In this document: piece by piece, positions 1 to 64,000 of the stretch | Layout: the number at the start of each line of letters is the position of its first letter | How positions within the stretch are numbered: position 1 is the stretch's first letter | NCBI RefSeq assembly: GCF_000015565.1 | Contig: NC_008786.1 | Span: 5,382,501 to 5,446,500 of the forward strand | Origin: Verminephrobacter eiseniae EF01-2 | Lineage (GTDB): Bacteria; Pseudomonadota; Gammaproteobacteria; Burkholderiales; Burkholderiaceae_C | Reading direction: 5' to 3' | Length of the DNA: 64,000 nucleotides | Notes under the pieces: generated by a model | Told to the model about the DNA's origin: nothing | What the model saw: the letters and a program-made list of their open reading frames with translations, nothing else | The model's database searches: none | Made by a program: the position numbers and the translations under genes

Positions 1-343
1 TTTCGGCAATCACCCGGGGTTTGCCCATGCGCCTGGCGAGCATGGCCTGGCCGATCACGTTGTTGATCTTGTGGGCGCCGGTGTGGTTGAGGTCTTCGCG
101 CTTGAGGTAGATCTGCGCGCCGCCGATCTCGCGGCTGCTGCGGGCGGCGTGGTAGATCGGCGCGGGGCGGCCCACGAAATGCTTGAGCTCGTCGCCGAAC
201 TCGGCCAGGAACTCCGGGTCGTTCTGGTAGCGGGCGTAGGCCGTGCGCAATTGCGCTATGGCCAGGGTCAGCGTCTCGCTGACGAAACTGCCGCCGTAGG
301 GGCCGAAGTGGCCGGCGGCATCAGGCTGTCGATAGGAAGTCAT
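1..343 (-). CDS. trpB: Tryptophan synthase beta chain, N-terminal part
   Basis: This is the first ~114 residues of the PLP-dependent beta subunit that condenses indole with serine to make tryptophan. The start [18 protein letters not shown] and the segment [16 protein letters not shown] are hallmark TrpB sequence; the lysine in HTGAHK is the PLP-binding lysine of the family. The rest of the gene lies beyond the left edge. Its ATG at 343 lies inside the end of trpF (23-bp overlap), so the two are probably translationally coupled in a truA-trpF-trpB run. Confidence 0.95.
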
Positions 344-1091
344 CGGGATTTCGTGCAAGTTGTGCGTCGGCCGCGCGCACGGCGGCGACGAAGCGTTGGA
401 TTTTCCCGGCGTCCTTGATGCCCTTGAGCGGCTTGCCATCGGGGCCATCGGCCTCGACGCCGGAGCTGACATCAACCGCCAGCGTCTTGCAACGCGGGCG
501 GACTTGCAAAATGCCATCGGCCACGTTTGCAGGTGTGAGTCCACCAGACAAAACGAGGTGACAGTCGACGCTTGGTGGAAGGAGTGACCAATTGAATACC
601 TTGCCGCTACCGCCATAACCGTCGACATGGGCGTCGAGCAAGATGGCCTGGGCCTGACAGTGATCCAGCGCGTATTGTACGAGATCGAACCGCCCGCCAC
701 CGCGCGCGCCGCCCGTTCCATCGCCCAGCGGAATCCGCGCCGCCCGCAGATAGGGCCGGGCGCCCTGGCCGGTCGCCGCCAGGCAATCCTGCGCCGATTC
801 ATCGCCATGGAACTGTATGGTTGCGCCCGGGATCGCCGCGCAGGCCGCCAGCACATCGGTCGCCGGCGCGTTGACGAACAGCAGCACCGGGGTCACGAAC
901 GGGGGCAGGCGCCGGGCCAGCGCTGCGGCCCGCGCCAGGGTCACGGCGCGCGGGCTGGCGGCGTACAGCACCAGGCCGATGGCGTCGACACCGGCCGCCA
1001 CGGCGGCATCCAGGTCTTCTTCGCGCGTCAGGCCACAGATCTTGATGCGGGTGCGGGCCGCAGGCCGCAGCGCAGTTGCCGGGTGTTTCAT
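321..1091 (-). CDS. trpF: Phosphoribosylanthranilate isomerase
   Basis: TrpF catalyses the Amadori rearrangement of phosphoribosylanthranilate in tryptophan synthesis. The protein shows KICGLT with the catalytic cysteine near the N-terminus, QFHGDE, the aspartate in [14 protein letters not shown], and the phosphate-binding GGLTPANV. I chose the ATG at 1091 because it overlaps the truA stop as ATGA; a TTG at 1097 would extend it by two codons. At 256 aa it is longer than the usual ~210, with extra residues at both ends, including a tail running into trpB. Confidence 0.93.
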
Positions 1092-1906
1092 GGCCAACCG
1101 TCAAAAGCAACCGTGCGCTCGGGCAGGCCCCAACCGGCAGCGTAGACCGGCCCCAGAAAATACAGCCCATCCGGAGCAAAGGTAGGCGCCGCAGCGGCGC
1201 GCGACCGGGCGCGCAGCAGTTGCTGCATCCATTGCGGCGACTGCTTGCCCTGGCCGATGGCGACCAGGCAACCCATGATGTTGCGGATCATGTGGTGCAA
1301 AAAGGCGTTGGCGACAAACTCGAAGCGCCAGTAGCAGGGGCTCCAGCCCAGCGCCGGGTGGGGCGGGCTTTGGCCACGGCACGAGATGCCGATGCGCCGC
1401 AGTGTTTTGACCGGGGATGGCGCCTGACAGGTCGAGGCCCGAAAGGCGCTGAAGTCATGCTCGCCGACCAGGTAGTCTGCGGCCTGCTGCATCGCGTCGT
1501 GGTCGAGCCGGTGGCACACCCAACCCACGCGCCCGGACTCCACGCTGGGCCGCACGGGCGATTGCAGCAGCACATAGGCATAGCGCCGGGCCAGGGCGCT
1601 GGCGCGGGCGTGGAAGCTGTCGGGCACCGCTTGCGCCCACTGCACGGCAATGTCTGCCGGCAAAAAGCCGTTGGTGCCGCGCACCCAAGACGCGGCGGGA
1701 CGATCGAGCGGGGTATCGAAGTGCACCACCTGCATCAGCCCATGCACCCCCGCGTCGGTGCGACCGGCGCACAGGGTGCTGACGGGGTGCGTGGCGAAAC
1801 GGCCCAGGGCCGCTTCGAGTGCGTCCTGAACGGTGCGCACCGAAGGCTGACTCTGCCAGCCGCAGTAAGCCTGGCCGTTGTAGCTGATACCCAGAGCCAT
1901 CCTCAT
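1088..1906 (-). CDS. truA: tRNA pseudouridine(38-40) synthase
   Basis: TruA converts uridines 38-40 of the tRNA anticodon arm to pseudouridine. The protein shows the catalytic-aspartate motif CAGRTDAGVHG and the typical N-terminus ALGISYNGQAYCGWQ. The frame stays open upstream through a 9-bp tandem repeat reading (VPL)n, but that stretch is low complexity and not part of the family, so I start at the ATG at 1906 (272 aa, normal length); an ATG at 1900 is the alternative. It lies between fimV and trpF, an order common in betaproteobacteria. Confidence 0.93.
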   Translation of the reverse strand: MRMALGISYNGQAYCGWQSQPSVRTVQDALEAALGRFATHPVSTLCAGRTDAGVHGLMQVVHFDTPLDRPAASWVRGTNGFLPADIAVQWAQAVPDSFHARASALARRYAYVLLQSPVRPSVESGRVGWVCHRLDHDAMQQAADYLVGEHDFSAFRASTCQAPSPVKTLRRIGISCRGQSPPHPALGWSPCYWRFEFVANAFLHHMIRNIMGCLVAIGQGKQSPQWMQQLLRARSRAAAAPTFAPDGLYFLGPVYAAGWGLPERTVAFDGWP

Positions 1907-1951
1907 CGGCAGACCTGGGGCGGGAGAGTTTGCCGAACGGGCCGCAAGGCG

Positions 1952-2022
1952 CACGAGGGGCACGAGGGGCACGAGGGGCACGAGGGGCACGAGGGGCACG
2001 AGGGGCACAAAGGGCGCAAGGG
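1952..2022. repeat. 9-bp tandem repeat between fimV and truA
   Basis: Six perfect head-to-tail copies of CACGAGGGG occupy 1952-2005, followed by degenerate copies to about 2022. The array fills the short gap between the fimV stop (2037) and the truA start (1906). Because the unit is three codons long, the truA frame stays open through it. It is a likely slippage-prone locus; any effect on truA is unknown. Confidence 0.85.
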
Positions 2023-2036
2023 CGCAAGAGGCCGAA

Positions 2037-4916
2037 TCAACCCAAGTTGGCCAGCATGCGCTGGGCCTGGGCTTTGAGCGCGCCACTGGCCTCGGCCATC
2101 ACCTCTTCGATCAGCGTGCGGGCGCCATCGGCATCGCCAATGGCATCGAATTCTTGCGCCAATGCCAGTTTGGTGGCCAACGGGTCGTCTGCCGCCGCAG
2201 CCAGACCATTGGCGGCGGACTCTGGCGCCGCCGCCAGTTTGCTCGGCACATCCAGATCCAGTGACAAATCGCTCATATCGAATTCCATCGGGGAGGTGCT
2301 TACCGCCAGGCCCGGTTCTGCGCGCGGCAAGCCCGGCCTGGCCAGTGGCATGGGCACCGTGTCCATCGGAGCACGCAGCGTCGTGCCCGGGGAGTTGTAC
2401 ACCACATCCTGCGCCGGCGGGGCGACCGGTGGTGCCACCAAGGATGCAGTGGTGGGGGCCGGGGCCGGCGCAGGTGATCGGGCGGGCGAAGCAGCCGGCA
2501 TTTCCAACCCGGGGTGCAGCGTTTCGGGCACACCGGCATTCTTGTCATTCTTGGCACTGGTATTGGCTGGACCGCGGTCGCTGCCGACCGTAGCCGGGAC
2601 AGCGGCGGCAACGACCGGCGCGACGGCTGGCTCAGCCGCCAATCCTTTGGGCGCCGGCGCCGCTGGCGCTTGGACTTTGGGCACCGGCGCCGTTGGCGCC
2701 TGGGCTTTGGGCACCGACGCCATTGGCGCTTGGGCTTGGGGTGCCGGCGCCGTTGGCGCTTGGGCTTGGGGTGCCGGCGCCGTTGGCGCTTGGGCTTGGG
2801 GTGCCGGCGCCGTTGGCGCCTCGGGCACAGCCGCATCGAGCAGGGTCAAGTCCAGATCGAGGTCCAGGTCGGACATTACCGTCGGGCGGCCTGCGCCGGC
2901 GTCCGGGGACGCAGGTGCGTCACCGATGCCCTGACGGCCGCCGGGTTGGTACAGACGGTTGTCCGGATCCAGGTCGCGGCCGAGCTCGACGATGCGGGAC
3001 CAGTCGAGCCCCTCGCCCTGGGTGAGCTTGAAGACCTGCGTGGCGACCGCCTCCAGCGCCTTGTGGTCCTTGCGCTTGGCATAGATTTCACCGAGCTTCA
3101 GTTGGGCGGAGATGCGGCCGGGGTTGTGACGCACGGCTTCTTTCAGAATCTCTTCGGCCTGCAGGTTGCGGCCATAGGCCAGATACACCTCGGCCTCGGC
3201 CACGGGGTCTACATCGCCGCCAGCGTCGAGTTGACTGGGCGAGTAGGGGGCCATCATCGAACTGCCTTTGCCCGCATCGCTATGGATCGTGTCCACACGC
3301 TGGCCGCCGCTCGAACCAAAAAAGGAGTCGGGCGGAATACGGCTTTCCTCGCGGGAGACATTGCTCGCGTCGCTGCTTTGGCGGCGCCGCTGCCAGACGC
3401 GGTACGCGCCAAAACCGAGCAGGCCGACAAGCACTACGCCGCCGCCAATGGGCAGCAACGGCTCGGCCATCAGGGTCGACAGGAAATCGGGCTCTTCGAC
3501 CGGCATCGGCGGGGGCACCGGCTTGGGTTTGGCGGCGGCAGGGGCCGGCGCAGACGCTGCCGGAGCTTGCGCAGCGACCTCCGCAGGGGGAGCGTCGGCG
3601 CTTGCCGCGCCGGGCGAAGCCTCCGGGGCCGGCGGCGCTGCAGGGGGCGCGGGTATTGCTGCGGGGGTTGGTATGGTCACGGCCGCAGGGACTGCGATTT
3701 GCGCCGTTGCGGCAGGGGCTGCGGGCTGCGCTGCAGCGGGGGCTGTGGTTTGCGCCGCAGCGTTGCTTTTGGCGCTGCCTGTGCCCAAATTGCTCAGTTC
3801 AGCGATGTTCTTGGACAGTTCGGCCATCCGCGTGGCGGTTTCGCTGGCCTGCTTGTCCTTGGCCAGTTGCTCCTCGGCGGTAGCGGCCTTGTAGCCCTTG
3901 ACCGATCCTTTGGACAGCGTCAGCCTGTCCGGGGCCGCAGTCGCAGGCCTGTTGTCTTCGACCTGGGCGCTGACGCTGCCCGAAGCCGAGCGCTGCGCGG
4001 CGGCGACCTTGGCCATCGGCACTGCGCCGGCGAGCCTGCGCCGGAACTCGCTGAAGTCGCGCGCTTGTGCGGCCAGCATCCGGCGTGCCTGGGCGGCCGG
4101 AATCGACTGCGCCGTGGCCTGGTCGGGTATGCGCAAAATGGCGCCCGCCTTCAGGCGATTGACGTTGCTCTGGACGAATGCCTCGGGATTGGCGTGCAGC
4201 AGCGCGACCAGCATCTGGTCCAGCGAGACGCCCTGGGGCTTGTTGGCACTGGCGATGCGGCTGGCGGTATCGCCGACCTGCGCGGTCACGCCGTCGGCCG
4301 GTGCCATGGCCGCACCGCCCACCGGCGCCTGGCGCGGGACGGGGCGGGTGGCCGCAGCAGCGCCAGCCGCTGTGTCGGACGGGGCCCCGTCGGCCGGCGC
4401 TTTCGCCGAGGCCGCAACCTGGGGCGCCGCCGCGACGGCAGGCGCAGCCCGGCGCAGGTTGGGCGGGTCGAGCAGCATGGTGTAGCTGCGCACGATGTGG
4501 CCGGACCCCCAATTGGCGTCGAGCACCAGATCGACGAAAGGCTCGTTCACCGGGCGCTCACCCGACAGGCGCAGCATGGCCGTGCCATCGGGCCGGCGCT
4601 GCAACTGTATCTGCAGATCGTTCACCGCCGAGGTGTATTCCATGCCTTGGTCGCGGAACACTCCGGGGCTGGCGATCGTTGCGCGCAACTCATCGGCTTC
4701 GACCGGGGTGATCTGCGGCAGGTCGATCTCGGCGCGCAATGGCTCGCCCAAGGCCGATCGCACGGTGATGGCGCCCAGCGCCAGGGCGGAGGCATCGAGG
4801 GAGTAAAAACCGGCGCAAACTGCGGCCACCAAGACAGAGAATTTCAAACGACGCATGTTTGCCGAGGATTTGTTACGTTTTGTTACGGCTCGGACGAGCG
4901 GTGCTTTTTCTCTCAT
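2037..4916 (-). CDS. fimV: FimV/HubP-type polar landmark protein
   Basis: FimV-family proteins are inner-membrane, peptidoglycan-binding organisers of the cell pole and type IV pili. Seen here: a hydrophobic signal-like segment near the N-terminus (FSVLVAAVCAGFYSLDASA), the FimV N-terminal domain (ITVRSALGEPLRAEIDLPQI), a LysM-like segment near residues 210-265, a long Ala/Pro-rich region, one transmembrane helix (LLPIGGGVVLVGLLGFGAYR), TPR-like helices, a 10-residue repeat block, and the conserved C-terminal domain (DDPLATKLALAQEFDAIGDA). I start at the ATG at 4916; the ATG at 4856, just before the signal segment, is an alternative. The length of 959 aa is normal for the family. Confidence 0.88.
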   Translation of the reverse strand: MREKAPLVRAVTKRNKSSANMRRLKFSVLVAAVCAGFYSLDASALALGAITVRSALGEPLRAEIDLPQITPVEADELRATIASPGVFRDQGMEYTSAVNDLQIQLQRRPDGTAMLRLSGERPVNEPFVDLVLDANWGSGHIVRSYTMLLDPPNLRRAAPAVAAAPQVAASAKAPADGAPSDTAAGAAAATRPVPRQAPVGGAAMAPADGVTAQVGDTASRIASANKPQGVSLDQMLVALLHANPEAFVQSNVNRLKAGAILRIPDQATAQSIPAAQARRMLAAQARDFSEFRRRLAGAVPMAKVAAAQRSASGSVSAQVEDNRPATAAPDRLTLSKGSVKGYKAATAEEQLAKDKQASETATRMAELSKNIAELSNLGTGSAKSNAAAQTTAPAAAQPAAPAATAQIAVPAAVTIPTPAAIPAPPAAPPAPEASPGAASADAPPAEVAAQAPAASAPAPAAAKPKPVPPPMPVEEPDFLSTLMAEPLLPIGGGVVLVGLLGFGAYRVWQRRRQSSDASNVSREESRIPPDSFFGSSGGQRVDTIHSDAGKGSSMMAPYSPSQLDAGGDVDPVAEAEVYLAYGRNLQAEEILKEAVRHNPGRISAQLKLGEIYAKRKDHKALEAVATQVFKLTQGEGLDWSRIVELGRDLDPDNRLYQPGGRQGIGDAPASPDAGAGRPTVMSDLDLDLDLTLLDAAVPEAPTAPAPQAQAPTAPAPQAQAPTAPAPQAQAPMASVPKAQAPTAPVPKVQAPAAPAPKGLAAEPAVAPVVAAAVPATVGSDRGPANTSAKNDKNAGVPETLHPGLEMPAASPARSPAPAPAPTTASLVAPPVAPPAQDVVYNSPGTTLRAPMDTVPMPLARPGLPRAEPGLAVSTSPMEFDMSDLSLDLDVPSKLAAAPESAANGLAAAADDPLATKLALAQEFDAIGDADGARTLIEEVMAEASGALKAQAQRMLANLG
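2641..2820. repeat. 30-bp tandem repeat inside fimV
   Basis: Six 30-bp units lie in frame in fimV. The three at 2731-2820 are nearly identical and the three at 2641-2730 are degenerate. They encode a 10-residue Ala/Pro/Gln unit (APTAPAPQAQ type) in the cytoplasmic region. Copy number can vary without a frameshift. Confidence 0.9.
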
Positions 4917-5126
4917 GGTCTGATCCCCGTCCCGGCGCGTGAAAATATGTAAAAAGCACCATAACATCAATGGGTTGCGCTCACAAGCAAAGGTGGCACA
5001 GAAGCTCTGGCTGGAGCGCCGCAGGCCCTACTTTGGGCCGGCAGATGTTGTCAATTGACAACGCCGTCGGATACACCAGGCCGCAGGCGATCGATGGTGT
5101 GCAAAAAACGCCTGCGGCACCCCCCC
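4917..5126. other. fimV upstream region, no gene
   Basis: This stretch between fimV and the foldback element at 5129 has no credible gene. It should carry the fimV promoter, which I could not place. A perfect 16-bp palindrome lies at 5047-5062. Confidence 0.5.
5047..5062. promoter_or_regulatory. 16-bp perfect palindrome, possible operator
   Basis: GTTGTCAATTGACAAC is a perfect inverted repeat about 130 bp 5' of the fimV start. Its size and symmetry suit a dimeric repressor such as a GntR-family protein, but no regulator is identified. Confidence 0.35.
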
Positions 5127-5128
5127 TA

Positions 5129-5287
5129 GTGTCGCGTCACCGATCATCTGTCGGTCTGCGCTGGCCATCGAAGCGCATCGCGGCGTTGCATCGCTTGCCA
5201 ATACGCTCGGTATTGGCAAGCGATGCGCCTTGCGCTGCGCTCCGATGGCTGCGCGCAGCCTACGACATCTGACCGGTGACGCGACAC
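5129..5287. mobile_element. Foldback MITE, copy 1 of 5
   Basis: This 159-bp element begins GTGTCGCGTCACC and ends with the inverse, GGTGACGCGACAC. It is preceded by TA (5127-5128); the right flank reads TG. The whole element is an imperfect palindrome with a perfect 17-bp central stem (GCATCGCTTGCCAATAC and its complement). It has no coding capacity and ends 6 bp beyond the asd stop. Confidence 0.85.
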
Positions 5288-5293
5288 TGGCTT

Positions 5294-6433
5294 TCACTGC
5301 GCTGCGTCCAGCAAGATGCGCAGCATGCGGCGCAGTGGCTCGGCGGCGCCCCACAGCAGTTGGTCACCAATCGTGAACGCACCGACATACTCAGGGCCCA
5401 TGGCCAGTTTGCGGATGCGGCCCACGGGGATGGTCATGGTGCCGGACACCGCCACCGGCGTCAGCGCCTCGATGGTGGCTTCACGGGTGTTGGGGATCAC
5501 CTTGGTCCAAGGGTGGTCGGCGGCGATCATGGCCTCGATATCGGCGATCGGCAGGTCTTTCTTGAGCTTGAAACTCAGGGCCTGGCTGTGGCAGCGCATC
5601 GCGCCCACGCGCACGCAAAAACCATCCACAGGAACGGCCGGGGTGCCAAAGCCCTCGCCTTGGCCCAGGATCTTGTTGGTTTCGGCCATGCCTTTGTACT
5701 CTTCGCGGGACATGCCGTTGCCCAGGTCCTTGTCGATCCAGGGGATCAGGCTACCCCCCAGCGGCACGCCGAAGTGGGCGGTTTCGGCGCTGCTCAGCGC
5801 ACGCTGCCTGGCGCTGACTTTGCGGTCGATTTCCAGAATCGCGCTGCCCGGGTCGTCGAGCAGGGTCTTGACCTCGGCGTTGAGCGTGCCGTATTGCGTC
5901 AGCAGTTCGCGCATATGCTGCGCGCCGCCGCCCGATGCCGCCTGGTAGGTCTGGCTGTTCATCCATTCCACCAGGCCGGCCTTGTACAGCGCGCCCACGC
6001 CCATCAGCATGCAACTGACGGTGCAGTTGCCGCCGATCCAGTCCTTGCCACCGCTGGCCAAGGCTTTGCCGATCACCGGCATGTTGACCGGGTCGAGCAC
6101 GATGACGGCATGTTTTTGCATGCGCAGCGAAGATGCGGCGTCGATCCAGTGGCCGCTCCAGCCAGCGGCACGCAGTTTGGCGTAGACCGCGTCGGTGTAG
6201 TCGCCGCCCTGGGTGGTGATGATGATCTCGCAGCGCTTCAGGGCCGCGAGATCGAACGCGCTTTGCAGCGTCGTTTCATTCTTGGCCGGGGCCGGGGCCT
6301 TGCCGCCAGCGTCGGATGTGGAAAAGAACAATGGCTCGATCAGGTCGAAGTCCCGTTCTTCGGTCATGCGCTGCATCAGCACCGAGCCGACCATGCCGCG
6401 CCAACCGACCAAACCTGTCAACTTGCTGCCCAT
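5294..6433 (-). CDS. asd: Aspartate-semialdehyde dehydrogenase
   Basis: Asd reduces aspartyl phosphate to aspartate semialdehyde for lysine, methionine, threonine and diaminopimelate synthesis. The protein has the N-terminal NADP-binding segment ([16 protein letters not shown]), the catalytic cysteine in [11 protein letters not shown], and [11 protein letters not shown]. The length of 379 aa fits the proteobacterial enzyme. It is upstream of fimV in the same direction but separated by a foldback element. The 281 bp between asd and the next gene (6715) hold nothing recognisable. Confidence 0.95.
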
Positions 6434-6714
6434 TGCAGAGCCCTTTCAAAGAAAACCGTACCGGACCAAGGGGTAGGCCCCGGCGCGTCTGGCCAGGGGC
6501 AGGATGCTGCCGGAGCCGGATCAGCCGGCGGTGGTTTTGCTGGCGCTCGCGCTTGATAAGGCCCTGTCGGTCTCGCCCCTATGGGCCTTGGCGGCGGCAA
6601 TGCCCCAAGGTGAGCAGGCGGGCGGCAGGGCGCCATTGTAGGGGATGCAGGGTGGATGCAAAGGAGATGCGAAGGGGATGCGGGCCGGGCGCCGCCGCGC
6701 AACGGTTCGACCGC

Positions 6715-8871
6715 TCAGGCCGGCCTCAGCGTCATGCGCCCGGATGCCGTGACTGCGCGGGTCTGCACCCGGTTGCGGCCAGCGCGCTTGGCCTCGTGGC
6801 AGGCCATGTCGGCGGCGTAGAGCACCGACGCCACATCCTGCAAGCTGGCATCGAGCGCCACCAGGCCGATGCTCACCCCCAGCGTGAAGCGGCGGCCCTG
6901 GTAGGAATGCTCCCAGGCCTGCACTGCGGCGCGCAACTGTTCGGCCACCGCCTGGCCGCGTGCCAATGCGCAGCCGGGCAGCACCACGGCAAATTCGTCT
7001 CCTCCCAGGCGCGCGACCCAGCCGATCTGGCGCACCTGCGTTCCGAGCAGGCGCGCCACATGGCGCAGCACATCGTCGCCGGCGTCATGGCCGGCAATGT
7101 CGTTCACCTCGGTGAAGTGGTCGAGATCGAGAAACAGCACGACGCCATCGTCCGGCGGCGGATTTCCCTTTGCGCCCTGCACCGCGCCCTCTGCCGCGCG
7201 TTGGGCCAGCAACAGGCCCAGCCGCTCGTCGAAGGCCGCGCGGTTGGGCAATTGTGTCAGCGCGTCATGCCGGCGATCCCGGGACTGCTGCACCTGCGCC
7301 TGGCGCGCGGCGCTGATGTTCTCCAGTATCCAGACCATGCCGCCACGCAACTCGTCGGGCCGAACGCCTTGTCCCTGCACACGCACCCACAGGGGGCTGC
7401 CGTTTTTGCGGCGCAGGCAGATGTCGCCATCGAATGCGCCATGCGCAACCATCTCGGTGCGCACCAGGTCTGCCACCTGCGCGTAGTCTGCGTCGCTGGC
7501 GTACAAACTGCTGACGGGGCGCCCCTGCAACTCATCGTGCGCCGCATAGCCCAGCATCAGGCAGGCTTGGCGGCTCACCTTGTCCAGCAGGCCGTGGCGC
7601 GAGATGACGATGCCTGCCGAGGACTTGTCCAGAACGGCCTGCAACTGACCGTCGAGCAGGTCCTTGCGCATCTGCTGGCGCCGGCCCTGCTGCGCCAGGC
7701 CCTGGAATGCGCGCAGCAGTTCGCCCACCTCATCGCCCGCGCGCGACCAGACCATGTCCACGCGCGGCCAGTCCATGTCTGCGAGCGGTTGCAGGCCGGT
7801 GCCGGTCTGGAGCCAGTGGCGCGACCTGTGGGTCAACTGCGCCAGGGGCTGGGCCATCCAGCCCATCGCTGCCAGCGCCAGCAGCAGGCACAGCGCCATG
7901 CCCGCAATGGCCAGCCACCAGGCTTGGTGCTGCGCATCCCGCAAGGGCGCCAGCAGCGCCTGGGTGCGGCTGACCCGCGCCACGATCCACTGCGGCAGCG
8001 GCATGCCGGCCATGCTCGCGATGTAATCGGGCTGCACATCGGTGATGCCCCGCCCCACCACAGGCTGGGCCTGCGCCAGCCAGCGCGCGTAGACCGGCGC
8101 CAGCCCGGCCTCATCGCGCACTTGGCCCAGGATGCGGCGGGGGTCGGAATGCGACAAGATGGTGCCGTCCCGCGTGAAGACGATGAACTCCGAGTTGTCG
8201 CGCGTGGGCCAGGCCATCGATGGCGGCAGCAGGCTTTGGGACTGCAACCGCAAGGCCCCTGCCACCACCCCCAGCACGCTGCCATTGGTGTGGTGCAGCG
8301 GCATGGTGAACATGACCCGCGCCTCGTTCGGACGGCCGCCGGCAATGAGTTCGCAGACCAGCGGCTTGCCGCCCACGAGGGTGCGGCGCAGCGCGTCACG
8401 CTCTGCGGGGTCGAGATCGGCCGCCTGCTCCAGATGCCCTGCGCGCAGGCTCAGCCGCACCTGGCCGCTGGCGTGGGCCACCTGCATGGTGTCGAAAAAC
8501 TGCGCCGCCGGCAGTCCCTGCTGCAGCAACCATTCCAGCGCAGACGGCGACTTGAGCATGCCCGGCGTGATGCCTTCGGCCACGGTGCGCAGCAGTTTTT
8601 GGCTTTGTTCGATCTTGCTGGCCAGCAGGCGCGCGACCACTTCGACCTCATCGGTCTGCTGACCCACCAGTTGGCGCACGGCCTCTCGTTCCAATGCCTG
8701 CGTGACCAGCCATGTGGCCAGCGCCCCCGACAAAGCCAGCGCCAGCGCGGTCACCAGCATCAGCCGCAGCACCAAGGCCCCGGGCAGCAGCCAGCCCGGC
8801 GTGCCGCGCTGCGCGGGAAACTCCGACATGGGGGCGTCACAGGCACGCTCGGGGGTGGCGCTCGTCGGCAT
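6715..8871 (-). CDS. Membrane-bound sensor diguanylate cyclase
   Basis: This is a 718-aa GGDEF protein that should make cyclic di-GMP in response to an extracytoplasmic or PAS signal. Order: transmembrane helix at ~30-55, a periplasmic Cache-like sensor to ~320, a second helix (WWLAIAGMALCLLLALAAMGW), a HAMP-like linker, a PAS domain at ~420-530 and a C-terminal GGDEF domain. The active-site motif is intact (RLGGDEFAVVLP, residues ~622-626). No RxxD inhibitory site is visible just upstream of it. No EAL domain is present. An alternative start is 14 codons in, at MSEFPAQ. Confidence 0.88.
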   Translation of the reverse strand: MPTSATPERACDAPMSEFPAQRGTPGWLLPGALVLRLMLVTALALALSGALATWLVTQALEREAVRQLVGQQTDEVEVVARLLASKIEQSQKLLRTVAEGITPGMLKSPSALEWLLQQGLPAAQFFDTMQVAHASGQVRLSLRAGHLEQAADLDPAERDALRRTLVGGKPLVCELIAGGRPNEARVMFTMPLHHTNGSVLGVVAGALRLQSQSLLPPSMAWPTRDNSEFIVFTRDGTILSHSDPRRILGQVRDEAGLAPVYARWLAQAQPVVGRGITDVQPDYIASMAGMPLPQWIVARVSRTQALLAPLRDAQHQAWWLAIAGMALCLLLALAAMGWMAQPLAQLTHRSRHWLQTGTGLQPLADMDWPRVDMVWSRAGDEVGELLRAFQGLAQQGRRQQMRKDLLDGQLQAVLDKSSAGIVISRHGLLDKVSRQACLMLGYAAHDELQGRPVSSLYASDADYAQVADLVRTEMVAHGAFDGDICLRRKNGSPLWVRVQGQGVRPDELRGGMVWILENISAARQAQVQQSRDRRHDALTQLPNRAAFDERLGLLLAQRAAEGAVQGAKGNPPPDDGVVLFLDLDHFTEVNDIAGHDAGDDVLRHVARLLGTQVRQIGWVARLGGDEFAVVLPGCALARGQAVAEQLRAAVQAWEHSYQGRRFTLGVSIGLVALDASLQDVASVLYAADMACHEAKRAGRNRVQTRAVTASGRMTLRPA

Positions 8872-9006
8872 GGGGACGGTTCGAAACGGTCAGACCCCGG
8901 CGAATATACGCAGCCCCTGCGCCCCGGGGCCTGGGTAGAACCCTCGGTTGCACCCCCAAGGAAAACCCTGGGTCCGTCGGCCGCCGTGGCGCTCCGTGCG
9001 CCGGCC

Positions 9007-9630
9007 TCAGCCGCCGGCCATGGCCTGCAATGCCCGGGGCTGCGGCAGATCGAGCACATCGCCGCTGCCGTGGATCAGGCCCTGCTCGCGCAAATGGCGC
9101 AGCACGCGCGAGAAGGTCTCGGGCACGATGCCCAGTTGCGCGGCGATCAGCCGCTTGCGCTGGCCCAGCGTGACCTGCAAGGCGCCGCTGTGATCGGCCC
9201 GGGCGTGCATGAGCAGCCACTGCGCGCAGCGCGCTCGGGCATCCTGCGCCAGGCGGCTGACGGCCAGTTCGGACTGCTGCCGGTAGCCCTGGGCCATGTC
9301 GAGCAGCAGGCCGCGCGCGCCCGGGGCCATCTTGGCCAGGCTGCGGCGAAATCCCTCGATCGGCAAGCGGCGCACCTGCACGCGCGTGTCGGCCACCATG
9401 TCCACCGGAAACGGCAGGCCCATCAGTGCCGATGCGGCGTCGAGCCAGAACGGCCCTTCCACCGCGCCCAACTGGTGGCGCACCAAGCCCTCGTCCAATA
9501 TGCCGTGCAGCACGCGGCCGCTTTCCAGATGCAGCACGCAGGTCAGCACCTCGTTGCGCCTGCGCAGCACCTGGCCGGGGGCCATCACCTCGGTTTCAGC
9601 GGGCAGGCGAAAGAGTGCGGAAGGCAGCAT
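9007..9630 (-). CDS. Crp/Fnr-family transcriptional regulator
   Basis: This 207-aa protein has an N-terminal cyclic-nucleotide-binding-like beta barrel and a C-terminal winged helix with a clear helix-turn-helix (IAAQLGIVPETFSRVLRHLREQGLI). It lacks the N-terminal cysteine cluster of true Fnr, so direct 4Fe-4S oxygen sensing is unlikely. An FNR-type palindrome lies 36 bp before the start, suggesting autoregulation or control by another Fnr. It lies downstream of the molybdopterin oxidoreductase gene, which it may regulate. Confidence 0.85.
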   Translation of the reverse strand: MLPSALFRLPAETEVMAPGQVLRRRNEVLTCVLHLESGRVLHGILDEGLVRHQLGAVEGPFWLDAASALMGLPFPVDMVADTRVQVRRLPIEGFRRSLAKMAPGARGLLLDMAQGYRQQSELAVSRLAQDARARCAQWLLMHARADHSGALQVTLGQRKRLIAAQLGIVPETFSRVLRHLREQGLIHGSGDVLDLPQPRALQAMAGG

Positions 9631-9665
9631 GGCGCGGACTGTGCCGTGCCCGCACCGGGCGGGCT

Positions 9666-9679
9666 TTGAGCAAGATCAA
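9666..9679. promoter_or_regulatory. FNR/Anr-like binding site
   Basis: TTGAGCAAGATCAA differs by one base from the FNR consensus TTGAT-N4-ATCAA. It lies 36 bp upstream of the Crp/Fnr start codon, within the 129-bp gap that follows the oxidoreductase gene. Confidence 0.5.
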
Positions 9680-9759
9680 AGCCGCGCCATGTCGGCAGTC
9701 TGCCTCCCAAGGCGCCCAAGGCGCTGCCCGGGTGGTCCGGCAGGCGGCCGCAAGCCCGG

Positions 9760-11820
9760 CTACGCCACCGCCACCTGCACCAGGCAGTCATAGAACGTGG
9801 CTGCGCGGCCCAGGTCGGTCAGCGCCTGGCCCGTGACCTGGTTGACGTTGGTGCCGTTCAGGCCCAGTTTGCGCCACCAGATGCCCAGGCCGTTGACCAC
9901 GCCGGGCCTGGCGCGGTGCGAGACGCTGGCGCGGCAGTGGTAGCTGCCCCGGTCATTGAACACGCGCACCAGGCTGCCGCTGGCAATGCCGCGAGCCTGG
10001 GCATCGTCGGGGTGGATTTCGAGCAAAGGCTCGATCTCGATGGCGCGCAGGCTGCGCACGTTGACGAAAGTGGAGTTCAAAAAATGGCGCGCCGGCGGCG
10101 AAATCATCGCCAGCGGATGGCGCGCCGAACTGCCCTGCAGCTCGTGGTTGGGCAGGTAGTCGGGCAGGCCATCGAGCCCCTGGGCGGCCAGACGGGCGCT
10201 GAAGAACTCGCATTTGCCGCTGGGCGTGGGAAAGCCGCCTGCGGCAAACGGGGCATCGGGCAGTTCCAGGGTGGCAAACCCCTGCTCCTGGAGTCGGGCA
10301 TAGTCCACCGCGTCGCCAAAGGCCTGGCGGCACAGTTGCTCGTCCTGGTCGGCGAAAGCCGGCTCGGCAAAGCCCATCTGCGCGGCCAGGTCGCGGAAGA
10401 TCCGGGCATTGCTGCGCGCCTGGCCCAGCGGCGCTATGGCCGGGCGGTTGAGCAGGATGTCGGTGTGGCCATAGCTCAGGTGGATGTCCCAGTGCTCCAA
10501 CTGCGTGGTGGCCGGCAGCAGGTAATCGGCGTAGTCGGCCGTGTCGGTCTGGAAATGCTCCAGCACCACGGTGAACAGATCTTCACGCGCAAAGCCTTGC
10601 ACCACCTTGCCCGATTCGGGGGCCACGGCCACGGGGTTGCTGTTGTAGACGATCACGGCCTCGATCTGCGGGCCGAAGCTGGCCGAGGTCGGGCGCAGCA
10701 GGTCGTCGCCGATGGTGGACATGTTGATGCTGCGCGGCCTGCGCGCCGGCATCAGGTCGGGCCTTTGCAGCACCGCGCGCCGCACCGGGAACTGCCCGGC
10801 GCTCGACAGCAGAACGCCACCGGCCGGATCGCGCCAGGCGCCGGTGAGTGCCGGCAGACAGACCACGGCGCGCACGGCATTGCCGGCGCCGCGCACGCGC
10901 TGCATGCCGTAGTTCAGGCGGATGGCGGCAGGCCGGGTGCTGCCGTAGTCCCGGGCGAGCTGGCGGATCTGCGCCACGGGCAGGCCGCAGACATCGGCGG
11001 CGCGCTCCGGCGTCCATTGCAGCGCGCGCTCGCGCAGCGCCTGCCAGCCCAGGGTGTGCCGGGCGATGTAGTCATGGTCGAGCCAGTCGTTGCGGATCAA
11101 CTCATGCATCAACGCCAGCGCCAGCGCGGCATCCGTGCCGGGGCGCAGGGCCAGGTGCTCATGGCATTTGTCCGCCGTTTCGGTCTTGCGCGGGTCTATG
11201 CACACCAGCCGGGCGCCGTTGCGCTTGGCCTGCTGCGCGTAGCGCCAAAAGTGCAGATGGCTGCCGATCGGGTTGCTGCCCCAGATCAGGATCAGCCGGG
11301 CCTGGGCGAAAAACTCCAGCTTCATGCCCACCTTGTCGCCCAGCGTCTGCGCCAGCGCTTCAGCCCCGGCCGATGCGCAGATGGTGCGCTCGAGCTGCGA
11401 GGCGCCCAGGCGGTGAAAGAAGCGCCGGTCCATGCTTTCGCCCTGCACCAGGCCCATGGTGCCGGCGTAGCTGTAGGGCAGGATGGCTTCGGGCGCGCGC
11501 GCAGCGATGGCCTGCAGGCGCCCGGCGATGTCGGCCAGGGCCTGATCCCAACTGACGGGCACGAACTGCCCGCTGCCCTTGGGGCCGCTGCGCCGAAGGG
11601 GCACCAGGAGGCGCTCGGCGTGGTAACTGCGCTCGGTGTAACGCGCGACCTTGGTGCACAGCACACCGTCGGTGTGCGGATGGCCGGGATTGCCCTGCAC
11701 ACGGGTGGCCACGCCGTTTTCCACCGTGGTCAGCAGGGCGCAACTGTCCGGGCAGTCATGCGGGCAGGCCCCGCGCACCTGAATCGGCGCAGACGAGGTG
11801 GTATCTTTTGTAAGAGACAT
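9760..11820 (-). CDS. Molybdopterin-dependent oxidoreductase, Fe-S type
   Basis: This 686-aa enzyme belongs to the DMSO-reductase superfamily. The N-terminus has the four-cysteine 4Fe-4S motif (C19, C23, C27, C55 from this start: ACPHDCPDSC ... GVLCTKV), then molybdopterin guanine dinucleotide-binding regions and a C-terminal MoCo-binding domain. No Tat signal precedes the cysteines, so it is probably cytoplasmic. The substrate cannot be read from sequence. I start at the ATG at 11820, which has GGA 8 nt upstream; ATG 11826 is equally possible. It is divergent from the solute-binding gene at 12015. Confidence 0.85.
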   Translation of the reverse strand: MSLTKDTTSSAPIQVRGACPHDCPDSCALLTTVENGVATRVQGNPGHPHTDGVLCTKVARYTERSYHAERLLVPLRRSGPKGSGQFVPVSWDQALADIAGRLQAIAARAPEAILPYSYAGTMGLVQGESMDRRFFHRLGASQLERTICASAGAEALAQTLGDKVGMKLEFFAQARLILIWGSNPIGSHLHFWRYAQQAKRNGARLVCIDPRKTETADKCHEHLALRPGTDAALALALMHELIRNDWLDHDYIARHTLGWQALRERALQWTPERAADVCGLPVAQIRQLARDYGSTRPAAIRLNYGMQRVRGAGNAVRAVVCLPALTGAWRDPAGGVLLSSAGQFPVRRAVLQRPDLMPARRPRSINMSTIGDDLLRPTSASFGPQIEAVIVYNSNPVAVAPESGKVVQGFAREDLFTVVLEHFQTDTADYADYLLPATTQLEHWDIHLSYGHTDILLNRPAIAPLGQARSNARIFRDLAAQMGFAEPAFADQDEQLCRQAFGDAVDYARLQEQGFATLELPDAPFAAGGFPTPSGKCEFFSARLAAQGLDGLPDYLPNHELQGSSARHPLAMISPPARHFLNSTFVNVRSLRAIEIEPLLEIHPDDAQARGIASGSLVRVFNDRGSYHCRASVSHRARPGVVNGLGIWWRKLGLNGTNVNQVTGQALTDLGRAATFYDCLVQVAVA

Positions 11821-12014
11821 GGACATTTTCCGGCCTGAATGTTGCAATGGTGACTTGGTGTGTCTTTCCTCGAATCTCACGGCATCGACGGCCGGGGAGG
11901 ATGGCAGACATGTATCGATCCACCGAAACCACATCTTGTACGCCAATGACTCTACCGTGCTTCGTACCCGATGGCTGTAGCGTGAAGCCCGGCCTCGGCA
12001 TGCAGGGCCCCATC

Positions 12015-13151
12015 ATGCCGGGACGCAGACGATTTTCCATGGGCCTGGGTGCCGTGGCGCTCGGCGGCTTCCATCTTGCGCGGGCACAGGCAGAAGGCCG
12101 CATCGTGCTGGGGCAATCGGCCCCTTTCACCGGCCCTGTGGCGCAACTGGGTGTGCAGTTCAACCTGGGCGCGCAACTCTTTTTCGACCAGCTCAACGCC
12201 CAGGGTGGCGTGGGCAGGCGACAGGTGGAACTGCGCACCATGGACGATGGCTATGAGCCCGACCGCTGTGCCGAAAATACCCGCAAGTTCATTGCCGACG
12301 ATGTGTTCGCGCTGTTCGGCTACATCGGCACCCCCACCAGTTTGGCCGCGCTGCCGCTGTTCACCCGAGACAAGTTGCCGTTCTTCGGCCCGTTCACCGG
12401 GGCCGAGGCGTTGCGCCAGCCGTTCAATCGGCTCATCTTTCATGTGCGCGCTTCGTACTACGACGAGACCGCGCTCATCGTGCGCCACCTGACGCACCTG
12501 GGGATGGACAAGATCGCCGTGCTCTACCAGAACGACGCCTATGGCAAGACGGGCCTGGATGGCGTGACCAAGGCGCTTGCCGACCACAAGCTGGTGCCCG
12601 TGGCCACCGCCACGGTCGAACGCAATTCCACGGACGTGGCGGCTGCGGTCGACAAACTGGTGCCCGGCATGCCCCACGCCGTGGTGCAGGTCACGACCTA
12701 TGCGCCGGCCGCAGCCTTTGTGCGCGCCGCGCGCAAGGCGGGTTTTGGCGGCACCTTCCACAACGTATCGTTCGTCGGCGCGCAGGCGCTGGCCGACGAA
12801 CTGGGATCGGATGCCGCCGGCGTGACGGTGTCACAGGTGGTGCACTCGCCCTACCAAGCCTCACGCCAGATCACGCGCGAGTTTCTCGATGCCATCAAAA
12901 AAGGCGGCAACAAGGTGCAAGCCAACTATTCGAGCGCAGAGGGCTACCTGGCCGCGCGCGTGCTGACCGAGGGCCTGCGCCAGGCGCAAGGCAGCGGCAA
13001 GATCACGCGCGAGAACTTCATCACGGGCATCGAAACGATCGGCAGCCACTCGATCGCGGGCTTTGCGGTGTCGTTCAGCGCCACCGACCATGTCGGATCG
13101 AAGTTTGTCGAAATGTCGATGCTGACCGGCGACGGGCGCATGCGCACCTGA
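12015..13151 (+). CDS. ABC transporter substrate-binding protein, Leu/Ile/Val type
   Basis: This is a periplasmic type I solute-binding protein of the branched-chain amino acid/amide class (378 aa). It starts with a twin-arginine-like signal peptide (MPGRRRFSMGLGAVALGG ... ARA) followed by IVLGQSAPFTGPVAQLG, typical of the family. Ligand unknown. No permease or ATPase genes adjoin it, so it is an orphan receptor. The ATG at 12000 is an alternative start. The split IS element begins 40 bp after its stop. Confidence 0.85.
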   Translation: MPGRRRFSMGLGAVALGGFHLARAQAEGRIVLGQSAPFTGPVAQLGVQFNLGAQLFFDQLNAQGGVGRRQVELRTMDDGYEPDRCAENTRKFIADDVFALFGYIGTPTSLAALPLFTRDKLPFFGPFTGAEALRQPFNRLIFHVRASYYDETALIVRHLTHLGMDKIAVLYQNDAYGKTGLDGVTKALADHKLVPVATATVERNSTDVAAAVDKLVPGMPHAVVQVTTYAPAAAFVRAARKAGFGGTFHNVSFVGAQALADELGSDAAGVTVSQVVHSPYQASRQITREFLDAIKKGGNKVQANYSSAEGYLAARVLTEGLRQAQGSGKITRENFITGIETIGSHSIAGFAVSFSATDHVGSKFVEMSMLTGDGRMRT

Positions 13152-13236
13152 GCCAGCGCATGGGTCGGCGCCATCGGCGTGGATGGGTAAATCAGGGCCA
13201 GAGCATCAAAGTTTGTTTTCATTCAACGACTTACGA

Positions 13237-14499
13237 CAGGGCAATCGCATGAAGCCTCAGGGAGGGAGCCCAAGTAGCTTTGCGAGATATCGCACATCCC
13301 AGCCTGCTTTGAGGCGCTTGGCAGCGACACCGAGCTTGCAGGTTTTCTCGTTTTTGAGAAGGTTCAAGGCGATTCGGCGCAGGATAGACAAGTTGTGTGC
13401 CGCATTGCCGGCACGAATTCTGCACTCGTCCTCGCCGAAGGCAACATCCAGCACCCAGTGCATGCTGTTTTCAATGCCCCAGTGGGCACGCACGATTTTG
13501 CCCAGCGCCGCAGGCTTGGCCGGCAGGCTGCTGATGTAGTAGCGCCGCTCCACGGATGAGGTACCGTGGCGGCCGATGACTTCGCGGCTCGATTCGACCA
13601 TGACCAGGCTTTGCAGGCCCGGCCAGTGTTGTTCCTGCTGCTGCAGCTAGGCCACATCGTTGGTCGCCACGCAGCGCCGGGTTTCAATGCGGCCATGGTT
13701 CTTGTCCGTCTGGCTGTGCTGCCAGAATGGCCGCTCCAAGGTGCCAGCGTCGGCGGCGTCAAACCAGGTCTGGATGGCCTCGGCAAGATTCGGCTGATTG
13801 CCCTTCACATTCAGCACGTAGTCGGCACCGCGCCGGACAATCTGCTCGGCGATGTCGTGCTGACATCCCATGGCATCGATGGTGATGGTGCTGCCTCGAA
13901 TGTCCAGCGCTTGCAGCAACTCCGGGATGGCGGTGATCTCGTTGCTCTTGTCAGCCGTGCGCACTTGGCCCAGCGTCAGAGCGACCGTGCTGCTCCACGC
14001 CGACACCAGATGAATCGGGCTACGCGCGCCGTCATGCGAGCCGCGCAAGCACTTGCCATCGATGGCCACATGCTGGCCCCCTCCAGCGAGGGACACAGGC
14101 CACCAATCCAGCGCATGAAGCAATGCTCGAACCGGCTGGCGTCAAGCAGCGAGGAGACACGGCCAAAGGTGTCGTGCGAGGCAATGCCATGGGCATACGG
14201 CAGATAGTGCCGCAGCCAGTCGAGCTTCGTCTGGCTCCATTGAACCACCGAGGTCCAACTCTCCGCGCCGCTGATCACCCCGCAGATCGCCGCGAGCAAC
14301 AACTCATCGAGCCGGTGCGGGCATTCGCGCCTCCTCGGGTCCGGCAGGTCATCAAAGGCTGTCAGCAGGGAAATCGGGGTATCTTCCATTTTTTGCGCAA
14401 GAATCAAGAGTGAACGCCTTTTTTCAGGAGCGTACGCGCAAAAATCGACCCAACAGACCACTACCCAAGTAGGCTGGGCGCCCTCATGCGATTGCCCTG
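13237..14499 (-). mobile_element. Second ISAs1-type element, decayed
   Basis: The ends are inverted repeats CAGGGCAATCGCATGA at 13237 and its complement ending at 14499, giving 1263 bp. The flanking bases do not match, so no target duplication is evident. It sits directly after the 45-bp left stub of the enclosing element. Its transposase gene is broken. Confidence 0.8.
13257..14389 (-). pseudogene. ISAs1-family transposase, frameshifted and stopped
   Basis: Three fragments cover a full ISAs1-family DDE transposase. The N-terminal domain (DPRRRECPHRLDELLLAAIC ... SHDTFGRVSSLLD) runs to about 14085. There a run of G shifts the frame into the catalytic part (QHVAIDGKCLRGS ... YVLNVKGNQPNLAEAI). 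A TAG at 13645-13647 then separates the C-terminal part (HWGIENSMHWVLDVAFGEDECR). Two separate lesions mean it is not functional. The start is taken at MEDTPISLLTAF. Confidence 0.85.
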
Positions 14500-14729
14500 C
14501 CTGCGCTTGCCGCCTTCAGGCTGGGCGCGGCTATTCGCTGTCGCCGTTCTCAATGTTGGCGACGTCCGTCACCGGACATTCGTCGGCCTACCCTCTGTAC
14601 ACCCACAGCACCTCTGTCACCGGTCACTCGATCTTTGCGGTCCAAGACTATCTGCGCGGAAGATCTGGACATCGTAGTCTGGCCTGAGTTCACGCCGATG
14701 CAGTGGCCGACCCCGCACACAAAGGCCTC

Positions 14730-16436
14730 TCACTTTGTGCGCGCCGTGGCGAGCATGCCGATCATCGAGTGTTGTGCTTGCCGCTTTTCAGTGAGCTCGC
14801 CGAGCTTTTCCTTGCCGAATCCCAGAGCGCCGCCGCCAATAGCAGCCGCTGCAGCGACGGCGGGACCCGCCACACCGAGGAACGGCGACAAGATCGGGAG
14901 CATGGCGGCTCCGGCCACAGCCAATCCAGCGCCGCCGCCAAGATAGGCCGCCCACTTCTTCGGTTCGTACTTTTTCTCGATGTCGTTCATCGCCTTTTGC
15001 TGTCGATGAACGAGCGAGGCAAGGCCGTGACTAACCTCACGCACCATTTCACTGGTGTCGATTTCGCCCGCGCCCGCGAGCTGGCTGGTGTACTTATTGA
15101 GCTCTTCGCGGAGCCAGCGATGTTCGTTGTTGGCTATCAGTTCGCGAAGGCCGTCCACGGGGATGTTCGCAAGCCACGACAAGCTGTCATCTTGGACGGC
15201 GCGGAGCGTCTGAAAGGCTTGCTCCGAGAGCACTTTCCGGCGGCGCAGGTCCGCCGCATTTGCCGCTGCGCATTTCTCGAAATAATGCCAGTGCGTGGCC
15301 TGAGAGAGGAGCGGCTGCGCGCCAAGCTCGTTTGCGTTTTCGATCAGATGGTATTGAGGGGCCAGCCTTTCGAGTACGCCTTTCAAAATCACCACGCCGG
15401 CTGGCAGCTTCTTCAGCAGGTCGAGAGCCTCATTCGACCGGATCCCTTCGAGTTGCGCGATGTACTCCTGAACGGCGTCGCCGGGTTGTAGAAAGCGATT
15501 CGGATCTCCGCCCGGTGGCACGAACAACCGGTTCTCCAATACCGCCTGCACGAATGCGTCCTCGCGCTTGCGGGCATAGTCGCGCAGATCGCCCAGTGAT
15601 GCAACGGTGCCGTCGCAGAGCGGACCGACGAGGCGCAGCGCAAGCTGCTCCATTCCATGCATCGTGTGCGCGTCGTTGTCTTGCAGAGGTTGCTCGAAGC
15701 TCGGGAAGACGAACACGGGCGGCACCAGAAACCCAGGCTCTACGAGCGGACGCAGTTGCAGGATATAGAACAGCGCGTGCGCAAGCTGAAGGTGCATTGC
15801 GTTGAGATGCAGATCAGACGTAAAGAACGGATGCACCGGATCCGGGATCAACTGCGTGTCGGCATAGAGCCCGGTAATGCGCACACCAGAGAGGGCTGAG
15901 GGCCCGAAGGTTCGCTGACCACCCGTGACCAAGCGCATCCCGCCGAGCGTCTTGGCGTACACGAAGGCCGCATGCGCGTTCGCGGCGTAGAACGCCTCGA
16001 GTTCTTCTGCCGCGGCATTCACGCGTGGAGCCATCTCGGCGTCGTCGTGCTCTATGCGCCACATCATCCGTTCGCGGATTTCAGCCTCGTCTGCGATCAG
16101 TCCAACTTCCCGTCCGGTCAACGCGCCGAAGAGTTGGGCGAAGAGTCGAAATAGCTCCACTTGAGCATCTCTGACAGGCATTGGTTCTGCGCTCGTCTTC
16201 TCGCTCTGTGACTCGAAGAATCTGACGCCCATTCCGGCCATGCGGCCAAACAAGACGGCATCGTCCGAGAGGCCGCTTGTATCGACAAGGCCGCTCAGCA
16301 GCAGCGGTGCGGCCATGAATTCCGCAGCCTGCCTTTCAAGGTGCGGGGCGACCTTCATATTTTCGGCTTTCAGCGCCTTCCAGGCGATCAACAGCCGCTG
16401 GGCATGGTCAGCGTTAAACTCTTCCTTCTCAGACAT
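14730..16436 (-). CDS. Unrecognised 568-aa protein, cargo of the split IS
   Basis: I do not recognise this family. The ATG at 16436 has a good ribosome-binding site (GGAG 6 nt upstream). The protein is mostly helical and charged, without a signal peptide. Near the C-terminus lies a long Gly/Ala-rich hydrophobic stretch (about residues 500-545, AAYLGGGAGLAVAGAAMLPI onward) that could form a membrane hairpin, followed by a charged tail. No nuclease, helicase or methylase motif is visible. The frame is intact while both surrounding transposases are broken, which suggests retained function. It is alone between IS pieces, so it is an accessory gene of unknown role. Confidence 0.7.
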   Translation of the reverse strand: MSEKEEFNADHAQRLLIAWKALKAENMKVAPHLERQAAEFMAAPLLLSGLVDTSGLSDDAVLFGRMAGMGVRFFESQSEKTSAEPMPVRDAQVELFRLFAQLFGALTGREVGLIADEAEIRERMMWRIEHDDAEMAPRVNAAAEELEAFYAANAHAAFVYAKTLGGMRLVTGGQRTFGPSALSGVRITGLYADTQLIPDPVHPFFTSDLHLNAMHLQLAHALFYILQLRPLVEPGFLVPPVFVFPSFEQPLQDNDAHTMHGMEQLALRLVGPLCDGTVASLGDLRDYARKREDAFVQAVLENRLFVPPGGDPNRFLQPGDAVQEYIAQLEGIRSNEALDLLKKLPAGVVILKGVLERLAPQYHLIENANELGAQPLLSQATHWHYFEKCAAANAADLRRRKVLSEQAFQTLRAVQDDSLSWLANIPVDGLRELIANNEHRWLREELNKYTSQLAGAGEIDTSEMVREVSHGLASLVHRQQKAMNDIEKKYEPKKWAAYLGGGAGLAVAGAAMLPILSPFLGVAGPAVAAAAAIGGGALGFGKEKLGELTEKRQAQHSMIGMLATARTK

Positions 16437-16712
16437 CGTTTTCTCCGGCGGGCTTGAGGCCATCTCCACAGCTATCACAGATGGGACCGCAGTGCGACCC
16501 CGGCGCGCCTATCCGGCGCACGGTTCGGCGGCTCGCCCACTCATTGTCTACCCGAAGCCACCTCGGCCAACTCGTGAGTGACGCCTTAGCGTTCCTCCAC
16601 CGGGCCAGCGGGTCAGCCATATCCAGCGCGCGCTAGATCCGCCAGCCGCCGAAAGACGCCTATACGGGAATGAGGGGATGTGCGTCACGAGCCCGCCCAT
16701 TCAGGTTGGGCC

Positions 16713-17652
16713 GAAGCATCAAAGCACGACACCATCCGTCGGGTATTTGAGGCGCTCTCGCCAAGTCAGTTGTCGGCCTGCTTGAGTTCCTGGATGGCGC
16801 CAAGTCTGCCCTGCGGTGGGCGGCCTGGTCATCGCCATCGATGGCAAGAGTCTGCGCGGGGCGGCATGTCCGGCCTGCGGGTTGCGCGCGCTGCATCAGG
16901 TATCGGCCTACGCCGCCGAATATGGCCTGACGCTGGGGCCATTGGCCTGCCAAGAAAAGTCCAACGAAATCACGGCCATTGGCGAGTTGCTGCCAACGCT
17001 GGCGCTCGAGGGAGCGGTTGTCACCATCGATGCCATCGGCTGCCAGAGCGCGATTGCCGAGCAGATCGTAGGCGGTGGTGGCGATTACGTGCTTGCCGTC
17101 AAGGACAACCAACCACATCTGGCCCACGCCTTGCGCGACTTCTTTGGCACGCTCGATGCGCCCGGCGACCCGGTCAGACAGACCTGCGTGCATGAAACGC
17201 TGGACAAGGGCCATGGCCGCATTGAAACCCGTCGCTGCACGGCGGTGGGCGATCTGGATTGGCTAGCTACCCTGGGGCTCAAGGAACACTGGAAGAAGAT
17301 CACTTCGGTGGCCGGTATCGACTCCAGCCGCGTGATCGGCAGCAAGACCGAGACTGATCGGCGCTATGTGATCAGTTCATTGCCCGCCGACAGTGAGCGC
17401 ATTTTGCACGCTGTGCGCATGCACTGGGGCATTGAAAATGGCTTGCACTGGTGCCTGGATGTGACCTTTGGAGAGGACGCCTGCCCCATCCGGCTACGCA
17501 ATGCTGCACTCGACTTCTCATTGCTGCGCCGTGCCGCCATGAACCTGTTTCGTGCTGACCACTCTCGCGCCATGAGCCTGCCAAAAAAACGCAAGGCCGC
17601 TGCCTGGAACCCGGACTACCTCGCCAATATCCTTCATCTGCGGGAAATTTGA
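16713..17652 (+). pseudogene. ISAs1-family transposase, lacks its N-terminus
   Basis: The remnant begins at about family residue 90 (KHDTIRRVFEALSP) and has a frameshift near 16805-16815. From 16816 the frame is open for 278 codons through the catalytic core (LVIAIDGKSLRG ... YVLAVKDNQPHLAHAL) to HWGIENGLHWCLDVTFGEDA and the stop just before the right inverted repeat. The missing first part would have joined the 45-bp stub at 13192. Confidence 0.85.
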
Positions 17653-17736
17653 TGCTCCGGCCCTGATGGGTAAACCCCCGGGCTGGCATATCTGCGGCCA
17701 TCGGGCTAGACTGCGCGACCGTTGAGGACAACTGCC

Positions 17737-18951
17737 ATGAACGTCATTGACTCCATCGTCACCCAGGCGGCCAGCATTGCCGCAGTGCGCCGGGACATCC
17801 ACGCCCACCCCGAGCTGTGCTTCGAAGAGCGGCGCACCGCCGATGTGGTGGCGCAAAAGCTCACCGAGTGGGGCATTCCGATCCACCGGGGGCTGGGCAA
17901 GACCGGCGTGGTCGGCATCGTCAAGGGGCGTGATGGCGGCGCCAGCGGTCGGGCCGTTGGCCTGCGCGCCGACATCGACGCCCTGCCGATGCAAGAGTTC
18001 AACAGCTTCGCCCATGCCAGCCGGCACCAGGGCAAGATGCACGCCTGCGGCCACGACGGCCACACGGCCATGCTGCTGGCTGCGGCGCAGCACTTTGCGC
18101 AGCACCGCCCGTTCGACGGCACCGTGTACCTGATCTTCCAGCCCGCAGAAGAAGGCGGCGGCGGCGCCCGCGTGATGATCGAAGACGGCCTGTTCGAGCA
18201 ATTTCCGATGCAGGCCGTGTTCGGCATGCACAACTGGCCGGGCATGCCCGTCGGCAGTTTTGCCGTCAGCCCCGGCCCCGTGATGGCCTCGACCAGCGAA
18301 TTCCGGATCACCATCCGGGGCAAGGGCGGCCATGCCGCATTGCCGCATACGGGCATCGACCCGGTGCCGATTGCCTGCCAGATGGTGCAGACCTTCCAGA
18401 CCATCATCAGCCGCAACAAAAAGCCGGTGGATGCAGGCGTGATCTCGGTGACCATGGTGCATGCGGGCGAGGCCACCAACGTGGTACCCGACAGTTGCGA
18501 ACTGCGGGGCACGGTGCGCGCCTTCACCATCGAGGTGCGCGACCTGATCGAAAAACGCATGCGGCAGGTGGCCGAGCACAGTTGCGCGGCGCATGGTGCC
18601 GTTTGCGAGTTCGAGTTCGTGCGCAACTACCCGCCGACCATCAACTCGCCCGCCGAGACGGAGTTCGTGCGCCAGGTCATCGCCGGCATCGTCGGTCCGG
18701 AGCGCACCCTGGTGCAAGAGCCGACCATGGGCGGGGAAGACTTTTCCTACATGCTGCAGGTCAAGCCGGGCGCCTACTGCTTCATTGGCAATGGCGATGG
18801 CGCCCACCGCGAGATGGGCCATGGCGGCGGGCCTTGCATGTTGCACAACCCGAGCTATGACTTCAACGACGAACTGATCCCGCTCGGCGCGACCTACTGG
18901 GTCAAACTGGCCCAGGAGTGGCTGGCCCGGCCGGCAAGCAGCGGCGCCTGA
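17737..18951 (+). CDS. M20-family amidohydrolase (hippurate hydrolase-like)
   Basis: This is a 404-aa metal-dependent amidohydrolase of the M20D group, which hydrolyses N-acyl amino acids or related amides. Metal-binding and catalytic motifs are intact: GLRADIDALPMQE, HACGHDGHTAMLLAAA, QPAEEGGGGARVM and MGGEDFSYML. The start at 17737 has GAGGA about 10 nt upstream; an in-frame ATG at 17722 is less likely. It begins 70 bp after the split IS. Exact substrate unknown. Confidence 0.88.
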   Translation: MNVIDSIVTQAASIAAVRRDIHAHPELCFEERRTADVVAQKLTEWGIPIHRGLGKTGVVGIVKGRDGGASGRAVGLRADIDALPMQEFNSFAHASRHQGKMHACGHDGHTAMLLAAAQHFAQHRPFDGTVYLIFQPAEEGGGGARVMIEDGLFEQFPMQAVFGMHNWPGMPVGSFAVSPGPVMASTSEFRITIRGKGGHAALPHTGIDPVPIACQMVQTFQTIISRNKKPVDAGVISVTMVHAGEATNVVPDSCELRGTVRAFTIEVRDLIEKRMRQVAEHSCAAHGAVCEFEFVRNYPPTINSPAETEFVRQVIAGIVGPERTLVQEPTMGGEDFSYMLQVKPGAYCFIGNGDGAHREMGHGGGPCMLHNPSYDFNDELIPLGATYWVKLAQEWLARPASSGA

Positions 18952-19100
18952 GCCACCCCCGGTCCCGATCGGCACCCCGCAGGCGCGCAGCAAACGCCAA
19001 CCGGGCGCGGAATCGGGCGTGCAATGCCCCCTCGTTGCGGCCCGCAGGCCCAGGCCCTGCGCTGGCGCCGTTGCCCTGTACCTTCTTCCACCCTCCGAGC

Positions 19101-19895
19101 ATGATCGGCACCATTGAAGCCTTCTCGCCCCGCGACACCCGTGCGCGCAGGTCTGACCCCACGGCACCAGGGCCGGCGGCCCACTCGCGCGCGCGCGAAT
19201 TCGCCCCCGGCCTGCTCGTCCAGGGCATCGCGCCCCCGCTGTCCCTGTCGAGCTACAAGCTGATCGCGTTCGACATGGACTCGACCCTCATCAACATCGA
19301 GTGCGTCGATGAAATCGCCGACGCCGCAGGCCGCAAGGCCGAAGTGGCTGCCATCACCGAGGCGGCGATGCAGGGCCTGGTCACCGACTACAAGGAAAGC
19401 CTGCGCCAGCGCGTGGCCCTGCTCAAGGGCGTGACGGTGCAGCGCATGCAGCAACTGCTGACCGAACGCCTGCGCCTGAACCCCGGCGCCAAGGAACTCG
19501 TCACCGCCGTCAAGGCCGCCGGCCTGCGCACGCTGCTGGTGTCGGGCGGCTTCAGCTTTTTTGCCGACCATGTGCGTGCGATCCTGGGCATAGACTTTGC
19601 CCGCTCCAACCGGCTGGAACTGGACAACGGCCAGCTCACCGGCCGCATGCTGGAGCAAACCTGGGGCGACCTGTGCGACGGCGCAGAAAAGCGCCGCACC
19701 TTGCTGGAACTGGCATCGCTGATGGGCATTTCACCCGCGCAGACGATTGCCGTCGGCGATGGCGCCAACGACCTGCCGATGATGGCCGCCGCCGGCCTGT
19801 CGGTGGCCTACCACGCCAAGCCCGCCGTGCGCGCGCAGGCCAAGGTGGCGATCAACCAGGGCGGGCTGGACCGACTGCTGGAAGTGCTGCACTGA
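19101..19895 (+). CDS. serB: Phosphoserine phosphatase
   Basis: SerB is a HAD-superfamily phosphatase that makes serine from phosphoserine. Motif I is AFDMDSTLI, motif II is LLVSGGFSFF and motif III is VGDGANDLPMM, all intact. It lacks the long ACT-like N-terminal domain of the E. coli enzyme, like other betaproteobacterial forms. I start at ATG 19101 (264 aa); residues 1-40 are poorly conserved-looking and the true start could be later. Confidence 0.93.
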   Translation: MIGTIEAFSPRDTRARRSDPTAPGPAAHSRAREFAPGLLVQGIAPPLSLSSYKLIAFDMDSTLINIECVDEIADAAGRKAEVAAITEAAMQGLVTDYKESLRQRVALLKGVTVQRMQQLLTERLRLNPGAKELVTAVKAAGLRTLLVSGGFSFFADHVRAILGIDFARSNRLELDNGQLTGRMLEQTWGDLCDGAEKRRTLLELASLMGISPAQTIAVGDGANDLPMMAAAGLSVAYHAKPAVRAQAKVAINQGGLDRLLEVLH

Positions 19896-19997
19896 ACGGC
19901 CCCGCCAGCACCTGCGCAACCAACCGGCCTCGGGCAACGGCGCAAAGGCAAAGGCCAGCCCGACCCGATGGCAGCGCGCAGCAGGCCGCAAGGGTCC

Positions 19998-20471
19998 TCA
20001 TGGCTCGTGCTCCAGCGCTTGTTGCAGCATGTCAAAGTCGAGCAAGCGGGTGGCCAGCAAGGTCTCGGTCAGAAAGCACACCAGCGCCAGCAGAAACGAC
20101 GCCACCCCCGCCAGAAAACCGGCCACGGCCAGCCGGTTGGACTGAAAGTTGGTGGTCTCGCCCAGGAACAGCAAGATGATGGTGCTGCCGATCAGAAACG
20201 CGCAGAACGTGAGCAGCCCGATGCAGCCATTGGCCAGCCGCCCGCGCAGCCGCAGGTCGGCCAGTTCTTTGTAGGTCCGGGCCAGAAACCCGGGCTCGGG
20301 TTCGGTGCAGGCACGGGCGCGGTCTTCGACCACGCGGGCCCGGTCGATGATGCGGGCCAGCCGCCCGGCCACCGCGCCGATCATGCCGGAGACGGCCGTC
20401 AGCAGGAACACCGGGGCCAGCGCCAACTGTATGCCATGGGTGATGGCAGATGAATCAAAGGTCAGGACCAT
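19998..20471 (-). CDS. DUF2721 family membrane protein
   Basis: This is a small integral membrane protein (157 aa) of unknown function. It has an N-terminal hydrophobic helix followed by a charged RLARIIDRAR-type segment, a signature of the family, then two closely spaced helices (GLLTFCAFLIGSTIILLFLG and FLAGVASFLLALVCFLTETL). I start at the ATG at 20471; the open frame upstream is low complexity. It is divergent from the broken phosphodiesterase gene at 20707. Confidence 0.7.
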   Translation of the reverse strand: MVLTFDSSAITHGIQLALAPVFLLTAVSGMIGAVAGRLARIIDRARVVEDRARACTEPEPGFLARTYKELADLRLRGRLANGCIGLLTFCAFLIGSTIILLFLGETTNFQSNRLAVAGFLAGVASFLLALVCFLTETLLATRLLDFDMLQQALEHEP

Positions 20472-21138
20472 GGGTGCTTTGAACCAAGGGAAAAAACAGC
20501 AAACCGCCAACGGCCCGATTATCAACGGCGATACTCGAACCCCCAGCGCATCGATCACTGCATCGATCACCGCAGTGCTCACCGGTTCATCACCGACTTC
20601 ATCGGCGCGCCCGGCATGGCGGGCGGGTTGGGTTCTCGCCCCGCGCCCGCCCCGCGCCGGCAGAGGTCGTGGATTTGCGGATGAACACCTCGATTGAAAG
20701 CCCCCCATGCTGATGGCCCAAATCTCCGACACGCACATCGAGACCGGCGGCCAGCGCGCCTACGGCATCGTCGATACTGCGGGCCTGCTGCGCGCGTGCG
20801 TGGCCGATGTCGCGCGCCTCGATCCCCGCCCCGACCTGCTCGTCCTCACCGGGGATCTGGTCGACCATGGCCGCCCCGAGGAGTACGCATTGCTGCAGGA
20901 ACTGCTGGCACCGCTGACGATGCCGCTGTACCTCGTGGCCGGCAACCACAACGAGCGCGAGGCCCTGCGCAGCGCCTTGGCCGGCCCGCGCTTCGACTAC
21001 CTCGGGCAGACCGGCGAGTTCCTGCAGTACGCCGTCGACCTGGGGCCGCTGCGGCTGCTGGTGCTCGATACCGTCGTGCCGCAGGAAGGGCGCGGACAGT
21101 TGTGCCGCCAAAGGCTGGCCTGGCTGGAGCAGCGCCTA

Positions 21139-22250
21139 GTCCACTGCACCATTGAAACAACACCCCATTTGTGGTTAAATGCAACGCATGGGAAAAATGA
21201 ATCTGACCGACGCCGAGCGAGACAAATTGCTGACCGCCACGCGTAGCCGCACGGCGCGCGTGGCGGACGTGCGCAGGGCCAAGCTGATCCTCATGCTCGA
21301 AGAGGGTCAGTCGCGCGACACCATCATGCAAAGGCTCGAATGCGACTCGCGTTTCATCTCCCGCTGGTCCAGCCGCTTTCTCAGCGAGCGCCTGGCGGGC
21401 ATGTACGCCCGGCATCCGGGACGCGCGCCCAAGCAGCCGCCGGCCAAACTGGAGGCGCGGGTGCTCAACTACACGCTCAGGCGCAAGCCGAGCGATGGCT
21501 CCACGCACTGGAGCAGCTACAAGTTGTCGGCTGAACTTGGCGACGTATCCGTTTCTGCTGTTCAGCGCATCTGGCGCAAGCACAACGTGCGACCGCAAAG
21601 GCTGGATCGACACATGGTGTCCAACGACCCGGACTTCGAGACCAAGGCGGCCGATGTGATCGGGCTGTACCTCAATCCACCGGCGCACGCCGTGGTGTTC
21701 TGCGTCGATGAGAAGACCGCCATCCAGGCGCTCGATCGCAAGGACCGGATGCTGCCGCTGTCGCCCGGGCGTGCCGAGAGCCACGGATTCGAGTACAAGA
21801 GAAACGGCACGCTGAGCTTGTTCGCGGCGCTGAACACCGCCACCGGCCAGGTGCTGGGCAAGACCGTGGCGCGCCACACCAGCGAGCAGTTCGTCGCCTT
21901 CCTTACCGACATCGTCGCCAGCCAGTGCGAGCGGCAGGAGATCCATGTCATCTGCGACAACGTCAGCAGCCACAAGACCCAGCGCGTGCGGGACTTCCTT
22001 GTACAGCACGGCAACGTGCGCATGCACTTCACACCCACGTACTCGTCGTGGCTGAACCAGGTGGAGAACTGGTTCTCGCGCATTCAGCGTGATGTCATAA
22101 CCCGCGGCGTATTTACCTCGGTGAAGGACTTGGGGCGAAAGCTGATGCGCTACATCCGCGAACACAACAAGAATCCCAAGCCCATCAAGTGGAAGTACGA
22201 CGATCCATCAAGGCGCATTCGACAGGTGCTTATTCAATGATGCAGTGGAC
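21139..22250 (+). mobile_element. IS630-family insertion sequence, complete
   Basis: The 1112-bp element has imperfect terminal inverted repeats (GTCCACTGCACCATTGAA on the left; complement at 22233-22250 with one mismatch). It is flanked by TA on both sides, the target duplication typical of IS630/Tc1-mariner elements. It carries one intact transposase gene. Confidence 0.9.
21179..22240 (+). CDS. IS630-family transposase
   Basis: This is an intact 353-aa DDE transposase. An N-terminal helix-turn-helix domain (residues ~1-120) precedes the catalytic core, with aspartates in VFCVDEKTAIQ and HVICDNVSSHK and the glutamate in NQVENWFS, spaced as in the family's D-D34-E pattern. ATGs at 21188 and 21197 are alternative starts. 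The stop falls inside the right inverted repeat, usual for these compact elements. It could be active. Confidence 0.92.
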   Translation: MQRMGKMNLTDAERDKLLTATRSRTARVADVRRAKLILMLEEGQSRDTIMQRLECDSRFISRWSSRFLSERLAGMYARHPGRAPKQPPAKLEARVLNYTLRRKPSDGSTHWSSYKLSAELGDVSVSAVQRIWRKHNVRPQRLDRHMVSNDPDFETKAADVIGLYLNPPAHAVVFCVDEKTAIQALDRKDRMLPLSPGRAESHGFEYKRNGTLSLFAALNTATGQVLGKTVARHTSEQFVAFLTDIVASQCERQEIHVICDNVSSHKTQRVRDFLVQHGNVRMHFTPTYSSWLNQVENWFSRIQRDVITRGVFTSVKDLGRKLMRYIREHNKNPKPIKWKYDDPSRRIRQVLIQ

Positions 22251-22252
22251 TA

Positions 22253-22412
22253 GTGTCGCGTCACTGATCATCTGTCGGTCTGCGCTGGCCATCGAAGCGC
22301 ATCGCGGCGTTGCATCGCTTGCCAATACGCTCGGTATTGGCTGCGCGATGCGCCTTGCGCTGCGCTCCGATGGCTGCGCGCAGCCTACGACATCTGATCC
22401 GTGACGCGACAC
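22253..22412. mobile_element. Foldback MITE, copy 2 of 5
   Basis: This 160-bp copy abuts the IS630 element, sharing the TA at 22251-22252, and is followed by TA at 22413-22414. The ends are the same GTGTCGCGTCAC inverted repeat as the other copies. Its ends differ from those of the IS630 neighbour, so that element is unlikely to mobilise it. Confidence 0.9.
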
Positions 22413-22792
22413 TAGCCAAAGATGACCGCCCCACCGTCATCGCCATGCACCATCCGCCGTTCGCCACCGGCATTGCCCATATGGACGCCCTCGGGCTGGA
22501 AGGCGCTGACGCGCTGGCGCAACTGCTGCGCCAGCACCCGCAGGTCGAGCGCCTGCTGTGCGGCCATCTGCACCGCTCCATCCAGTGCCGCTTCGGGGGC
22601 ACGCTGGCCTCCACCTGTCCCAGTCCCGCGCACCAGGTGGCGCTGGACCTGCGCGCCGACGGCCCGGACTGCTTCGTGCTGGAGCCGCCCGGCTACCAAC
22701 TGCACCTGTGGCATGCAGGCCGGCTGGTGTCGCATACCTGCGTAGTTGGCGCATACGCAGGGCCTTACCGGTTTCGTGAGGGGATGTGCTGA

Positions 22793-23256
22793 TCGATGAA
22801 GCCCACGCAGGCCCGGCAGCGGCTGCCGCGCGCAGCGCCGGAGGGTGTGAACATGGTTGGCCCTCGGCACGAGGCAGCGCCATGGCCCCAATTCCCGTGC
22901 CGCCTGGCGCGGCCGGGAGGTGGCCAACGCGGCCATGCGGAGCATGGGGGTGGCATGGGCTTTCCGTCCGGCGGCGCTGAGCACCGCGTGCGCCATACGC
23001 GGCTGGACGATCGCCGGCGCGCAAGCCATCCCGGTCTGGTTGCAACCGGCGCTGCGCCCGGTGGGCAGCCGGGCATCGTGCAGGCCGAGGTGCTCCCGAT
23101 GCGACGGCTCAGCGCAGGCCAGGGCCTGCGGTCGACGCGGTAATCATCTGCAACATCGCTGAAATGCCTCGATCGACGCCCCGGGCGCTGTTATCGTTGC
23201 GGGCGGTGCCGTTCGGCTTCGCGCACGGCTTTTGGCATGCCACCGGAAAGTCCTCC
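22793..23256. other. 464-bp stretch without recognised gene
   Basis: Short open frames run on both strands but none has a family signature. A plus-strand frame at 22857-23162 (WRGREVANAAMRSMGVAWAF) may be a gene remnant; I cannot place it. Confidence 0.3.
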
Positions 23257-23481
23257 ATGAAAAAACTCCTCGCTGTCCTTGCGCTCGGTCTGTTCGCTGC
23301 CGGCGCTTTTGCACAGACGCCCGCTCCGGCGGCCCCGCAGGCCGCTCCGATGGCCGCTCCGATGGCCGCTCCAATCGCCGGTCAGGCACCGGCAGCCCGG
23401 GCCAGCAAGGCAGGCAAGACCGCCAAAAAGAAAACCCACAAGAAGATGGCCAAGAAAAAGGCGGCCCACAAGGTCGGCTGA
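23257..23481 (+). CDS. Small exported Lys/Ala-rich protein
   Basis: This 74-aa product has a clear Sec signal peptide (MKKLLAVLALGLFAAGAFA, cleavage before Q). A short Ala/Pro/Met repeat (APMAAPMAAPIA) and a lysine-rich tail (KTAKKKTHKKMAKKKA) follow. Such small basic periplasmic proteins are common in Comamonadaceae and have no assigned role. GGAAAG lies about 8 nt upstream of the ATG. Confidence 0.7.
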   Translation: MKKLLAVLALGLFAAGAFAQTPAPAAPQAAPMAAPMAAPIAGQAPAARASKAGKTAKKKTHKKMAKKKAAHKVG

Positions 23482-23505
23482 AAGGCCGGGGATCGATCTG
23501 CGTCG

Positions 23506-24000
23506 ATGACCGCTTTGCACCCCGCATCCCTGCGTCGCACCCGGCGCGCGCGCCGGGTATGCCGCGCCAGCATGGGCCTGGCACTGCTCGCGGCGCTGCT
23601 GGCCACCGCCCAGGAGGGGGCGCAACTGACGCTGCCACGGGTCGAACTGACGGCCGGCATGTACCGTATCGAGGCCCAGGTAGCCCAGGCGCCACAGGAG
23701 CGCCAGACCGGGCTGATGCACCGCCAGGAAATGCCGCAGCACGAAGGCATGCTGTTCGTGTTCGAGCAGCCGGCACAGCAGTGCTTCTGGATGAAGGACA
23801 CCTTGCTGCCACTGACGGCCGCATTCGTTGCCGATGACGGCACCATCGTGAACCTCGCGGACATGCGGCCCCGGACGCTGGACTCGCACTGCTCGGCCAA
23901 GCCCGTGCGCTATGTGCTGGAGATGAACCAGGGCTGGTTTGCCAAAAAGGGGATCAGGGCCGGGGCCAGGCTCGGTGGCGCACCGTTTGCGCACAGGTGA
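23506..24000 (+). CDS. DUF192 family exported protein
   Basis: This 164-aa protein has an N-terminal hydrophobic export segment followed by a complete DUF192 domain: the region QAPQERQTGLMHRQEMPQHE, then GMLFVF, CFWMKDTLLPL and the C-terminal VLEMNQGWFAKKGI. The family's biochemical function is unknown. It lies 24 bp after the small basic protein gene, in the same direction. Confidence 0.85.
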   Translation: MTALHPASLRRTRRARRVCRASMGLALLAALLATAQEGAQLTLPRVELTAGMYRIEAQVAQAPQERQTGLMHRQEMPQHEGMLFVFEQPAQQCFWMKDTLLPLTAAFVADDGTIVNLADMRPRTLDSHCSAKPVRYVLEMNQGWFAKKGIRAGARLGGAPFAHR

Positions 24001-24093
24001 TCGGGCGCCGCGCCCAGAGCATCGGGTCGGAACCATGCGCGACGGCGGGCGCAGGCGGCGGCTCGAAGTCCCGCCATGCGTGCAGAAAGCCCA

Positions 24094-24253
24094 GTGTCGC
24101 GTCACCGATCAGATGTCGTAGGCTGCGCGCAGCCATCGGAGCGCAGCGCAAGGCGCATCGTGCGGCCCATACCGAGCGTATTGGCAAGCGATGCAACGCC
24201 GCGATGCGCTTCGATGGCCAGCGCAGACCGACCGATGATCGGTGACGCGACAC
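24094..24253. mobile_element. Foldback MITE, copy 3 of 5
   Basis: This 160-bp copy is in the opposite orientation to copies 1, 2 and 5. The left flank is CA and the right flank TA (24254-24255). The central stem and both 13-bp ends are preserved. It lies 93 bp beyond the DUF192 gene. Confidence 0.85.
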
Positions 24254-24568
24254 TAGGCCCCCCTGCTTGCGCGCAACCACGCTGCCAAGACTATCGACGG
24301 ATCGAACGACCGCCGTTCACTACGCGCCGGGCGCCAAGCCGTAGCGCGCACCCGCGCCAGTGCGTCCAGGTGGGTGCGGCGGCGTGGCCTGATCCGGACA
24401 TCGGACTGCCGGTTGTGCCGCTTGCCAAGCCGCAAGACGCGATGGGCAGCCGGCATGTGGTCGCCCCCCGTCGCCACATGCCTTTGGCCACGACGGCGGG
24501 CGGCCAAAGGCCATTCGTCGTTGGCAGGTTACGGCACCAGGGCCATCGTTGGGGCCGTCCGCCGGGCC
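24254..24568. other. 315-bp gap before sodB, hairpin near the sodB 3' end
   Basis: No gene is visible. At about 24479-24509, CCTTTGGCC and its exact complement GGCCAAAGG face each other across a short loop, a hairpin about 60 bp downstream of the sodB stop. No T-run follows it on the minus strand, so a simple intrinsic terminator is doubtful. Confidence 0.35.
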
Positions 24569-25150
24569 TCAGGCGAAGTTCGCCTGGGCAAACTGCCAGT
24601 TCACCAACTTGTCAAAAAAGGTCTCGACGAACTTCGGGCGCAGGTTGCGGTAGTCGATGTAGTACGCGTGTTCCCACAGGTCTACGGTCAGCAGCGCCTT
24701 GTCCTGCGTGGTCAGCGGCGTGCCGGCCGCGCCGGTGTTGACGATGTCGACGCTGCCGTCGGTCTTTTTGACCAGCCAGGTCCAGCCCGAACCGAAGTTG
24801 CCCACGGCGCTCTTGACAAAGGCTTGCCGGAAAGCGGCGTAGCTGCCCCACTTGGCGTTGATCGCTGCGGCCAGCGCGCCGGCAGGCTCGCCGCCGCCCT
24901 GCGGGGCCATGCAGTGCCAGAAGAACGTGTGGTTCCAGATCTGGGCCGCATTGTTGTAAATGCCGCCGCTGGATTTTTTGATGATCTCTTCGAGCGCCAT
25001 GGACTCGAATTCGGTGCCCTTTTGCAGGTTGTTCAGGTTCACCACATAGGCGTTGTGGTGCTTGCCGTGGTGGTACTCCAGGGTTTCCTGGCTGTAATGG
25101 GGTGCCAGCGCGTCGATGGCATAGGGCAGCGCAGGGAGGGTGTGTTCCAT
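24569..25150 (-). CDS. sodB: Superoxide dismutase, Fe type
   Basis: This is a 193-aa Fe/Mn-family superoxide dismutase. Metal ligands lie in [20 protein letters not shown] and [13 protein letters not shown]. Features such as FGSGWTWLV fit the iron-type cytoplasmic enzyme. The ATG at 25150 has AAGGAAA upstream at good spacing; the open frame further upstream overlaps xseA and is not used. It is transcribed in the same direction as xseA with a 202-bp gap, so it likely has its own promoter. Confidence 0.95.
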
Positions 25151-25352
25151 GGTGGGGTTTCCTTGTGGTGTGAAATGGCGTGCCGCCGGACGCGGCCTGA
25201 AGGGGGCATTGTAGGAAGATCGGCCGGCAGGCGGTGGCGCGTGCTCGGGAAACACCCCGGGCCTGTTGGGCCGTCCGATCAACCGCTGCCATCGCTGCCA
25301 TGACAGCGCGCCTTGCCCCGGCGCGAAACGCATCGGCTTCCATGGGGTGCGG

Positions 25353-26687
25353 CTATTGGCGGGACGGCACACCAGCGCCGCTGCGCGGGGCCACGGTCAC
25401 ATCCACCGTGCCGTCGGCCAGCGTGGCGCGCAGTGCCGCGCCGGGCCGGGCTTGGCGCACCCGGGTCACGGCCTGTCCGCCGGTGTCGGTCAGCAGCGCG
25501 TAGCCGCGCTGCAACACCAGGCGCGGGTCCAGCAGTTCCAGGTGCAAGGCGGTGCGTTCGAGCCGCTCGGCATGTTGCCCCAGGCGCCGCCGCAGTTGCT
25601 GCGGCAGTTGGGTCTGGAGCGCTTGCTGCGTTTGCCCAAGCTGCTGCATTTTCAGCAGCACGCCATGGCGCATGCGCTGGGCCAGGCGGGCCAGTTGCAA
25701 CTGCTGGCCGGCGACCAGGCCGGACGGTCGGCCCAGCCGCGCGGCCGCCTGGTCGAGCCGCTGGTGGCGCGCATCGAGCTGGCGCTGCGCGCCGTCCCGG
25801 ATGCGGCCGACCAGCAAGTCCAGCGCCGCCAGCCAGAATTCGCGCGGCTGGGCCACCAGTTCGGCCGCTGCCGTGGGCGTGGGCGCGCGCAGGTCGGCAC
25901 AGAAGTCGGCGATGGTGAAATCGGTCTCATGGCCCACGCCACTGACCAACGGCACCGGGCTTTGCACGATCATGCGGGCCAGTTGCTCGTCGTTGAAGGC
26001 CCACAGGTCTTCGATCGAGCCGCCGCCGCGCACCAACAAGATCACATCGATCGCCGGCGTATCTGCTCCGGGCGCCGCTGCTGCCTGCGCCAGGCCATAC
26101 AGTTTTGCCAGCGCCGCAATGATGGTCGGCGCTGCGGCCACGCCTTGCACCTGCGCCGGCACCAGCAGCACCGGGATATGCGGCACCCGCCGGCGCAATG
26201 CCGTGACCACGTCGTGCAATGCCGCCGCCCCGGGCGATGTGACCAGGCCAATGCCACGCGGCAGCGCAGGCAGCGGGCGCTTGCGCGCGTTGTCGAACAG
26301 GCCCTGCAGTTCGAGCCGCGCCTTGAGTTGCAGGAACTGCTCAAACAGCGCCCCCTGCCCGGCCTGCTGCATGCCCTCGACGATGAACTGCAGTTCCCCG
26401 CGCGCTTCATACACCCCGAGGCGACCGTGCAACTGCACCAATTGTCCATCGCGCGGCGCAAAGTCGAGCCCGCTGGCGGCGCGGCGGAACATCGCGCAGC
26501 GCAATTGGCCATGCATGTCCTTGATCGAGAAATAGCAATGCCCGCTGGATGCGCGCGTCAAGCCCGTAATCTCGCCGCGCACCGCAACGGGATTGAAGCG
26601 CACCTGCAGCGCATCAGCAATGGCGCGGCACAGCGCGCCAACCTCCCACACACGGGCCGCTGCGATGGGGTCCGGGCGCTCAAACAT
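25353..26687 (-). CDS. xseA: Exodeoxyribonuclease VII large subunit
   Basis: XseA is the catalytic subunit of the single-strand-specific exonuclease VII. The 444-aa protein has the N-terminal OB-fold ([20 protein letters not shown]), the catalytic domain with [16 protein letters not shown] and [35 protein letters not shown], and a long coiled coil to the C-terminus. Length is normal. The small subunit gene xseB is not in this window. Confidence 0.95.
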
Positions 26688-27039
26688 GAGACCCGATGGG
26701 CTTTGGCGCGGTGTTCAAAATGCGAGTACTCCACAGAAACTGGCGAGCGGCGGGCATACCCCATGCCGCCCCGGGAACCGTCCGAAAAACACCAGCATAC
26801 GTGTAAGTTGTTGATTTATATGGATTTTTCACTGCCTGATTTTTCATCAATCTGTTGCAAGCACGGCGCGGCGCCGCTTCGCGAGGTTCTCCAACCGGGT
26901 TGCCCACAAAGTTATCCACTGTTTTTGTGGGTGAACGAGGCGGCAGACAGATGCTCGGCCATGTCACGTTTGCTGACCCGAGGCGGCGCGCCGGCTGGGT
27001 CATAATCGCCGACTGTTTTCATCTGTGCGGGAGTGAGAT
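26688..27039. other. Divergent gap between xseA and exbB
   Basis: This 352-bp stretch is AT-rich in its middle (26790-26860) and should carry the promoters for both genes. No open frame is convincing. A hairpin with a DnaA-box-like loop is at 26903-26931. Confidence 0.45.
26903..26931. promoter_or_regulatory. Hairpin enclosing a DnaA-box-like sequence
   Basis: CCCACAAA and TTTGTGGG form an 8-bp stem around a loop containing TTATCCAC, which matches eight of the nine bases of the DnaA box TTATCCACA. Function unknown. Confidence 0.35.
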
Positions 27040-27690
27040 TTGCTGTCCATCATACAAGCTGCAGGCTGGCCCATCTGGCCCCTGATTGCGTGTTCCGTCC
27101 TGGGACTGGCATTGATTTTTGAACGCTTCGTGGCCCTGAAGACAGCCCGCGTCGCCCCCCCCCGATTGCTCGATGAAGCCATCACCGTCTCGTTCAAGGC
27201 CCTGCCCCCCCCCGATGTGGTGAACCAGCTCGCCCAGAATTCGGCCCTGGGCGAAGTGCTGGCCAGCGGCCTGCGCGCCCTCAACAGCAACCCCGCGTGC
27301 AGCGAAACCGAGCTGCGCGCAGCCATGCAAGGCACGGGGCGCGCCGTGGCGCACCGGCTGGAAAAATACCTCCCGGCCCTGGCCACCATCGCCTCCGCCG
27401 CCCCTTTGCTCGGCCTGCTGGGCACCGTGATCGGGATGATCGAGATCTTCGGCTCGCAGGCCGGCCCGGGCGACATGGGCCAGGCCATCGGCGGCAGCAA
27501 CCCGGCCATGCTGGCGCACGGCATTTCGACCGCGCTGTACAACACGGCGTTCGGGCTGATCGTGGCCATCCCGGCGCTGATCTTCTGGCGCTACTTTCGC
27601 GCCCGCGTCGATGCCTACCTGCTGACGCTGGAACTGGCCGCCGAGCAATTCGTGCACCACATGCTGCAACTGCGCCAGATAATGCGATGA
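27040..27690 (+). CDS. exbB: ExbB/TolQ-type proton channel protein
   Basis: This 216-aa inner-membrane MotA/TolQ/ExbB protein works with ExbD to energise outer-membrane transport. Three helices are visible, with the conserved [17 protein letters not shown] and [18 protein letters not shown] segments. The start is a TTG at 27040, chosen because GGGAG lies just upstream and no ATG fits. The end overlaps exbD as ATGA. It heads the exbB-exbD-lpxK-trm112-kdsB run. Confidence 0.92.
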
Positions 27691-28121
27691 ACTTCCGCAC
27701 CCTCTGCCGCGACGAACCCGAGATCAACCTGATCCCGTTCATCGACGTGCTGCTGGTGGTCCTCATCTTCCTGATGCTCACCACCACCTACAGCAAGTTC
27801 ACGCAATTGCAACTGACGCTGCCCGTGGCCGACGCCGAGCAGCAGCGCGACCGGCCCCGGGAAGTGATCGTTTCCGTGGCTGCCAATGGCCGCTATGCGG
27901 TCAACCAGACCGGCGTCGACGGGCGCAGCCTCGAGGCCATCGTGCAAGCGTTGCGCAGCGCCACCCCGGCCGGCCGCGACAGCGTGCTGATCATCAGCGC
28001 CGACGCCATGGCCTCGCACCAGTCCGTGGTCACGGTGATGGAGGCCGCGCGCCGCTTGGGCCTGGCCCAGATCACGTTTGCCACGCAGTCCTCGGCCTCG
28101 GCACGGGCCAGCGGTCGCTGA
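27687..28121 (+). CDS. exbD: ExbD/TolR-type biopolymer transport protein
   Basis: This 144-aa partner of ExbB has a short cytoplasmic N-terminus, one transmembrane helix with the proton-path aspartate ([19 protein letters not shown]), and a periplasmic domain. The start overlaps the exbB stop, which indicates coupled translation. lpxK begins 5 bp after its stop. Confidence 0.93.
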
Positions 28122-28126
28122 CCGGC

Positions 28127-29419
28127 ATGGGCGCCTTGCGGCCGCAGCCGCCCCGCATGCCGGCAGGGCATGTTGCGCCAGCGTACTGGCAAAAACGCGG
28201 CCTGGCCGCCTGGGCGCTGTGGCCGCTGGCACAGTTGTATCGCGCCCTGGTGGCAGCGCGGCGCGGGCTGTACCGGGCCGGATGGCTCAAGGCGCAGCAC
28301 CCGGGCCGCCCCGTCATCGTCGTCGGCAATGTGATTGCCGGCGGAGCGGGCAAGACCCCCGTGGTCATCGCCCTGGCGCGCCACCTGCAGGCGCGCGGCC
28401 TGCGCGTTGGCGTGATTGCACGCGGCCATGGCCGCAGCCGCCGCGACTGCCGCGCGGTGCTGCCCGACAGCCCGGCCAGCGCCGTGGGCGATGAGCCCGC
28501 GCTGATCGCGCGCCATTTCGCCAACGGGCCTGCCGTCCCCGTCTTTGTCGCCCGGCGCCGCATCAGCGCCGCCCGCGCCCTGCTGGCCGCCCACCCCGAT
28601 ACCGACGTGCTCCTGTGCGACGACGGCCTGCAGCACCTGGCCCTGCGCCGGGATCTGGAAATTTGCGTGTTCAACGACCAGGGCCTTGGCAACGGCTTTT
28701 TGCAGCCCGCCGGCCCGCTGCGCGAACCCTGGCCACGCAGCGTGGACTTCGTGCTGCATGCCGGCGCCGCCCCCGGCGGATCGCCGGCCCCGGCCTTTGG
28801 CGTGCAGCGCAGCCTGGCCCCCTGCGCATTGCGCTCGGACGGAGCCGCAGTGCCGCTGGCCCGGCTGCAAGGCCAGCCCCTGCATGCGCTGGCGGCCGTG
28901 GCCCGGCCGGGCGAATTCTTTGCCATGCTGCAAGCCCGGGGACTGACGCTGGCGCATACCGAGGCCCTGCCGGACCACTATGACTTGCAGCGCTGGGAAC
29001 GCATGACGGACCCGCGCCTGACGCTGATCTGCACCGAAAAAGATGCGGTCAAACTGTGGCCCTTGCACCCGGACGCGCTGGCCGTGCCGCTGGTGCTGCA
29101 CATCGACCCCGGCTTTTTTGCCGCCCTCGATGCCTGGCTGCCGGCCCGGCGCGCCATGCCGGAAATCGCGCCGGGGAGCGACGCCGCCGCTATCATCGCC
29201 GGGACTGAACCCACCCTCCCGGAGAACCACCGCCCCATGGACCCCAAACTGCTGCAATTGCTGGTCTGCCCTGTCACCAAAGGCCCGCTGCGCTATGACC
29301 GTGCAGCGCAGGAACTGATCTCCCGCAGCGCCAGGCTGGCCTACCCGGTGCGCGATGGCATCCCGGTGCTGCTGGAAAACGAGGCCCGCCCGCTGACCGA
29401 CGAGGAACTGGAGCAGTGA
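28127..29419 (+). CDS. lpxK: Tetraacyldisaccharide 4'-kinase, open in frame into Trm112
   Basis: LpxK phosphorylates the lipid A precursor at the 4' position. The P-loop is in [20 protein letters not shown], and [20 protein letters not shown] is typical. Unusually, there is no stop at the end of the kinase (about codon 370): the frame continues directly into the downstream Trm112-like gene and stops at 29417-29419, giving 430 aa. The kinase's usual length is ~330-350 aa. Either a true fusion is made, or Trm112 is also initiated internally at 29237, where a GGAG site exists. Confidence 0.88.
29237..29419 (+). CDS. Trm112/YcaR family protein, in frame with lpxK
   Basis: This 60-aa product ([20 protein letters not shown] ...) is a complete small Trm112-like protein of the UPF0434 group, which usually follows lpxK as a separate gene. 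It has its own ATG and a GGAG 13 nt upstream. It ends four bases into kdsB. Because no stop separates it from lpxK, it can also form the C-terminal domain of a fused protein. Confidence 0.8.
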
Positions 29420-30234
29420 GCGCCGCGCCCGACGCGCAGGACTCGACAGCGAACGACCGCTTCACGGTGCTGATCCCGGCGCGCATGGCATCGACCCGCC
29501 TGCCGGGCAAACCCCTGGCCGACCTTGCCGGCCTGCCGATGGTGGTGCGGGTGGCCAAGCGTGCCGTGCACAGCGCAGCCGACCGCGTGCTGGTGGCCAC
29601 CGATGACGCCCGCATCCTGCAAGCCTGCGCCGCCCATGGCGTGGAGGCGATCCTGACCCGCGCCGACCATGCCAGCGGCAGCGACCGGCTGGCCGAGGCC
29701 TGCGCCCAGCTCGGGCTGGCGGACCAGCATATCGTCGTCAATGTGCAGGGCGACGAACCGCTGATCGCCCCCGAACTCATCGATGCCGTGGCGGCGCTGC
29801 TGCCCGCCCGGCCCGAAGCCGGCATGGGCACGGCCGCACATGCGATCGCAACGCTGGCCGACTACCACAACCCCCAGGTGGTCAAAGTGGTGCTCGACGC
29901 GCGCGGCCTGGCGCAGTACTTCAGCCGCGCGCCGATTCCCTTCGCGCGCAACCCGGCAGAGCATGGCTGGTGCTCCGCCGGCGCAGCGCCGGGCATGGGC
30001 ACATTGGCCGGCCATGCCCCGCTGCGCCATATCGGCATCTACAGCTATCGCGCCGGCTTTCTGCGGCAATTGACGCAACTCGCGCCCGCGCCGACCGAGA
30101 CCATCGAGGCGCTGGAACAATTGCGGGCGCTCTGGCATGGCCACCGCATCGCCGTGCACCTGACCGCAGCCGCCGCCGGCCCGGGCGTGGACACGCCCGA
30201 AGACCTGGAACGGGTGCGCCGCCTTTTGCTCTGA
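29416..30234 (+). CDS. kdsB: CMP-KDO synthetase
   Basis: KdsB activates 3-deoxy-manno-octulosonate with CTP for lipopolysaccharide core synthesis. The nucleotide-binding N-terminus ([19 protein letters not shown]) and [10 protein letters not shown] are conserved, as is [12 protein letters not shown] at the C-terminus. The start is a GTG overlapping the upstream stop (GTGA). Length is 272 aa. A foldback MITE begins 5 bp after the stop. Confidence 0.95.
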
Positions 30235-30239
30235 GTCTG

Positions 30240-31188
<949 letters not shown>

Positions 31189-31302
31189 TTCCATTGCCAA
31201 ATCGTTCGCGAAGGCGAAGCGCAGACAGTACAGATGACAGATGCGCGGCAAGCGACGCCGGCAAAGTGCGCGGACGATTCAGGAATGGAACGGGGCGCCG
31301 AC

Positions 31303-32250
31303 TCACAGCAGATCGAGCATCAGCCCGATGCGCGCCTTCACCGGCGACAGCCCACCCGGGGCAACGGGCAGCCGATCGCCTGGTTTGACCAGCACCTGCC
31401 CCTCGGGGCAGCGCGTGCAGCGCAGCACCCGCACCCCCGCATCCTGAGCGCGCAGCAGCGCCGCTTCCAGCGCATGGTGAATGTTCCCGTTGCCGCTACA
31501 GGCCACCACCAGACCCTGCACCCCGGCGCGCACCAGCGCGTCCACCACCATCCCGCAGGCTCCGGCATGGCTGGTGAGCACCTCGACCTTCGGCCAACTT
31601 TTCGCACTCGCTATCTTTTCAAGAGCGTTCGATGGTTTGTTTTCAAGCGCCAGCGGCCAACCCTGTGCCAGGCGCACCCGCCCCTCCTCGACCCAGCCCA
31701 AGGGGCCTGCATCGCCCGAACCGAAGGCATCGACCCGGTACGGGTGCATTTTTTGCACCCGCTGCGCGCCATGCACCCGGCCCGCAGCCACTGCCAGCAC
31801 CCCCGTCGCGCCGGCGGCCTGCACCACGGCAACGGCGTCGAGCAGGTTCTGCGGTCCATCGGGCGTCAGCGCAGTGGCCGGGCGCATCGCACTGGTCAGC
31901 ACCACCGGCTTGCGGGCATCGAGCACCGCGTGCAGAAACCAGGCCGTCTCCTCCAGGGTATCGGTGCCATGGGTGATGACCAGACCCCGCACCTGCGGGT
32001 CCTGCAAATGGTGCGCACAGCGCAGCGCCAGTGCGCGCCAGATATCGCAGTCCATGTCCTTGCTGTTGATCTGGGCCACCTGCTCCGCGAGCAACGCGCC
32101 GCCGGCAAGCGCTTGCAGACCGGGCGCCGCCGCCAGCAACTGCTCCACCCCGACCTGGGCTGCGGTGTAACCGATATTGTCCCCCGCCTGTGCCGAGGTG
32201 CCGGCAATCGTGCCCCCGGTGCCCAAAACCACAATTTTTTGCCTGCTCAC
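31303..32250 (-). CDS. L-asparaginase
   Basis: This 315-aa asparaginase/glutaminase hydrolyses L-asparagine to aspartate and ammonia. The two catalytic threonine motifs are present: VLGTGGTIAGT and ITHGTDTLEETA. I start at a GTG (32250) with GGAA about 10 nt upstream. That leaves no signal peptide, so it is likely cytoplasmic. The frame is open further upstream to ATGs at 32373 and 32436, but that part is low complexity. Confidence 0.88.
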   Translation of the reverse strand: MSRQKIVVLGTGGTIAGTSAQAGDNIGYTAAQVGVEQLLAAAPGLQALAGGALLAEQVAQINSKDMDCDIWRALALRCAHHLQDPQVRGLVITHGTDTLEETAWFLHAVLDARKPVVLTSAMRPATALTPDGPQNLLDAVAVVQAAGATGVLAVAAGRVHGAQRVQKMHPYRVDAFGSGDAGPLGWVEEGRVRLAQGWPLALENKPSNALEKIASAKSWPKVEVLTSHAGACGMVVDALVRAGVQGLVVACSGNGNIHHALEAALLRAQDAGVRVLRCTRCPEGQVLVKPGDRLPVAPGGLSPVKARIGLMLDLL

Positions 32251-32497
32251 GGTCTTTTCCAATTCAGGTATGAGAGTCTGAAACGGCCCCGGATCGGCAA
32301 GGCCAAGCGAGGCGATCGGCGGTAGAGCGGGCCAGTATATCGGGGCGCGGGAAAGGGCGATGGGCGCTTTCATCCGACTCGGCGACCTGCAGACATATCT
32401 ATCTGCTGCGCCCGGGTTTGCGTGGGCCGGGGACATCGGCGGAGAACAGGCAAGGCCGGCGGAAGTTCAGGAACCGGCGCAGCAACGCCGATCATGT

Positions 32498-32869
32498 TCA
32501 AGTCTGCCCGTGGTGCCGCAATGGTGCTGCGTAGACCACCTGTTGTATCGGCCCATGAAACGTCTGCGTGACCCGGCGTCCTTTTCCCCTCGTGATGTTT
32601 GTGCGGCCCAGCACGATAGGGTCTTGCTCGATACGCAGCTTGTCGCCGACGACATTGGTGTGGATGCGGCTGAGCCATTCCGGGTCCTCGCTGGCCACCA
32701 GCATGCGTGCAGCGCTGCCACGGCAGAGCACCAGGTCGGTCGATCCATCGATCACGATCTTTCGCACGACCCGCAAGAGGCGTTCCTCCTGCGCCCATCC
32801 CTCAGTACGACGCCAGAATCCGGCCGCTCGATCACCGCCTGCTGTATTGAGTTGCTCGAAGATGCTCAT
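32498..32869 (-). CDS. Small protein, possibly a GIN/DUF2807-like fragment
   Basis: This 123-aa frame begins 6 bp after the DUF5615 gene and may be its third operon member. The middle (VIDGSTDLVLCRGSAARMLV ... NVVGDKLRIEQDP) has the beta-strand rhythm of GIN-domain (DUF2807) proteins. It has no signal peptide, unlike typical members, and the C-terminus looks shifted out of frame. It may be a decayed gene. The 247 bp between it and the asparaginase start hold nothing recognised. Confidence 0.4.
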   Translation of the reverse strand: MSIFEQLNTAGGDRAAGFWRRTEGWAQEERLLRVVRKIVIDGSTDLVLCRGSAARMLVASEDPEWLSRIHTNVVGDKLRIEQDPIVLGRTNITRGKGRRVTQTFHGPIQQVVYAAPLRHHGQT

Positions 32870-32875
32870 CGTCCC

Positions 32876-33250
32876 TCATCCCCTCAGTTGCAATGGCAGC
32901 AGGCGCAAGCGCGTGCGGTTCGGATCGACCGTGAGCAACGCACCTTCTTCAAGTTCGGAAGCCATTTGTCGCAGGGCAATGACGATTTGCTTGCCGATCG
33001 CGTCCGGGCTGACATCCTCCGCGCGAATCTGCACCACGCTCGGCTTTTCACCGTGGGTGGCAGCGAGGATCGCGCCGAAATCCAGATCGTGCGTGAGCCC
33101 CACACAGTTGCTCGCACTGGCATAGGCCATGATTTCTGAGTCCTGGGCGTTGAAAGCTCCGACCGCAGACCAGTGTGCCGCCTCGATTCCTGCATCGGCC
33201 AGCACATCGACCCAACGGGGCGACAGGTTCATATCAACCAACAGCTTCAT
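32876..33250 (-). CDS. DUF5615 PIN-like protein, probable toxin
   Basis: This 124-aa protein resembles the DUF5615 group of PIN-like nucleases. Acidic residues are placed as in PIN folds: LLVDMNL near the N-terminus, AQDSEIMAYA in the middle and THDLDFG after it. These proteins pair with DUF433 proteins as VapC-like toxin and antitoxin. It overlaps the DUF433 stop as ATGA. A ribonuclease toxin role is inferred from family and context. Confidence 0.75.
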   Translation of the reverse strand: MKLLVDMNLSPRWVDVLADAGIEAAHWSAVGAFNAQDSEIMAYASASNCVGLTHDLDFGAILAATHGEKPSVVQIRAEDVSPDAIGKQIVIALRQMASELEEGALLTVDPNRTRLRLLPLQLRG

Positions 33251-33477
33251 GCTGTGGCCAGCATGATCTCGCGTTCATCGGCGCGCCATGCCGCGTAGCG
33301 AAGCGCCTGCATGATGTCGTCGCGCTCCAGGTAGGGGAAGTCGGTCAGGATTTCGTCGGCGCTGCGACCTGCGCCGATCTGGCCCACGACCATGCCGACC
33401 GTGACGCGCATTCCGCAGATGCACGCCTTGCCACCCATGACCTCGGGCTGTTGGGTGATGCGATTGAGTTGACCCAT
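33247..33477 (-). CDS. DUF433 protein, probable antitoxin
   Basis: This 76-aa DUF433 protein has a small winged-helix fold: ITQQPEVMGGKACICGMRVT, VGQIGAGRSADEILTDFPYL and RDDIMQALRYAAW. The ATG at 33477 is chosen because AAGGA lies 8 nt upstream; two earlier ATGs would lengthen it. It is first in a two- or three-gene unit and probably represses it. An IS relic begins 77 bp upstream. Confidence 0.8.
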   Translation of the reverse strand: MGQLNRITQQPEVMGGKACICGMRVTVGMVVGQIGAGRSADEILTDFPYLERDDIMQALRYAAWRADEREIMLATA

Positions 33478-33553
33478 GTTGCTGTTCCTTATCGAAACTC
33501 GTTGCATGGTATCGGTTCGAGAAAATGATTTCAAGAGCCGTTTACGAAAATGA

Positions 33554-33791
33554 CAGGGCCGGAGCATCAAAGTTTGTTTTCATTCTGTGACCTTTGGAGA
33601 GGACGCCTGCCCCATCCGGCTACGCAATGCCGCACTCAATTTCTCATTGCCGCGCCGCGCCGCCATGAACCTGTTTCGTGCTGACCACTCTCGCGCCATG
33701 GGCCTGCCAAAAAAACGCAAGGCCGCTGCCTGGAGCCCGGACTACCTCGCCAATATCCTTCATCTGCGGGAAATTTGATGCTCCGGCCCTG
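33554..33791 (+). mobile_element. 238-bp deletion derivative of the ISAs1-type element
   Basis: Both terminal inverted repeats are kept (CAGGGCCGGAGCATCAAA at 33554 and its exact complement ending at 33791). Only the first ~32 bp and the last ~65 transposase codons (TFGEDACPIRLRNAA ... LANILHLREI) remain, joined at about 33586. It belongs to the same IS type as the split element at 13192-17666. No flanking duplication is visible. Confidence 0.88.
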
Positions 33792-34179
33792 GTGCTGCGG
33801 CTGCACGGGGTGCAAGCCCCCTGCCCGCCCGGCAGCGGAAGGGCTGGCCGGGTCGATCGAAATGCCGGGGCTACAATATTCCCCACAAACAACGGCTTGC
33901 ATTGGCGGCGCGGGCATTGGTTCGAGATCACGAGATGGAACTTGGAAATCGACTTGAAAACGATCGAGGCGCTGGCTCCTGATCAGGCGTCGCTCAGCGC
34001 TGCCGACATCAAGCTGGTTCGCCCGAACGACGAAGCGCCCAACACAGACCATTGAGAACCTGCGGTTTTCAAAGCGCTCGCGCAGGAATCCATGCACGCA
34101 AATTTGCAGCAACGATTGCGACGACAGACGCAGGCTCCGCACCCGATAATGAGGACCTGAACGACAGGACATATGGCAC
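33792..34179. other. 388-bp stretch upstream of the DUF4209 gene
   Basis: A plus-strand frame ending at 34055 (IDLKTIEALAPDQASLSAAD) looks like the start of a truncated gene; its family is not certain. The rest is AT-richer than its neighbours and probably holds the promoter of the gene at 34180. Confidence 0.35.
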
Positions 34180-36057
34180 ATGACTGACCACCGTTACCCC
34201 ACCGACTTGGTGATCACGAGAAAAGACTTCGCTGACAGCGGATGGGATGTGGTGCTGAATCAAACGCCGCTTGAAGGTTACTACGCGATGTCGCAGGCAC
34301 TCTCAGTCGCTGAGCGCAAGGCCATTGATGAGAATCGGAACGAGCACGGCAAGGTGCTCTGGCTACTTGCTGATGTCTGCTCAATGATGCTGTCGCCATC
34401 AAGTCAGAACGAACCATTCAAGCCATCCATCATATTTACCAATGGTCGTCGTACGGCGATTCCGGACGATCTGACCGCCACCGACGTTGAATTTTTCGCC
34501 GAGATCGCCGAAACGGTGACCGATATCCGGCTGCGTGCGCGTCTTGCCGATCTGGTTTGGTTAAAAGGAAAGCCCAGGAATGTGAAGTTCGCACTCATGG
34601 CCATCGACGCATATCGTGACATCCCGCTGGACGCAGAGACGTGGGTTCACGATGGGGAGAAATGTTGGGAGCGAGCCATCAGCCTGGCCCAGATGATCAA
34701 AGTCAGCGCTGGCGACCGGCTTGAGCAAATGGAGACTCATATCGTCGCTTCGTTCAATGCCGCAACGAGACAAGATGATTTTCTCGGGCTCTGGTTGGCG
34801 AGACTGCTGAAAACGAACGGATGGGGACGACTTCATCAAACCGATATCGCGCAGAAACTGGAAACACTGGCTCGGGAATTCGATGGCGAAAGGAATTTGT
34901 ACAATGCGCGTAAGTATTTCTCCGCATCCGCCGACTGGTACAGAACCGTCCCTGACAAGGCAAAATCAGCCGAGATGACGGTATTTGTTGCCGAGAACTG
35001 GGTCAAGGAAGCCGTCGCCCGGGTCTCGTCAGACAATCCGAGTCACATGGCAGCAGCAAGTTTTTACGAAAATGCCATCCAGATTTATCGAACGATTCCA
35101 AAAACTGAGCGTACCGCGCACCGAGTTGATGAGAGGGTCGCCGAGCTTCACGCTCATCTGAATGAGTCTGGAGAGAAGACCCTGGGTGAAATGACGCGAA
35201 TCAGCACCCCGGGCATCGACATCACTTCACTTGCCGAAAAGGTTCGTATATCTGTCCGCGGGAAATCGGCTACCGAGGCACTCCTGGTTTTTGCGCATCT
35301 CTGTGATGGAGCAGCGAAGGTGGACGAATTGCGCAATCGCACGTTGGAACAGATGCGAGAATTCCCTATTCAGTGGTCGGTTGCAATGACCGTGAGGAGT
35401 CAAGACGGTCGGGTGATCGCAAAGCGGCCGCCGATGAACTTCAATGCGAAGCCGACGGAAGATAACGAAGACGCCATCCGTTATCAGATGATTCATCTCT
35501 ACAGCAAGAATGTCGGTATCGCGGCCCATGGCATCATCTTGCCGGCTCTCGAAGTCCTGTTGCTTGAACACCGGTTGCGCGAGGCCGATTTCGTCGATAT
35601 CGCCAATCAATCACCCATCGTCCCGAAAGGACGAGCCGGGCTTTTCGGCAAGGCATTGTTCGCGGGCTTCGACCGAGACTTTGTCACGGCGCTGCACCTA
35701 TTGCTGCCGCAGATCGAGCACTTGGTTCGCGTACACCTCAAACAAGCAGGGGCCAAGACAACGAATCTCGACAAGGATGGGATTGAAAACGAAAACGGGA
35801 TGAGTACCTTGATGAATCTGCCAGAAGCCGAGCAGGTTTTCGGCAGGAATCTCGCCTTTGAGCTCAGGGCACTGTTCTGCGATGCTTTCGGCCCCAATTT
35901 GCGCAACGAACTCGCCCATGGACTGCTCGACGAAGAAGCGTTCCATTCGCCATTTGCCATTTATGCGTGGTGGTTAGGGTTGCATCTCGTCTTTCACCCT
36001 TGGTGGAACATGGCGCACAAGAGCGCGACAGAGGGCGAGGCAGGTCCAGACGACTGA
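34180..36057 (+). CDS. DUF4209 domain protein with HEPN-like motif
   Basis: This 625-aa cytoplasmic protein has no signal peptide or membrane segment. The N-terminal ~450 residues are helical, without a motif I can name. The C-terminal domain carries RNELAHG at residues 575-581, the RNxxxHG signature of DUF4209. That signature fits the Rx4-6H active-site pattern of HEPN ribonucleases. Base composition is clearly less GC-rich than the flanking core genes, and an IS relic and a toxin-antitoxin-like pair lie just upstream, so it was probably acquired. AGGAC lies before the ATG. A defence or abortive role is inference. Confidence 0.7.
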   Translation: MTDHRYPTDLVITRKDFADSGWDVVLNQTPLEGYYAMSQALSVAERKAIDENRNEHGKVLWLLADVCSMMLSPSSQNEPFKPSIIFTNGRRTAIPDDLTATDVEFFAEIAETVTDIRLRARLADLVWLKGKPRNVKFALMAIDAYRDIPLDAETWVHDGEKCWERAISLAQMIKVSAGDRLEQMETHIVASFNAATRQDDFLGLWLARLLKTNGWGRLHQTDIAQKLETLAREFDGERNLYNARKYFSASADWYRTVPDKAKSAEMTVFVAENWVKEAVARVSSDNPSHMAAASFYENAIQIYRTIPKTERTAHRVDERVAELHAHLNESGEKTLGEMTRISTPGIDITSLAEKVRISVRGKSATEALLVFAHLCDGAAKVDELRNRTLEQMREFPIQWSVAMTVRSQDGRVIAKRPPMNFNAKPTEDNEDAIRYQMIHLYSKNVGIAAHGIILPALEVLLLEHRLREADFVDIANQSPIVPKGRAGLFGKALFAGFDRDFVTALHLLLPQIEHLVRVHLKQAGAKTTNLDKDGIENENGMSTLMNLPEAEQVFGRNLAFELRALFCDAFGPNLRNELAHGLLDEEAFHSPFAIYAWWLGLHLVFHPWWNMAHKSATEGEAGPDD

Positions 36058-36154
36058 GTGATGGCAGTCCCCGCCGCAGGGACCGCGCCACGCAGAGTGC
36101 GCCGAGAGTGCCGACGACCTTTCGCCAGCCGTTCCAGCCTTCAACCTTCAGCTT

Positions 36155-36805
36155 TCAGCCCTGCCCGGCCTTGTGCACGCCCAGCGAGAGGATCTCGCTG
36201 GCGTTGACGATGGCGGCGGCAATCTCTTCCATGGTCGTGCGCTTGCTCATCGCCTGTTCGCGGATCAGGTCGTAGGCCTGGCCTTCGGACACGTTGTGCG
36301 TCTTCATCAGCACGGCCTTGGCTTCGGTGAGTTGCCGCACGCCGAGCAGTTTGGCCTCGACCTTGCGCAGGCGCCGCGCGAGCGAGCGGCTTTCCTTGTG
36401 CGCCTCGCGCGCCACCACCAGCGCCGACAGCAGCCCGAACGAGCGCACCGGCGAAGGCAGCACCGCCTTGGCGCCGATCTCCAGCACGGCTTCGACGATG
36501 GTCGGGTTCTCGTAGGTGACGACCGCGATGATGGCAGGGGCGTCTTCGCTGTGCGCCCACTCGAAGCGCAGGTTGATGAAGTCTGGCTGCACCGCCATGA
36601 AGGCGACATCGATGCCTTCGGGCAGGACTTGCACCGGCGGCCAGAAGACTTGCACCTGGCAGCCGATGCGCTGCAACTGCTGCGTCAGTTGGCGCCCGTC
36701 TGCGTCGTCGGGGTGGAGCACCGCGATCTTCAGCAGCCGCAGCTCTTTCAATTGCGGCGAGGTCACCCGCAGGGTGTGTCTTTTCGGGGCTGCGCCGTCC
36801 GCCAC
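36155..36805 (-). CDS. amiR: AmiR-type ANTAR antitermination regulator
   Basis: This 216-aa protein has an N-terminal receiver-like domain without the usual phospho-acceptor set (LKIAVLHPDDADGRQLTQQL) and a C-terminal ANTAR RNA-binding domain (ESRSLARRLRKVEAKL ... SEGQAYDLIREQAMSKRTTM). AmiR of Pseudomonas binds leader RNA and prevents termination of the amidase operon; AmiC silences it until an amide binds. Here it follows amiC by 2 bp and ends the cluster. Its likely target is the leader terminator 5' of urtA (46673-46720). Confidence 0.88.
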   Translation of the reverse strand: MADGAAPKRHTLRVTSPQLKELRLLKIAVLHPDDADGRQLTQQLQRIGCQVQVFWPPVQVLPEGIDVAFMAVQPDFINLRFEWAHSEDAPAIIAVVTYENPTIVEAVLEIGAKAVLPSPVRSFGLLSALVVAREAHKESRSLARRLRKVEAKLLGVRQLTEAKAVLMKTHNVSEGQAYDLIREQAMSKRTTMEEIAAAIVNASEILSLGVHKAGQG

Positions 36806-36807
36806 GC

Positions 36808-38025
36808 TCAGACCTCCCGCCGGGCCGCGCCAAGGCAGGCTTGTGCTCCCTCGTCGGGGCAGGGTTCATCCCGGGCCTCCAGTGTGTCGAGCCTGGCCGT
36901 CCAGTCGCCCAGCGAATGGGTGACGAGGTACGGGTCGGGGTACACCGCGCGCGTGGCCTGCCGCACGATGGTGAATTGCCCGTGCGCATCGACCCGGCCC
37001 ACGCGCGGGTAGAGGCAGGTGTGATGGTTGCTCGGGTCGATCTTCACGCGGCCCTGCGGTGCGTCGAACTCGCTGCCAAGGATGTGCGGCAGTATCTCCG
37101 CGATGCCATCGCTGCCCGCCTGCCGATAAGCGTTGGCGAAGATGTGCATCTGGAAATACGCAGCCTCCCAGCACAGGTTGGGCACGCAGCCGTCGCCGAA
37201 GCGTGCGCGCAGCCGCGCCAGGCAGATCCGGTTGGCGGCCGAGCCGATCGACTGGAAATACGGCGCAGCCGTGAAGTGCCCGGTGGCCACGCCATGGCCC
37301 ATCTGCGAGATCTCGGCCTCCGAAGTGGTCAGGCTCGCGATCGGCATGGCCTTGGGGTCGAAGCCCGCCTCGGCATACGCGCGGTACAGGCTTGCGGTGG
37401 AATCGCCCACCACGGTCGAGAAGATGAAGTCGGGCCGCTTGTCGCGGATGTCGTCCATGATGGCGCGGTAGTCCTTTTCGGTGGCGTCCAGCGCCACATA
37501 GCGCTCGCCCAGTTTCTCGCTGCCGGGGCGCTGCAGCACCAGTTCGCCCATGATGCGGTTGGACTCGTAGGGGTAGATGTAGTCCGAGCCGATCAGGTAC
37601 ACGCGCGCACCGAAGTGCGTGGTCATGAACTCGGCCAGTTGCACGCTGTTTTGGTTCGGCGCGGCGCCGGTGTAGATCACGTTGCCCGAGTACTCGAAGC
37701 CCTCGTAGAGCGTGGGATAAAACAGCAGCTTGTTCCACTTCTCGATCACCGGAATCACGGCCTTGCGGCTGCTCGACATGTAGCAGCCGAAGATCACGTT
37801 GACGCGGTCCTGCACGATCAGTTTTTCGGCCAGTTGGGCGTAGCGCGCGGGGTTCGATTGCGGGTCGTGGCGCACGGCCACGATCTCGCGGCCATCGACG
37901 CCGCCGGCGGCGTTGATTTCCCCGATGGCCAGCAGCGCGCCCTGCAACTGCGACAGCCCGATGGTCGAGGTGACGCCGGTTTCCGAGTAGAGGATGCCGA
38001 CGCGAATGGGGTCCTTGTCAGCCAC
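36808..38025 (-). CDS. amiC: AmiC-like amide sensor, cytoplasmic binding-protein fold
   Basis: This 405-aa protein has the type I periplasmic-binding fold (IRVGILYSETGVTSTIGLSQ, VIFGCYMSSSRKAVIPVIEK, LLFYPTLYEGFEYSGNVIYT). It lacks a signal peptide, as expected for AmiC, which binds amides in the cytoplasm and releases AmiR. It starts at a GTG with AGGAG upstream. It is related to UrtA of the same cluster, but its position beside amiR and the missing signal favour a sensor. Confidence 0.85.
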   Translation of the reverse strand: MADKDPIRVGILYSETGVTSTIGLSQLQGALLAIGEINAAGGVDGREIVAVRHDPQSNPARYAQLAEKLIVQDRVNVIFGCYMSSSRKAVIPVIEKWNKLLFYPTLYEGFEYSGNVIYTGAAPNQNSVQLAEFMTTHFGARVYLIGSDYIYPYESNRIMGELVLQRPGSEKLGERYVALDATEKDYRAIMDDIRDKRPDFIFSTVVGDSTASLYRAYAEAGFDPKAMPIASLTTSEAEISQMGHGVATGHFTAAPYFQSIGSAANRICLARLRARFGDGCVPNLCWEAAYFQMHIFANAYRQAGSDGIAEILPHILGSEFDAPQGRVKIDPSNHHTCLYPRVGRVDAHGQFTIVRQATRAVYPDPYLVTHSLGDWTARLDTLEARDEPCPDEGAQACLGAARREV

Positions 38026-38114
38026 TGGGGTGTCTCCTGGGTGTGTGGGCCATCATTTTTCCCCGGTTTGCCGGAGGCACATTCACCGTGCGCATGCGCG
38101 CCAGCCCGTCTGCG

Positions 38115-39818
38115 CTACGCGCCGCCATTGCCCTGGCACACGAGCCGCGCATGCATGCGTGCCAGGCGCGCCGGCAGGCTGCGCGCGTCGTGAACAGCGC
38201 AATAGTTGTGCCAGCCGAAGATGCGGCGCATGCAGGCATCGGCCGCGCTGTCCACTGCGATGCAGCCGGTGCGCACGCCGGCGGCGCGTGCTTCGGCCAC
38301 GGCCATGCGGGCGTCTTCGATCAGGTACTGCGGGTCGTGCACGTCGATGTCGGAGGGCGCGCCGTCGGTCACCAGCAATAGCGCGCGCTGCCCGGCCGGC
38401 TCCGTGCGCAGGTGCGCGCTGGCATGGCGCAGCGCGGCGCCGATGCGCGTGGAATAGCGCCCGCGCAGCGCGCCTATCATGGCGCGCTCGTTCGCCTGGA
38501 GCGGCTTGCCGAATTCGAGCAGGCGGTAGTAGTACACCTCGTTGCGCGTGTTGGACGAAAAGCCGTGGATCGCCAGCCGGTCTGCGCTGTTGCGCGCATT
38601 CGATGCGGCCAGCAGCAGTGCGGCCTGCTTTTCGATGTCGAGCAGCGAACAGGTCTGGCCCGGCCCCGGGTGGTTCACCGACTCCGACAGGTCGAGCAGC
38701 ACCAGCATGCTGGTCGCGCGCAGCACCTTGCCGGAGCGCATGAACAGGCGCGGATCAGGCCGCAGTCGCAGGCGCCGGTCGACCAGCGCCTCGATGGCCG
38801 CGTTCAGATCGACATCGTCGCCTTCCCACTGGCGGCGCAGCCGGCGCGTGCGCTCCAGGTGGCGCGCGCGTGGCAGCGCGGGCGGGGTGAGACGTTCGTC
38901 GTTCGCCGCCCTCTGTTCGCGCATCGACGAAAGGCCCTGCCATGCCGGCATCTTCTCGATCACCGTGCACCAGCCGGGCCGCAGGCGTTCCTGTTGGCGC
39001 TCCCATTCGGGGTAGCGGTAGCGGCCCAGTTCCAGTTCGGCGCCGCCTGCGGGGGACGGGCCGCTGCCGTCACCGGTGGCTTCGGCCGGCGGCGGCGGCC
39101 ATGCGCCCGAGGCTTGCAGCGCGATGGTGTCGTCCGGCGGCGTTTGGGCCGCGCCGAAATCCCAGAGGTAGCTGTTGTCGTCGCGCCAGGGCGCCGGCAC
39201 CGCGCAGTGCTGCGGGTCCAGGCGCACGCGCATCTGGCCGAGGTCGTTGGCGAGGATCGAGGCGATGGCGCGGAAGGCGGCGTAGTCCTCCAGCCCTGCG
39301 CGGGCCACGGTCGCGTCGAACAGGCGGCGCGCTTTGTTGACCCAGTGGTTGTCGTCCTGCCAGGCGGGCAGCATCAGCAGGCGGTCCATGCGCGCGATGA
39401 ATGCCGCAAAGCCCAGGTCGGACGCATCGGGCGGCGGCGCCAAAGCGTCGACGAACCAGCGCCGGACACCGGGGAAGTCGCGGCACAGCAGTTGTTCGAC
39501 CCGGGCGTCCTCGATGGCCGATGCCAGCGCGATGCCCATGGGCCCGAGCGGGCGTGCCGGCCTGGCGGGCGCCGAGTGCCGAAGATGCGCCGCCGCATGG
39601 GCGACCATCGCGCGGTGCAGTCGGGCGTCGCTGCCTTCGGGCAACAGCAGCCGCTTCGGCGTGAGCACGGCGCGCGCAAGCGGCGCGAGCGCGTTCAGCG
39701 GCAACCGGTTTGCGCTGCCCGGCACGGTGGCCAGCGGCTGCACCGCCATGTCGACACCGGCCAGCCCGCGCGCCAGCAGGCCCAGCGCGTCAAAGGTGAG
39801 GGCGTGGCCGTGGCTCAT
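38115..39818 (-). CDS. NorD/CbbO-like von Willebrand A-domain protein
   Basis: This 567-aa protein ends in a VWA domain with an intact MIDAS-type metal site (VLLDLSES ... LVTDGAPSDIDVHD). Long N-terminal helical regions match NorD/CbbO proteins, which act with MoxR-type ATPases to insert cofactors or activate enzymes. It overlaps the ATPase gene by 4 bp (ATGA). Its place between amidase and amiC suggests it helps activate the amidase or transporter; that is inference. Confidence 0.82.
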   Translation of the reverse strand: MSHGHALTFDALGLLARGLAGVDMAVQPLATVPGSANRLPLNALAPLARAVLTPKRLLLPEGSDARLHRAMVAHAAAHLRHSAPARPARPLGPMGIALASAIEDARVEQLLCRDFPGVRRWFVDALAPPPDASDLGFAAFIARMDRLLMLPAWQDDNHWVNKARRLFDATVARAGLEDYAAFRAIASILANDLGQMRVRLDPQHCAVPAPWRDDNSYLWDFGAAQTPPDDTIALQASGAWPPPPAEATGDGSGPSPAGGAELELGRYRYPEWERQQERLRPGWCTVIEKMPAWQGLSSMREQRAANDERLTPPALPRARHLERTRRLRRQWEGDDVDLNAAIEALVDRRLRLRPDPRLFMRSGKVLRATSMLVLLDLSESVNHPGPGQTCSLLDIEKQAALLLAASNARNSADRLAIHGFSSNTRNEVYYYRLLEFGKPLQANERAMIGALRGRYSTRIGAALRHASAHLRTEPAGQRALLLVTDGAPSDIDVHDPQYLIEDARMAVAEARAAGVRTGCIAVDSAADACMRRIFGWHNYCAVHDARSLPARLARMHARLVCQGNGGA

Positions 39819-40633
39819 TCGAACTGCGCGGCGACGAAGCCCTGCAGCGCGCTGGCCATGTCAGGGTCATCGGTGAGCGCGCGTGCCATCGTCATGTCGC
39901 AACTGTCGCGTGGCGACACGCCATCGCGGATCAACAAGCCGGCGTAGATCAACATGCGCGTCGATATGCCTTCGTCGAGCCCGCGCTGCCTGAGCGCGCG
40001 CGAACAGCGCGCAATCGCCACCAGTTTCGCGGCCAGGTCGGTTCCGACCCCGGCCTCATGCGCGACGATCTCCGCTTCGAGGCCGCTGTCGGGGTAGTCG
40101 AACTCCAGCGCCGCGAAGCGCTGCCGTGTCGAAGGCTTCATGTCCTTCGCGCTGCTCTGGTAGCCGGGGTTGTACGACACCACCAGTTGGAAGTCGGGGT
40201 GCGCGCGCACCAGTTCGCCCTTCTTGTCGAGCGGCAGGATGCGGCGCGCGTCTGTCAGCGGGTGGATCACCACCGTCGTGTCCTGCCGCGCCTCGACCAC
40301 CTCGTCGAGGTAGCAGATGCCGCCGTGGCGCACCGCCAGTGTCAGCGGGCCGTCATGCCAGGCCGTGCCATTGGCGTCGAGCAGATAGCGCCCGACGAGG
40401 TCGGAGGCCGTCATGTCTTCGTTGCACGCCAGCGTGACCAGTGGCCGCCCGAGCGACCACGCCATGTGCTCGACGAAGCGGGTCTTGCCACAGCCGGTCG
40501 GGCCTTTGAGGATCAGCGGCATGCGGTGGCGGTACGCCTGCTCGTAGAGCGCCACCTCATTGCCCGCAGGCCGGTAGAAAGGCTCGCGGTCGATGCGGTA
40601 GCTGGCAAGCAGATCGGGGCTGGCGGCGTTCAT
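39815..40633 (-). CDS. CbbQ/NirQ/NorQ-type AAA+ ATPase
   Basis: This 272-aa MoxR-family ATPase has Walker A (LKGPTGCGKTRFVEHM), Walker B (GGICYLDEVVEAR), the sensor region (FQLVVSYNPGYQ) and a C-terminal CbbQ-type lid. Such ATPases form hexamers that work with a VWA partner, here the next gene. In Pseudomonas amidase operons a different ATPase (AmiB) occupies a comparable place. A chaperone for amiE is plausible but unproven. Confidence 0.87.
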   Translation of the reverse strand: MNAASPDLLASYRIDREPFYRPAGNEVALYEQAYRHRMPLILKGPTGCGKTRFVEHMAWSLGRPLVTLACNEDMTASDLVGRYLLDANGTAWHDGPLTLAVRHGGICYLDEVVEARQDTTVVIHPLTDARRILPLDKKGELVRAHPDFQLVVSYNPGYQSSAKDMKPSTRQRFAALEFDYPDSGLEAEIVAHEAGVGTDLAAKLVAIARCSRALRQRGLDEGISTRMLIYAGLLIRDGVSPRDSCDMTMARALTDDPDMASALQGFVAAQFE

Positions 40634-40705
40634 GGCGTGGCAAGCAGTTCCCTGGGGGCGGTCAAGCAGGTGTTTCCGTAGTCCATGGATCGATCGCGCC
40701 GGGGT

Positions 40706-41743
40706 TCAGCGGTGCCTGGCCGGCTCGTTCGGCAGGCCATCGATCGGGCACTCGGGCGTGCCGACCGTGGTGCGCGTGAACGACTCCACCATCTGGCGCG
40801 TGCCCTCGGGGTCGTTGATCCACTGCGTGTAGAAGTCGTAGGGGCAGGCCGCCAGGCCCTTGTCGCCGTCGCCCGAATGGATGGTGCCGGTGTAGCCCCG
40901 GTGCACGAGTTTGAACAGGTGGTTCTGCGACTGGCCGTTCTTGCGCGCATCGCGGATCAGGCCCATCGAGAGTTCGGCGTAGTTGATGCCCATCTCTTCC
41001 TCGCCGCATTCGCCGAGCGTGCGGCCGTCGAAGCCGATCAGCGCCGAGTGGCCGAAGTACGAGTACACGCCATCGAAACCGGCCGCGTTGGCCACCGCCA
41101 CATAGGTGTTGTTCATGAAGGCCATGGCCTTGGACACCAGAATCTGCTGCTCCTTGGCCGGGTACATGTAGCCCTGGCAGCGGATGATGAGCTCGGCGCC
41201 GCGCATCGCGCAGTCGCGCCAGATCTCGGGGTAGTTGCCGTCGTCGCAGATGATCAGACTCATCTTCATGCCCTTGGGGCCTTCGCTGACGTAGGTGCAG
41301 TTGCCCGGATACCAGCCTTCGATGGGCACCCACGGCATGATCTTGCGGTACTTCTGCACGATCTCGCCCTTGTCGTTCATCAGGATCAGCGTGTTGTACG
41401 GCGCCTTGTTCGGGTGCTCTTCATGGCGCTCGCCGGTCAGCGAGAACACGCCCCAGACGCTGGCGCGGCGGCAGGCGTGCGCGAAGATCGCCGTTTCTTC
41501 GCCGGGCACGGTGGCGGCGGTGTCGTACATCTCCTTGGCGTCGTACATGATTCCGTGCGTGGAGTACTCCGGAAAGATCACCAGGTCCATGCCCGGCAGG
41601 CCTTTTTTCATGCCGACCAGCATCTCGCCGATCTTGCGGGCGTTGTCCAGCACCTCGGCCCTGGTGTGCAGGCGGGGCATCTTGTAGTTGACGACCGCGA
41701 CGCCGACGCAATCGTTGCTGCTCGAAATATCACCATGTCTCAT
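40706..41743 (-). CDS. amiE: Aliphatic amidase
   Basis: This 345-aa nitrilase-superfamily enzyme hydrolyses short aliphatic amides to acid and ammonia. The catalytic triad falls at the numbering known for AmiE: Glu59 (IFPEYSTHG), Lys134 (KYRKIMPW) and Cys166 ([11 protein letters not shown]). It follows urtE, so transport and hydrolysis are co-transcribed. Its ammonia and carboxylate products link to formate dehydrogenase elsewhere in the window if formamide is used. Confidence 0.95.
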
Positions 41744-41785
41744 GACGCTGCTCCTGAAAGGGTGGTTGGGAAAAAATGCAAGGGG

Positions 41786-42475
41786 TCACACGGTCAGGAA
41801 GGACCTGACCTTGTCCTGGTCGAGGTTTGAGCGCGCTGCGTCGTGCACGATGCGTCCGCGGTCGATGACGAGAAAGCGGTCGGCCAGGTCGAGCGCGAAG
41901 CTCAGCACCTGCTCCGACACCACGATGGCAAAGCCGCGCTCGGCGCGCAGCAGGTTCAGCGTCTGCGCGATCTCCTCGATGATCGAAGGCTGGAGGCCCT
42001 CGGTCGGCTCATCGAGGATCAGCACCCGGGGCCTGGAGATCAGCGCGCGCGCCAGCGCCAGCATCTGCTGCTGGCCGCCCGAGAGGTTGCCGGCGCGGCG
42101 CTGTTTCATGTCCTCGAGCACGGGAAAGAAGCGGTAGATGTCATCGGGCACCGTGCGATGCCCCGACTTCGCTGCGCCCGAGAGGATGTTCTGCTCCACC
42201 GTCAGCAGCGGAAACACCATGCGCCCCTGCGGCACGAAGGCCAGGCCCTGCGCCACACGCTGGTAGCTCGGCAGCTTCGTGATGTCGGCGCCGTCCAGGC
42301 GGATGCTGCCGGCGCGCGCGGGCAAGAGGCCGATGAGCGATTTCAGCAGCGTGGTCTTGCCCATGCCGTTGCGCCCCATGATGGCGAGCGCCTCGTTCGG
42401 CGCGACACGCAGCGACAAATCGCGGATGACATTCGACTCGCCGTAGGCGACGTTCAGTTCGCAGACTTCGAGCAT
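41786..42475 (-). CDS. urtE: Urea/amide ABC transporter ATPase UrtE
   Basis: This 229-aa LivF-like ATPase has Walker A (GRNGMGKTTL), signature LSGGQQQ and Walker B (LILDEPTEGL). I start at the ATG at 42475, which has AGGAG 9 nt upstream; an ATG at 42484 directly abuts that site and is less likely. It starts 14 bp after urtD. Followed by amiE in the same direction. Confidence 0.9.
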   Translation of the reverse strand: MLEVCELNVAYGESNVIRDLSLRVAPNEALAIMGRNGMGKTTLLKSLIGLLPARAGSIRLDGADITKLPSYQRVAQGLAFVPQGRMVFPLLTVEQNILSGAAKSGHRTVPDDIYRFFPVLEDMKQRRAGNLSGGQQQMLALARALISRPRVLILDEPTEGLQPSIIEEIAQTLNLLRAERGFAIVVSEQVLSFALDLADRFLVIDRGRIVHDAARSNLDQDKVRSFLTV

Positions 42476-42489
42476 CTTTGCCATCTCCT

Positions 42490-43290
42490 TCAATGGCCGA
42501 GGTACACGGCGATCACGCGCGGGTCGGCCTGCACCTCGGCCGCCGTGCCTTCGCTCAGCAACCGGCCCTGGTGCAGCACCGTCACACGGTGCGCGATGCG
42601 TTTGACGAAATCCATGTCGTGCTCGATCACCACCACCGACTTGCCGGCCGAGATGCGCCGCAGCAGGTCGCCGGTCTGCTCGCGCTCGCGCGCGCTCATG
42701 CCGGCGACCGGTTCGTCGAGCAGCAGTAGTTCCGGCTCCTGCATCAGCAGCATTCCGATCTCCAGCCATTGCTTTTGGCCATGGCTGAGTTGTCCGGCGC
42801 GGTCGCCGATGCGCTCGCTCAGAAAGACCTGCCCGGCCATCGCATCGATGCGCGCGCGCAGTGCCGGCGTGCGGCGAAAGCCCAGCGACTGCAGCAGGCC
42901 GTGCATGCGCGGCAGCGAGAGCTCGAAGTTCTCCAACACCGTGAGGTCCTCATAGACCGAGGGCGTCTGGAACTTGCGGCCCACGCCGGTGCGCACGATC
43001 TCATACTCGTTCAGGCGGCCGAGGTCCTGGCCGTTGAACAGCACCCGGCCCGCGCTCGGCCGGGTCTTGCCGCAGATCATGTCCAGCAGCGTGGTCTTGC
43101 CCGCGCCGTTCGGGCCGATGATCACGCGCAGCTCGTTGCGCTCGACCGAGAGGCTCAGGCCGTCCACGGCCTTGAACCCGTCGAAGGAGACCGTGAGCCC
43201 CTCGACACGCAGAATCTGCTCGTTCGCATCGGCGAACCCCGCAGCCGCCTGCGGCAAGCTGCCGCCGGGCATGGCCAGCGCGATGCTCAT
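42490..43290 (-). CDS. urtD: Urea/amide ABC transporter ATPase UrtD
   Basis: This 266-aa LivG-like ATPase has Walker A (GPNGAGKTTL), the unusual signature LSHGQKQWLEIG typical of UrtD, and Walker B (LLLLDEPVAG). The start is the ATG at 43290, overlapping the urtC stop (ATGA); an upstream ATG at 43311 would add seven residues. Confidence 0.9.
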   Translation of the reverse strand: MSIALAMPGGSLPQAAAGFADANEQILRVEGLTVSFDGFKAVDGLSLSVERNELRVIIGPNGAGKTTLLDMICGKTRPSAGRVLFNGQDLGRLNEYEIVRTGVGRKFQTPSVYEDLTVLENFELSLPRMHGLLQSLGFRRTPALRARIDAMAGQVFLSERIGDRAGQLSHGQKQWLEIGMLLMQEPELLLLDEPVAGMSAREREQTGDLLRRISAGKSVVVIEHDMDFVKRIAHRVTVLHQGRLLSEGTAAEVQADPRVIAVYLGH

Positions 43291-44342
43291 GGCGCGGCCT
43301 GCGCGCTGCATCTACGCAGCAACGTCCGGCCCAGGCCGGCAAGGCCGTTCGGCATGGCCCAGACCACGAGGATGAAGACGGCACCCAGGAAGTACAGCCA
43401 GCCTTCGGGAAAAGTCTCCGACAGGTACGACTTGAGAAAACCGATCAGCAGCGCGCCGATCACCGCGCCCGGAATCGACAGCCGCCCGCCGACCGCCGCA
43501 TAGATCACCATCTCCACCGAAGCGACCACGCCGATCACGCCCGGCGCGATCAACCCCACCTGCAGGCTGTAGAAGGCGCCCCCGATGGCCGACAGCACGG
43601 CGGCCAGCGCGAACACGAAGGCCTTCATGTGCGCCGTGTCGTAGCCGCTGAAGCGCACGCGGTCTTCCTTGTCGCGAATCGCGATCAGGATCTTGCCGAA
43701 GCGGCTGCGCACGATCACCAGCGACACGGCCATCACCAGCGCGATGGCCAGCACCTCGACGAAGTACATGACGCGCTTGGCATCGTCGCCGGTAATGTCC
43801 CGGCCCAGCAGCGTGCGGAAATCGGTGATGCCGTTGGCGCCGCCGGTCTCGCCCTGCTGGCCGACCACCACCACGGTGAGCGCCAGCGCCAGAGACAGCG
43901 TGACGATCGCGAAGTACACGCCGCTCACGCGCCGCTTGAAAATCGCGTAGGAAAACAGATACGCCAGCACGGCCGGAATCGCAAGGATGCCCGCGACAGT
44001 CCAGCCCAGCGAGTGAAATGGAATCCACCACCAGGGCAACTGCTCGACGCTGCTCCACACCATGAAGTCCGGCAGTTCGGGCGCCGAGGCTTCGAGCTTG
44101 AGGAACATGGCCATCATGTAGCCGCCGAGGCCGAAGAACATGCCCTGGCCCAGGCTCAGCACGCCGCCGTAGCCCCAGGTCAGCACCACGCCGACCGCGA
44201 CGAACGCGAAAGCCAGGTACTTGCTCACGAGGTTCAGCCGGAAGGGGTCGAGCGTGGCCGGCAGCACGACGGCCAGTAGCAGCAGCACGGCGGCCATGCC
44301 GGCGAGATCGCCCTTGCGTTCAGCACAAAGCCGGTTGCGCAT
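43287..44342 (-). CDS. urtC: Urea/amide ABC transporter permease UrtC
   Basis: This 351-aa LivM-like permease has about ten hydrophobic helices and the family segments WGYGGVLSLGQGMFFGLGGY and GGRLSIPGAVIGALLIG. Its TGGANGITDF loop is typical of UrtC. ATG 44342 lies 4 bp after the urtB stop. Confidence 0.9.
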   Translation of the reverse strand: MRNRLCAERKGDLAGMAAVLLLLAVVLPATLDPFRLNLVSKYLAFAFVAVGVVLTWGYGGVLSLGQGMFFGLGGYMMAMFLKLEASAPELPDFMVWSSVEQLPWWWIPFHSLGWTVAGILAIPAVLAYLFSYAIFKRRVSGVYFAIVTLSLALALTVVVVGQQGETGGANGITDFRTLLGRDITGDDAKRVMYFVEVLAIALVMAVSLVIVRSRFGKILIAIRDKEDRVRFSGYDTAHMKAFVFALAAVLSAIGGAFYSLQVGLIAPGVIGVVASVEMVIYAAVGGRLSIPGAVIGALLIGFLKSYLSETFPEGWLYFLGAVFILVVWAMPNGLAGLGRTLLRRCSAQAAP

Positions 44343-44346
44343 GCCG

Positions 44347-45249
44347 TCAACCCCGCGACCGTATCGCGAACAGCCCGTTGGGCCGCAGGCACAGCACCGC
44401 AATCGCCAGCAGCAAAATCGTGGCCCTGGCCATCGAGCCGCTCATCAGGTACTCCAGCCAGGTCTGCGCCTGCGCGATGGCAAAGCCCGAAAGGGCCGTG
44501 CCGATCAGGCTTTGCACGCCGCCGAACACCACCACGATGAACGCGTCGACGATGTAGAGCTGGCCGGTGCCGGGGTTGGTCGAGCCGATCATCGTGAACA
44601 CCGCGCCCGCGATGCCCGCCAGGCCGCAACCGAGCGCGAAGGTCATCGCATCGACGCGGCGGGTGTCGATGCCCACCGCGCCGGCGATGGCGCGATTTTG
44701 CGTCACCGCGCGCACCTTCAGCCCCCACGGCGTGCGGTATAGCAGCAGGTACACGCCGATGGCGACGACGGCCGTCAGCCCGGCGATGAAGATGCGCGTC
44801 AGCGGCAACTGTATGCCCGCCGTCGGCTCCCACGCCCCCGCGAGCCACGAGGCCAGCGGCACGCTCACCTCCTGCGCGCCGAAGATGGAGCGGTAGGACT
44901 GCTGCAACATCAGGCTCAGGCCCCAGGTGGCCAGCAGCGTGTCCAGCGGCCGGTCGTAGAAAAAGCGGATGAAGCCGCGCTCGAGCAGATAGCCGAACGC
45001 GAAGGTCACGGCAAACGCGAACGGGATCGCGGCGAACAGGTACAGATCCATCCAGCCCGGCGCGAAGTGCCCGAAGAAACGCGCCGCCAGGTAGGTCATG
45101 TACGCGCCCAGCGCCATCAGCTCGCCGTGCGCCATGTTGATGACGCCCATCAGGCCGAACACGATGGCCAGCCCGATGGCCATCAGCAGCAAGATGGTGA
45201 ACAGGCTCACGCCGTTGAACATCTGCATCACCGCAATGTCGAAGTTCAT
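44347..45249 (-). CDS. urtB: Urea/amide ABC transporter permease UrtB
   Basis: This 300-aa LivH-like permease has the conserved FGLMGVINMAHGELMALGAY and GLSLMLQQSYRSIFGAQ, characteristic of UrtB. Multiple transmembrane helices span the protein. It begins 36 bp after urtA. Confidence 0.92.
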   Translation of the reverse strand: MNFDIAVMQMFNGVSLFTILLLMAIGLAIVFGLMGVINMAHGELMALGAYMTYLAARFFGHFAPGWMDLYLFAAIPFAFAVTFAFGYLLERGFIRFFYDRPLDTLLATWGLSLMLQQSYRSIFGAQEVSVPLASWLAGAWEPTAGIQLPLTRIFIAGLTAVVAIGVYLLLYRTPWGLKVRAVTQNRAIAGAVGIDTRRVDAMTFALGCGLAGIAGAVFTMIGSTNPGTGQLYIVDAFIVVVFGGVQSLIGTALSGFAIAQAQTWLEYLMSGSMARATILLLAIAVLCLRPNGLFAIRSRG

Positions 45250-45285
45250 GTCGCCTGCCGCTGGTTGCCGGTTTGCGCTGGGCCG

Positions 45286-46479
45286 TCAGACCTTGGGGAA
45301 GGGGTTGGGCTCGATCAGTCCGGACGATTCCCACACGATGTCGAACTGGCCATCGGGCCGCGCACGGCCCACGCGCACCTTCTTCCATACATGGTGGTTG
45401 CTGGCGTGCACGCGCACCGTGCCTTCGGGCGCTTCGATCTCCACGCCGGCCGCGGCGGCCGTGACCTTGTCGACATCGAACGACTTGGCCTTCTCGGCCG
45501 CCAGTTTCCACAGATACACGCAGTTGTAGGCCACCTCCATCGGGTCGCCGATCACGCGCTCCGACCCATACTTGGCCTTGAAGGCTTGCACAAACTTCTC
45601 GTTGGCCGGCGACTCGATGCTCTGAAAGTAGCCCATGCAGGCGTAGTAGCCGGCGGCGTTGTCTTTGCCGATGCCTTCGATCTCGTTTTCCGACACCACG
45701 GTCGACAGCAGCACCTGCCTGGCGCCATCGAGTCCCGCTGCGCGCAGTTGCTTGTAGAAGGCCACGTTGGAGCCGCCCACCACCGTGCTGTAGATGCAGT
45801 CGGGCCTGGCGGCCTTGATCTTGTTGATGATCGACGAGAACTCGGTGTGGCCCAGCGGCGCATATTCCTCACCCACCACCTTGCCGCCGGCCTTGGTGAT
45901 GGCCGGCTTGGCAATTTTGTTGCAGGTGCGCGGATAGATGTAGTCGGAGCCGACGAGGAAGAAGCTCTTGCCCTTCTCGCGCGCCATCCATTGGACCGCC
46001 GCGATCACCGACTGCGTGGCCTCCTGCGAGGGGTAGAACACGCGCTTGTCCTGCTCCTGGCCCTCGTAGTAGGTCGGGTAGAACAACAAGCCCTTGGCCT
46101 GGCTCAGCACCGGCAGCAGCGCCTTGCGCGAGGCCGAGGTGTAGCAGCCGATGATGGCCGCGACCTTGTCGCGCTCGAGCAGCTTGCGCGCCTTTTCGGC
46201 GAACACCGGGTTCTCGCTGGCGCCGTCTTCCACCACGGCCTCGATCTTCTTGCCCAGCACGCCGCCGGCGGCGTTGATCTGTTCGATGGCCAGTTTCTCG
46301 GCATCGACCAGCGCAGCCTCGGCGATGGCGATGGTGCCCGACAGCGAATGCAGCAGCCCGAGCTTGACGGTGGCACCGTCCTGCGCGGCGGCCAGCCTGG
46401 CGACACCGCCTGCGGCGCCCAGCACGATCATCGAGCCGCCGGTCTTGACGATCTGGCGGCGGTTGAAGGGGTTCGTCAT
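45286..46479 (-). CDS. urtA: Urea/amide ABC transporter substrate-binding protein UrtA
   Basis: This 397-aa periplasmic receptor has a twin-arginine-type signal (NRRQIVKTGGSMIVLGAAGG) and the UrtA-like core (LGLLHSLSGTIAIAEAALVD, GCYTSASRKALLPV, LFYPTYYEGQEQ). In this context it may bind short amides as well as or instead of urea. ATG 46479 has AAGGAA upstream. It is the first gene of the ten-gene cluster and lies ~190 bp behind a leader terminator. Confidence 0.92.
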   Translation of the reverse strand: MTNPFNRRQIVKTGGSMIVLGAAGGVARLAAAQDGATVKLGLLHSLSGTIAIAEAALVDAEKLAIEQINAAGGVLGKKIEAVVEDGASENPVFAEKARKLLERDKVAAIIGCYTSASRKALLPVLSQAKGLLFYPTYYEGQEQDKRVFYPSQEATQSVIAAVQWMAREKGKSFFLVGSDYIYPRTCNKIAKPAITKAGGKVVGEEYAPLGHTEFSSIINKIKAARPDCIYSTVVGGSNVAFYKQLRAAGLDGARQVLLSTVVSENEIEGIGKDNAAGYYACMGYFQSIESPANEKFVQAFKAKYGSERVIGDPMEVAYNCVYLWKLAAEKAKSFDVDKVTAAAAGVEIEAPEGTVRVHASNHHVWKKVRVGRARPDGQFDIVWESSGLIEPNPFPKV

Positions 46480-46672
46480 GTCAAATTCCTTTGCTCTGTG
46501 TGGGCGCTGGTCATCGGGAACATCCGATCTTCGAAGCCGCGCATCGGGCGCCTTCTCCCGCCGCATGGCCGCTGCAAACGAGCCTGGAACGCCACCGGTT
46601 TTCTTCGGGCAAAGCTGCGCCACTGGATGACGCGCATCCGTTTGGCAAGGGCTTCGATGCGACCGAGAAAAC

Positions 46673-46720
46673 AAAAAAGCCCGAACCGGTGTTGAAACCG
46701 ATTCGGGCTTTATTGCCCGA
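46673..46720 (-). terminator. Leader terminator with overlapping antiterminator hairpin
   Basis: Read on the minus strand, GCCCGAATCGGT (46708-46697), a 6-nt loop, ACCGGTTCGGGC (46690-46679) and six T form a strong intrinsic terminator 194 bp before urtA. Just upstream, TCGGGC-AATAAA-GCCCGA (46720-46703) forms a second hairpin that uses the terminator's 5' arm, so only one of the two can form. This is the arrangement expected for ANTAR-controlled antitermination. Confidence 0.75.
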
Positions 46721-46808
46721 CGCCTCGCTGGCAGCATTGGCAGCGGGTGTCGTATGACTGGTAACGATTGCTCGTTGGGGCGGATTCTTCTCAATTCAGC
46801 CCGGCATG

Positions 46809-46837
46809 AATATAAGCGTTTTCCCTAGTTGTCTAAA
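46809..46837 (-). promoter_or_regulatory. Candidate promoter of the urt-ami cluster
   Basis: On the minus strand, TTTAGA (46837-46832), a 17-bp spacer and TATATT (46814-46809) resemble sigma-70 -35 and -10 boxes. They lie about 90 bp before the leader terminator. Confidence 0.4.
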
Positions 46838-47094
46838 GTGCAAAATATGTACATAAGGCGCTCGATGCGCTGACGATCGGCCCGTCGCGCTGCCCGGTTG
46901 CCGCCCAGCCAGGCCATCGCCATTTTCGGCCCGACTCCGACCCGACTCCGGCCCGACCCCAGCGTATTCCCCGGCGGATGCGACTCTCGCTTGCATACCC
47001 GGCAACCGACGGCAGCGCGCCAGCTTGTCCGGCACCAGCACCAGCACCAGCAGCCAGGCGCAGGCGGTGTGTTTGCGCCAATGTCGTCATGTCG
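46838..47094. other. Gap between threonine dehydratase and the urt-ami leader
   Basis: With the leader, 46480-47094 holds 615 bp without a gene. This part is C-rich on the plus strand, with loose repeats of CCCGACTCCG type near 46930-46960. No coding sequence or RNA gene was recognised. Confidence 0.4.
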
Positions 47095-48066
47095 TCATGT
47101 CGTCCTGACAGCCGGGCGGCTGAGTATCTGCGCAAACATGTCGTGATCGACATTGCCGCCCGATAATGCCAGGCCGACGCGCAGTCCCGCCAGGCGCGGG
47201 CGAATCTGCATGGCCGCTGCCAGCGCCGCCGCGCCAGCACCTTCGGCGACGTTGTGGGTGGCGGTGAAATAGAGTTTCATGGCGGCGGCCACTTCGTCGT
47301 CGCTCACCGCCATGATTTCCTCAACCTGATCGGAAATCACTGCCAGCGAGGATTCGTCCGGCACGCGGCAGGCCACGCCATCGGCGATGAGCGTCGTCAC
47401 CGGCGACTCCACCTTGCTGCGACTCTCAAACGATAGCTTGTACGCCAGCGCATGGGCCGACACCACACCGATGATGCGCGTGCGCAGATTCAATGCGCGC
47501 CGGGCAGCCACGGCAGCGCATATTTCCGAACCCTGCCCAATCGGCACGAACAACACATCCAGATCAGGCTGCGCGCGCAGCAACTCCATCCAGCAAGTCG
47601 CCACGCCGCAGACCAGATCGCGGTGAAAGGAGGGGATCATATGCAAGGCATCGCGCTGCGCCAGCATCACGGCATGCTCGCGGCTTTCCTGAAATTCCTT
47701 GCCATGCTCGACCAAGGTCACGCCGAGAGCGCGCATGGCGGCATTCTTTTCCTTGCTGTTGCCGTGCGGGACCACGATGGTGGCGGCGATGCCATAGCGG
47801 CGCGCCGCAAAACCGACCGACTGCCCGTGATTGCCGCGGGTGGCCGAAATCACACCGCTGGCACGCCGCTCTTGCAGATAGACCAGGCCGCCGCGCACCT
47901 TGAAGGCGCCAGTCGGCGTATGGTTCTCGTGCTTGACCCAGGTCTCGGTGCCGAGCGCGGCATTGAGCAAGGGCCAGGAATATTGCGGCGTCGCCGGCAT
48001 GGCGGCATACACGAGCTTGGCGGCTTGTTCTATCTCGGCGTGGCCTGGCAGCAACAAATCATTCAT
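47095..48066 (-). CDS. Threonine/serine dehydratase-like PLP enzyme
   Basis: This 323-aa fold-type II PLP enzyme deaminates threonine or serine to a keto acid and ammonia. The PLP lysine is in TGAFKVRGGL, and the phosphate-binding loop is ALSGGNVD near the C-terminus; TRGNHGQSVGFAARRYG is typical. It has no ACT regulatory domain, so it resembles the catabolic form. Substrate among hydroxy-amino acids is unsettled. It is divergent from lexA. Confidence 0.83.
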   Translation of the reverse strand: MNDLLLPGHAEIEQAAKLVYAAMPATPQYSWPLLNAALGTETWVKHENHTPTGAFKVRGGLVYLQERRASGVISATRGNHGQSVGFAARRYGIAATIVVPHGNSKEKNAAMRALGVTLVEHGKEFQESREHAVMLAQRDALHMIPSFHRDLVCGVATCWMELLRAQPDLDVLFVPIGQGSEICAAVAARRALNLRTRIIGVVSAHALAYKLSFESRSKVESPVTTLIADGVACRVPDESSLAVISDQVEEIMAVSDDEVAAAMKLYFTATHNVAEGAGAAALAAAMQIRPRLAGLRVGLALSGGNVDHDMFAQILSRPAVRTT

Positions 48067-48090
48067 GTTTCATCCCCTGTGTCCGAAAAA

Positions 48091-48106
48091 CTGGTTAAAA
48101 ATACAG
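48091..48106 (+). promoter_or_regulatory. lexA: LexA box 1
   Basis: CTGGTTAAAAATACAG fits CTG-N10-CAG and differs from CTGT-N8-ACAG by one base. It is the first of two tandem SOS boxes 5' of lexA. Confidence 0.75.
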
Positions 48107-48109
48107 CTA

Positions 48110-48125
48110 CTGGATTGAAAAACAG
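48110..48125 (+). promoter_or_regulatory. lexA: LexA box 2
   Basis: CTGGATTGAAAAACAG fits CTG-N10-CAG and lies 3 bp after box 1 and 38 bp before the lexA start. The pair implies autoregulation; the divergent dehydratase start (48066) is 24 bp away, so it may be affected too. Confidence 0.75.
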
Positions 48126-48163
48126 TTGTACGCCACTGTCACCGACACCACCGGAGGCCCCCC

Positions 48164-48838
48164 ATGCTCGACAACCCGAAACTCACCGCCCGCCAGCAAC
48201 AAGTCCTGGACCTGATCCAGAACACCATGGCACGCACCGGCGCCCCTCCTACCCGCGCAGAAATCGCAGCCGAACTGGGCTTCAAGTCAGCCAACGCCGC
48301 CGAAGAGCATCTGCAAGCCCTGGCCCGCAAAGGCGCGATCGAACTGGTCAGCGGCACCTCACGCGGCATCCGCCTGCATAGCGAAACGCTGCGCTCCATC
48401 CATGCCGCCCGCTCCGGCCCATCCGGCGCAGGCAACCCCGGTTCGTCGCCATGGGTGCTGCCGCTGATCGGGCGCGTGGCAGCCGGCTCGCCCATTCTCG
48501 CGCAAGAGCATGTAGAGCAGACCTACAGCGTGGAAAACGGCCTGTTCCAGCACAAGCCGGACTACCTGCTCAAAGTGCGCGGCATGTCGATGCGCGACGC
48601 CGGCATCATCGACGGCGACCTGCTCGCCGTGCAAGCCACCCGTGAGGCGCGCAACGGCCAAATCATCGTCGCCCGCCTGGGGGACGATGTCACCGTCAAG
48701 CGCCTGCGCCGCACCGCCAGCACCATCGAACTGCTGCCCGAAAACCCCGATTACCCGGTGATCGTGGTCCAGCCCGGCGAGCCTTTCGAAATCGAAGGCC
48801 TGGCCGTCGGGCTGATCCGCAACACCATGCTGATGTAA
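48164..48838 (+). CDS. lexA: LexA repressor
   Basis: LexA represses SOS genes and cleaves itself when stimulated by RecA. The 224-aa protein has an N-terminal winged helix ([20 protein letters not shown]), the Ala-Gly cleavage site in GRVAAGSP, the catalytic serine in [10 protein letters not shown] and the lysine in VTVKRLRR. Two LexA boxes lie upstream. A weak inverted repeat (AAGGCA ... TGCCTT) follows the stop. Confidence 0.96.
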
Positions 48839-49052
48839 ACCCAAGGCAAGGCCACACCGCTGCCTTAAGCGCTATCAGCATGAAAGTGTAGATAGCCGTA
48901 AGAATCAGGACGAAATCCGATAGTTCGATGCCAAAGACGGTCGCCACCGAAAACACTGGCGGGCAGGTTTACCTTGGCTGCGAATGCGCCGGCTGATTCT
49001 GTGTTTTCAATGGGGTTCATTTGGGAACCGATTTCAATGGCAGGGGCAAATC

Positions 49053-49409
49053 GTGAAAAAAATCATCATCTACATCATCATCGCGGCGGCTGTTTTGTTG
49101 GCATTTAATCTAACTTGGCAAAATGGCCACACTTCTGGCTGGCAATTCTTCAATGAACACATGAAGAAGGACCTCGAACAGACCCATGTTCCTGAAGAAC
49201 TGTACAACGAAGTGAGTGAGCGACTTTGGCAGTGCCAACAGCAGCAGCAGCCGCCGCATCTGCGGCAGGAGCGGTGGCAGTGGCAGAATTGGCAGAGTGA
49301 GCGGCAGGAGATGGAGCTGCAGCAACGGCTGAATGCGCAGCATCTGAAGAATTTGCAGCAGCAGCATCTGAAGGATCCGCAGCAGGACGGCAAGCCCGCT
49401 GGCCGTTAA
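49053..49409 (+). CDS. Small membrane-anchored Gln-rich protein
   Basis: I do not recognise this 118-aa protein. A GTG start at 49053 with AGGGG upstream gives an N-terminal transmembrane helix (KKIIIYIIIAAAVLLAFNL) followed by a soluble, very Gln-rich tail (QCQQQQQPP, NLQQQHLKDPQQ). An ATG 69 bp upstream would put a further stretch before the helix. Base composition is lower in GC than core genes. A strong terminator follows it. Confidence 0.6.
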   Translation: MKKIIIYIIIAAAVLLAFNLTWQNGHTSGWQFFNEHMKKDLEQTHVPEELYNEVSERLWQCQQQQQPPHLRQERWQWQNWQSERQEMELQQRLNAQHLKNLQQQHLKDPQQDGKPAGR

Positions 49410-49464
49410 TATGGGTTTCTGGAGTTTACCATAGCCGCAATCAATAATGGAAGGCGACTAATCC

Positions 49465-49498
49465 GAAGGCAAGAGGGAAAGTTTCCTTCTTGCCTTTT
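49465..49498 (+). terminator. Intrinsic terminator of the Gln-rich gene
   Basis: A 15-bp stem (AAGGCAAGAGGGAAA and its complement with one mismatch), a minimal loop and a T-run lie 56 bp after the stop at 49409. Confidence 0.8.
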
Positions 49499-50307
49499 TC
49501 GTGTATTCGTCTTCGTCCTCGCCGTCCAAGGCATCGACCAGCAGACCCCGGGCGGTGTTGACTTTGTTGGGCGTACCAGGCAGTCATTCGGTGTCAGACA
49601 AGTTTTGATGTCGTATTCGTCAAGTTTCCCATTATCGGCAAGTTTTTTTGCCAATTCAGGTTCATTCGATGCCTTCCTGAATCCATAGACCGCAATTGGT
49701 ATTTTTGCAATGACCAGTCAAATGATTTAACTGGGTTTTGCATGTGCCTCGAACGTGGTTTTATCATTAATCCTGTCGCTTTGAAAATCAACGGTTCTTG
49801 GAGAAAGCCATAATCATGAAGGTCAAAGCCGTGCTGGCGCGCCCGCGCCTGCTCGCATCCGCTGGATCTCCAACGCCGTCTTGCGCTTTTGTTCCGCCAC
49901 GCGCTGCTCGTCGGCGTGTTTGTCTGCAAGCAGACGGTCATACCGATGAGCGCAACGCCCTGGTAGCGGGGTTGCGCCCACCCCAACAGCCGTCGCAGCC
50001 GCCATTACAGCGTCCACTACAACCCGCGCGCAGCCACTGGCCCTTCATGGTCCGGCCGGCAGACCCCGGCAGACCATATCCCCGAAGCGCCGGCGCAACC
50101 ATCCGCTCCCACCGCCCGGCCAGCCCGGGAACTGCGCCACAGGGCAGACCCCGGCACCGGACCGCCTGGTCATCACCGGGCGCATGGCCGATGTGTGCGC
50201 GCAACGGGGCCGGCTGGCCGCTGCCCAGGCGCTACAGGCTCGATGTCGGCCGCGCCAAGCGGGCCTCTGACGCGCTACGGCTGGCCGCGCCAAGGCACAA
50301 TGGCGGG
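49499..50307. other. 809-bp stretch of decayed sequence
   Basis: No intact gene is visible. A minus-strand frame at about 49469-49590 (TARGLLVDALDGEDEDEYTK) reads like the C-terminus of a lost protein. Another at 49823-50017 has a charged helix (LLADKHADEQRVAEQKRKTA). Both lack a proper start and neighbours. Confidence 0.4.
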
Positions 50308-51315
50308 ATGAATATTGTGATTCTCGACGACTACCAGGACGCGGTGCGCAAACTGCATTGCGCCTCCCGGCTCGATGCGTACACCGCCAAGGTCTACACC
50401 AACACGGTCAAAGGGCTGGGCCAGCTCTCCGTGCGCCTGAGGGATGCCGACATCATCGTGCTGATCAGGGAACGCTCCCAGATCACGCGCCAACTGGTCG
50501 AAAAGCTCCCACGGCTCAAGCTCATTGCGCAAACCGGCAAGATCGCAGGCCATGTCGATGTCGCTGCCTGCACCGAGCGCGGCATTGCCGTGGCAGAAGG
50601 CGTGGGCTCCCCGGTGGCCCCGGCAGAACTGACCTGGACCCTGGTCATGGCGGCCATGCGCAGGCTACCGCAGTACATCGCCAATCTCAAGCATGGCGCC
50701 TGGCAGCAGTCGGGCCTGAAGAGCGCGTCCATGCCCACCAACTTCGGCATTGGCAGCGTGCTGCGCGGCAAGACGCTGGGAATCTGGGGCTACGGCCGCG
50801 TTGGTCAGATCGTGGCCGGTTATGGCCGGGCGTTTGGCATGAATGTGCGTATCTGGGGCCGTGAGCCCTCACGCGCGCAAGCGTTGACGGATGGCTACCA
50901 GGCGGCCAGCACACGCGAGGAGTTCTTCTCCCAGTGCGATGTCATCTCGCTGCACCTGCGGCTGAGCGACGAGACGCAGGGCATCATCTCGCTGGAGGAT
51001 CTTTCGTGCATGAAAACCACATCGTTGCTGATCAATACATCGCGCGCCGAACTGATCAAGCCCGACGTACTGATCGCCGCACTGAATCGCGGCCGCCCCG
51101 GCATGGCCGCCGTTGACGTGTTCGAGAGCGAGCCCATCATGCAAGGCCATGCCCTCTTGCGGCTCGAAAACTGCATCTGCACGCCGCACATCGGCTATGT
51201 CGAGCAAGACAGCTACGAACTGTACTTTGGCGCGGCATTCGACAACGTGGTGAACTTCATCAAGGGCACCCCGACCAATATCGTGAACCCGGGCGCGCTG
51301 CAGGTGCGGCGTTGA
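50308..51315 (+). CDS. D-2-hydroxyacid dehydrogenase family protein
   Basis: This 335-aa NAD-dependent oxidoreductase resembles phosphoglycerate dehydrogenase-like proteins. The nucleotide-binding loop is GIWGYGRVGQIVAGYG, and catalytic residues lie in NTSRAELI (Arg), DVFESEP (Glu) and CTPHIGY (His). The actual hydroxyacid is not evident; it lacks the ACT domain of SerA. Confidence 0.87.
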   Translation: MNIVILDDYQDAVRKLHCASRLDAYTAKVYTNTVKGLGQLSVRLRDADIIVLIRERSQITRQLVEKLPRLKLIAQTGKIAGHVDVAACTERGIAVAEGVGSPVAPAELTWTLVMAAMRRLPQYIANLKHGAWQQSGLKSASMPTNFGIGSVLRGKTLGIWGYGRVGQIVAGYGRAFGMNVRIWGREPSRAQALTDGYQAASTREEFFSQCDVISLHLRLSDETQGIISLEDLSCMKTTSLLINTSRAELIKPDVLIAALNRGRPGMAAVDVFESEPIMQGHALLRLENCICTPHIGYVEQDSYELYFGAAFDNVVNFIKGTPTNIVNPGALQVRR

Positions 51316-51456
51316 AGCCCCCGAAGCACCTTCACCTTCGGCGCGGCGCCCGGGTTCTTGGGTCCATCGGGGGGATGGTGACGGCGATTCTGATGCAGCG
51401 GTCATCGGGCGCAGACGCGCACGCGTGACCCGCCCAGGCGCTGCCACCTGCGGCAA

Positions 51457-52584
51457 TCACAGCGGGGTTTTCTTGCCGTCCTTGAACGAGTACAGCGTGA
51501 AGGGAGGGTCCTTCATTTCGCCATTGGGCTCGAAAACGATCGTCGTCGTCACGCCCCTGAAGTTGGACTTGGCCAACTCATTCAGGTAGACCTTGGGGTC
51601 GACGGAGTTGGCGCGCTTCATCGCGTCGACCAGCAACATCGTGGCGTCATAGATGTAGGGGCTGTACACCTGAAACTGTCCAGGGTACTTGGCGTCGTAC
51701 CTGGCCTTCCAGGCCAGGCCGCCAGGCATCTTGTCCAGCGAAGCACCGCCTTCGGCGCAGATCACGTTGTCCAGGGTCTTGGCACCGCCCGACAGCTTGG
51801 CGATTTCGTTCGTGCAAGCGCCGTCGCCACCGAAAAACTTCATGCGGACCATGCCCAACTGTTCCATTTGGCGCAGCATCGGGCCGGCCTGGGGGTCCAT
51901 GCCGCCGTAGAACACGGCGTCGGGATTTTTCGCCTTGATGGCGGTCAGTATGGCCATGAAGTCGGTGGCCTTGTCGGTCGTGAACTGCTCGTCGACCACC
52001 TGCATGCCCTTGGCGATGGCGGTCTTTTTGAACACCTCGGCCACACCTTGGCCGTAAGCGGTGCGGTCGTCGATGACAGCGACGGTCTTGAGCTTGAGAT
52101 GGTCCACCGCGTAGGACGCCAGACCCGCACCCAGGGTGTTGTCGTTGGCGATGATGCGAAAGGTGGTTTTGTAGCCCGGCTTGGTCAGGTTGGGGTTGGT
52201 CGCAGCGCCTGTCACCATCGGAATGCCGCAATCGTTGTAGATCTTGGACGCCGGAATGGTGGTGCCGGAGTTCAGGTGACCGATAACGCCAGCAACATGG
52301 GAGTCGCACAGTTTTTGTGCCACGGCTGCGCCTTGCTTGGGGTCGGCCGCGTCATCTTCGGCCTGCAACTCGAACTTGATTTTCTTGCCCCCGATGCTGA
52401 TGCCCTGGGTGTTGAGTTCTTCGATGGCCATGCGGGCGCCGTTTTCGTTGTCCTTGCCGGAATGGGCTTGGGGGCCGGAGATCGGAGCCACATGGCCAAT
52501 CTTGACCACCTGCTCTTGTGCCAGGGCCGTGCCAACCACGGTCGTCGCAGCGGCCAGCATCAGATGTTTCAGTTTCAATTGCAT
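51457..52584 (-). CDS. Branched-chain amino acid-type binding protein, paralogue 1
   Basis: This 375-aa LivJ/LivK-like periplasmic protein has a Sec signal (MQLKLKHLMLAAATTVVGTALA) and the core VVKIGHVAPISGPQAHSGKD. GGAGG stands before the ATG at 52584. It is nearly identical through most of its length to the protein at 57265-58398. No transporter genes adjoin it, so it must serve a permease encoded elsewhere. Ligand specificity is unknown. Confidence 0.9.
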   Translation of the reverse strand: MQLKLKHLMLAAATTVVGTALAQEQVVKIGHVAPISGPQAHSGKDNENGARMAIEELNTQGISIGGKKIKFELQAEDDAADPKQGAAVAQKLCDSHVAGVIGHLNSGTTIPASKIYNDCGIPMVTGAATNPNLTKPGYKTTFRIIANDNTLGAGLASYAVDHLKLKTVAVIDDRTAYGQGVAEVFKKTAIAKGMQVVDEQFTTDKATDFMAILTAIKAKNPDAVFYGGMDPQAGPMLRQMEQLGMVRMKFFGGDGACTNEIAKLSGGAKTLDNVICAEGGASLDKMPGGLAWKARYDAKYPGQFQVYSPYIYDATMLLVDAMKRANSVDPKVYLNELAKSNFRGVTTTIVFEPNGEMKDPPFTLYSFKDGKKTPL

Positions 52585-52956
52585 AAACCCTCCAACTTTG
52601 GTGAAAAGAGACATCGGGAATCCGTTCCGTGCCTCCATGAAAAGTGAACATAACGCAGTTTGCAGACCGGATGATCAAGAAAAACATTTGATTTCAAGGG
52701 TAAACCACAAAGGGAATACCCTGATCAGTGCTTGGCAGCAGAAGGCGCGCCGGTGCCATTGACTCCAATGGCACCGCTGACGCAAGGCGCGGTCGAGCGC
52801 ATCCAAAAGATGGGCGCCTGCTTGTTGCAGGCCCACCCAACAGGTCGCATCGCCCGCCCAGTCCTGAATGAGCCGATTGGACAGACCAGCAAACGGCAGG
52901 ATGGCCGTGGCGGTGAAAAGCCCGGCCGGCCTCGGCAAAGCCCTGGCACGGGCCTA
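52585..52956. other. 372-bp gap with an 11-bp perfect hairpin
   Basis: No gene is recognised. CGGTGCCATTG (52751-52761), a 4-nt loop and its exact complement (52766-52776) form a strong hairpin ~170 bp 5' of the binding-protein start. It has no T-run. A minus-strand frame at 52675-52938 has no family signature. Confidence 0.4.
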
Positions 52957-53117
52957 GTGTCGCGTCACCGATCATCTGTCGGTCTGCGCTGGCCATCGAA
53001 GCGCATCGCGGCGTTGCATCGCTTGCCAATACAGCTCGGTATGGGCTGCGCGATGCGCCTTGCGCTGCGCTCCGATGGCTGCGCGCAGCCTACGACATCT
53101 GACCGGTGACGCGACAC
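52957..53117. mobile_element. Foldback MITE, copy 5 of 5
   Basis: This 161-bp copy has TA on both sides (52955-52956 and 53118-53119). Ends and central stem match the other copies. It lies 195 bp upstream of the formate dehydrogenase start. Confidence 0.9.
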
Positions 53118-53312
53118 TAGTTCTACCGCTCCAATGGCGTTCAGAGGCCCCCTGCCGCAGGCGTGATAAGCCATGCCGATCGAAACATCGGATCAAACGA
53201 TTTGCACTGATCTGCCCGAAGGCGAACCATTGGCACCCGAACGGCCCGCGCCGTTCCTGCCAGGCGCCGCCCGGCGCCGCAGCGTTCGAATCACTATTTC
53301 CGGAGACAAAAC

Positions 53313-54512
53313 ATGGCGAAGATCGTTTGCGTGCTGTATGACGACCCCGTAACCGGCGACCCCAAGACCTACGCCCGTGACAGCCTGCCCAGGCTGGAGC
53401 GTTACCCCGATGGCCAGACCCTGCCCACCCCCAGGGCCATCGACTTCCAGCCGGGCACCCTGCTCGGCAGCGTGTCTGGCGAGTTGGGGCTGCGCAAGTA
53501 TCTGGAATCCAACGGCCACAAACTGGTCGTGACATCGAGCAAGGACGGCGCCGATAGCGTGCTGGACCGCGAACTGCACGATGCCGAGATCGTGATTTCC
53601 CAGCCCTTCTGGCCCGCCTACATGACCGCCGAGCGCATCGCCAGGGCGCCCAGGCTGAAGATGATCGTGACGGCAGGCATCGGCTCCGACCACACCGACC
53701 TGCAAGCCGCGATGGAGCGTGGCGTGACCGTGGCCGAAGTCACTTACTGCAACAGCAACAGCGTGGCCGAGCATGTCGTGATGATGACCTTGAGCCTGGT
53801 GCGCAACTACATCCCCTCGTACAACCGGGTCGTCAAAGGCGGCTGGAACATCGCCGACTGTGTGCAGCGCTCCTACGACCTCGAAGGCATGCAGGTCGGC
53901 AGCGTTGCGGCGGGCCGCATTGGTCTGCGCGTGTTGCGCCTGCTCAAGCCCTTCGATGTCAAGCTGCATTACCTGGATCGCCATCGCCTGCCGGAAGCCA
54001 TCGAAAAAGAGCTCCATCTGACGCACCACAGCAGCCTGGAAAGTCTGACCAAGGTGTGTGACGTGGTCTCGCTGAATTGCCCGCTGCACCCCGAAACCGA
54101 GCACATGATCAACGCGCAGTCGCTGAAGAACTTCAAACGCGGCGCCTACCTGATCAACACGGCACGCGGCAAGCTGTGCGACCGCGATGCGGTGGCGGCG
54201 GCGCTGGAGAGCGGCCAGCTCGCTGGCTATGCGGGCGACGTGTGGTTCCCGCAACCCGCGCCGAAAGACCACCCGTGGCGCAGCATGCCGCACCACGGCA
54301 TGACGCCGCACATCTCCGGCACCAGCCTGTCGGCGCAAGCACGCTACGCCGCTGGCACGCGCGAAATCCTGGAGTGCTACTTCGAGAACCGGCCAATCCG
54401 TGATGAATACCTGATCGTGCAAGGTGGCAAGCTGGCTGGCGTTGGCGCGCACTCGTACAGCGCCGGCAACGCGACCAAGGGGTCGGAAGAAGCCGCCCGC
54501 TTCAGGAAGTAG
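53313..54512 (+). CDS. NAD-dependent formate dehydrogenase
   Basis: This 399-aa metal-free enzyme oxidises formate to CO2 with NAD. It shows the formate-binding YCNSNSVAEH, the nucleotide-binding VAAGRIGLRVLRLLKPFD, the Arg motif NTARGKLCDRD, GDVWFPQPAPKDHPWR and the catalytic His in HHGMTPHISGTSL. GGAG lies ~8 nt before the ATG. A MITE occupies its upstream region. The nearby LysR gene may be its regulator. Confidence 0.95.
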   Translation: MAKIVCVLYDDPVTGDPKTYARDSLPRLERYPDGQTLPTPRAIDFQPGTLLGSVSGELGLRKYLESNGHKLVVTSSKDGADSVLDRELHDAEIVISQPFWPAYMTAERIARAPRLKMIVTAGIGSDHTDLQAAMERGVTVAEVTYCNSNSVAEHVVMMTLSLVRNYIPSYNRVVKGGWNIADCVQRSYDLEGMQVGSVAAGRIGLRVLRLLKPFDVKLHYLDRHRLPEAIEKELHLTHHSSLESLTKVCDVVSLNCPLHPETEHMINAQSLKNFKRGAYLINTARGKLCDRDAVAAALESGQLAGYAGDVWFPQPAPKDHPWRSMPHHGMTPHISGTSLSAQARYAAGTREILECYFENRPIRDEYLIVQGGKLAGVGAHSYSAGNATKGSEEAARFRK

Positions 54513-54569
54513 GCTCCGTGCCAGTCTCATCCGCGACGCCCCTCAAGCGGGTCGGCGTGTCGCGGTGCA

Positions 54570-54728
54570 ACCCAGATCGCCAGCATCCTGCTGGCCGGTT
54601 TGGGCGTGTTCCTGGCGCTGACCAGCATCGGCGTGCTGGCCCTATCGACCGGCGGCGCATGGGTGCTCGGCTCCTTCGGTGCTTCCTGCGTCTTGCACGA
54701 TTTCTACACCAAGGCGTGTGCGGGATGA
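54570..54728 (+). pseudogene. HPP-family membrane protein fragment
   Basis: A frame without a start (TQIASILLAGLGVFLALTSI ... WVLGSFGASCVL) resembles the first helices of HPP-family membrane proteins. It stops soon after the GASCVL motif, so it is a short remnant. Confidence 0.4.
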
Positions 54729-54739
54729 TAATCTCGAAT

Positions 54740-54751
54740 CGGGATAACCCG
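54740..54751. promoter_or_regulatory. Candidate operator of the XRE regulator
   Basis: CGGGATAACCCG is a short inverted repeat 22 bp before the XRE gene. The half-site CGGGAT recurs at 54755-54760. Confidence 0.35.
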
Positions 54752-54773
54752 TTTCGGGATATATCATGCCCGG

Positions 54774-55019
54774 ATGGTCAAGTCCCTCCACACTCCAGAA
54801 TATGAATATTTCCGAACGCTCTTGGTCGCTGTTCGCGAAAAAGCCAGGCTAACCCCGTCGGAAGTTTCGAATCGCCTGTCTCGCCCTCAGTCCTTCGTCG
54901 CCAAATATGAAGGAGGCGAACGCCGATTGGATGTGCTTGAGTTCATTGAAGTCTGCAAGGCTCTGGATGTCGATCCGCATGTCGTTTTGGCCAAGCTGCA
55001 AAGCAAGGTAGGCGAATGA
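54774..55019 (+). CDS. XRE-family helix-turn-helix regulator
   Basis: This 81-aa Cro/C1-type protein is essentially one HTH domain (LTPSEVSNRLSRPQSFVAKY ... RLDVLEFIEVCKALDVDP). Its end overlaps the next gene as ATGA, the layout of a controller protein beside a toxin or restriction gene. Composition is AT-richer than the surroundings, which suggests acquisition. Confidence 0.8.
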   Translation: MVKSLHTPEYEYFRTLLVAVREKARLTPSEVSNRLSRPQSFVAKYEGGERRLDVLEFIEVCKALDVDPHVVLAKLQSKVGE

Positions 55020-55643
55020 ACACGCAAGAAGTCATCGCTCTCGCCCGTGAACACTTGCGCGGTTTGGTTGGTCATCGGTTCGACATTCTGGAAGTCGTCA
55101 AACCGGTCTCGCCGGCAGTGGCTGTCAACTTGGCAAAGATTATTTCCAAGCTCTCTCCGCTAGTAGGAAATTTGATTGAGTTCAATAGCTGCGAGTATTT
55201 AAACGATCAGGAATCACAATCCGCCGGACTATCTCGTGCTTGAGCCTGGCGATACCACGACACGCACGAGCAACCCGCAGCAGACAAATACGAACAGATA
55301 CAAATTTCAGGGGACGCCGGAGCCATTGCGCGAGGCGCAAGCCTTGGTGCCATCCTGGGCGGGCAACGGCGCTGCCTATCTTCCTGCGCCAGCGCATCAA
55401 AAACTGCTGCGCGAGTTGATGAACCGCTTCCCGTACCGGCTGGATACCAACTTCGCCAAAATGGACCGCATTGCTCACGCGGACATTGAAGCATTCAAGG
55501 AACGTGTCTATGCGACTGAATTCCACGGGCATACCATCGGAGCATGGAAACGGCTGCTGGCGCACGGCGATGAGGACGCGATAAGGCGCGGGTTGGAAAT
55601 TCAATTCAATATTCGTGACGAGGGACGCCCCGTCGTCAAGTGA
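55016..55643 (+). pseudogene. Split gene after the XRE regulator, possible nuclease
   Basis: Two frames look like the ends of one protein. The N-terminal frame (55016-55243) begins MNTQEVIALAREHLRGLVGH and is sensible to FNSCEYLNDQE (about 55212). The second frame (stop 55641-55643) is coherent from about 55218 (HNPPDYLVLEPGD), before its first ATG. The middle appears to have been deleted with a frame change. Tight coupling to an XRE gene suggests a restriction endonuclease or similar effector; I cannot name the family with confidence. Confidence 0.5.
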
Positions 55644-55896
55644 TCTACATGCAGTGCTCAAGGCTGTCGCCGAGGCAAAGAGTAACGTCACCGTCAGTCC
55701 AGCGCGTTATCTTGGGTGCCGTGGCCAGCGTGACCACCTGCCACGGCCCACCGTGCTGGTCGGCGTGTTCTTCTTCGGTTCAACAAGCGTGTCGGTCATG
55801 GGTGCATCCTGTTCAATCCTGTTTTGGGATATCGTACCGAAGCGCTGACCAAATTGCCAGTGCCGTGTCATATTCAGTTTGAAATTCAGTTTGAAA

Positions 55897-56805
55897 TCAA
55901 GGCAGAAAGCCATCGACCCACCCCTGCAAATCAAGCTCGCGAAAGCTGCGCATCGCCGCATCCAGCAAAGGCCCGTGCGCCTGCTGTTTGAGCAGCACGA
56001 GGCCGATGTCCCGTTGCAACTGGGGGGTCATCGGTAGCGCAAAAAGTCTCTTTTCTGAATCATCCAGACACAGCACGCTGTGCGGCAGGATGCTGTAGAG
56101 GCCGGCATGCCGCACATGGGCACATAACGCAGTCATCGAGTCGGTTTCGACAACCGGGGCCGCCTCGGCACCTGCGGCGGCAAATGCGGCGTTCATGCCG
56201 CGGCGACATTGCAAGTTGTCGGTGAACAGGCACAGGGGCAAAGTGGCCGCCTGCGTCCACGGCATGAATGTCATGCCCTCGAACATCGCCGCATCTGCGG
56301 CAACCAGCATATAGCGCTCACGAAAGACGGGCACGCTGTCAAACTCGCCCAGGCGTTCATCATCCAGATAGCTCAGCCCCAAATCCAGCTCGAAGTTTGC
56401 GATCTTGCGCAAGGTCTGTGCCGCCGATAGCGTGTGAATCGCGTGCCGCATGCGGGGAAAGCGTTGCAGGCAGGCTTGCGTAAGCATCGGGACCAGGGGC
56501 AGCGAAGCGGGGATGGCGCCCATGCGCAAAATGCCAACCGGGTCATTCTCCCCGGCCCGCGCATCCTGGCGCAGCCCTTCGCAATCGGCCAGCACCCGTC
56601 TGGCCCACGCCAGCACCCGCTCGCCATCCCGGGTAAAGCCCTGGAAGCGCCGGCCGCGCTGAACGATGACGATGCCCAATTCCTGCTCGATGCTGCGAAT
56701 GGCGCCGGACAATGCCGGCTGCGAGACATTGCAGGCAGCGGCAGCGCGGCCAAAATGCTGCTCCCGCGCCAGCGCCACCACGTAATTCAATTGTCTGATG
56801 AACAT
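55897..56805 (-). CDS. LysR-family transcriptional regulator
   Basis: This 302-aa protein has the N-terminal winged helix (YVVALAREQHFGRAAAACNV, SQPALSGAIRSIEQELG) and a C-terminal effector-binding domain. A LysR gene near formate dehydrogenase suggests it may control that gene, although decayed genes lie between them. The 253 bp between the split gene and its stop hold no recognised gene. Confidence 0.87.
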   Translation of the reverse strand: MFIRQLNYVVALAREQHFGRAAAACNVSQPALSGAIRSIEQELGIVIVQRGRRFQGFTRDGERVLAWARRVLADCEGLRQDARAGENDPVGILRMGAIPASLPLVPMLTQACLQRFPRMRHAIHTLSAAQTLRKIANFELDLGLSYLDDERLGEFDSVPVFRERYMLVAADAAMFEGMTFMPWTQAATLPLCLFTDNLQCRRGMNAAFAAAGAEAAPVVETDSMTALCAHVRHAGLYSILPHSVLCLDDSEKRLFALPMTPQLQRDIGLVLLKQQAHGPLLDAAMRSFRELDLQGWVDGFLP

Positions 56806-56820
56806 GGCCTGCGTTCCGGG

Positions 56821-56985
56821 CTACCGGACAAGCGACAGGGCAAAGCCGTCCCCGCCCTTGCTGCCCGCAGTCTGCAACGCCGTGGAAGATGGCCCCGGGC
56901 TTGAGGACAGCGCGCCATCCTCCGGGGTCGGCTTCTCGTTGCCCGGCAGATCGATGGCATCCCGGGGTTCATGGTCTTGTTTCAT
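56821..56985 (-). CDS. Possible 54-aa small protein upstream of LysR
   Basis: This is a hydrophilic frame (MKQDHEPRDAIDLPGNEKPT ...) ending 15 bp before the LysR start. AAGGAG stands close to its ATG (2-nt spacing, rather short). A second short frame (MTAAAGTQSPPWAWVEKTVE) overlaps its start. No family is recognised and it may not be translated. Confidence 0.25.
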   Translation of the reverse strand: MKQDHEPRDAIDLPGNEKPTPEDGALSSSPGPSSTALQTAGSKGGDGFALSLVR

Positions 56986-57221
56986 GTCTCCTTGCCCACT
57001 GCTCGACGGTTTTCTCTACCCAGGCCCATGGGGGTGACTGCGTGCCCGCCGCTGCCGTCATATCCTTCAGAATATAGCGTGCTGCAAAGGACCGCTGCGC
57101 GAACCGGCGGCGAAGAGCACATGCAGAGCCAGCCCTTGGCAGCAGAAATCGCGCCACGGGCCCCGCTACGCGGCCCGTCGGGCACCGCTGCGCGCCAGCA
57201 GCGCGGAGAACATGCGGCAAC

Positions 57222-57247
57222 AAAAAAGGCTTCCCGTCGGAAGCCTT
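57222..57247 (-). terminator. Intrinsic terminator of binding-protein paralogue 2
   Basis: On the minus strand AAGGCTTCC, loop GACG, GGAAGCCTT and T-run lie 18 bp after the stop at 57265. It is a clear rho-independent terminator. Confidence 0.88.
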
Positions 57248-57264
57248 GTGCGCGCCCCCGGCAA

Positions 57265-58398
57265 TTACAGCGGGGTCTTCTTGCCGCCCTTGAACGAGTA
57301 CAGCGTGAAGGGAGGGTTCTTCATCTCGCCATTGGGTTCGAAAACGATCGTCGTCGTCACGCCCTTGAAGTTGGACTTGGCCAACTCGTTCAGGTAGACC
57401 TTGGGGTCGGCGGAGTTGGCGCGCTTCATCGCGTCGACCATCAACATCGTGGCGTCATAAACGTAGGGGGCGTAAATCTGGTACTGGCCGGGGTACTTGG
57501 CGTCGTATTTGGCCTTCCAGGCCAGGCCGCCAGGCATCTTGGCCAGCGAAGCACCGCCTTCGGCGCAGATCACGTTGTCCAGGGTCTTGGCATTGCCCGA
57601 CAGCCTGATGAGTTCGATCGTGCAGGCGCCGTCGCCACCGAAGAACTTCATGCGGACCATGCCCAACTGTTCCATTTGGCGCAGCATCGGGCCGGCCTGG
57701 GGGTCCATGCCGCCGTAGAACACGGCGTCGGGATTTTTCGCCTTGATGGCGGTCAGTATGGCCATGAAGTCGGTGGCCTTGTCGGTCGTGAACTGCTCGT
57801 CGACCACCTTGATGCCCTTGGCGATGGCGGTCTTTTTGAACACCTCGGCCACACCTTGGCCGTAAGCGGTGCGGTCGTCGATGACGGCGACGGTCTTGAG
57901 CTTGAGCTGCTCGGCCGCGTAGTCTGCCAGACCTGCCCCCAGGGTGCTGTCGCTGGCGATGATGCGAAAGGTGGTTTTGTAGCCCGGCTTGGTCAGGTTG
58001 GGGTTGGTCGCCGAGCCTGTCACCATCGGAATGCCGCAGTCGTTGTAGATCTTGGACGCCGGAATGGTGGTGCCGGAGTTCAGGTGACCGATAACGCCAG
58101 CGACATGGGAGTCGCACAGTTTTTGCGCCACGGCTGCGCCCTGCTTGGGGTCGGCCGCGTCATCTTCGGCCTGCAACTCGAATTTGATTTTCTTGCCCCC
58201 GATGCTGATGCCCTGGGTGTTGAGTTCTTCGATGGCCATGCGGGCGCCGTTTTCGTTGTCCTTTCCGTAGTGGGCTTGGGGGCCGGAAAGCGGAGCCACA
58301 TGGCCGATCTTGACCACCTGCTCCTGTGCCAAGGCCACGCCTGCAGTTGCCGCCACGGCGGCGGCCAGCACGATCAGTTTCAACTTCAATTGCATCAT
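57265..58398 (-). CDS. Branched-chain amino acid-type binding protein, paralogue 2
   Basis: This 377-aa LivJ/LivK-like periplasmic protein has the signal MMQLKLKLIVLAAAVAATAG and the core VVKIGHVAPLSGPQAHYGKD. It matches the protein at 51457-52584 almost residue for residue; differences cluster in the signal peptide and short patches (SDSTLGAGLADYAAEQ, TIELIRLSGNAK). GGAGG precedes two adjacent ATGs (58398 and 58395). Orphan of its transporter genes. Confidence 0.9.
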   Translation of the reverse strand: MMQLKLKLIVLAAAVAATAGVALAQEQVVKIGHVAPLSGPQAHYGKDNENGARMAIEELNTQGISIGGKKIKFELQAEDDAADPKQGAAVAQKLCDSHVAGVIGHLNSGTTIPASKIYNDCGIPMVTGSATNPNLTKPGYKTTFRIIASDSTLGAGLADYAAEQLKLKTVAVIDDRTAYGQGVAEVFKKTAIAKGIKVVDEQFTTDKATDFMAILTAIKAKNPDAVFYGGMDPQAGPMLRQMEQLGMVRMKFFGGDGACTIELIRLSGNAKTLDNVICAEGGASLAKMPGGLAWKAKYDAKYPGQYQIYAPYVYDATMLMVDAMKRANSADPKVYLNELAKSNFKGVTTTIVFEPNGEMKNPPFTLYSFKGGKKTPL

Positions 58399-58527
58399 CA
58401 AACCTCCAGTGAAAAAAAACGCTGAGTATCCATCCCGTGTCTGAACGGGAAGCGGACGTATCGCAATTTGCAAGCCCGATCGTCAAAACCCGACGACAGG
58501 GGCGCACCACCGCCCTGTCTGCCTTTG

Positions 58528-58863
58528 TCACCCCTTGGCATCAGGGGATGCACCACGGGTGCCCATGGCGCCGCTGGCGCCACTGAGTCCTGCGGCGCCA
58601 GCGGCCCGCCCATCGGCCACCGCCTCGCGGACCATGGCTTCGATCTCTGCGCGCAGCCCGGGTAGCACCGTGTCGGCGAGCGTTTCGCGCAGGCGCTGTT
58701 CCAGCAGTTTGTCCACATGCTGCAGCACGCGCTGCAACAGCTGCTCTTGCCTGTCCTCGGGCAATGGGCGGGCCGGGGCTGCGGCCGGCGCAGCGTCGGT
58801 CTGCGGCACCACTTCGGTGAGTGTGGGCACGAAGCGCGGCGGCGTTTTGGGCGGCAGCACCAT
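58528..58863 (-). CDS. Hypothetical protein downstream of holC
   Basis: This 111-aa protein has a Pro-rich N-terminus, a central helical region (DRQEQLLQRVLQHVDKLLEQ ... LRAEIEAMVREAVADG) that could form a coiled coil, and a Gly/Ala tail. Its ATG overlaps the holC stop by one base, so it is in the pepA-holC unit. Function unknown. Confidence 0.65.
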   Translation of the reverse strand: MVLPPKTPPRFVPTLTEVVPQTDAAPAAAPARPLPEDRQEQLLQRVLQHVDKLLEQRLRETLADTVLPGLRAEIEAMVREAVADGRAAGAAGLSGASGAMGTRGASPDAKG

Positions 58864-59297
58864 CAAAGAGCTTTCGGCACCAGGTCATGGCGCGTGATGG
58901 CCAGCCCCAATGATGCATAGTGGCGCCAACGGGCGCGCGCCTCGGTGCGGTCGGCCGGGTCTTGGGCACTGACCACTTCGACCAGCCGGTCAAACCGTTC
59001 AAAGCCTTGCGGGACTTGGGGTTGCAGGTTCAGCAGCACCTCGTGGTGCGCCGTGCTGCGCGCATCCTGCGCCAGCAGCACCGCTGAGGCCGCCAGCAGT
59101 TCCTGGTCTGCGTCGTCGCGGCAATGGGCCACGAAGTCCTGGGGCTCCAGCGCCCACAGCATGCGGTCCAGGGCCGCCAGCATCTGCGCGGGCGCAGCGA
59201 TGACCAGGCGGGCGTCGCTGCGCTGCACCTTGCGCGCAAAGCGGCAGGCGTAGGCCAGTTTGTCCGGTGCGTTGAAGTGGAAAGCGACCTCGGTCAT
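58863..59297 (-). CDS. holC: DNA polymerase III chi subunit
   Basis: HolC links the clamp loader to SSB. The 144-aa protein has the characteristic EVAFHFNAPDKLAYACRFAR start and the DFVAHCR and RFDRLVEVVS segments. Its ATG overlaps the pepA stop (ATGA), the common pepA-holC arrangement. Confidence 0.9.
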   Translation of the reverse strand: MTEVAFHFNAPDKLAYACRFARKVQRSDARLVIAAPAQMLAALDRMLWALEPQDFVAHCRDDADQELLAASAVLLAQDARSTAHHEVLLNLQPQVPQGFERFDRLVEVVSAQDPADRTEARARWRHYASLGLAITRHDLVPKAL

Positions 59298-60853
59298 GGC
59301 GCTGTGCGCTTCAGGCCGCCTTGGCTGCGGCCCGTGCGCTTGGCTGCGGGCCTGGCGGCCGGTGCAGCAGGTGCAGCAGGTGCGGCAGGTGCAACGGGTG
59401 CCTGCTGGGCCATGGCCTCGGCCTGGGCCAGCAGGTAGTGCACCAGCAGGCCCACCGGGCGCCCCGTGGCTCCTTTGGCGGGGCCGCTCTTGTACGCAAT
59501 GCCGGCAATGTCCAGATGCGCCCAGCGCATGCCAGCGACAAATTTCTGCAAAAACTTGGCGGCGGTGATCGCGCCGCCGGAACGGCCGGCGGTATTGCCC
59601 ATGTCGGCAAAATGGCTCTTCAGGCCATCGGCATAGTCGTCGTCCAAAGGCATGCGCCAGCAAGGATCGAGCGCCGCTTCGCCCGCTTCATACAGGCTGA
59701 CGGCCAGGTCATCGTCATTGGCAAACAGTCCACTGCGCACGCCTGCCAGCGCCACCACGCAGGCGCCGGTCAGCGTGGCAATGTCGATCACGGCGGCGGG
59801 CTTGAAGCGGGCGGCATAGGTCAGCGCGTCGCACAGGATCAGCCGCCCTTCGGCATCGGTGTTGAGGATCTCTATGGTCTGCCCGCTCATGCTGGTGACC
59901 ACGTCGCCGGGCTTGATGGCACGCCCATCGGGCAGGTTCTCGCACGCGGGGATCAACCCCAGCACATTGATCGCCGGCTGGAGTTCGCCCAAGGCCCGGA
60001 ACACCCCCAGCACGCTGGCCGCGCCGCACATGTCGAACTTCATTTCGTCCATTTCGGGCGCGGGTTTGATCGAGATGCCGCCGCTATCGAAGGTGATGCC
60101 TTTGCCCACCAGCACGATAGGCGCCTGGTCTTTTGCCGCTGCGCTGTAGCGCAATTCGATGAAGCGCAGCGGCTGCTCGGAGCCGCGCGCCACGGCCACG
60201 AATGCGCCCATGCCAAGGCGCCTGACCTGGGCCGGGCCATGGACTTTGCACTGGATATGAGGCAGCCGGCCCAGCGTTTTGGCGGCATCGGCCAACAAAC
60301 TGGGGGTGGCATGGTTGGCCGGCCGGTTGCTCCATTCGCGCGCGAATTCCACACCCGCCACCAGGGCCACGCCGCAGTCGAACCCTGGGCGCGCCCCGGC
60401 GGCATCGGGCACCCCCAGCACGCAGCGGCTCAGGCTGCGCGCCTCGGCCTTGGACTTGGTGGTGGTGTAGACGTAGCTGGCTTCGGCCACCGCCTGCACG
60501 GCGGCGCTGGCGACGCCGGCCTTGAGCGCAGCCGCAAAGCACAGCACCAGGCGCTTGGTCTGGGGTTTTTTGATCTCGGCTCCCAGCGCCAGCAGGGCCT
60601 GGCGCACCGCGCGGGCCGTGCCGTCGCCAACACCGAGCAGAATCACCCGGCGCGCAGCCACCGCCGGCACCTGGTACAACTGCAAGTGCTTGCCCGCTTT
60701 CAGCAGCAGGTCGCCGTTCTTGAGCGCCAGCGCGGCCAGCGTGGACAGTGCATCCTGGCCGGGCGTAAAACCCTCGGGGATCAGCACGAGCAGCAGGTCG
60801 CATTTCTCGGCTGCCGCTGCGGCCAGTTCAAGGGTTTTGAGATCGAAGTTCAT
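59294..60853 (-). CDS. pepA: Leucyl aminopeptidase
   Basis: PepA is a two-metal M17 aminopeptidase. The 519-aa protein has the active-site motifs VGKGITFDSGGISIK and NTDAEGRLILCDAL and the intact C-terminal catalytic domain. After the normal end it has an extra ~37-residue Ala/Pro-rich, basic tail ([20 protein letters not shown]). The start at 60853 is followed by typical MNFDLKTLELA. It is divergent from lptF. Confidence 0.94.
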   Translation of the reverse strand: MNFDLKTLELAAAAAEKCDLLLVLIPEGFTPGQDALSTLAALALKNGDLLLKAGKHLQLYQVPAVAARRVILLGVGDGTARAVRQALLALGAEIKKPQTKRLVLCFAAALKAGVASAAVQAVAEASYVYTTTKSKAEARSLSRCVLGVPDAAGARPGFDCGVALVAGVEFAREWSNRPANHATPSLLADAAKTLGRLPHIQCKVHGPAQVRRLGMGAFVAVARGSEQPLRFIELRYSAAAKDQAPIVLVGKGITFDSGGISIKPAPEMDEMKFDMCGAASVLGVFRALGELQPAINVLGLIPACENLPDGRAIKPGDVVTSMSGQTIEILNTDAEGRLILCDALTYAARFKPAAVIDIATLTGACVVALAGVRSGLFANDDDLAVSLYEAGEAALDPCWRMPLDDDYADGLKSHFADMGNTAGRSGGAITAAKFLQKFVAGMRWAHLDIAGIAYKSGPAKGATGRPVGLLVHYLLAQAEAMAQQAPVAPAAPAAPAAPAARPAAKRTGRSQGGLKRTAP

Positions 60854-60982
60854 AATCGGCGCTTTCCTTTTTCCATGAGGCGATGCGTCACCCATGAGAC
60901 GGGCGCGGCCCACGCCCGGCCGCTGGCGCAACCTCCTCGACGGGCGGGCGCCGCAGGCGACTCGGGGTGTTTCATTCAGCCA

Positions 60983-62101
60983 ATGTTATTCGATTCATCG
61001 ATCCGCAAGGAATTGGCGCGCAGCTTCGGTGCGACGCTGGTGGTGCTGGTGACCGTGGTCATGACCATGATGCTCATCCGCACTCTGGGCCAGGCCGCGC
61101 GGGGCAGCGTCAGCCCCTCGGACGTGATGCTGGTCATGGGCTTTACCGTGGTGGGCCAATTGCCCACCATTGCCAGCCTGAGTTTGTTCATTGCCGTGGT
61201 GGGCACGTTGTCGCGCATGTACCGCGACAGCGAGATGGTGATCTGGTTTGCCAGCGGCCGGGGCCTGGCCAGCCTGGTCAGGCCCTTGCTGCGCTTTGCC
61301 TGGCCGGTGATGCTGGTGATTGCCGTGTTGTCGCTGCTGGTCTGGCCCTGGGCCAACGCGCAGATCCAGCAGCTCAAGACCCGGTACGAGCAGCGCAGCG
61401 ACATCGACCGGATCGCGCCAGGCGAATTCCAGGAGTCGTCCAATGGCAACCGGGTGTTCTTCATCGACAAGGGCAACCCCGCCCCGCTGGCGGGCAATGA
61501 CGCCGCGCAGACGGGCAGCAACATCTTCATCGCCGCCAGCGATGGCCGGCAGGAATCGGTGACATCGGCCCGCAGCGCGCGTTTGCAACTGCAAGATGGG
61601 CAGCGCATGGCCGTGCTCAGCGACGGGCAGCGGCTGGAAACTTCGCACGACCGGCCCGGGCTCAAGATCAGCGAGTTCTCGGAATATGTGATGCACATCG
61701 GTTCTGCCCCGCCAGGCGCGGCCGAAGATTTGGCGGTCAAGACCCGCGCGACCCACGAGTTGCTGCTCAAGTCCCTGCCGGCCTACCGCGCCGAACTGGG
61801 CTGGCGCCTGGGGCTGGTTTTGGCCGCGCTCAATTTCGTGCTGCTCGGGCTGGCCGTGACCAGTGTCAACCCGCGCGCAGCGCGCAGCACCAGCATGTTG
61901 TTTGCGCTGTTCGCCTTCATCGTCTACTACAACCTGATGACCCTGGGCCAGAGCTGGGTTGGCGTGGGTCGGCTCGGTCTGGGCAGTTTCATGCTGCTAC
62001 TGCATGGCGGCATGCTGATGCTGGCACTGCTGGTTCTGGCGGTGCGGCATCACCAATGGCGCCTGCCAAACCTGTGGCAAGCAGGCCGGGGCCGTGCATG
62101 A
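60983..62101 (+). CDS. lptF: LPS export permease LptF
   Basis: LptF is one of two permeases that extract lipopolysaccharide from the inner membrane with LptB. The 372-aa protein has two N-terminal and several C-terminal helices around a large periplasmic domain. MLFDSSIRKELARSFGATLV is a typical start. It overlaps lptG as ATGA. Confidence 0.93.
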   Translation: MLFDSSIRKELARSFGATLVVLVTVVMTMMLIRTLGQAARGSVSPSDVMLVMGFTVVGQLPTIASLSLFIAVVGTLSRMYRDSEMVIWFASGRGLASLVRPLLRFAWPVMLVIAVLSLLVWPWANAQIQQLKTRYEQRSDIDRIAPGEFQESSNGNRVFFIDKGNPAPLAGNDAAQTGSNIFIAASDGRQESVTSARSARLQLQDGQRMAVLSDGQRLETSHDRPGLKISEFSEYVMHIGSAPPGAAEDLAVKTRATHELLLKSLPAYRAELGWRLGLVLAALNFVLLGLAVTSVNPRAARSTSMLFALFAFIVYYNLMTLGQSWVGVGRLGLGSFMLLLHGGMLMLALLVLAVRHHQWRLPNLWQAGRGRA

Positions 62102-63207
62102 AAACCATTCGCCGCCTGATCCATCGCGAGGCCCTGTCGGCCGTTTGCTTCGTCACGGCCGGTTTTCTGGCGTTGTTCTTCTTTTTCGATCTGATCGATG
62201 AACTGCGCTGGGTCGGCTTGGCCGGGCGCGAGGGCTACCATCTGTCGCACGCGCTGCTGTTCGTGGCTTTGGGCATTCCCAGTCACCTGTATGAGCTGCT
62301 CCCGATCACGGTGCTCATCGGCACCATCTTCGTGATGGCGCGTCTGGCGCAAAGCTCCGAGTTCACCATCATGCGCACCAGCGGCATGGGCCCCTGGCGC
62401 GCGCTGCGCACCTTGCTGACGCTGGGCGGGTTCTTCGTGTTGCTCACTTTTGCGGTGGGCGACTACCTGGCGCCATGGACCGACCGCACGGCCCAGCGCA
62501 TCAAGGCGCATGCGCTCGGGGGCCTGACTTCGGGCGCCACCGGCGCCTGGCTCAAGGAGCGCCAGGACCGGCATTCTTTCGCCGTGAATGTGCGCGCCCT
62601 GACGCCCAATGGCGGCATGCGGGACGTGCGCATCTTCGAGTTTGACGACCAAGGCCGCCTTGTCACGCAGACCCGGGCGACGGTAGGCCGGTTCGCCACC
62701 GATGGCGCCTGGGAATTGGCGCAGGTGCGGCGCAGCCGTTTTGCACGCGGCGACGGCCAGGACGATGCGCGCGTGGAGCACCTGGATGCCCCCGCCCTGC
62801 GCTGGCCCACCCGCATCAGCGCCGACATGGTGGCCGCATCACTGCTCAAGCCCGACCGCATGGCCACGCTGGACCTGTTTCAGTTCATCAGGCACCTGAA
62901 CGCCAACGGCCAATCGACCCAGCGCTATGCGATCGAGTTCTGGCGCAAGCTGTTTTATCCGTTGAGCTGCCTGGTGATGGTGGTGCTCGCGCTGCCGTTT
63001 GCCTATCTGCATCTGCGCTCCGGCGGCACGGCGGGTTACGTGTTTGGCGGGGTGATGGCCGGCATCAGTTTCTTTCTGCTGAACAATGTCTTCGGCTACG
63101 CCGGCAACCTGCAAAATTGGTCGCCCTGGCTGACCGCTGCGGCGCCGGGACTGATCTATTCGCTGCTCTCGTTGGCGGCCTTTGGCTGGCTGGTGCTCAG
63201 GCGCTGA
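62098..63207 (+). CDS. lptG: LPS export permease LptG
   Basis: This 369-aa partner of LptF has the same fold: MKTIRRLIHREALSAVCFVT, the helix FLALFFFFDLIDELRW, a periplasmic beta domain and C-terminal helices (FYPLSCLVMVVLALPFAYLH). Translation is coupled to lptF. Confidence 0.93.
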   Translation: MKTIRRLIHREALSAVCFVTAGFLALFFFFDLIDELRWVGLAGREGYHLSHALLFVALGIPSHLYELLPITVLIGTIFVMARLAQSSEFTIMRTSGMGPWRALRTLLTLGGFFVLLTFAVGDYLAPWTDRTAQRIKAHALGGLTSGATGAWLKERQDRHSFAVNVRALTPNGGMRDVRIFEFDDQGRLVTQTRATVGRFATDGAWELAQVRRSRFARGDGQDDARVEHLDAPALRWPTRISADMVAASLLKPDRMATLDLFQFIRHLNANGQSTQRYAIEFWRKLFYPLSCLVMVVLALPFAYLHLRSGGTAGYVFGGVMAGISFFLLNNVFGYAGNLQNWSPWLTAAAPGLIYSLLSLAAFGWLVLRR

Positions 63208-63226
63208 CCCCTGCCCCACCCAACCC

Positions 63227-63610
63227 ATGAACCACGCCATCGTCTTGTTGTCCCACGGCTCCCGTGATCCGCTGTGGCGCGCCCCGGTGCAGGCCGTGGC
63301 GGCCCGGATTGCCGCGCAAAAGCCCGGCCGCCAGGTGCGCTGCGCCTATCTGGAACTGTGCGCCCCGTCCCTGGCCGACGCCGCCGGCCAACTCGTGGCC
63401 CGGGGTGCGACACAGGTCACCGTGGTGCCGATGTTCCTCGGTGCCGGCCGGCATGTCCGCGAGGATTTGCCGCTGCTCGTGCAGCAACTGCGCGGCGCCC
63501 ACCCGGGCGTGCAATTTGACGTGCAGGCGGCCATTGGCGCAGACCCGCGCGTCACCGCATTGATGGCGGACATCGCGTGCGAGGCCCCGCCGGAGTCGAA
63601 ACCTTTCTGA
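63227..63610 (+). CDS. CbiX-type sirohydrochlorin chelatase
   Basis: This 127-aa single-domain class II chelatase has HAIVLLSHGSRDPLWRAPVQ at the N-terminus, with the metal-site histidine, and VTVVPMFLGAGRHVREDLP. Such proteins insert Fe, Co or Ni into sirohydrochlorin. It lies just before cysB, and siroheme is needed for sulfite reductase, so a sulfur-assimilation role is likely. Confidence 0.85.
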   Translation: MNHAIVLLSHGSRDPLWRAPVQAVAARIAAQKPGRQVRCAYLELCAPSLADAAGQLVARGATQVTVVPMFLGAGRHVREDLPLLVQQLRGAHPGVQFDVQAAIGADPRVTALMADIACEAPPESKPF

Positions 63611-63616
63611 ACTGCC

Positions 63617-64000
63617 ATGAACCTGCACCAATTTCGCTTCGTCCAAGAGGCTGCGCGCCGCAACCTGAACCTGACCGAGGCCGCCAAGGCCCTGCACACA
63701 TCGCAGCCGGGCGTCTCCAAAGCCATCCTGGATCTGGAAGAAGAACTGGGCGTGGACATCTTTGCGCGCCATGGCAAACGCCTCAAGCGCATCACCGAGC
63801 CCGGCCAGCATGTTCTCAAGAGCATAGAAGTCATCATGCGCGAGTTGGGCAACCTCAAACGCATTGGCGAGCAGTTCAGCGCGCAAGACAGCGGCACCCT
63901 GAGCATCGCCACCACCCACACCCAGGCCCGCTACGTGCTGCCCATCCCCGTGGCCCGTTTGCGTGACGCCTACCCCAAGGTCAACATCAGCCTGCACCAG
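63617..64000 (+). CDS. cysB: CysB-type LysR regulator, N-terminal part
   Basis: The first 128 residues show the CysB winged helix (MNLHQFRFVQEAARRNLNLT, ALHTSQPGVSKAILDLEEEL) and the start of its effector domain (TLSIATTHTQARYVLPIPVA). CysB activates sulfur-assimilation genes. The gene is cut by the right edge. Confidence 0.88.
   Translation, partial: MNLHQFRFVQEAARRNLNLTEAAKALHTSQPGVSKAILDLEEELGVDIFARHGKRLKRITEPGQHVLKSIEVIMRELGNLKRIGEQFSAQDSGTLSIATTHTQARYVLPIPVARLRDAYPKVNISLHQ

Follow-up and report, generated by a model that had tools for sequence, protein, structure and literature searches.

A predicted AmiR-controlled attenuator with a variant second hexaloop heads a urea-type transporter–amidase operon in Verminephrobacter eiseniae

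The window, a stretch of 64,000 nucleotides from Verminephrobacter eiseniae EF01-2, carries on its minus strand an operon that runs from urtA (46479) to amiR (36155) in the order urtABCDE-amidase-cbbQ-vwa-amiC-amiR, preceded by a structured leader (Table 1).

Table 1. Genes of the operon and elements of its leader, with positions numbered along the window
Feature	Positions	Strand	Evidence
amiR, ANTAR antiterminator	36155..36805	-	E 5.7e-21 to AmiR 1qo0
amiC, amide sensor of UrtA/AmiC fold	36808..38025	-	E 3.6e-98 to P. aeruginosa AmiC
VWA-domain partner	38115..39818	-	PF00092
CbbQ/NorQ-type AAA ATPase	39815..40633	-	PF07728, PF08406
Aliphatic amidase, AmiE-like	40706..41743	-	NF009802 715.2 bits (cut-off 427)
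urtE-like ATPase, approximate start	41786..42484	-	PF00005
urtD-like ATPase	42490..43311	-	PF00005
urtC-like permease, start uncertain	43287..44402	-	PF02653
urtB-like permease	44347..45249	-	TIGR03409 379.6 bits (cut-off 250.3)
urtA-like substrate-binding protein	45286..46479	-	TIGR03407 518.1 bits (cut-off 492.75); PF13433
Terminator T-tract, of which the first three T belong to the stem as well	46667..46678	-	
Intrinsic terminator stem-loop, 15-pair stem	46676..46711	-	terminator scan and minimum-energy fold
P2 antiterminator hairpin TCGGGC-AATAAA-GCCCGA, core GGGC/GCCC, A1 without G4	46703..46720	-	
Outer P1 helix, 3′ strand GGCGTCG, directly adjacent to the P2 core	46718..46724	-	
P1 hairpin CGCTGCC-AATGCT-GCCAGCG, hexaloop A1/G4	46726..46745	-	
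Outer P1 helix, 5′ strand CGACACC	46746..46752	-	pairs with 46724-46718
P0 short hairpin AACG-AGCAAT-CGTT, perhaps extreme 5′ end of transcript	46763..46776	-	
-10-like box AAGAAT, inferred promoter, start ~46777	46784..46789	-	by eye on alignment A2

A preliminary description of this DNA had assigned the last two genes of the cluster to AmiC and the ANTAR protein AmiR, and the matches in Table 1 agree with it: the two reading frames are adjacent, the first encodes a protein of the UrtA/AmiC fold and the second one with a C-terminal ANTAR domain (52.5 bits against a cut-off of 27.3). The genome also encodes, remote from the operon, a second and higher-scoring UrtA-type protein, and there is one urease alpha match elsewhere (UrtA-type and urease entries G000:C2:3583986 / G000:C2:1924546); hence, the transporter of the operon may serve amides rather than urea.

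The same description had placed in the urtA leader an intrinsic terminator whose 5′ arm is shared by an alternative hairpin. Both structures were recovered: the terminator, by scan and by fold, as a stem at 46711-46676 followed by a T-run, and the alternative hairpin, here termed P2, at 46720-46703, with its 3′ arm inside the 5′ arm of the terminator, such that the two cannot form together. The P2 hexaloop indeed has A at position 1 and A, not G, at position 4. The first of the two hairpins usual in ANTAR targets, which had been reported missing, is in fact present as P1 (46745-46726); its loop has both A1 and G4, with a C.C mismatch under the closing pair, and its outer helix contains one A.C mismatch. 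Accordingly, the interval first described, 46673..46720, falls inside the element and covers about half of it, the whole reaching from ~46752 to 46667. The linker from P1 to full-length P2 is 5 nt in the window, which lies within both the 5-12 nt given for eut genes and the 2-25 nt of an actinobacterial survey in the passages available to us (PMC8164766), and the distance from P1 to the P2 core is 8 nt in 32/32 aligned leaders. The predicted promoter of the leader RNA is uncertain: hexamers resembling a -10 box stand at the position equivalent to AAGAAT in many relatives (by eye, alignment A2), whereas a promoter scan prefers another site, TTTAGA-17-TATATT at 46837-46809.

RNA structure prediction, which had been proposed as a check, returns a minimum-energy fold for the leader that contains the terminator and has a z of -5.24, none of 200 shuffles being as good. 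Evaluated as fixed structures, extended P1 with the P2 core comes to -21.2 kcal/mol and extended P1 with the terminator to -42.5, and an RNA truncated before the terminator 3′ arm is predicted to fold into extended P1 plus P2. Thus, on these energies, the antiterminator would form before the terminator and then be displaced unless something holds it.

To place the leader among its relatives we used 80 loci, mostly from Burkholderiales, gathered by one amidase scan, in 41 of which amiR was seen; 34 of these 80 and the window itself make up a set of 35 leaders that was selected with a P1-core pattern. Of these 35, 32 entered alignment A1 (L008, L014 and L051 being omitted as near duplicates, and L052, L055, L059, L074 and L077 likewise standing outside it), and 24 entered alignment A2. 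The preliminary description had staked its reading on the paired arms being conserved in relatives; P1, P2 and the terminator are all kept, and the outer P1 helix and the terminator covary. Over the 32 leaders extended P1 plus the P2 core have 94.5% of cells paired, with 8/16 pairs changed on both sides, and slid control versions of the same structure pair in 20 to 52%. Taken separately, extended P1 is 93.3% paired with both-sided changes in 7/13 pairs (5/7 in the outer helix), the terminator is 94.4% paired with such changes in 8/15, and the P2 core, mostly invariant, is 100% paired with 1/3 pairs changed on both sides, so that the covariation of P2 by itself is weak. Pairing is poorer at the base of P2, where 9/32 leaders are unpaired at one pair, as would be expected if the bases there are part of the outer helix of P1. 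The shuffles used in these helix comparisons take no account of relatedness. Farther upstream, the 24 leaders show P0 paired in 93.8% of cells; its covariation score exceeds 500/500 shuffles, but its both-sided pairs (3/4) are no more than shuffles give (376/500). That the P0 loop might serve as an additional, third ANTAR hexaloop was considered and rejected, the loop being free to vary among the 24 leaders.

The common thread in these leaders is a pair of adjacent hexaloop stem-loops, the P2 loop being 6 nt long in 30/32 and 7 nt in L026 and L056. A1 is present in the P1 loop and in the P2 loop of 32/32 each, G4 in the P1 loop of 31/32, the window included, and the C.C mismatch below the P1 closing pair in 32/32. 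Position 4 of the P2 loop is A in 30/32, T in 2/32 and G in none. Among more distant AmiR loci G4 does occur in P2, namely in both units of L052, in L144 and in three of four loci with divergent amiC-amiR described below; P2 is without G4 also in L145, L146 and L151. Since G4 is absent throughout the 32 and present in distant AmiR loci, its absence from P2 is a conserved state of this Burkholderiales lineage, neither a chance change in the window nor a property of the whole order. In the parts of the relevant papers that we cite, the leaders of amiE, nasF and eut are reported to have A1 and G4 in both P1 and P2 (PMC3369936, PMC3369931), G4 is termed obligatory for EutV in a structure paper (PMC8934654) and single changes are allowed in an actinobacterial ANTAR survey (PMC8164766). 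Given that the departure of its P2 loop from the A1/G4 rule is conserved, we classify the element, by its sequence features, as a variant of the canonical ANTAR-target RNA with one failed feature, G4 in P2.

The distribution of the element follows that of amiR. Three loci, L012, L054 and L068, have a leader that is truncated or lies beyond the contig; the count of amiR-linked loci with a leader is 39, including L050, whose contig ends before amiR and which we took as linked. A P1 core with a terminator lies at the operon head in 34 of these 39, the gene behind it being urtA in 23 and, in the other 11, an amidase with no urt genes directly before it; the P1 core with terminator lies 5′ of the amidase in 0 of the 38 loci in which no amiR was seen. 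Three extra matches to the P1 pattern occur elsewhere (in L047, in L059 on the minus strand and in L076 at 2972). A covariance-model search covering the window and 48/80 loci recovered the element in L074 (76.6 bits) and L077 (69.9 bits), and the amiR-linked L052, L055 and L059 have clearly diverged leaders with candidates at 28.1 to 42.4 bits. L052 (4829-5028) displays tandem attenuators, two P1-P2-terminator units in which every loop is A1/G4, and L055 and L059 have further terminator units with A-rich hexaloops upstream of urtA. The CbbQ/NorQ ATPase and VWA pair (38115-40633 in the window) accompanies the amidase in 66/80 loci and in 41/41 of those with amiR, with no match in the four divergent loci (L147-L150); passages of PMC13209695 suggest amidase assembly or activation as the role of such pairs.

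In the genome of the window itself the model has one strong site, at 104.7 bits; the next independent place scores 18.1, and the terminator's own reverse complement 31.8. Across the order, 64/300 genomes gave a match with an E-value of at most 0.001. The weak matches that we examined, 29 places outside the window's genome, comprise 8 dual hexaloops (L088-L092, L094 and L095 by script, L097 by eye) and 21 apparent plain terminators, and the script match in L101 is a terminator loop; scores do not separate the two classes there, real elements lying at 35-37 bits and plain terminators reaching 36. Four genomes of the same order (G029, G224, G075 and G254, corresponding to L147-L150) have amiC-amiR divergent from urtABCDE-amidase and a dual-hexaloop leader 5′ of urtA, with P1 loops AAAGGC or ACAGGC (A1/G4) and P2 loops AAAGAA (A1/G4) in three and AAAAGA in G029.

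These comparisons bear on the simplest alternative, that the terminator serves only to end transcription of the threonine dehydratase gene upstream (47095-48066, minus strand) and that the hairpins are incidental. That gene does share the strand of the terminator and lies 0.4 kb ahead of it, terminators are common, and the covariance model also matches plain terminators at ~20-36 bits. However, in the available stretches of the 80 amidase loci a threonine dehydratase query has no match, although the element is conserved and stays at the head of the amide operon among relatives; and P1 covaries though it lies outside the terminator. We therefore regard this alternative as very improbable, and rejected the terminator of the dehydratase gene as an explanation on account of the missing match in those stretches.

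A natural counterpart to these leaders is found in 15 Variovorax loci that have the same amidase without adjacent amiC/amiR. By eye, the upstream region and the terminator are retained in the leaders of these loci, but P1 and the P2 5′ arm are gone. A dual A1-hexaloop pair is found in 0/15 of these relic leaders, in 33/35 P1-core leaders, a figure that is partly circular as they were picked by that core, and in 56/3000 random 200-nt stretches. In whole-genome searches an AmiR of at least 85% identity was found in 0/15 relic genomes and in 4/4 positive genomes, at 88-91%. A more distant AmiR-like protein occurs in 9/15 relic genomes, eight with one or two at 34-38% and L036 with one at 63%; the other six have no AmiR match, as is the case for L018, a further genome. 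Hence, to judge by these sequences, P1 and P2 are absent together with a close AmiR. In the amidase gene tree the 15 relics are not grouped, with weak support, which is compatible with one loss as with several. These leaders, with the terminator kept and P1, P2 and a close AmiR absent, offer a ready evolutionary control.

They also weigh on the proposal that the leader is a ligand-binding or protein-free attenuator (a riboswitch or a leader peptide) in which AmiR is uninvolved. Such attenuators likewise use mutually exclusive hairpins, but P1 and P2 are missing in the 15 leaders from genomes without a close AmiR, nothing in the window matches an Rfam family at its gathering score, and a small ORF is not conserved, as the ATG in the P1 loop is missing in relatives reading AGTGCT (by eye, A1), on which ground a leader peptide was rejected; little credence is left to this proposal. 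It is just as hard to believe that another ANTAR protein reads the site instead of or besides AmiR, since, although the genome encodes a second one (G000:C2:2929987, L001, predicted to be NasT-like) whose ANTAR domain scores 76.4 bits and keeps R142, K149, E160, Y164, R168 and M172, the element goes with linked amiR and is missing wherever there is no close AmiR.

Accordingly, we propose, with a probability of about 0.9, that the leader is an AmiR-controlled transcription attenuator by which amide uptake and hydrolysis would be switched on together. At the sequence level, the ANTAR-attenuator reading of the preliminary description is supported by the anatomy (an A1/G4 hexaloop 5 nt before P2), the mutual exclusivity arising from the P2-terminator overlap, conservation with compensatory changes, the operon-head position whichever gene comes first and the joint absence with a close AmiR; G4 in P2 is the single expectation that failed. 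In P. aeruginosa AmiC holds AmiR when inducer is lacking. Amide binding by AmiC releases AmiR there, as related in passages of the literature. By analogy, we infer for the window that AmiR binds the leader, that an amide is the signal and that binding favors read-through. Without inducer AmiC would hold AmiR; RNA polymerase would make P1 and, briefly, P2, the 3′ arm of which would be captured by the far more stable terminator, and transcription would stop ~100 nt in. Upon amide binding to AmiC, the freed AmiR could bind the A1/G4 hexaloop of P1 and stabilize P2 beside the extended P1 stem; with P2 held, the terminator could not form, and transporter, amidase, sensor and antiterminator would all be made, which would constitute a positive loop.

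The nearest known system, the amiE leader of P. aeruginosa, is alike in its AmiC/AmiR homologues, an operon with an aliphatic amidase, a leader terminator and two preceding stem-loops, as presented in excerpts of PMC3369936; there, according to the portions of the papers considered, both loops are A1/G4, whereas here P2 is A1/A4, and the operon opens with a Urt-type ABC transporter and includes the CbbQ/VWA pair. Matches to P. aeruginosa AmiR did not exceed 36% in 398 and 369 sampled genomes, and none of at least 60% was found in a plasmid collection. With the dual hexaloop motif of EutV, known from the eut genes of E. faecalis (Ramesh et al. 2012, PMC3369931, in part), the element shares the P1/P2 hexaloops, the short spacing and the P2-terminator overlap. 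It differs in the lack of G4 in P2, in a P1-P2 spacer that itself pairs as the 3′ side of the conserved outer helix of P1 and in the C.C mismatch under the P1 closing pair (32/32). Portions of that paper also note ANTAR RNA matches preceding, among others, urea transporters. Plasmid acetamidase operons, treated in passages of PMC13209695, combine the same kinds of genes in one operon, amiE-amiC-amiR being joined by an ABC transporter or by CbbQ/NorD; here, in contrast, a single operon unites the CbbQ/VWA pair with five Urt-type transporter genes. Our literature search found no description of this leader, and those passages of PMC13209695 contain no leader RNA analysis. With the proposed attenuator, AmiR-type antitermination would reach operons in which an amidase is coupled to a urea-type ABC transporter. 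It would also provide a natural test of the rule that G4 in both loops is obligatory for EutV, as the lineage conserves a P2 without it and same-order relatives keep it, and a motif search demanding A1/G4 in both loops would miss such switches.

As for how AmiR might read such a target, the window AmiR keeps the EutV contacts K149, E160, Y164, R168, M172 and R175; it has V, R, E, S and T at 142, 143, 147, 173 and 177, the contacts R142, K147, N173 and R177 being lost. Position 147, which touches P2 in the EutV crystal, is K/R in 10/12 AmiRs whose P2 has G4 (seven of one type plus L148-L150, the exceptions being L052 and L144) and in 3/24 whose P2 has none (L074, L077, L147). R142 is absent in 21/21 of the lineage, but also in 5 AmiRs with P2 G4. 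In these proteins residue 147 follows the P2 loop loosely and residue 142 poorly, and shared descent may explain the trend at 147; a strict link between AmiR residues and the G4 of P2 was rejected because of the exceptions. The trend at 147 fits recognition of G4 in P1 alone by the AmiR of this Burkholderiales lineage, whereby P2, freed from that demand, would stack end to end on the long P1 stem and one recognized hexaloop would be enough, a scheme that we offer tentatively and consider rather doubtful.

A related module is seen between amiR and the next genes in AmiR loci of another type (L133-L138, L140 and L142). It comprises a hairpin (GAGC-AGGTTT-GCTC in L133-L136), a P1-like hairpin and a P2, GGC-TnnGnA-GCC, that overlaps a terminator. 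G4 is present in P2 in 8/8, with T1, and in the P1-like loop in 4/8. The AmiRs of this type have T at position 172 in 7 aligned proteins; L134 is in alignment A3 and its AmiR is absent from the protein alignment.

Finally, a conserved block at ~46790-46830, upstream of the -10-like box (around GCGAAA..ACGTATGT; by eye), is common to Variovorax leaders with and without AmiR, and TACGT-N6-ACGTA occurs near the amidase in L060 and L063 (by eye); these are possibly candidate sites for an activator independent of AmiR.
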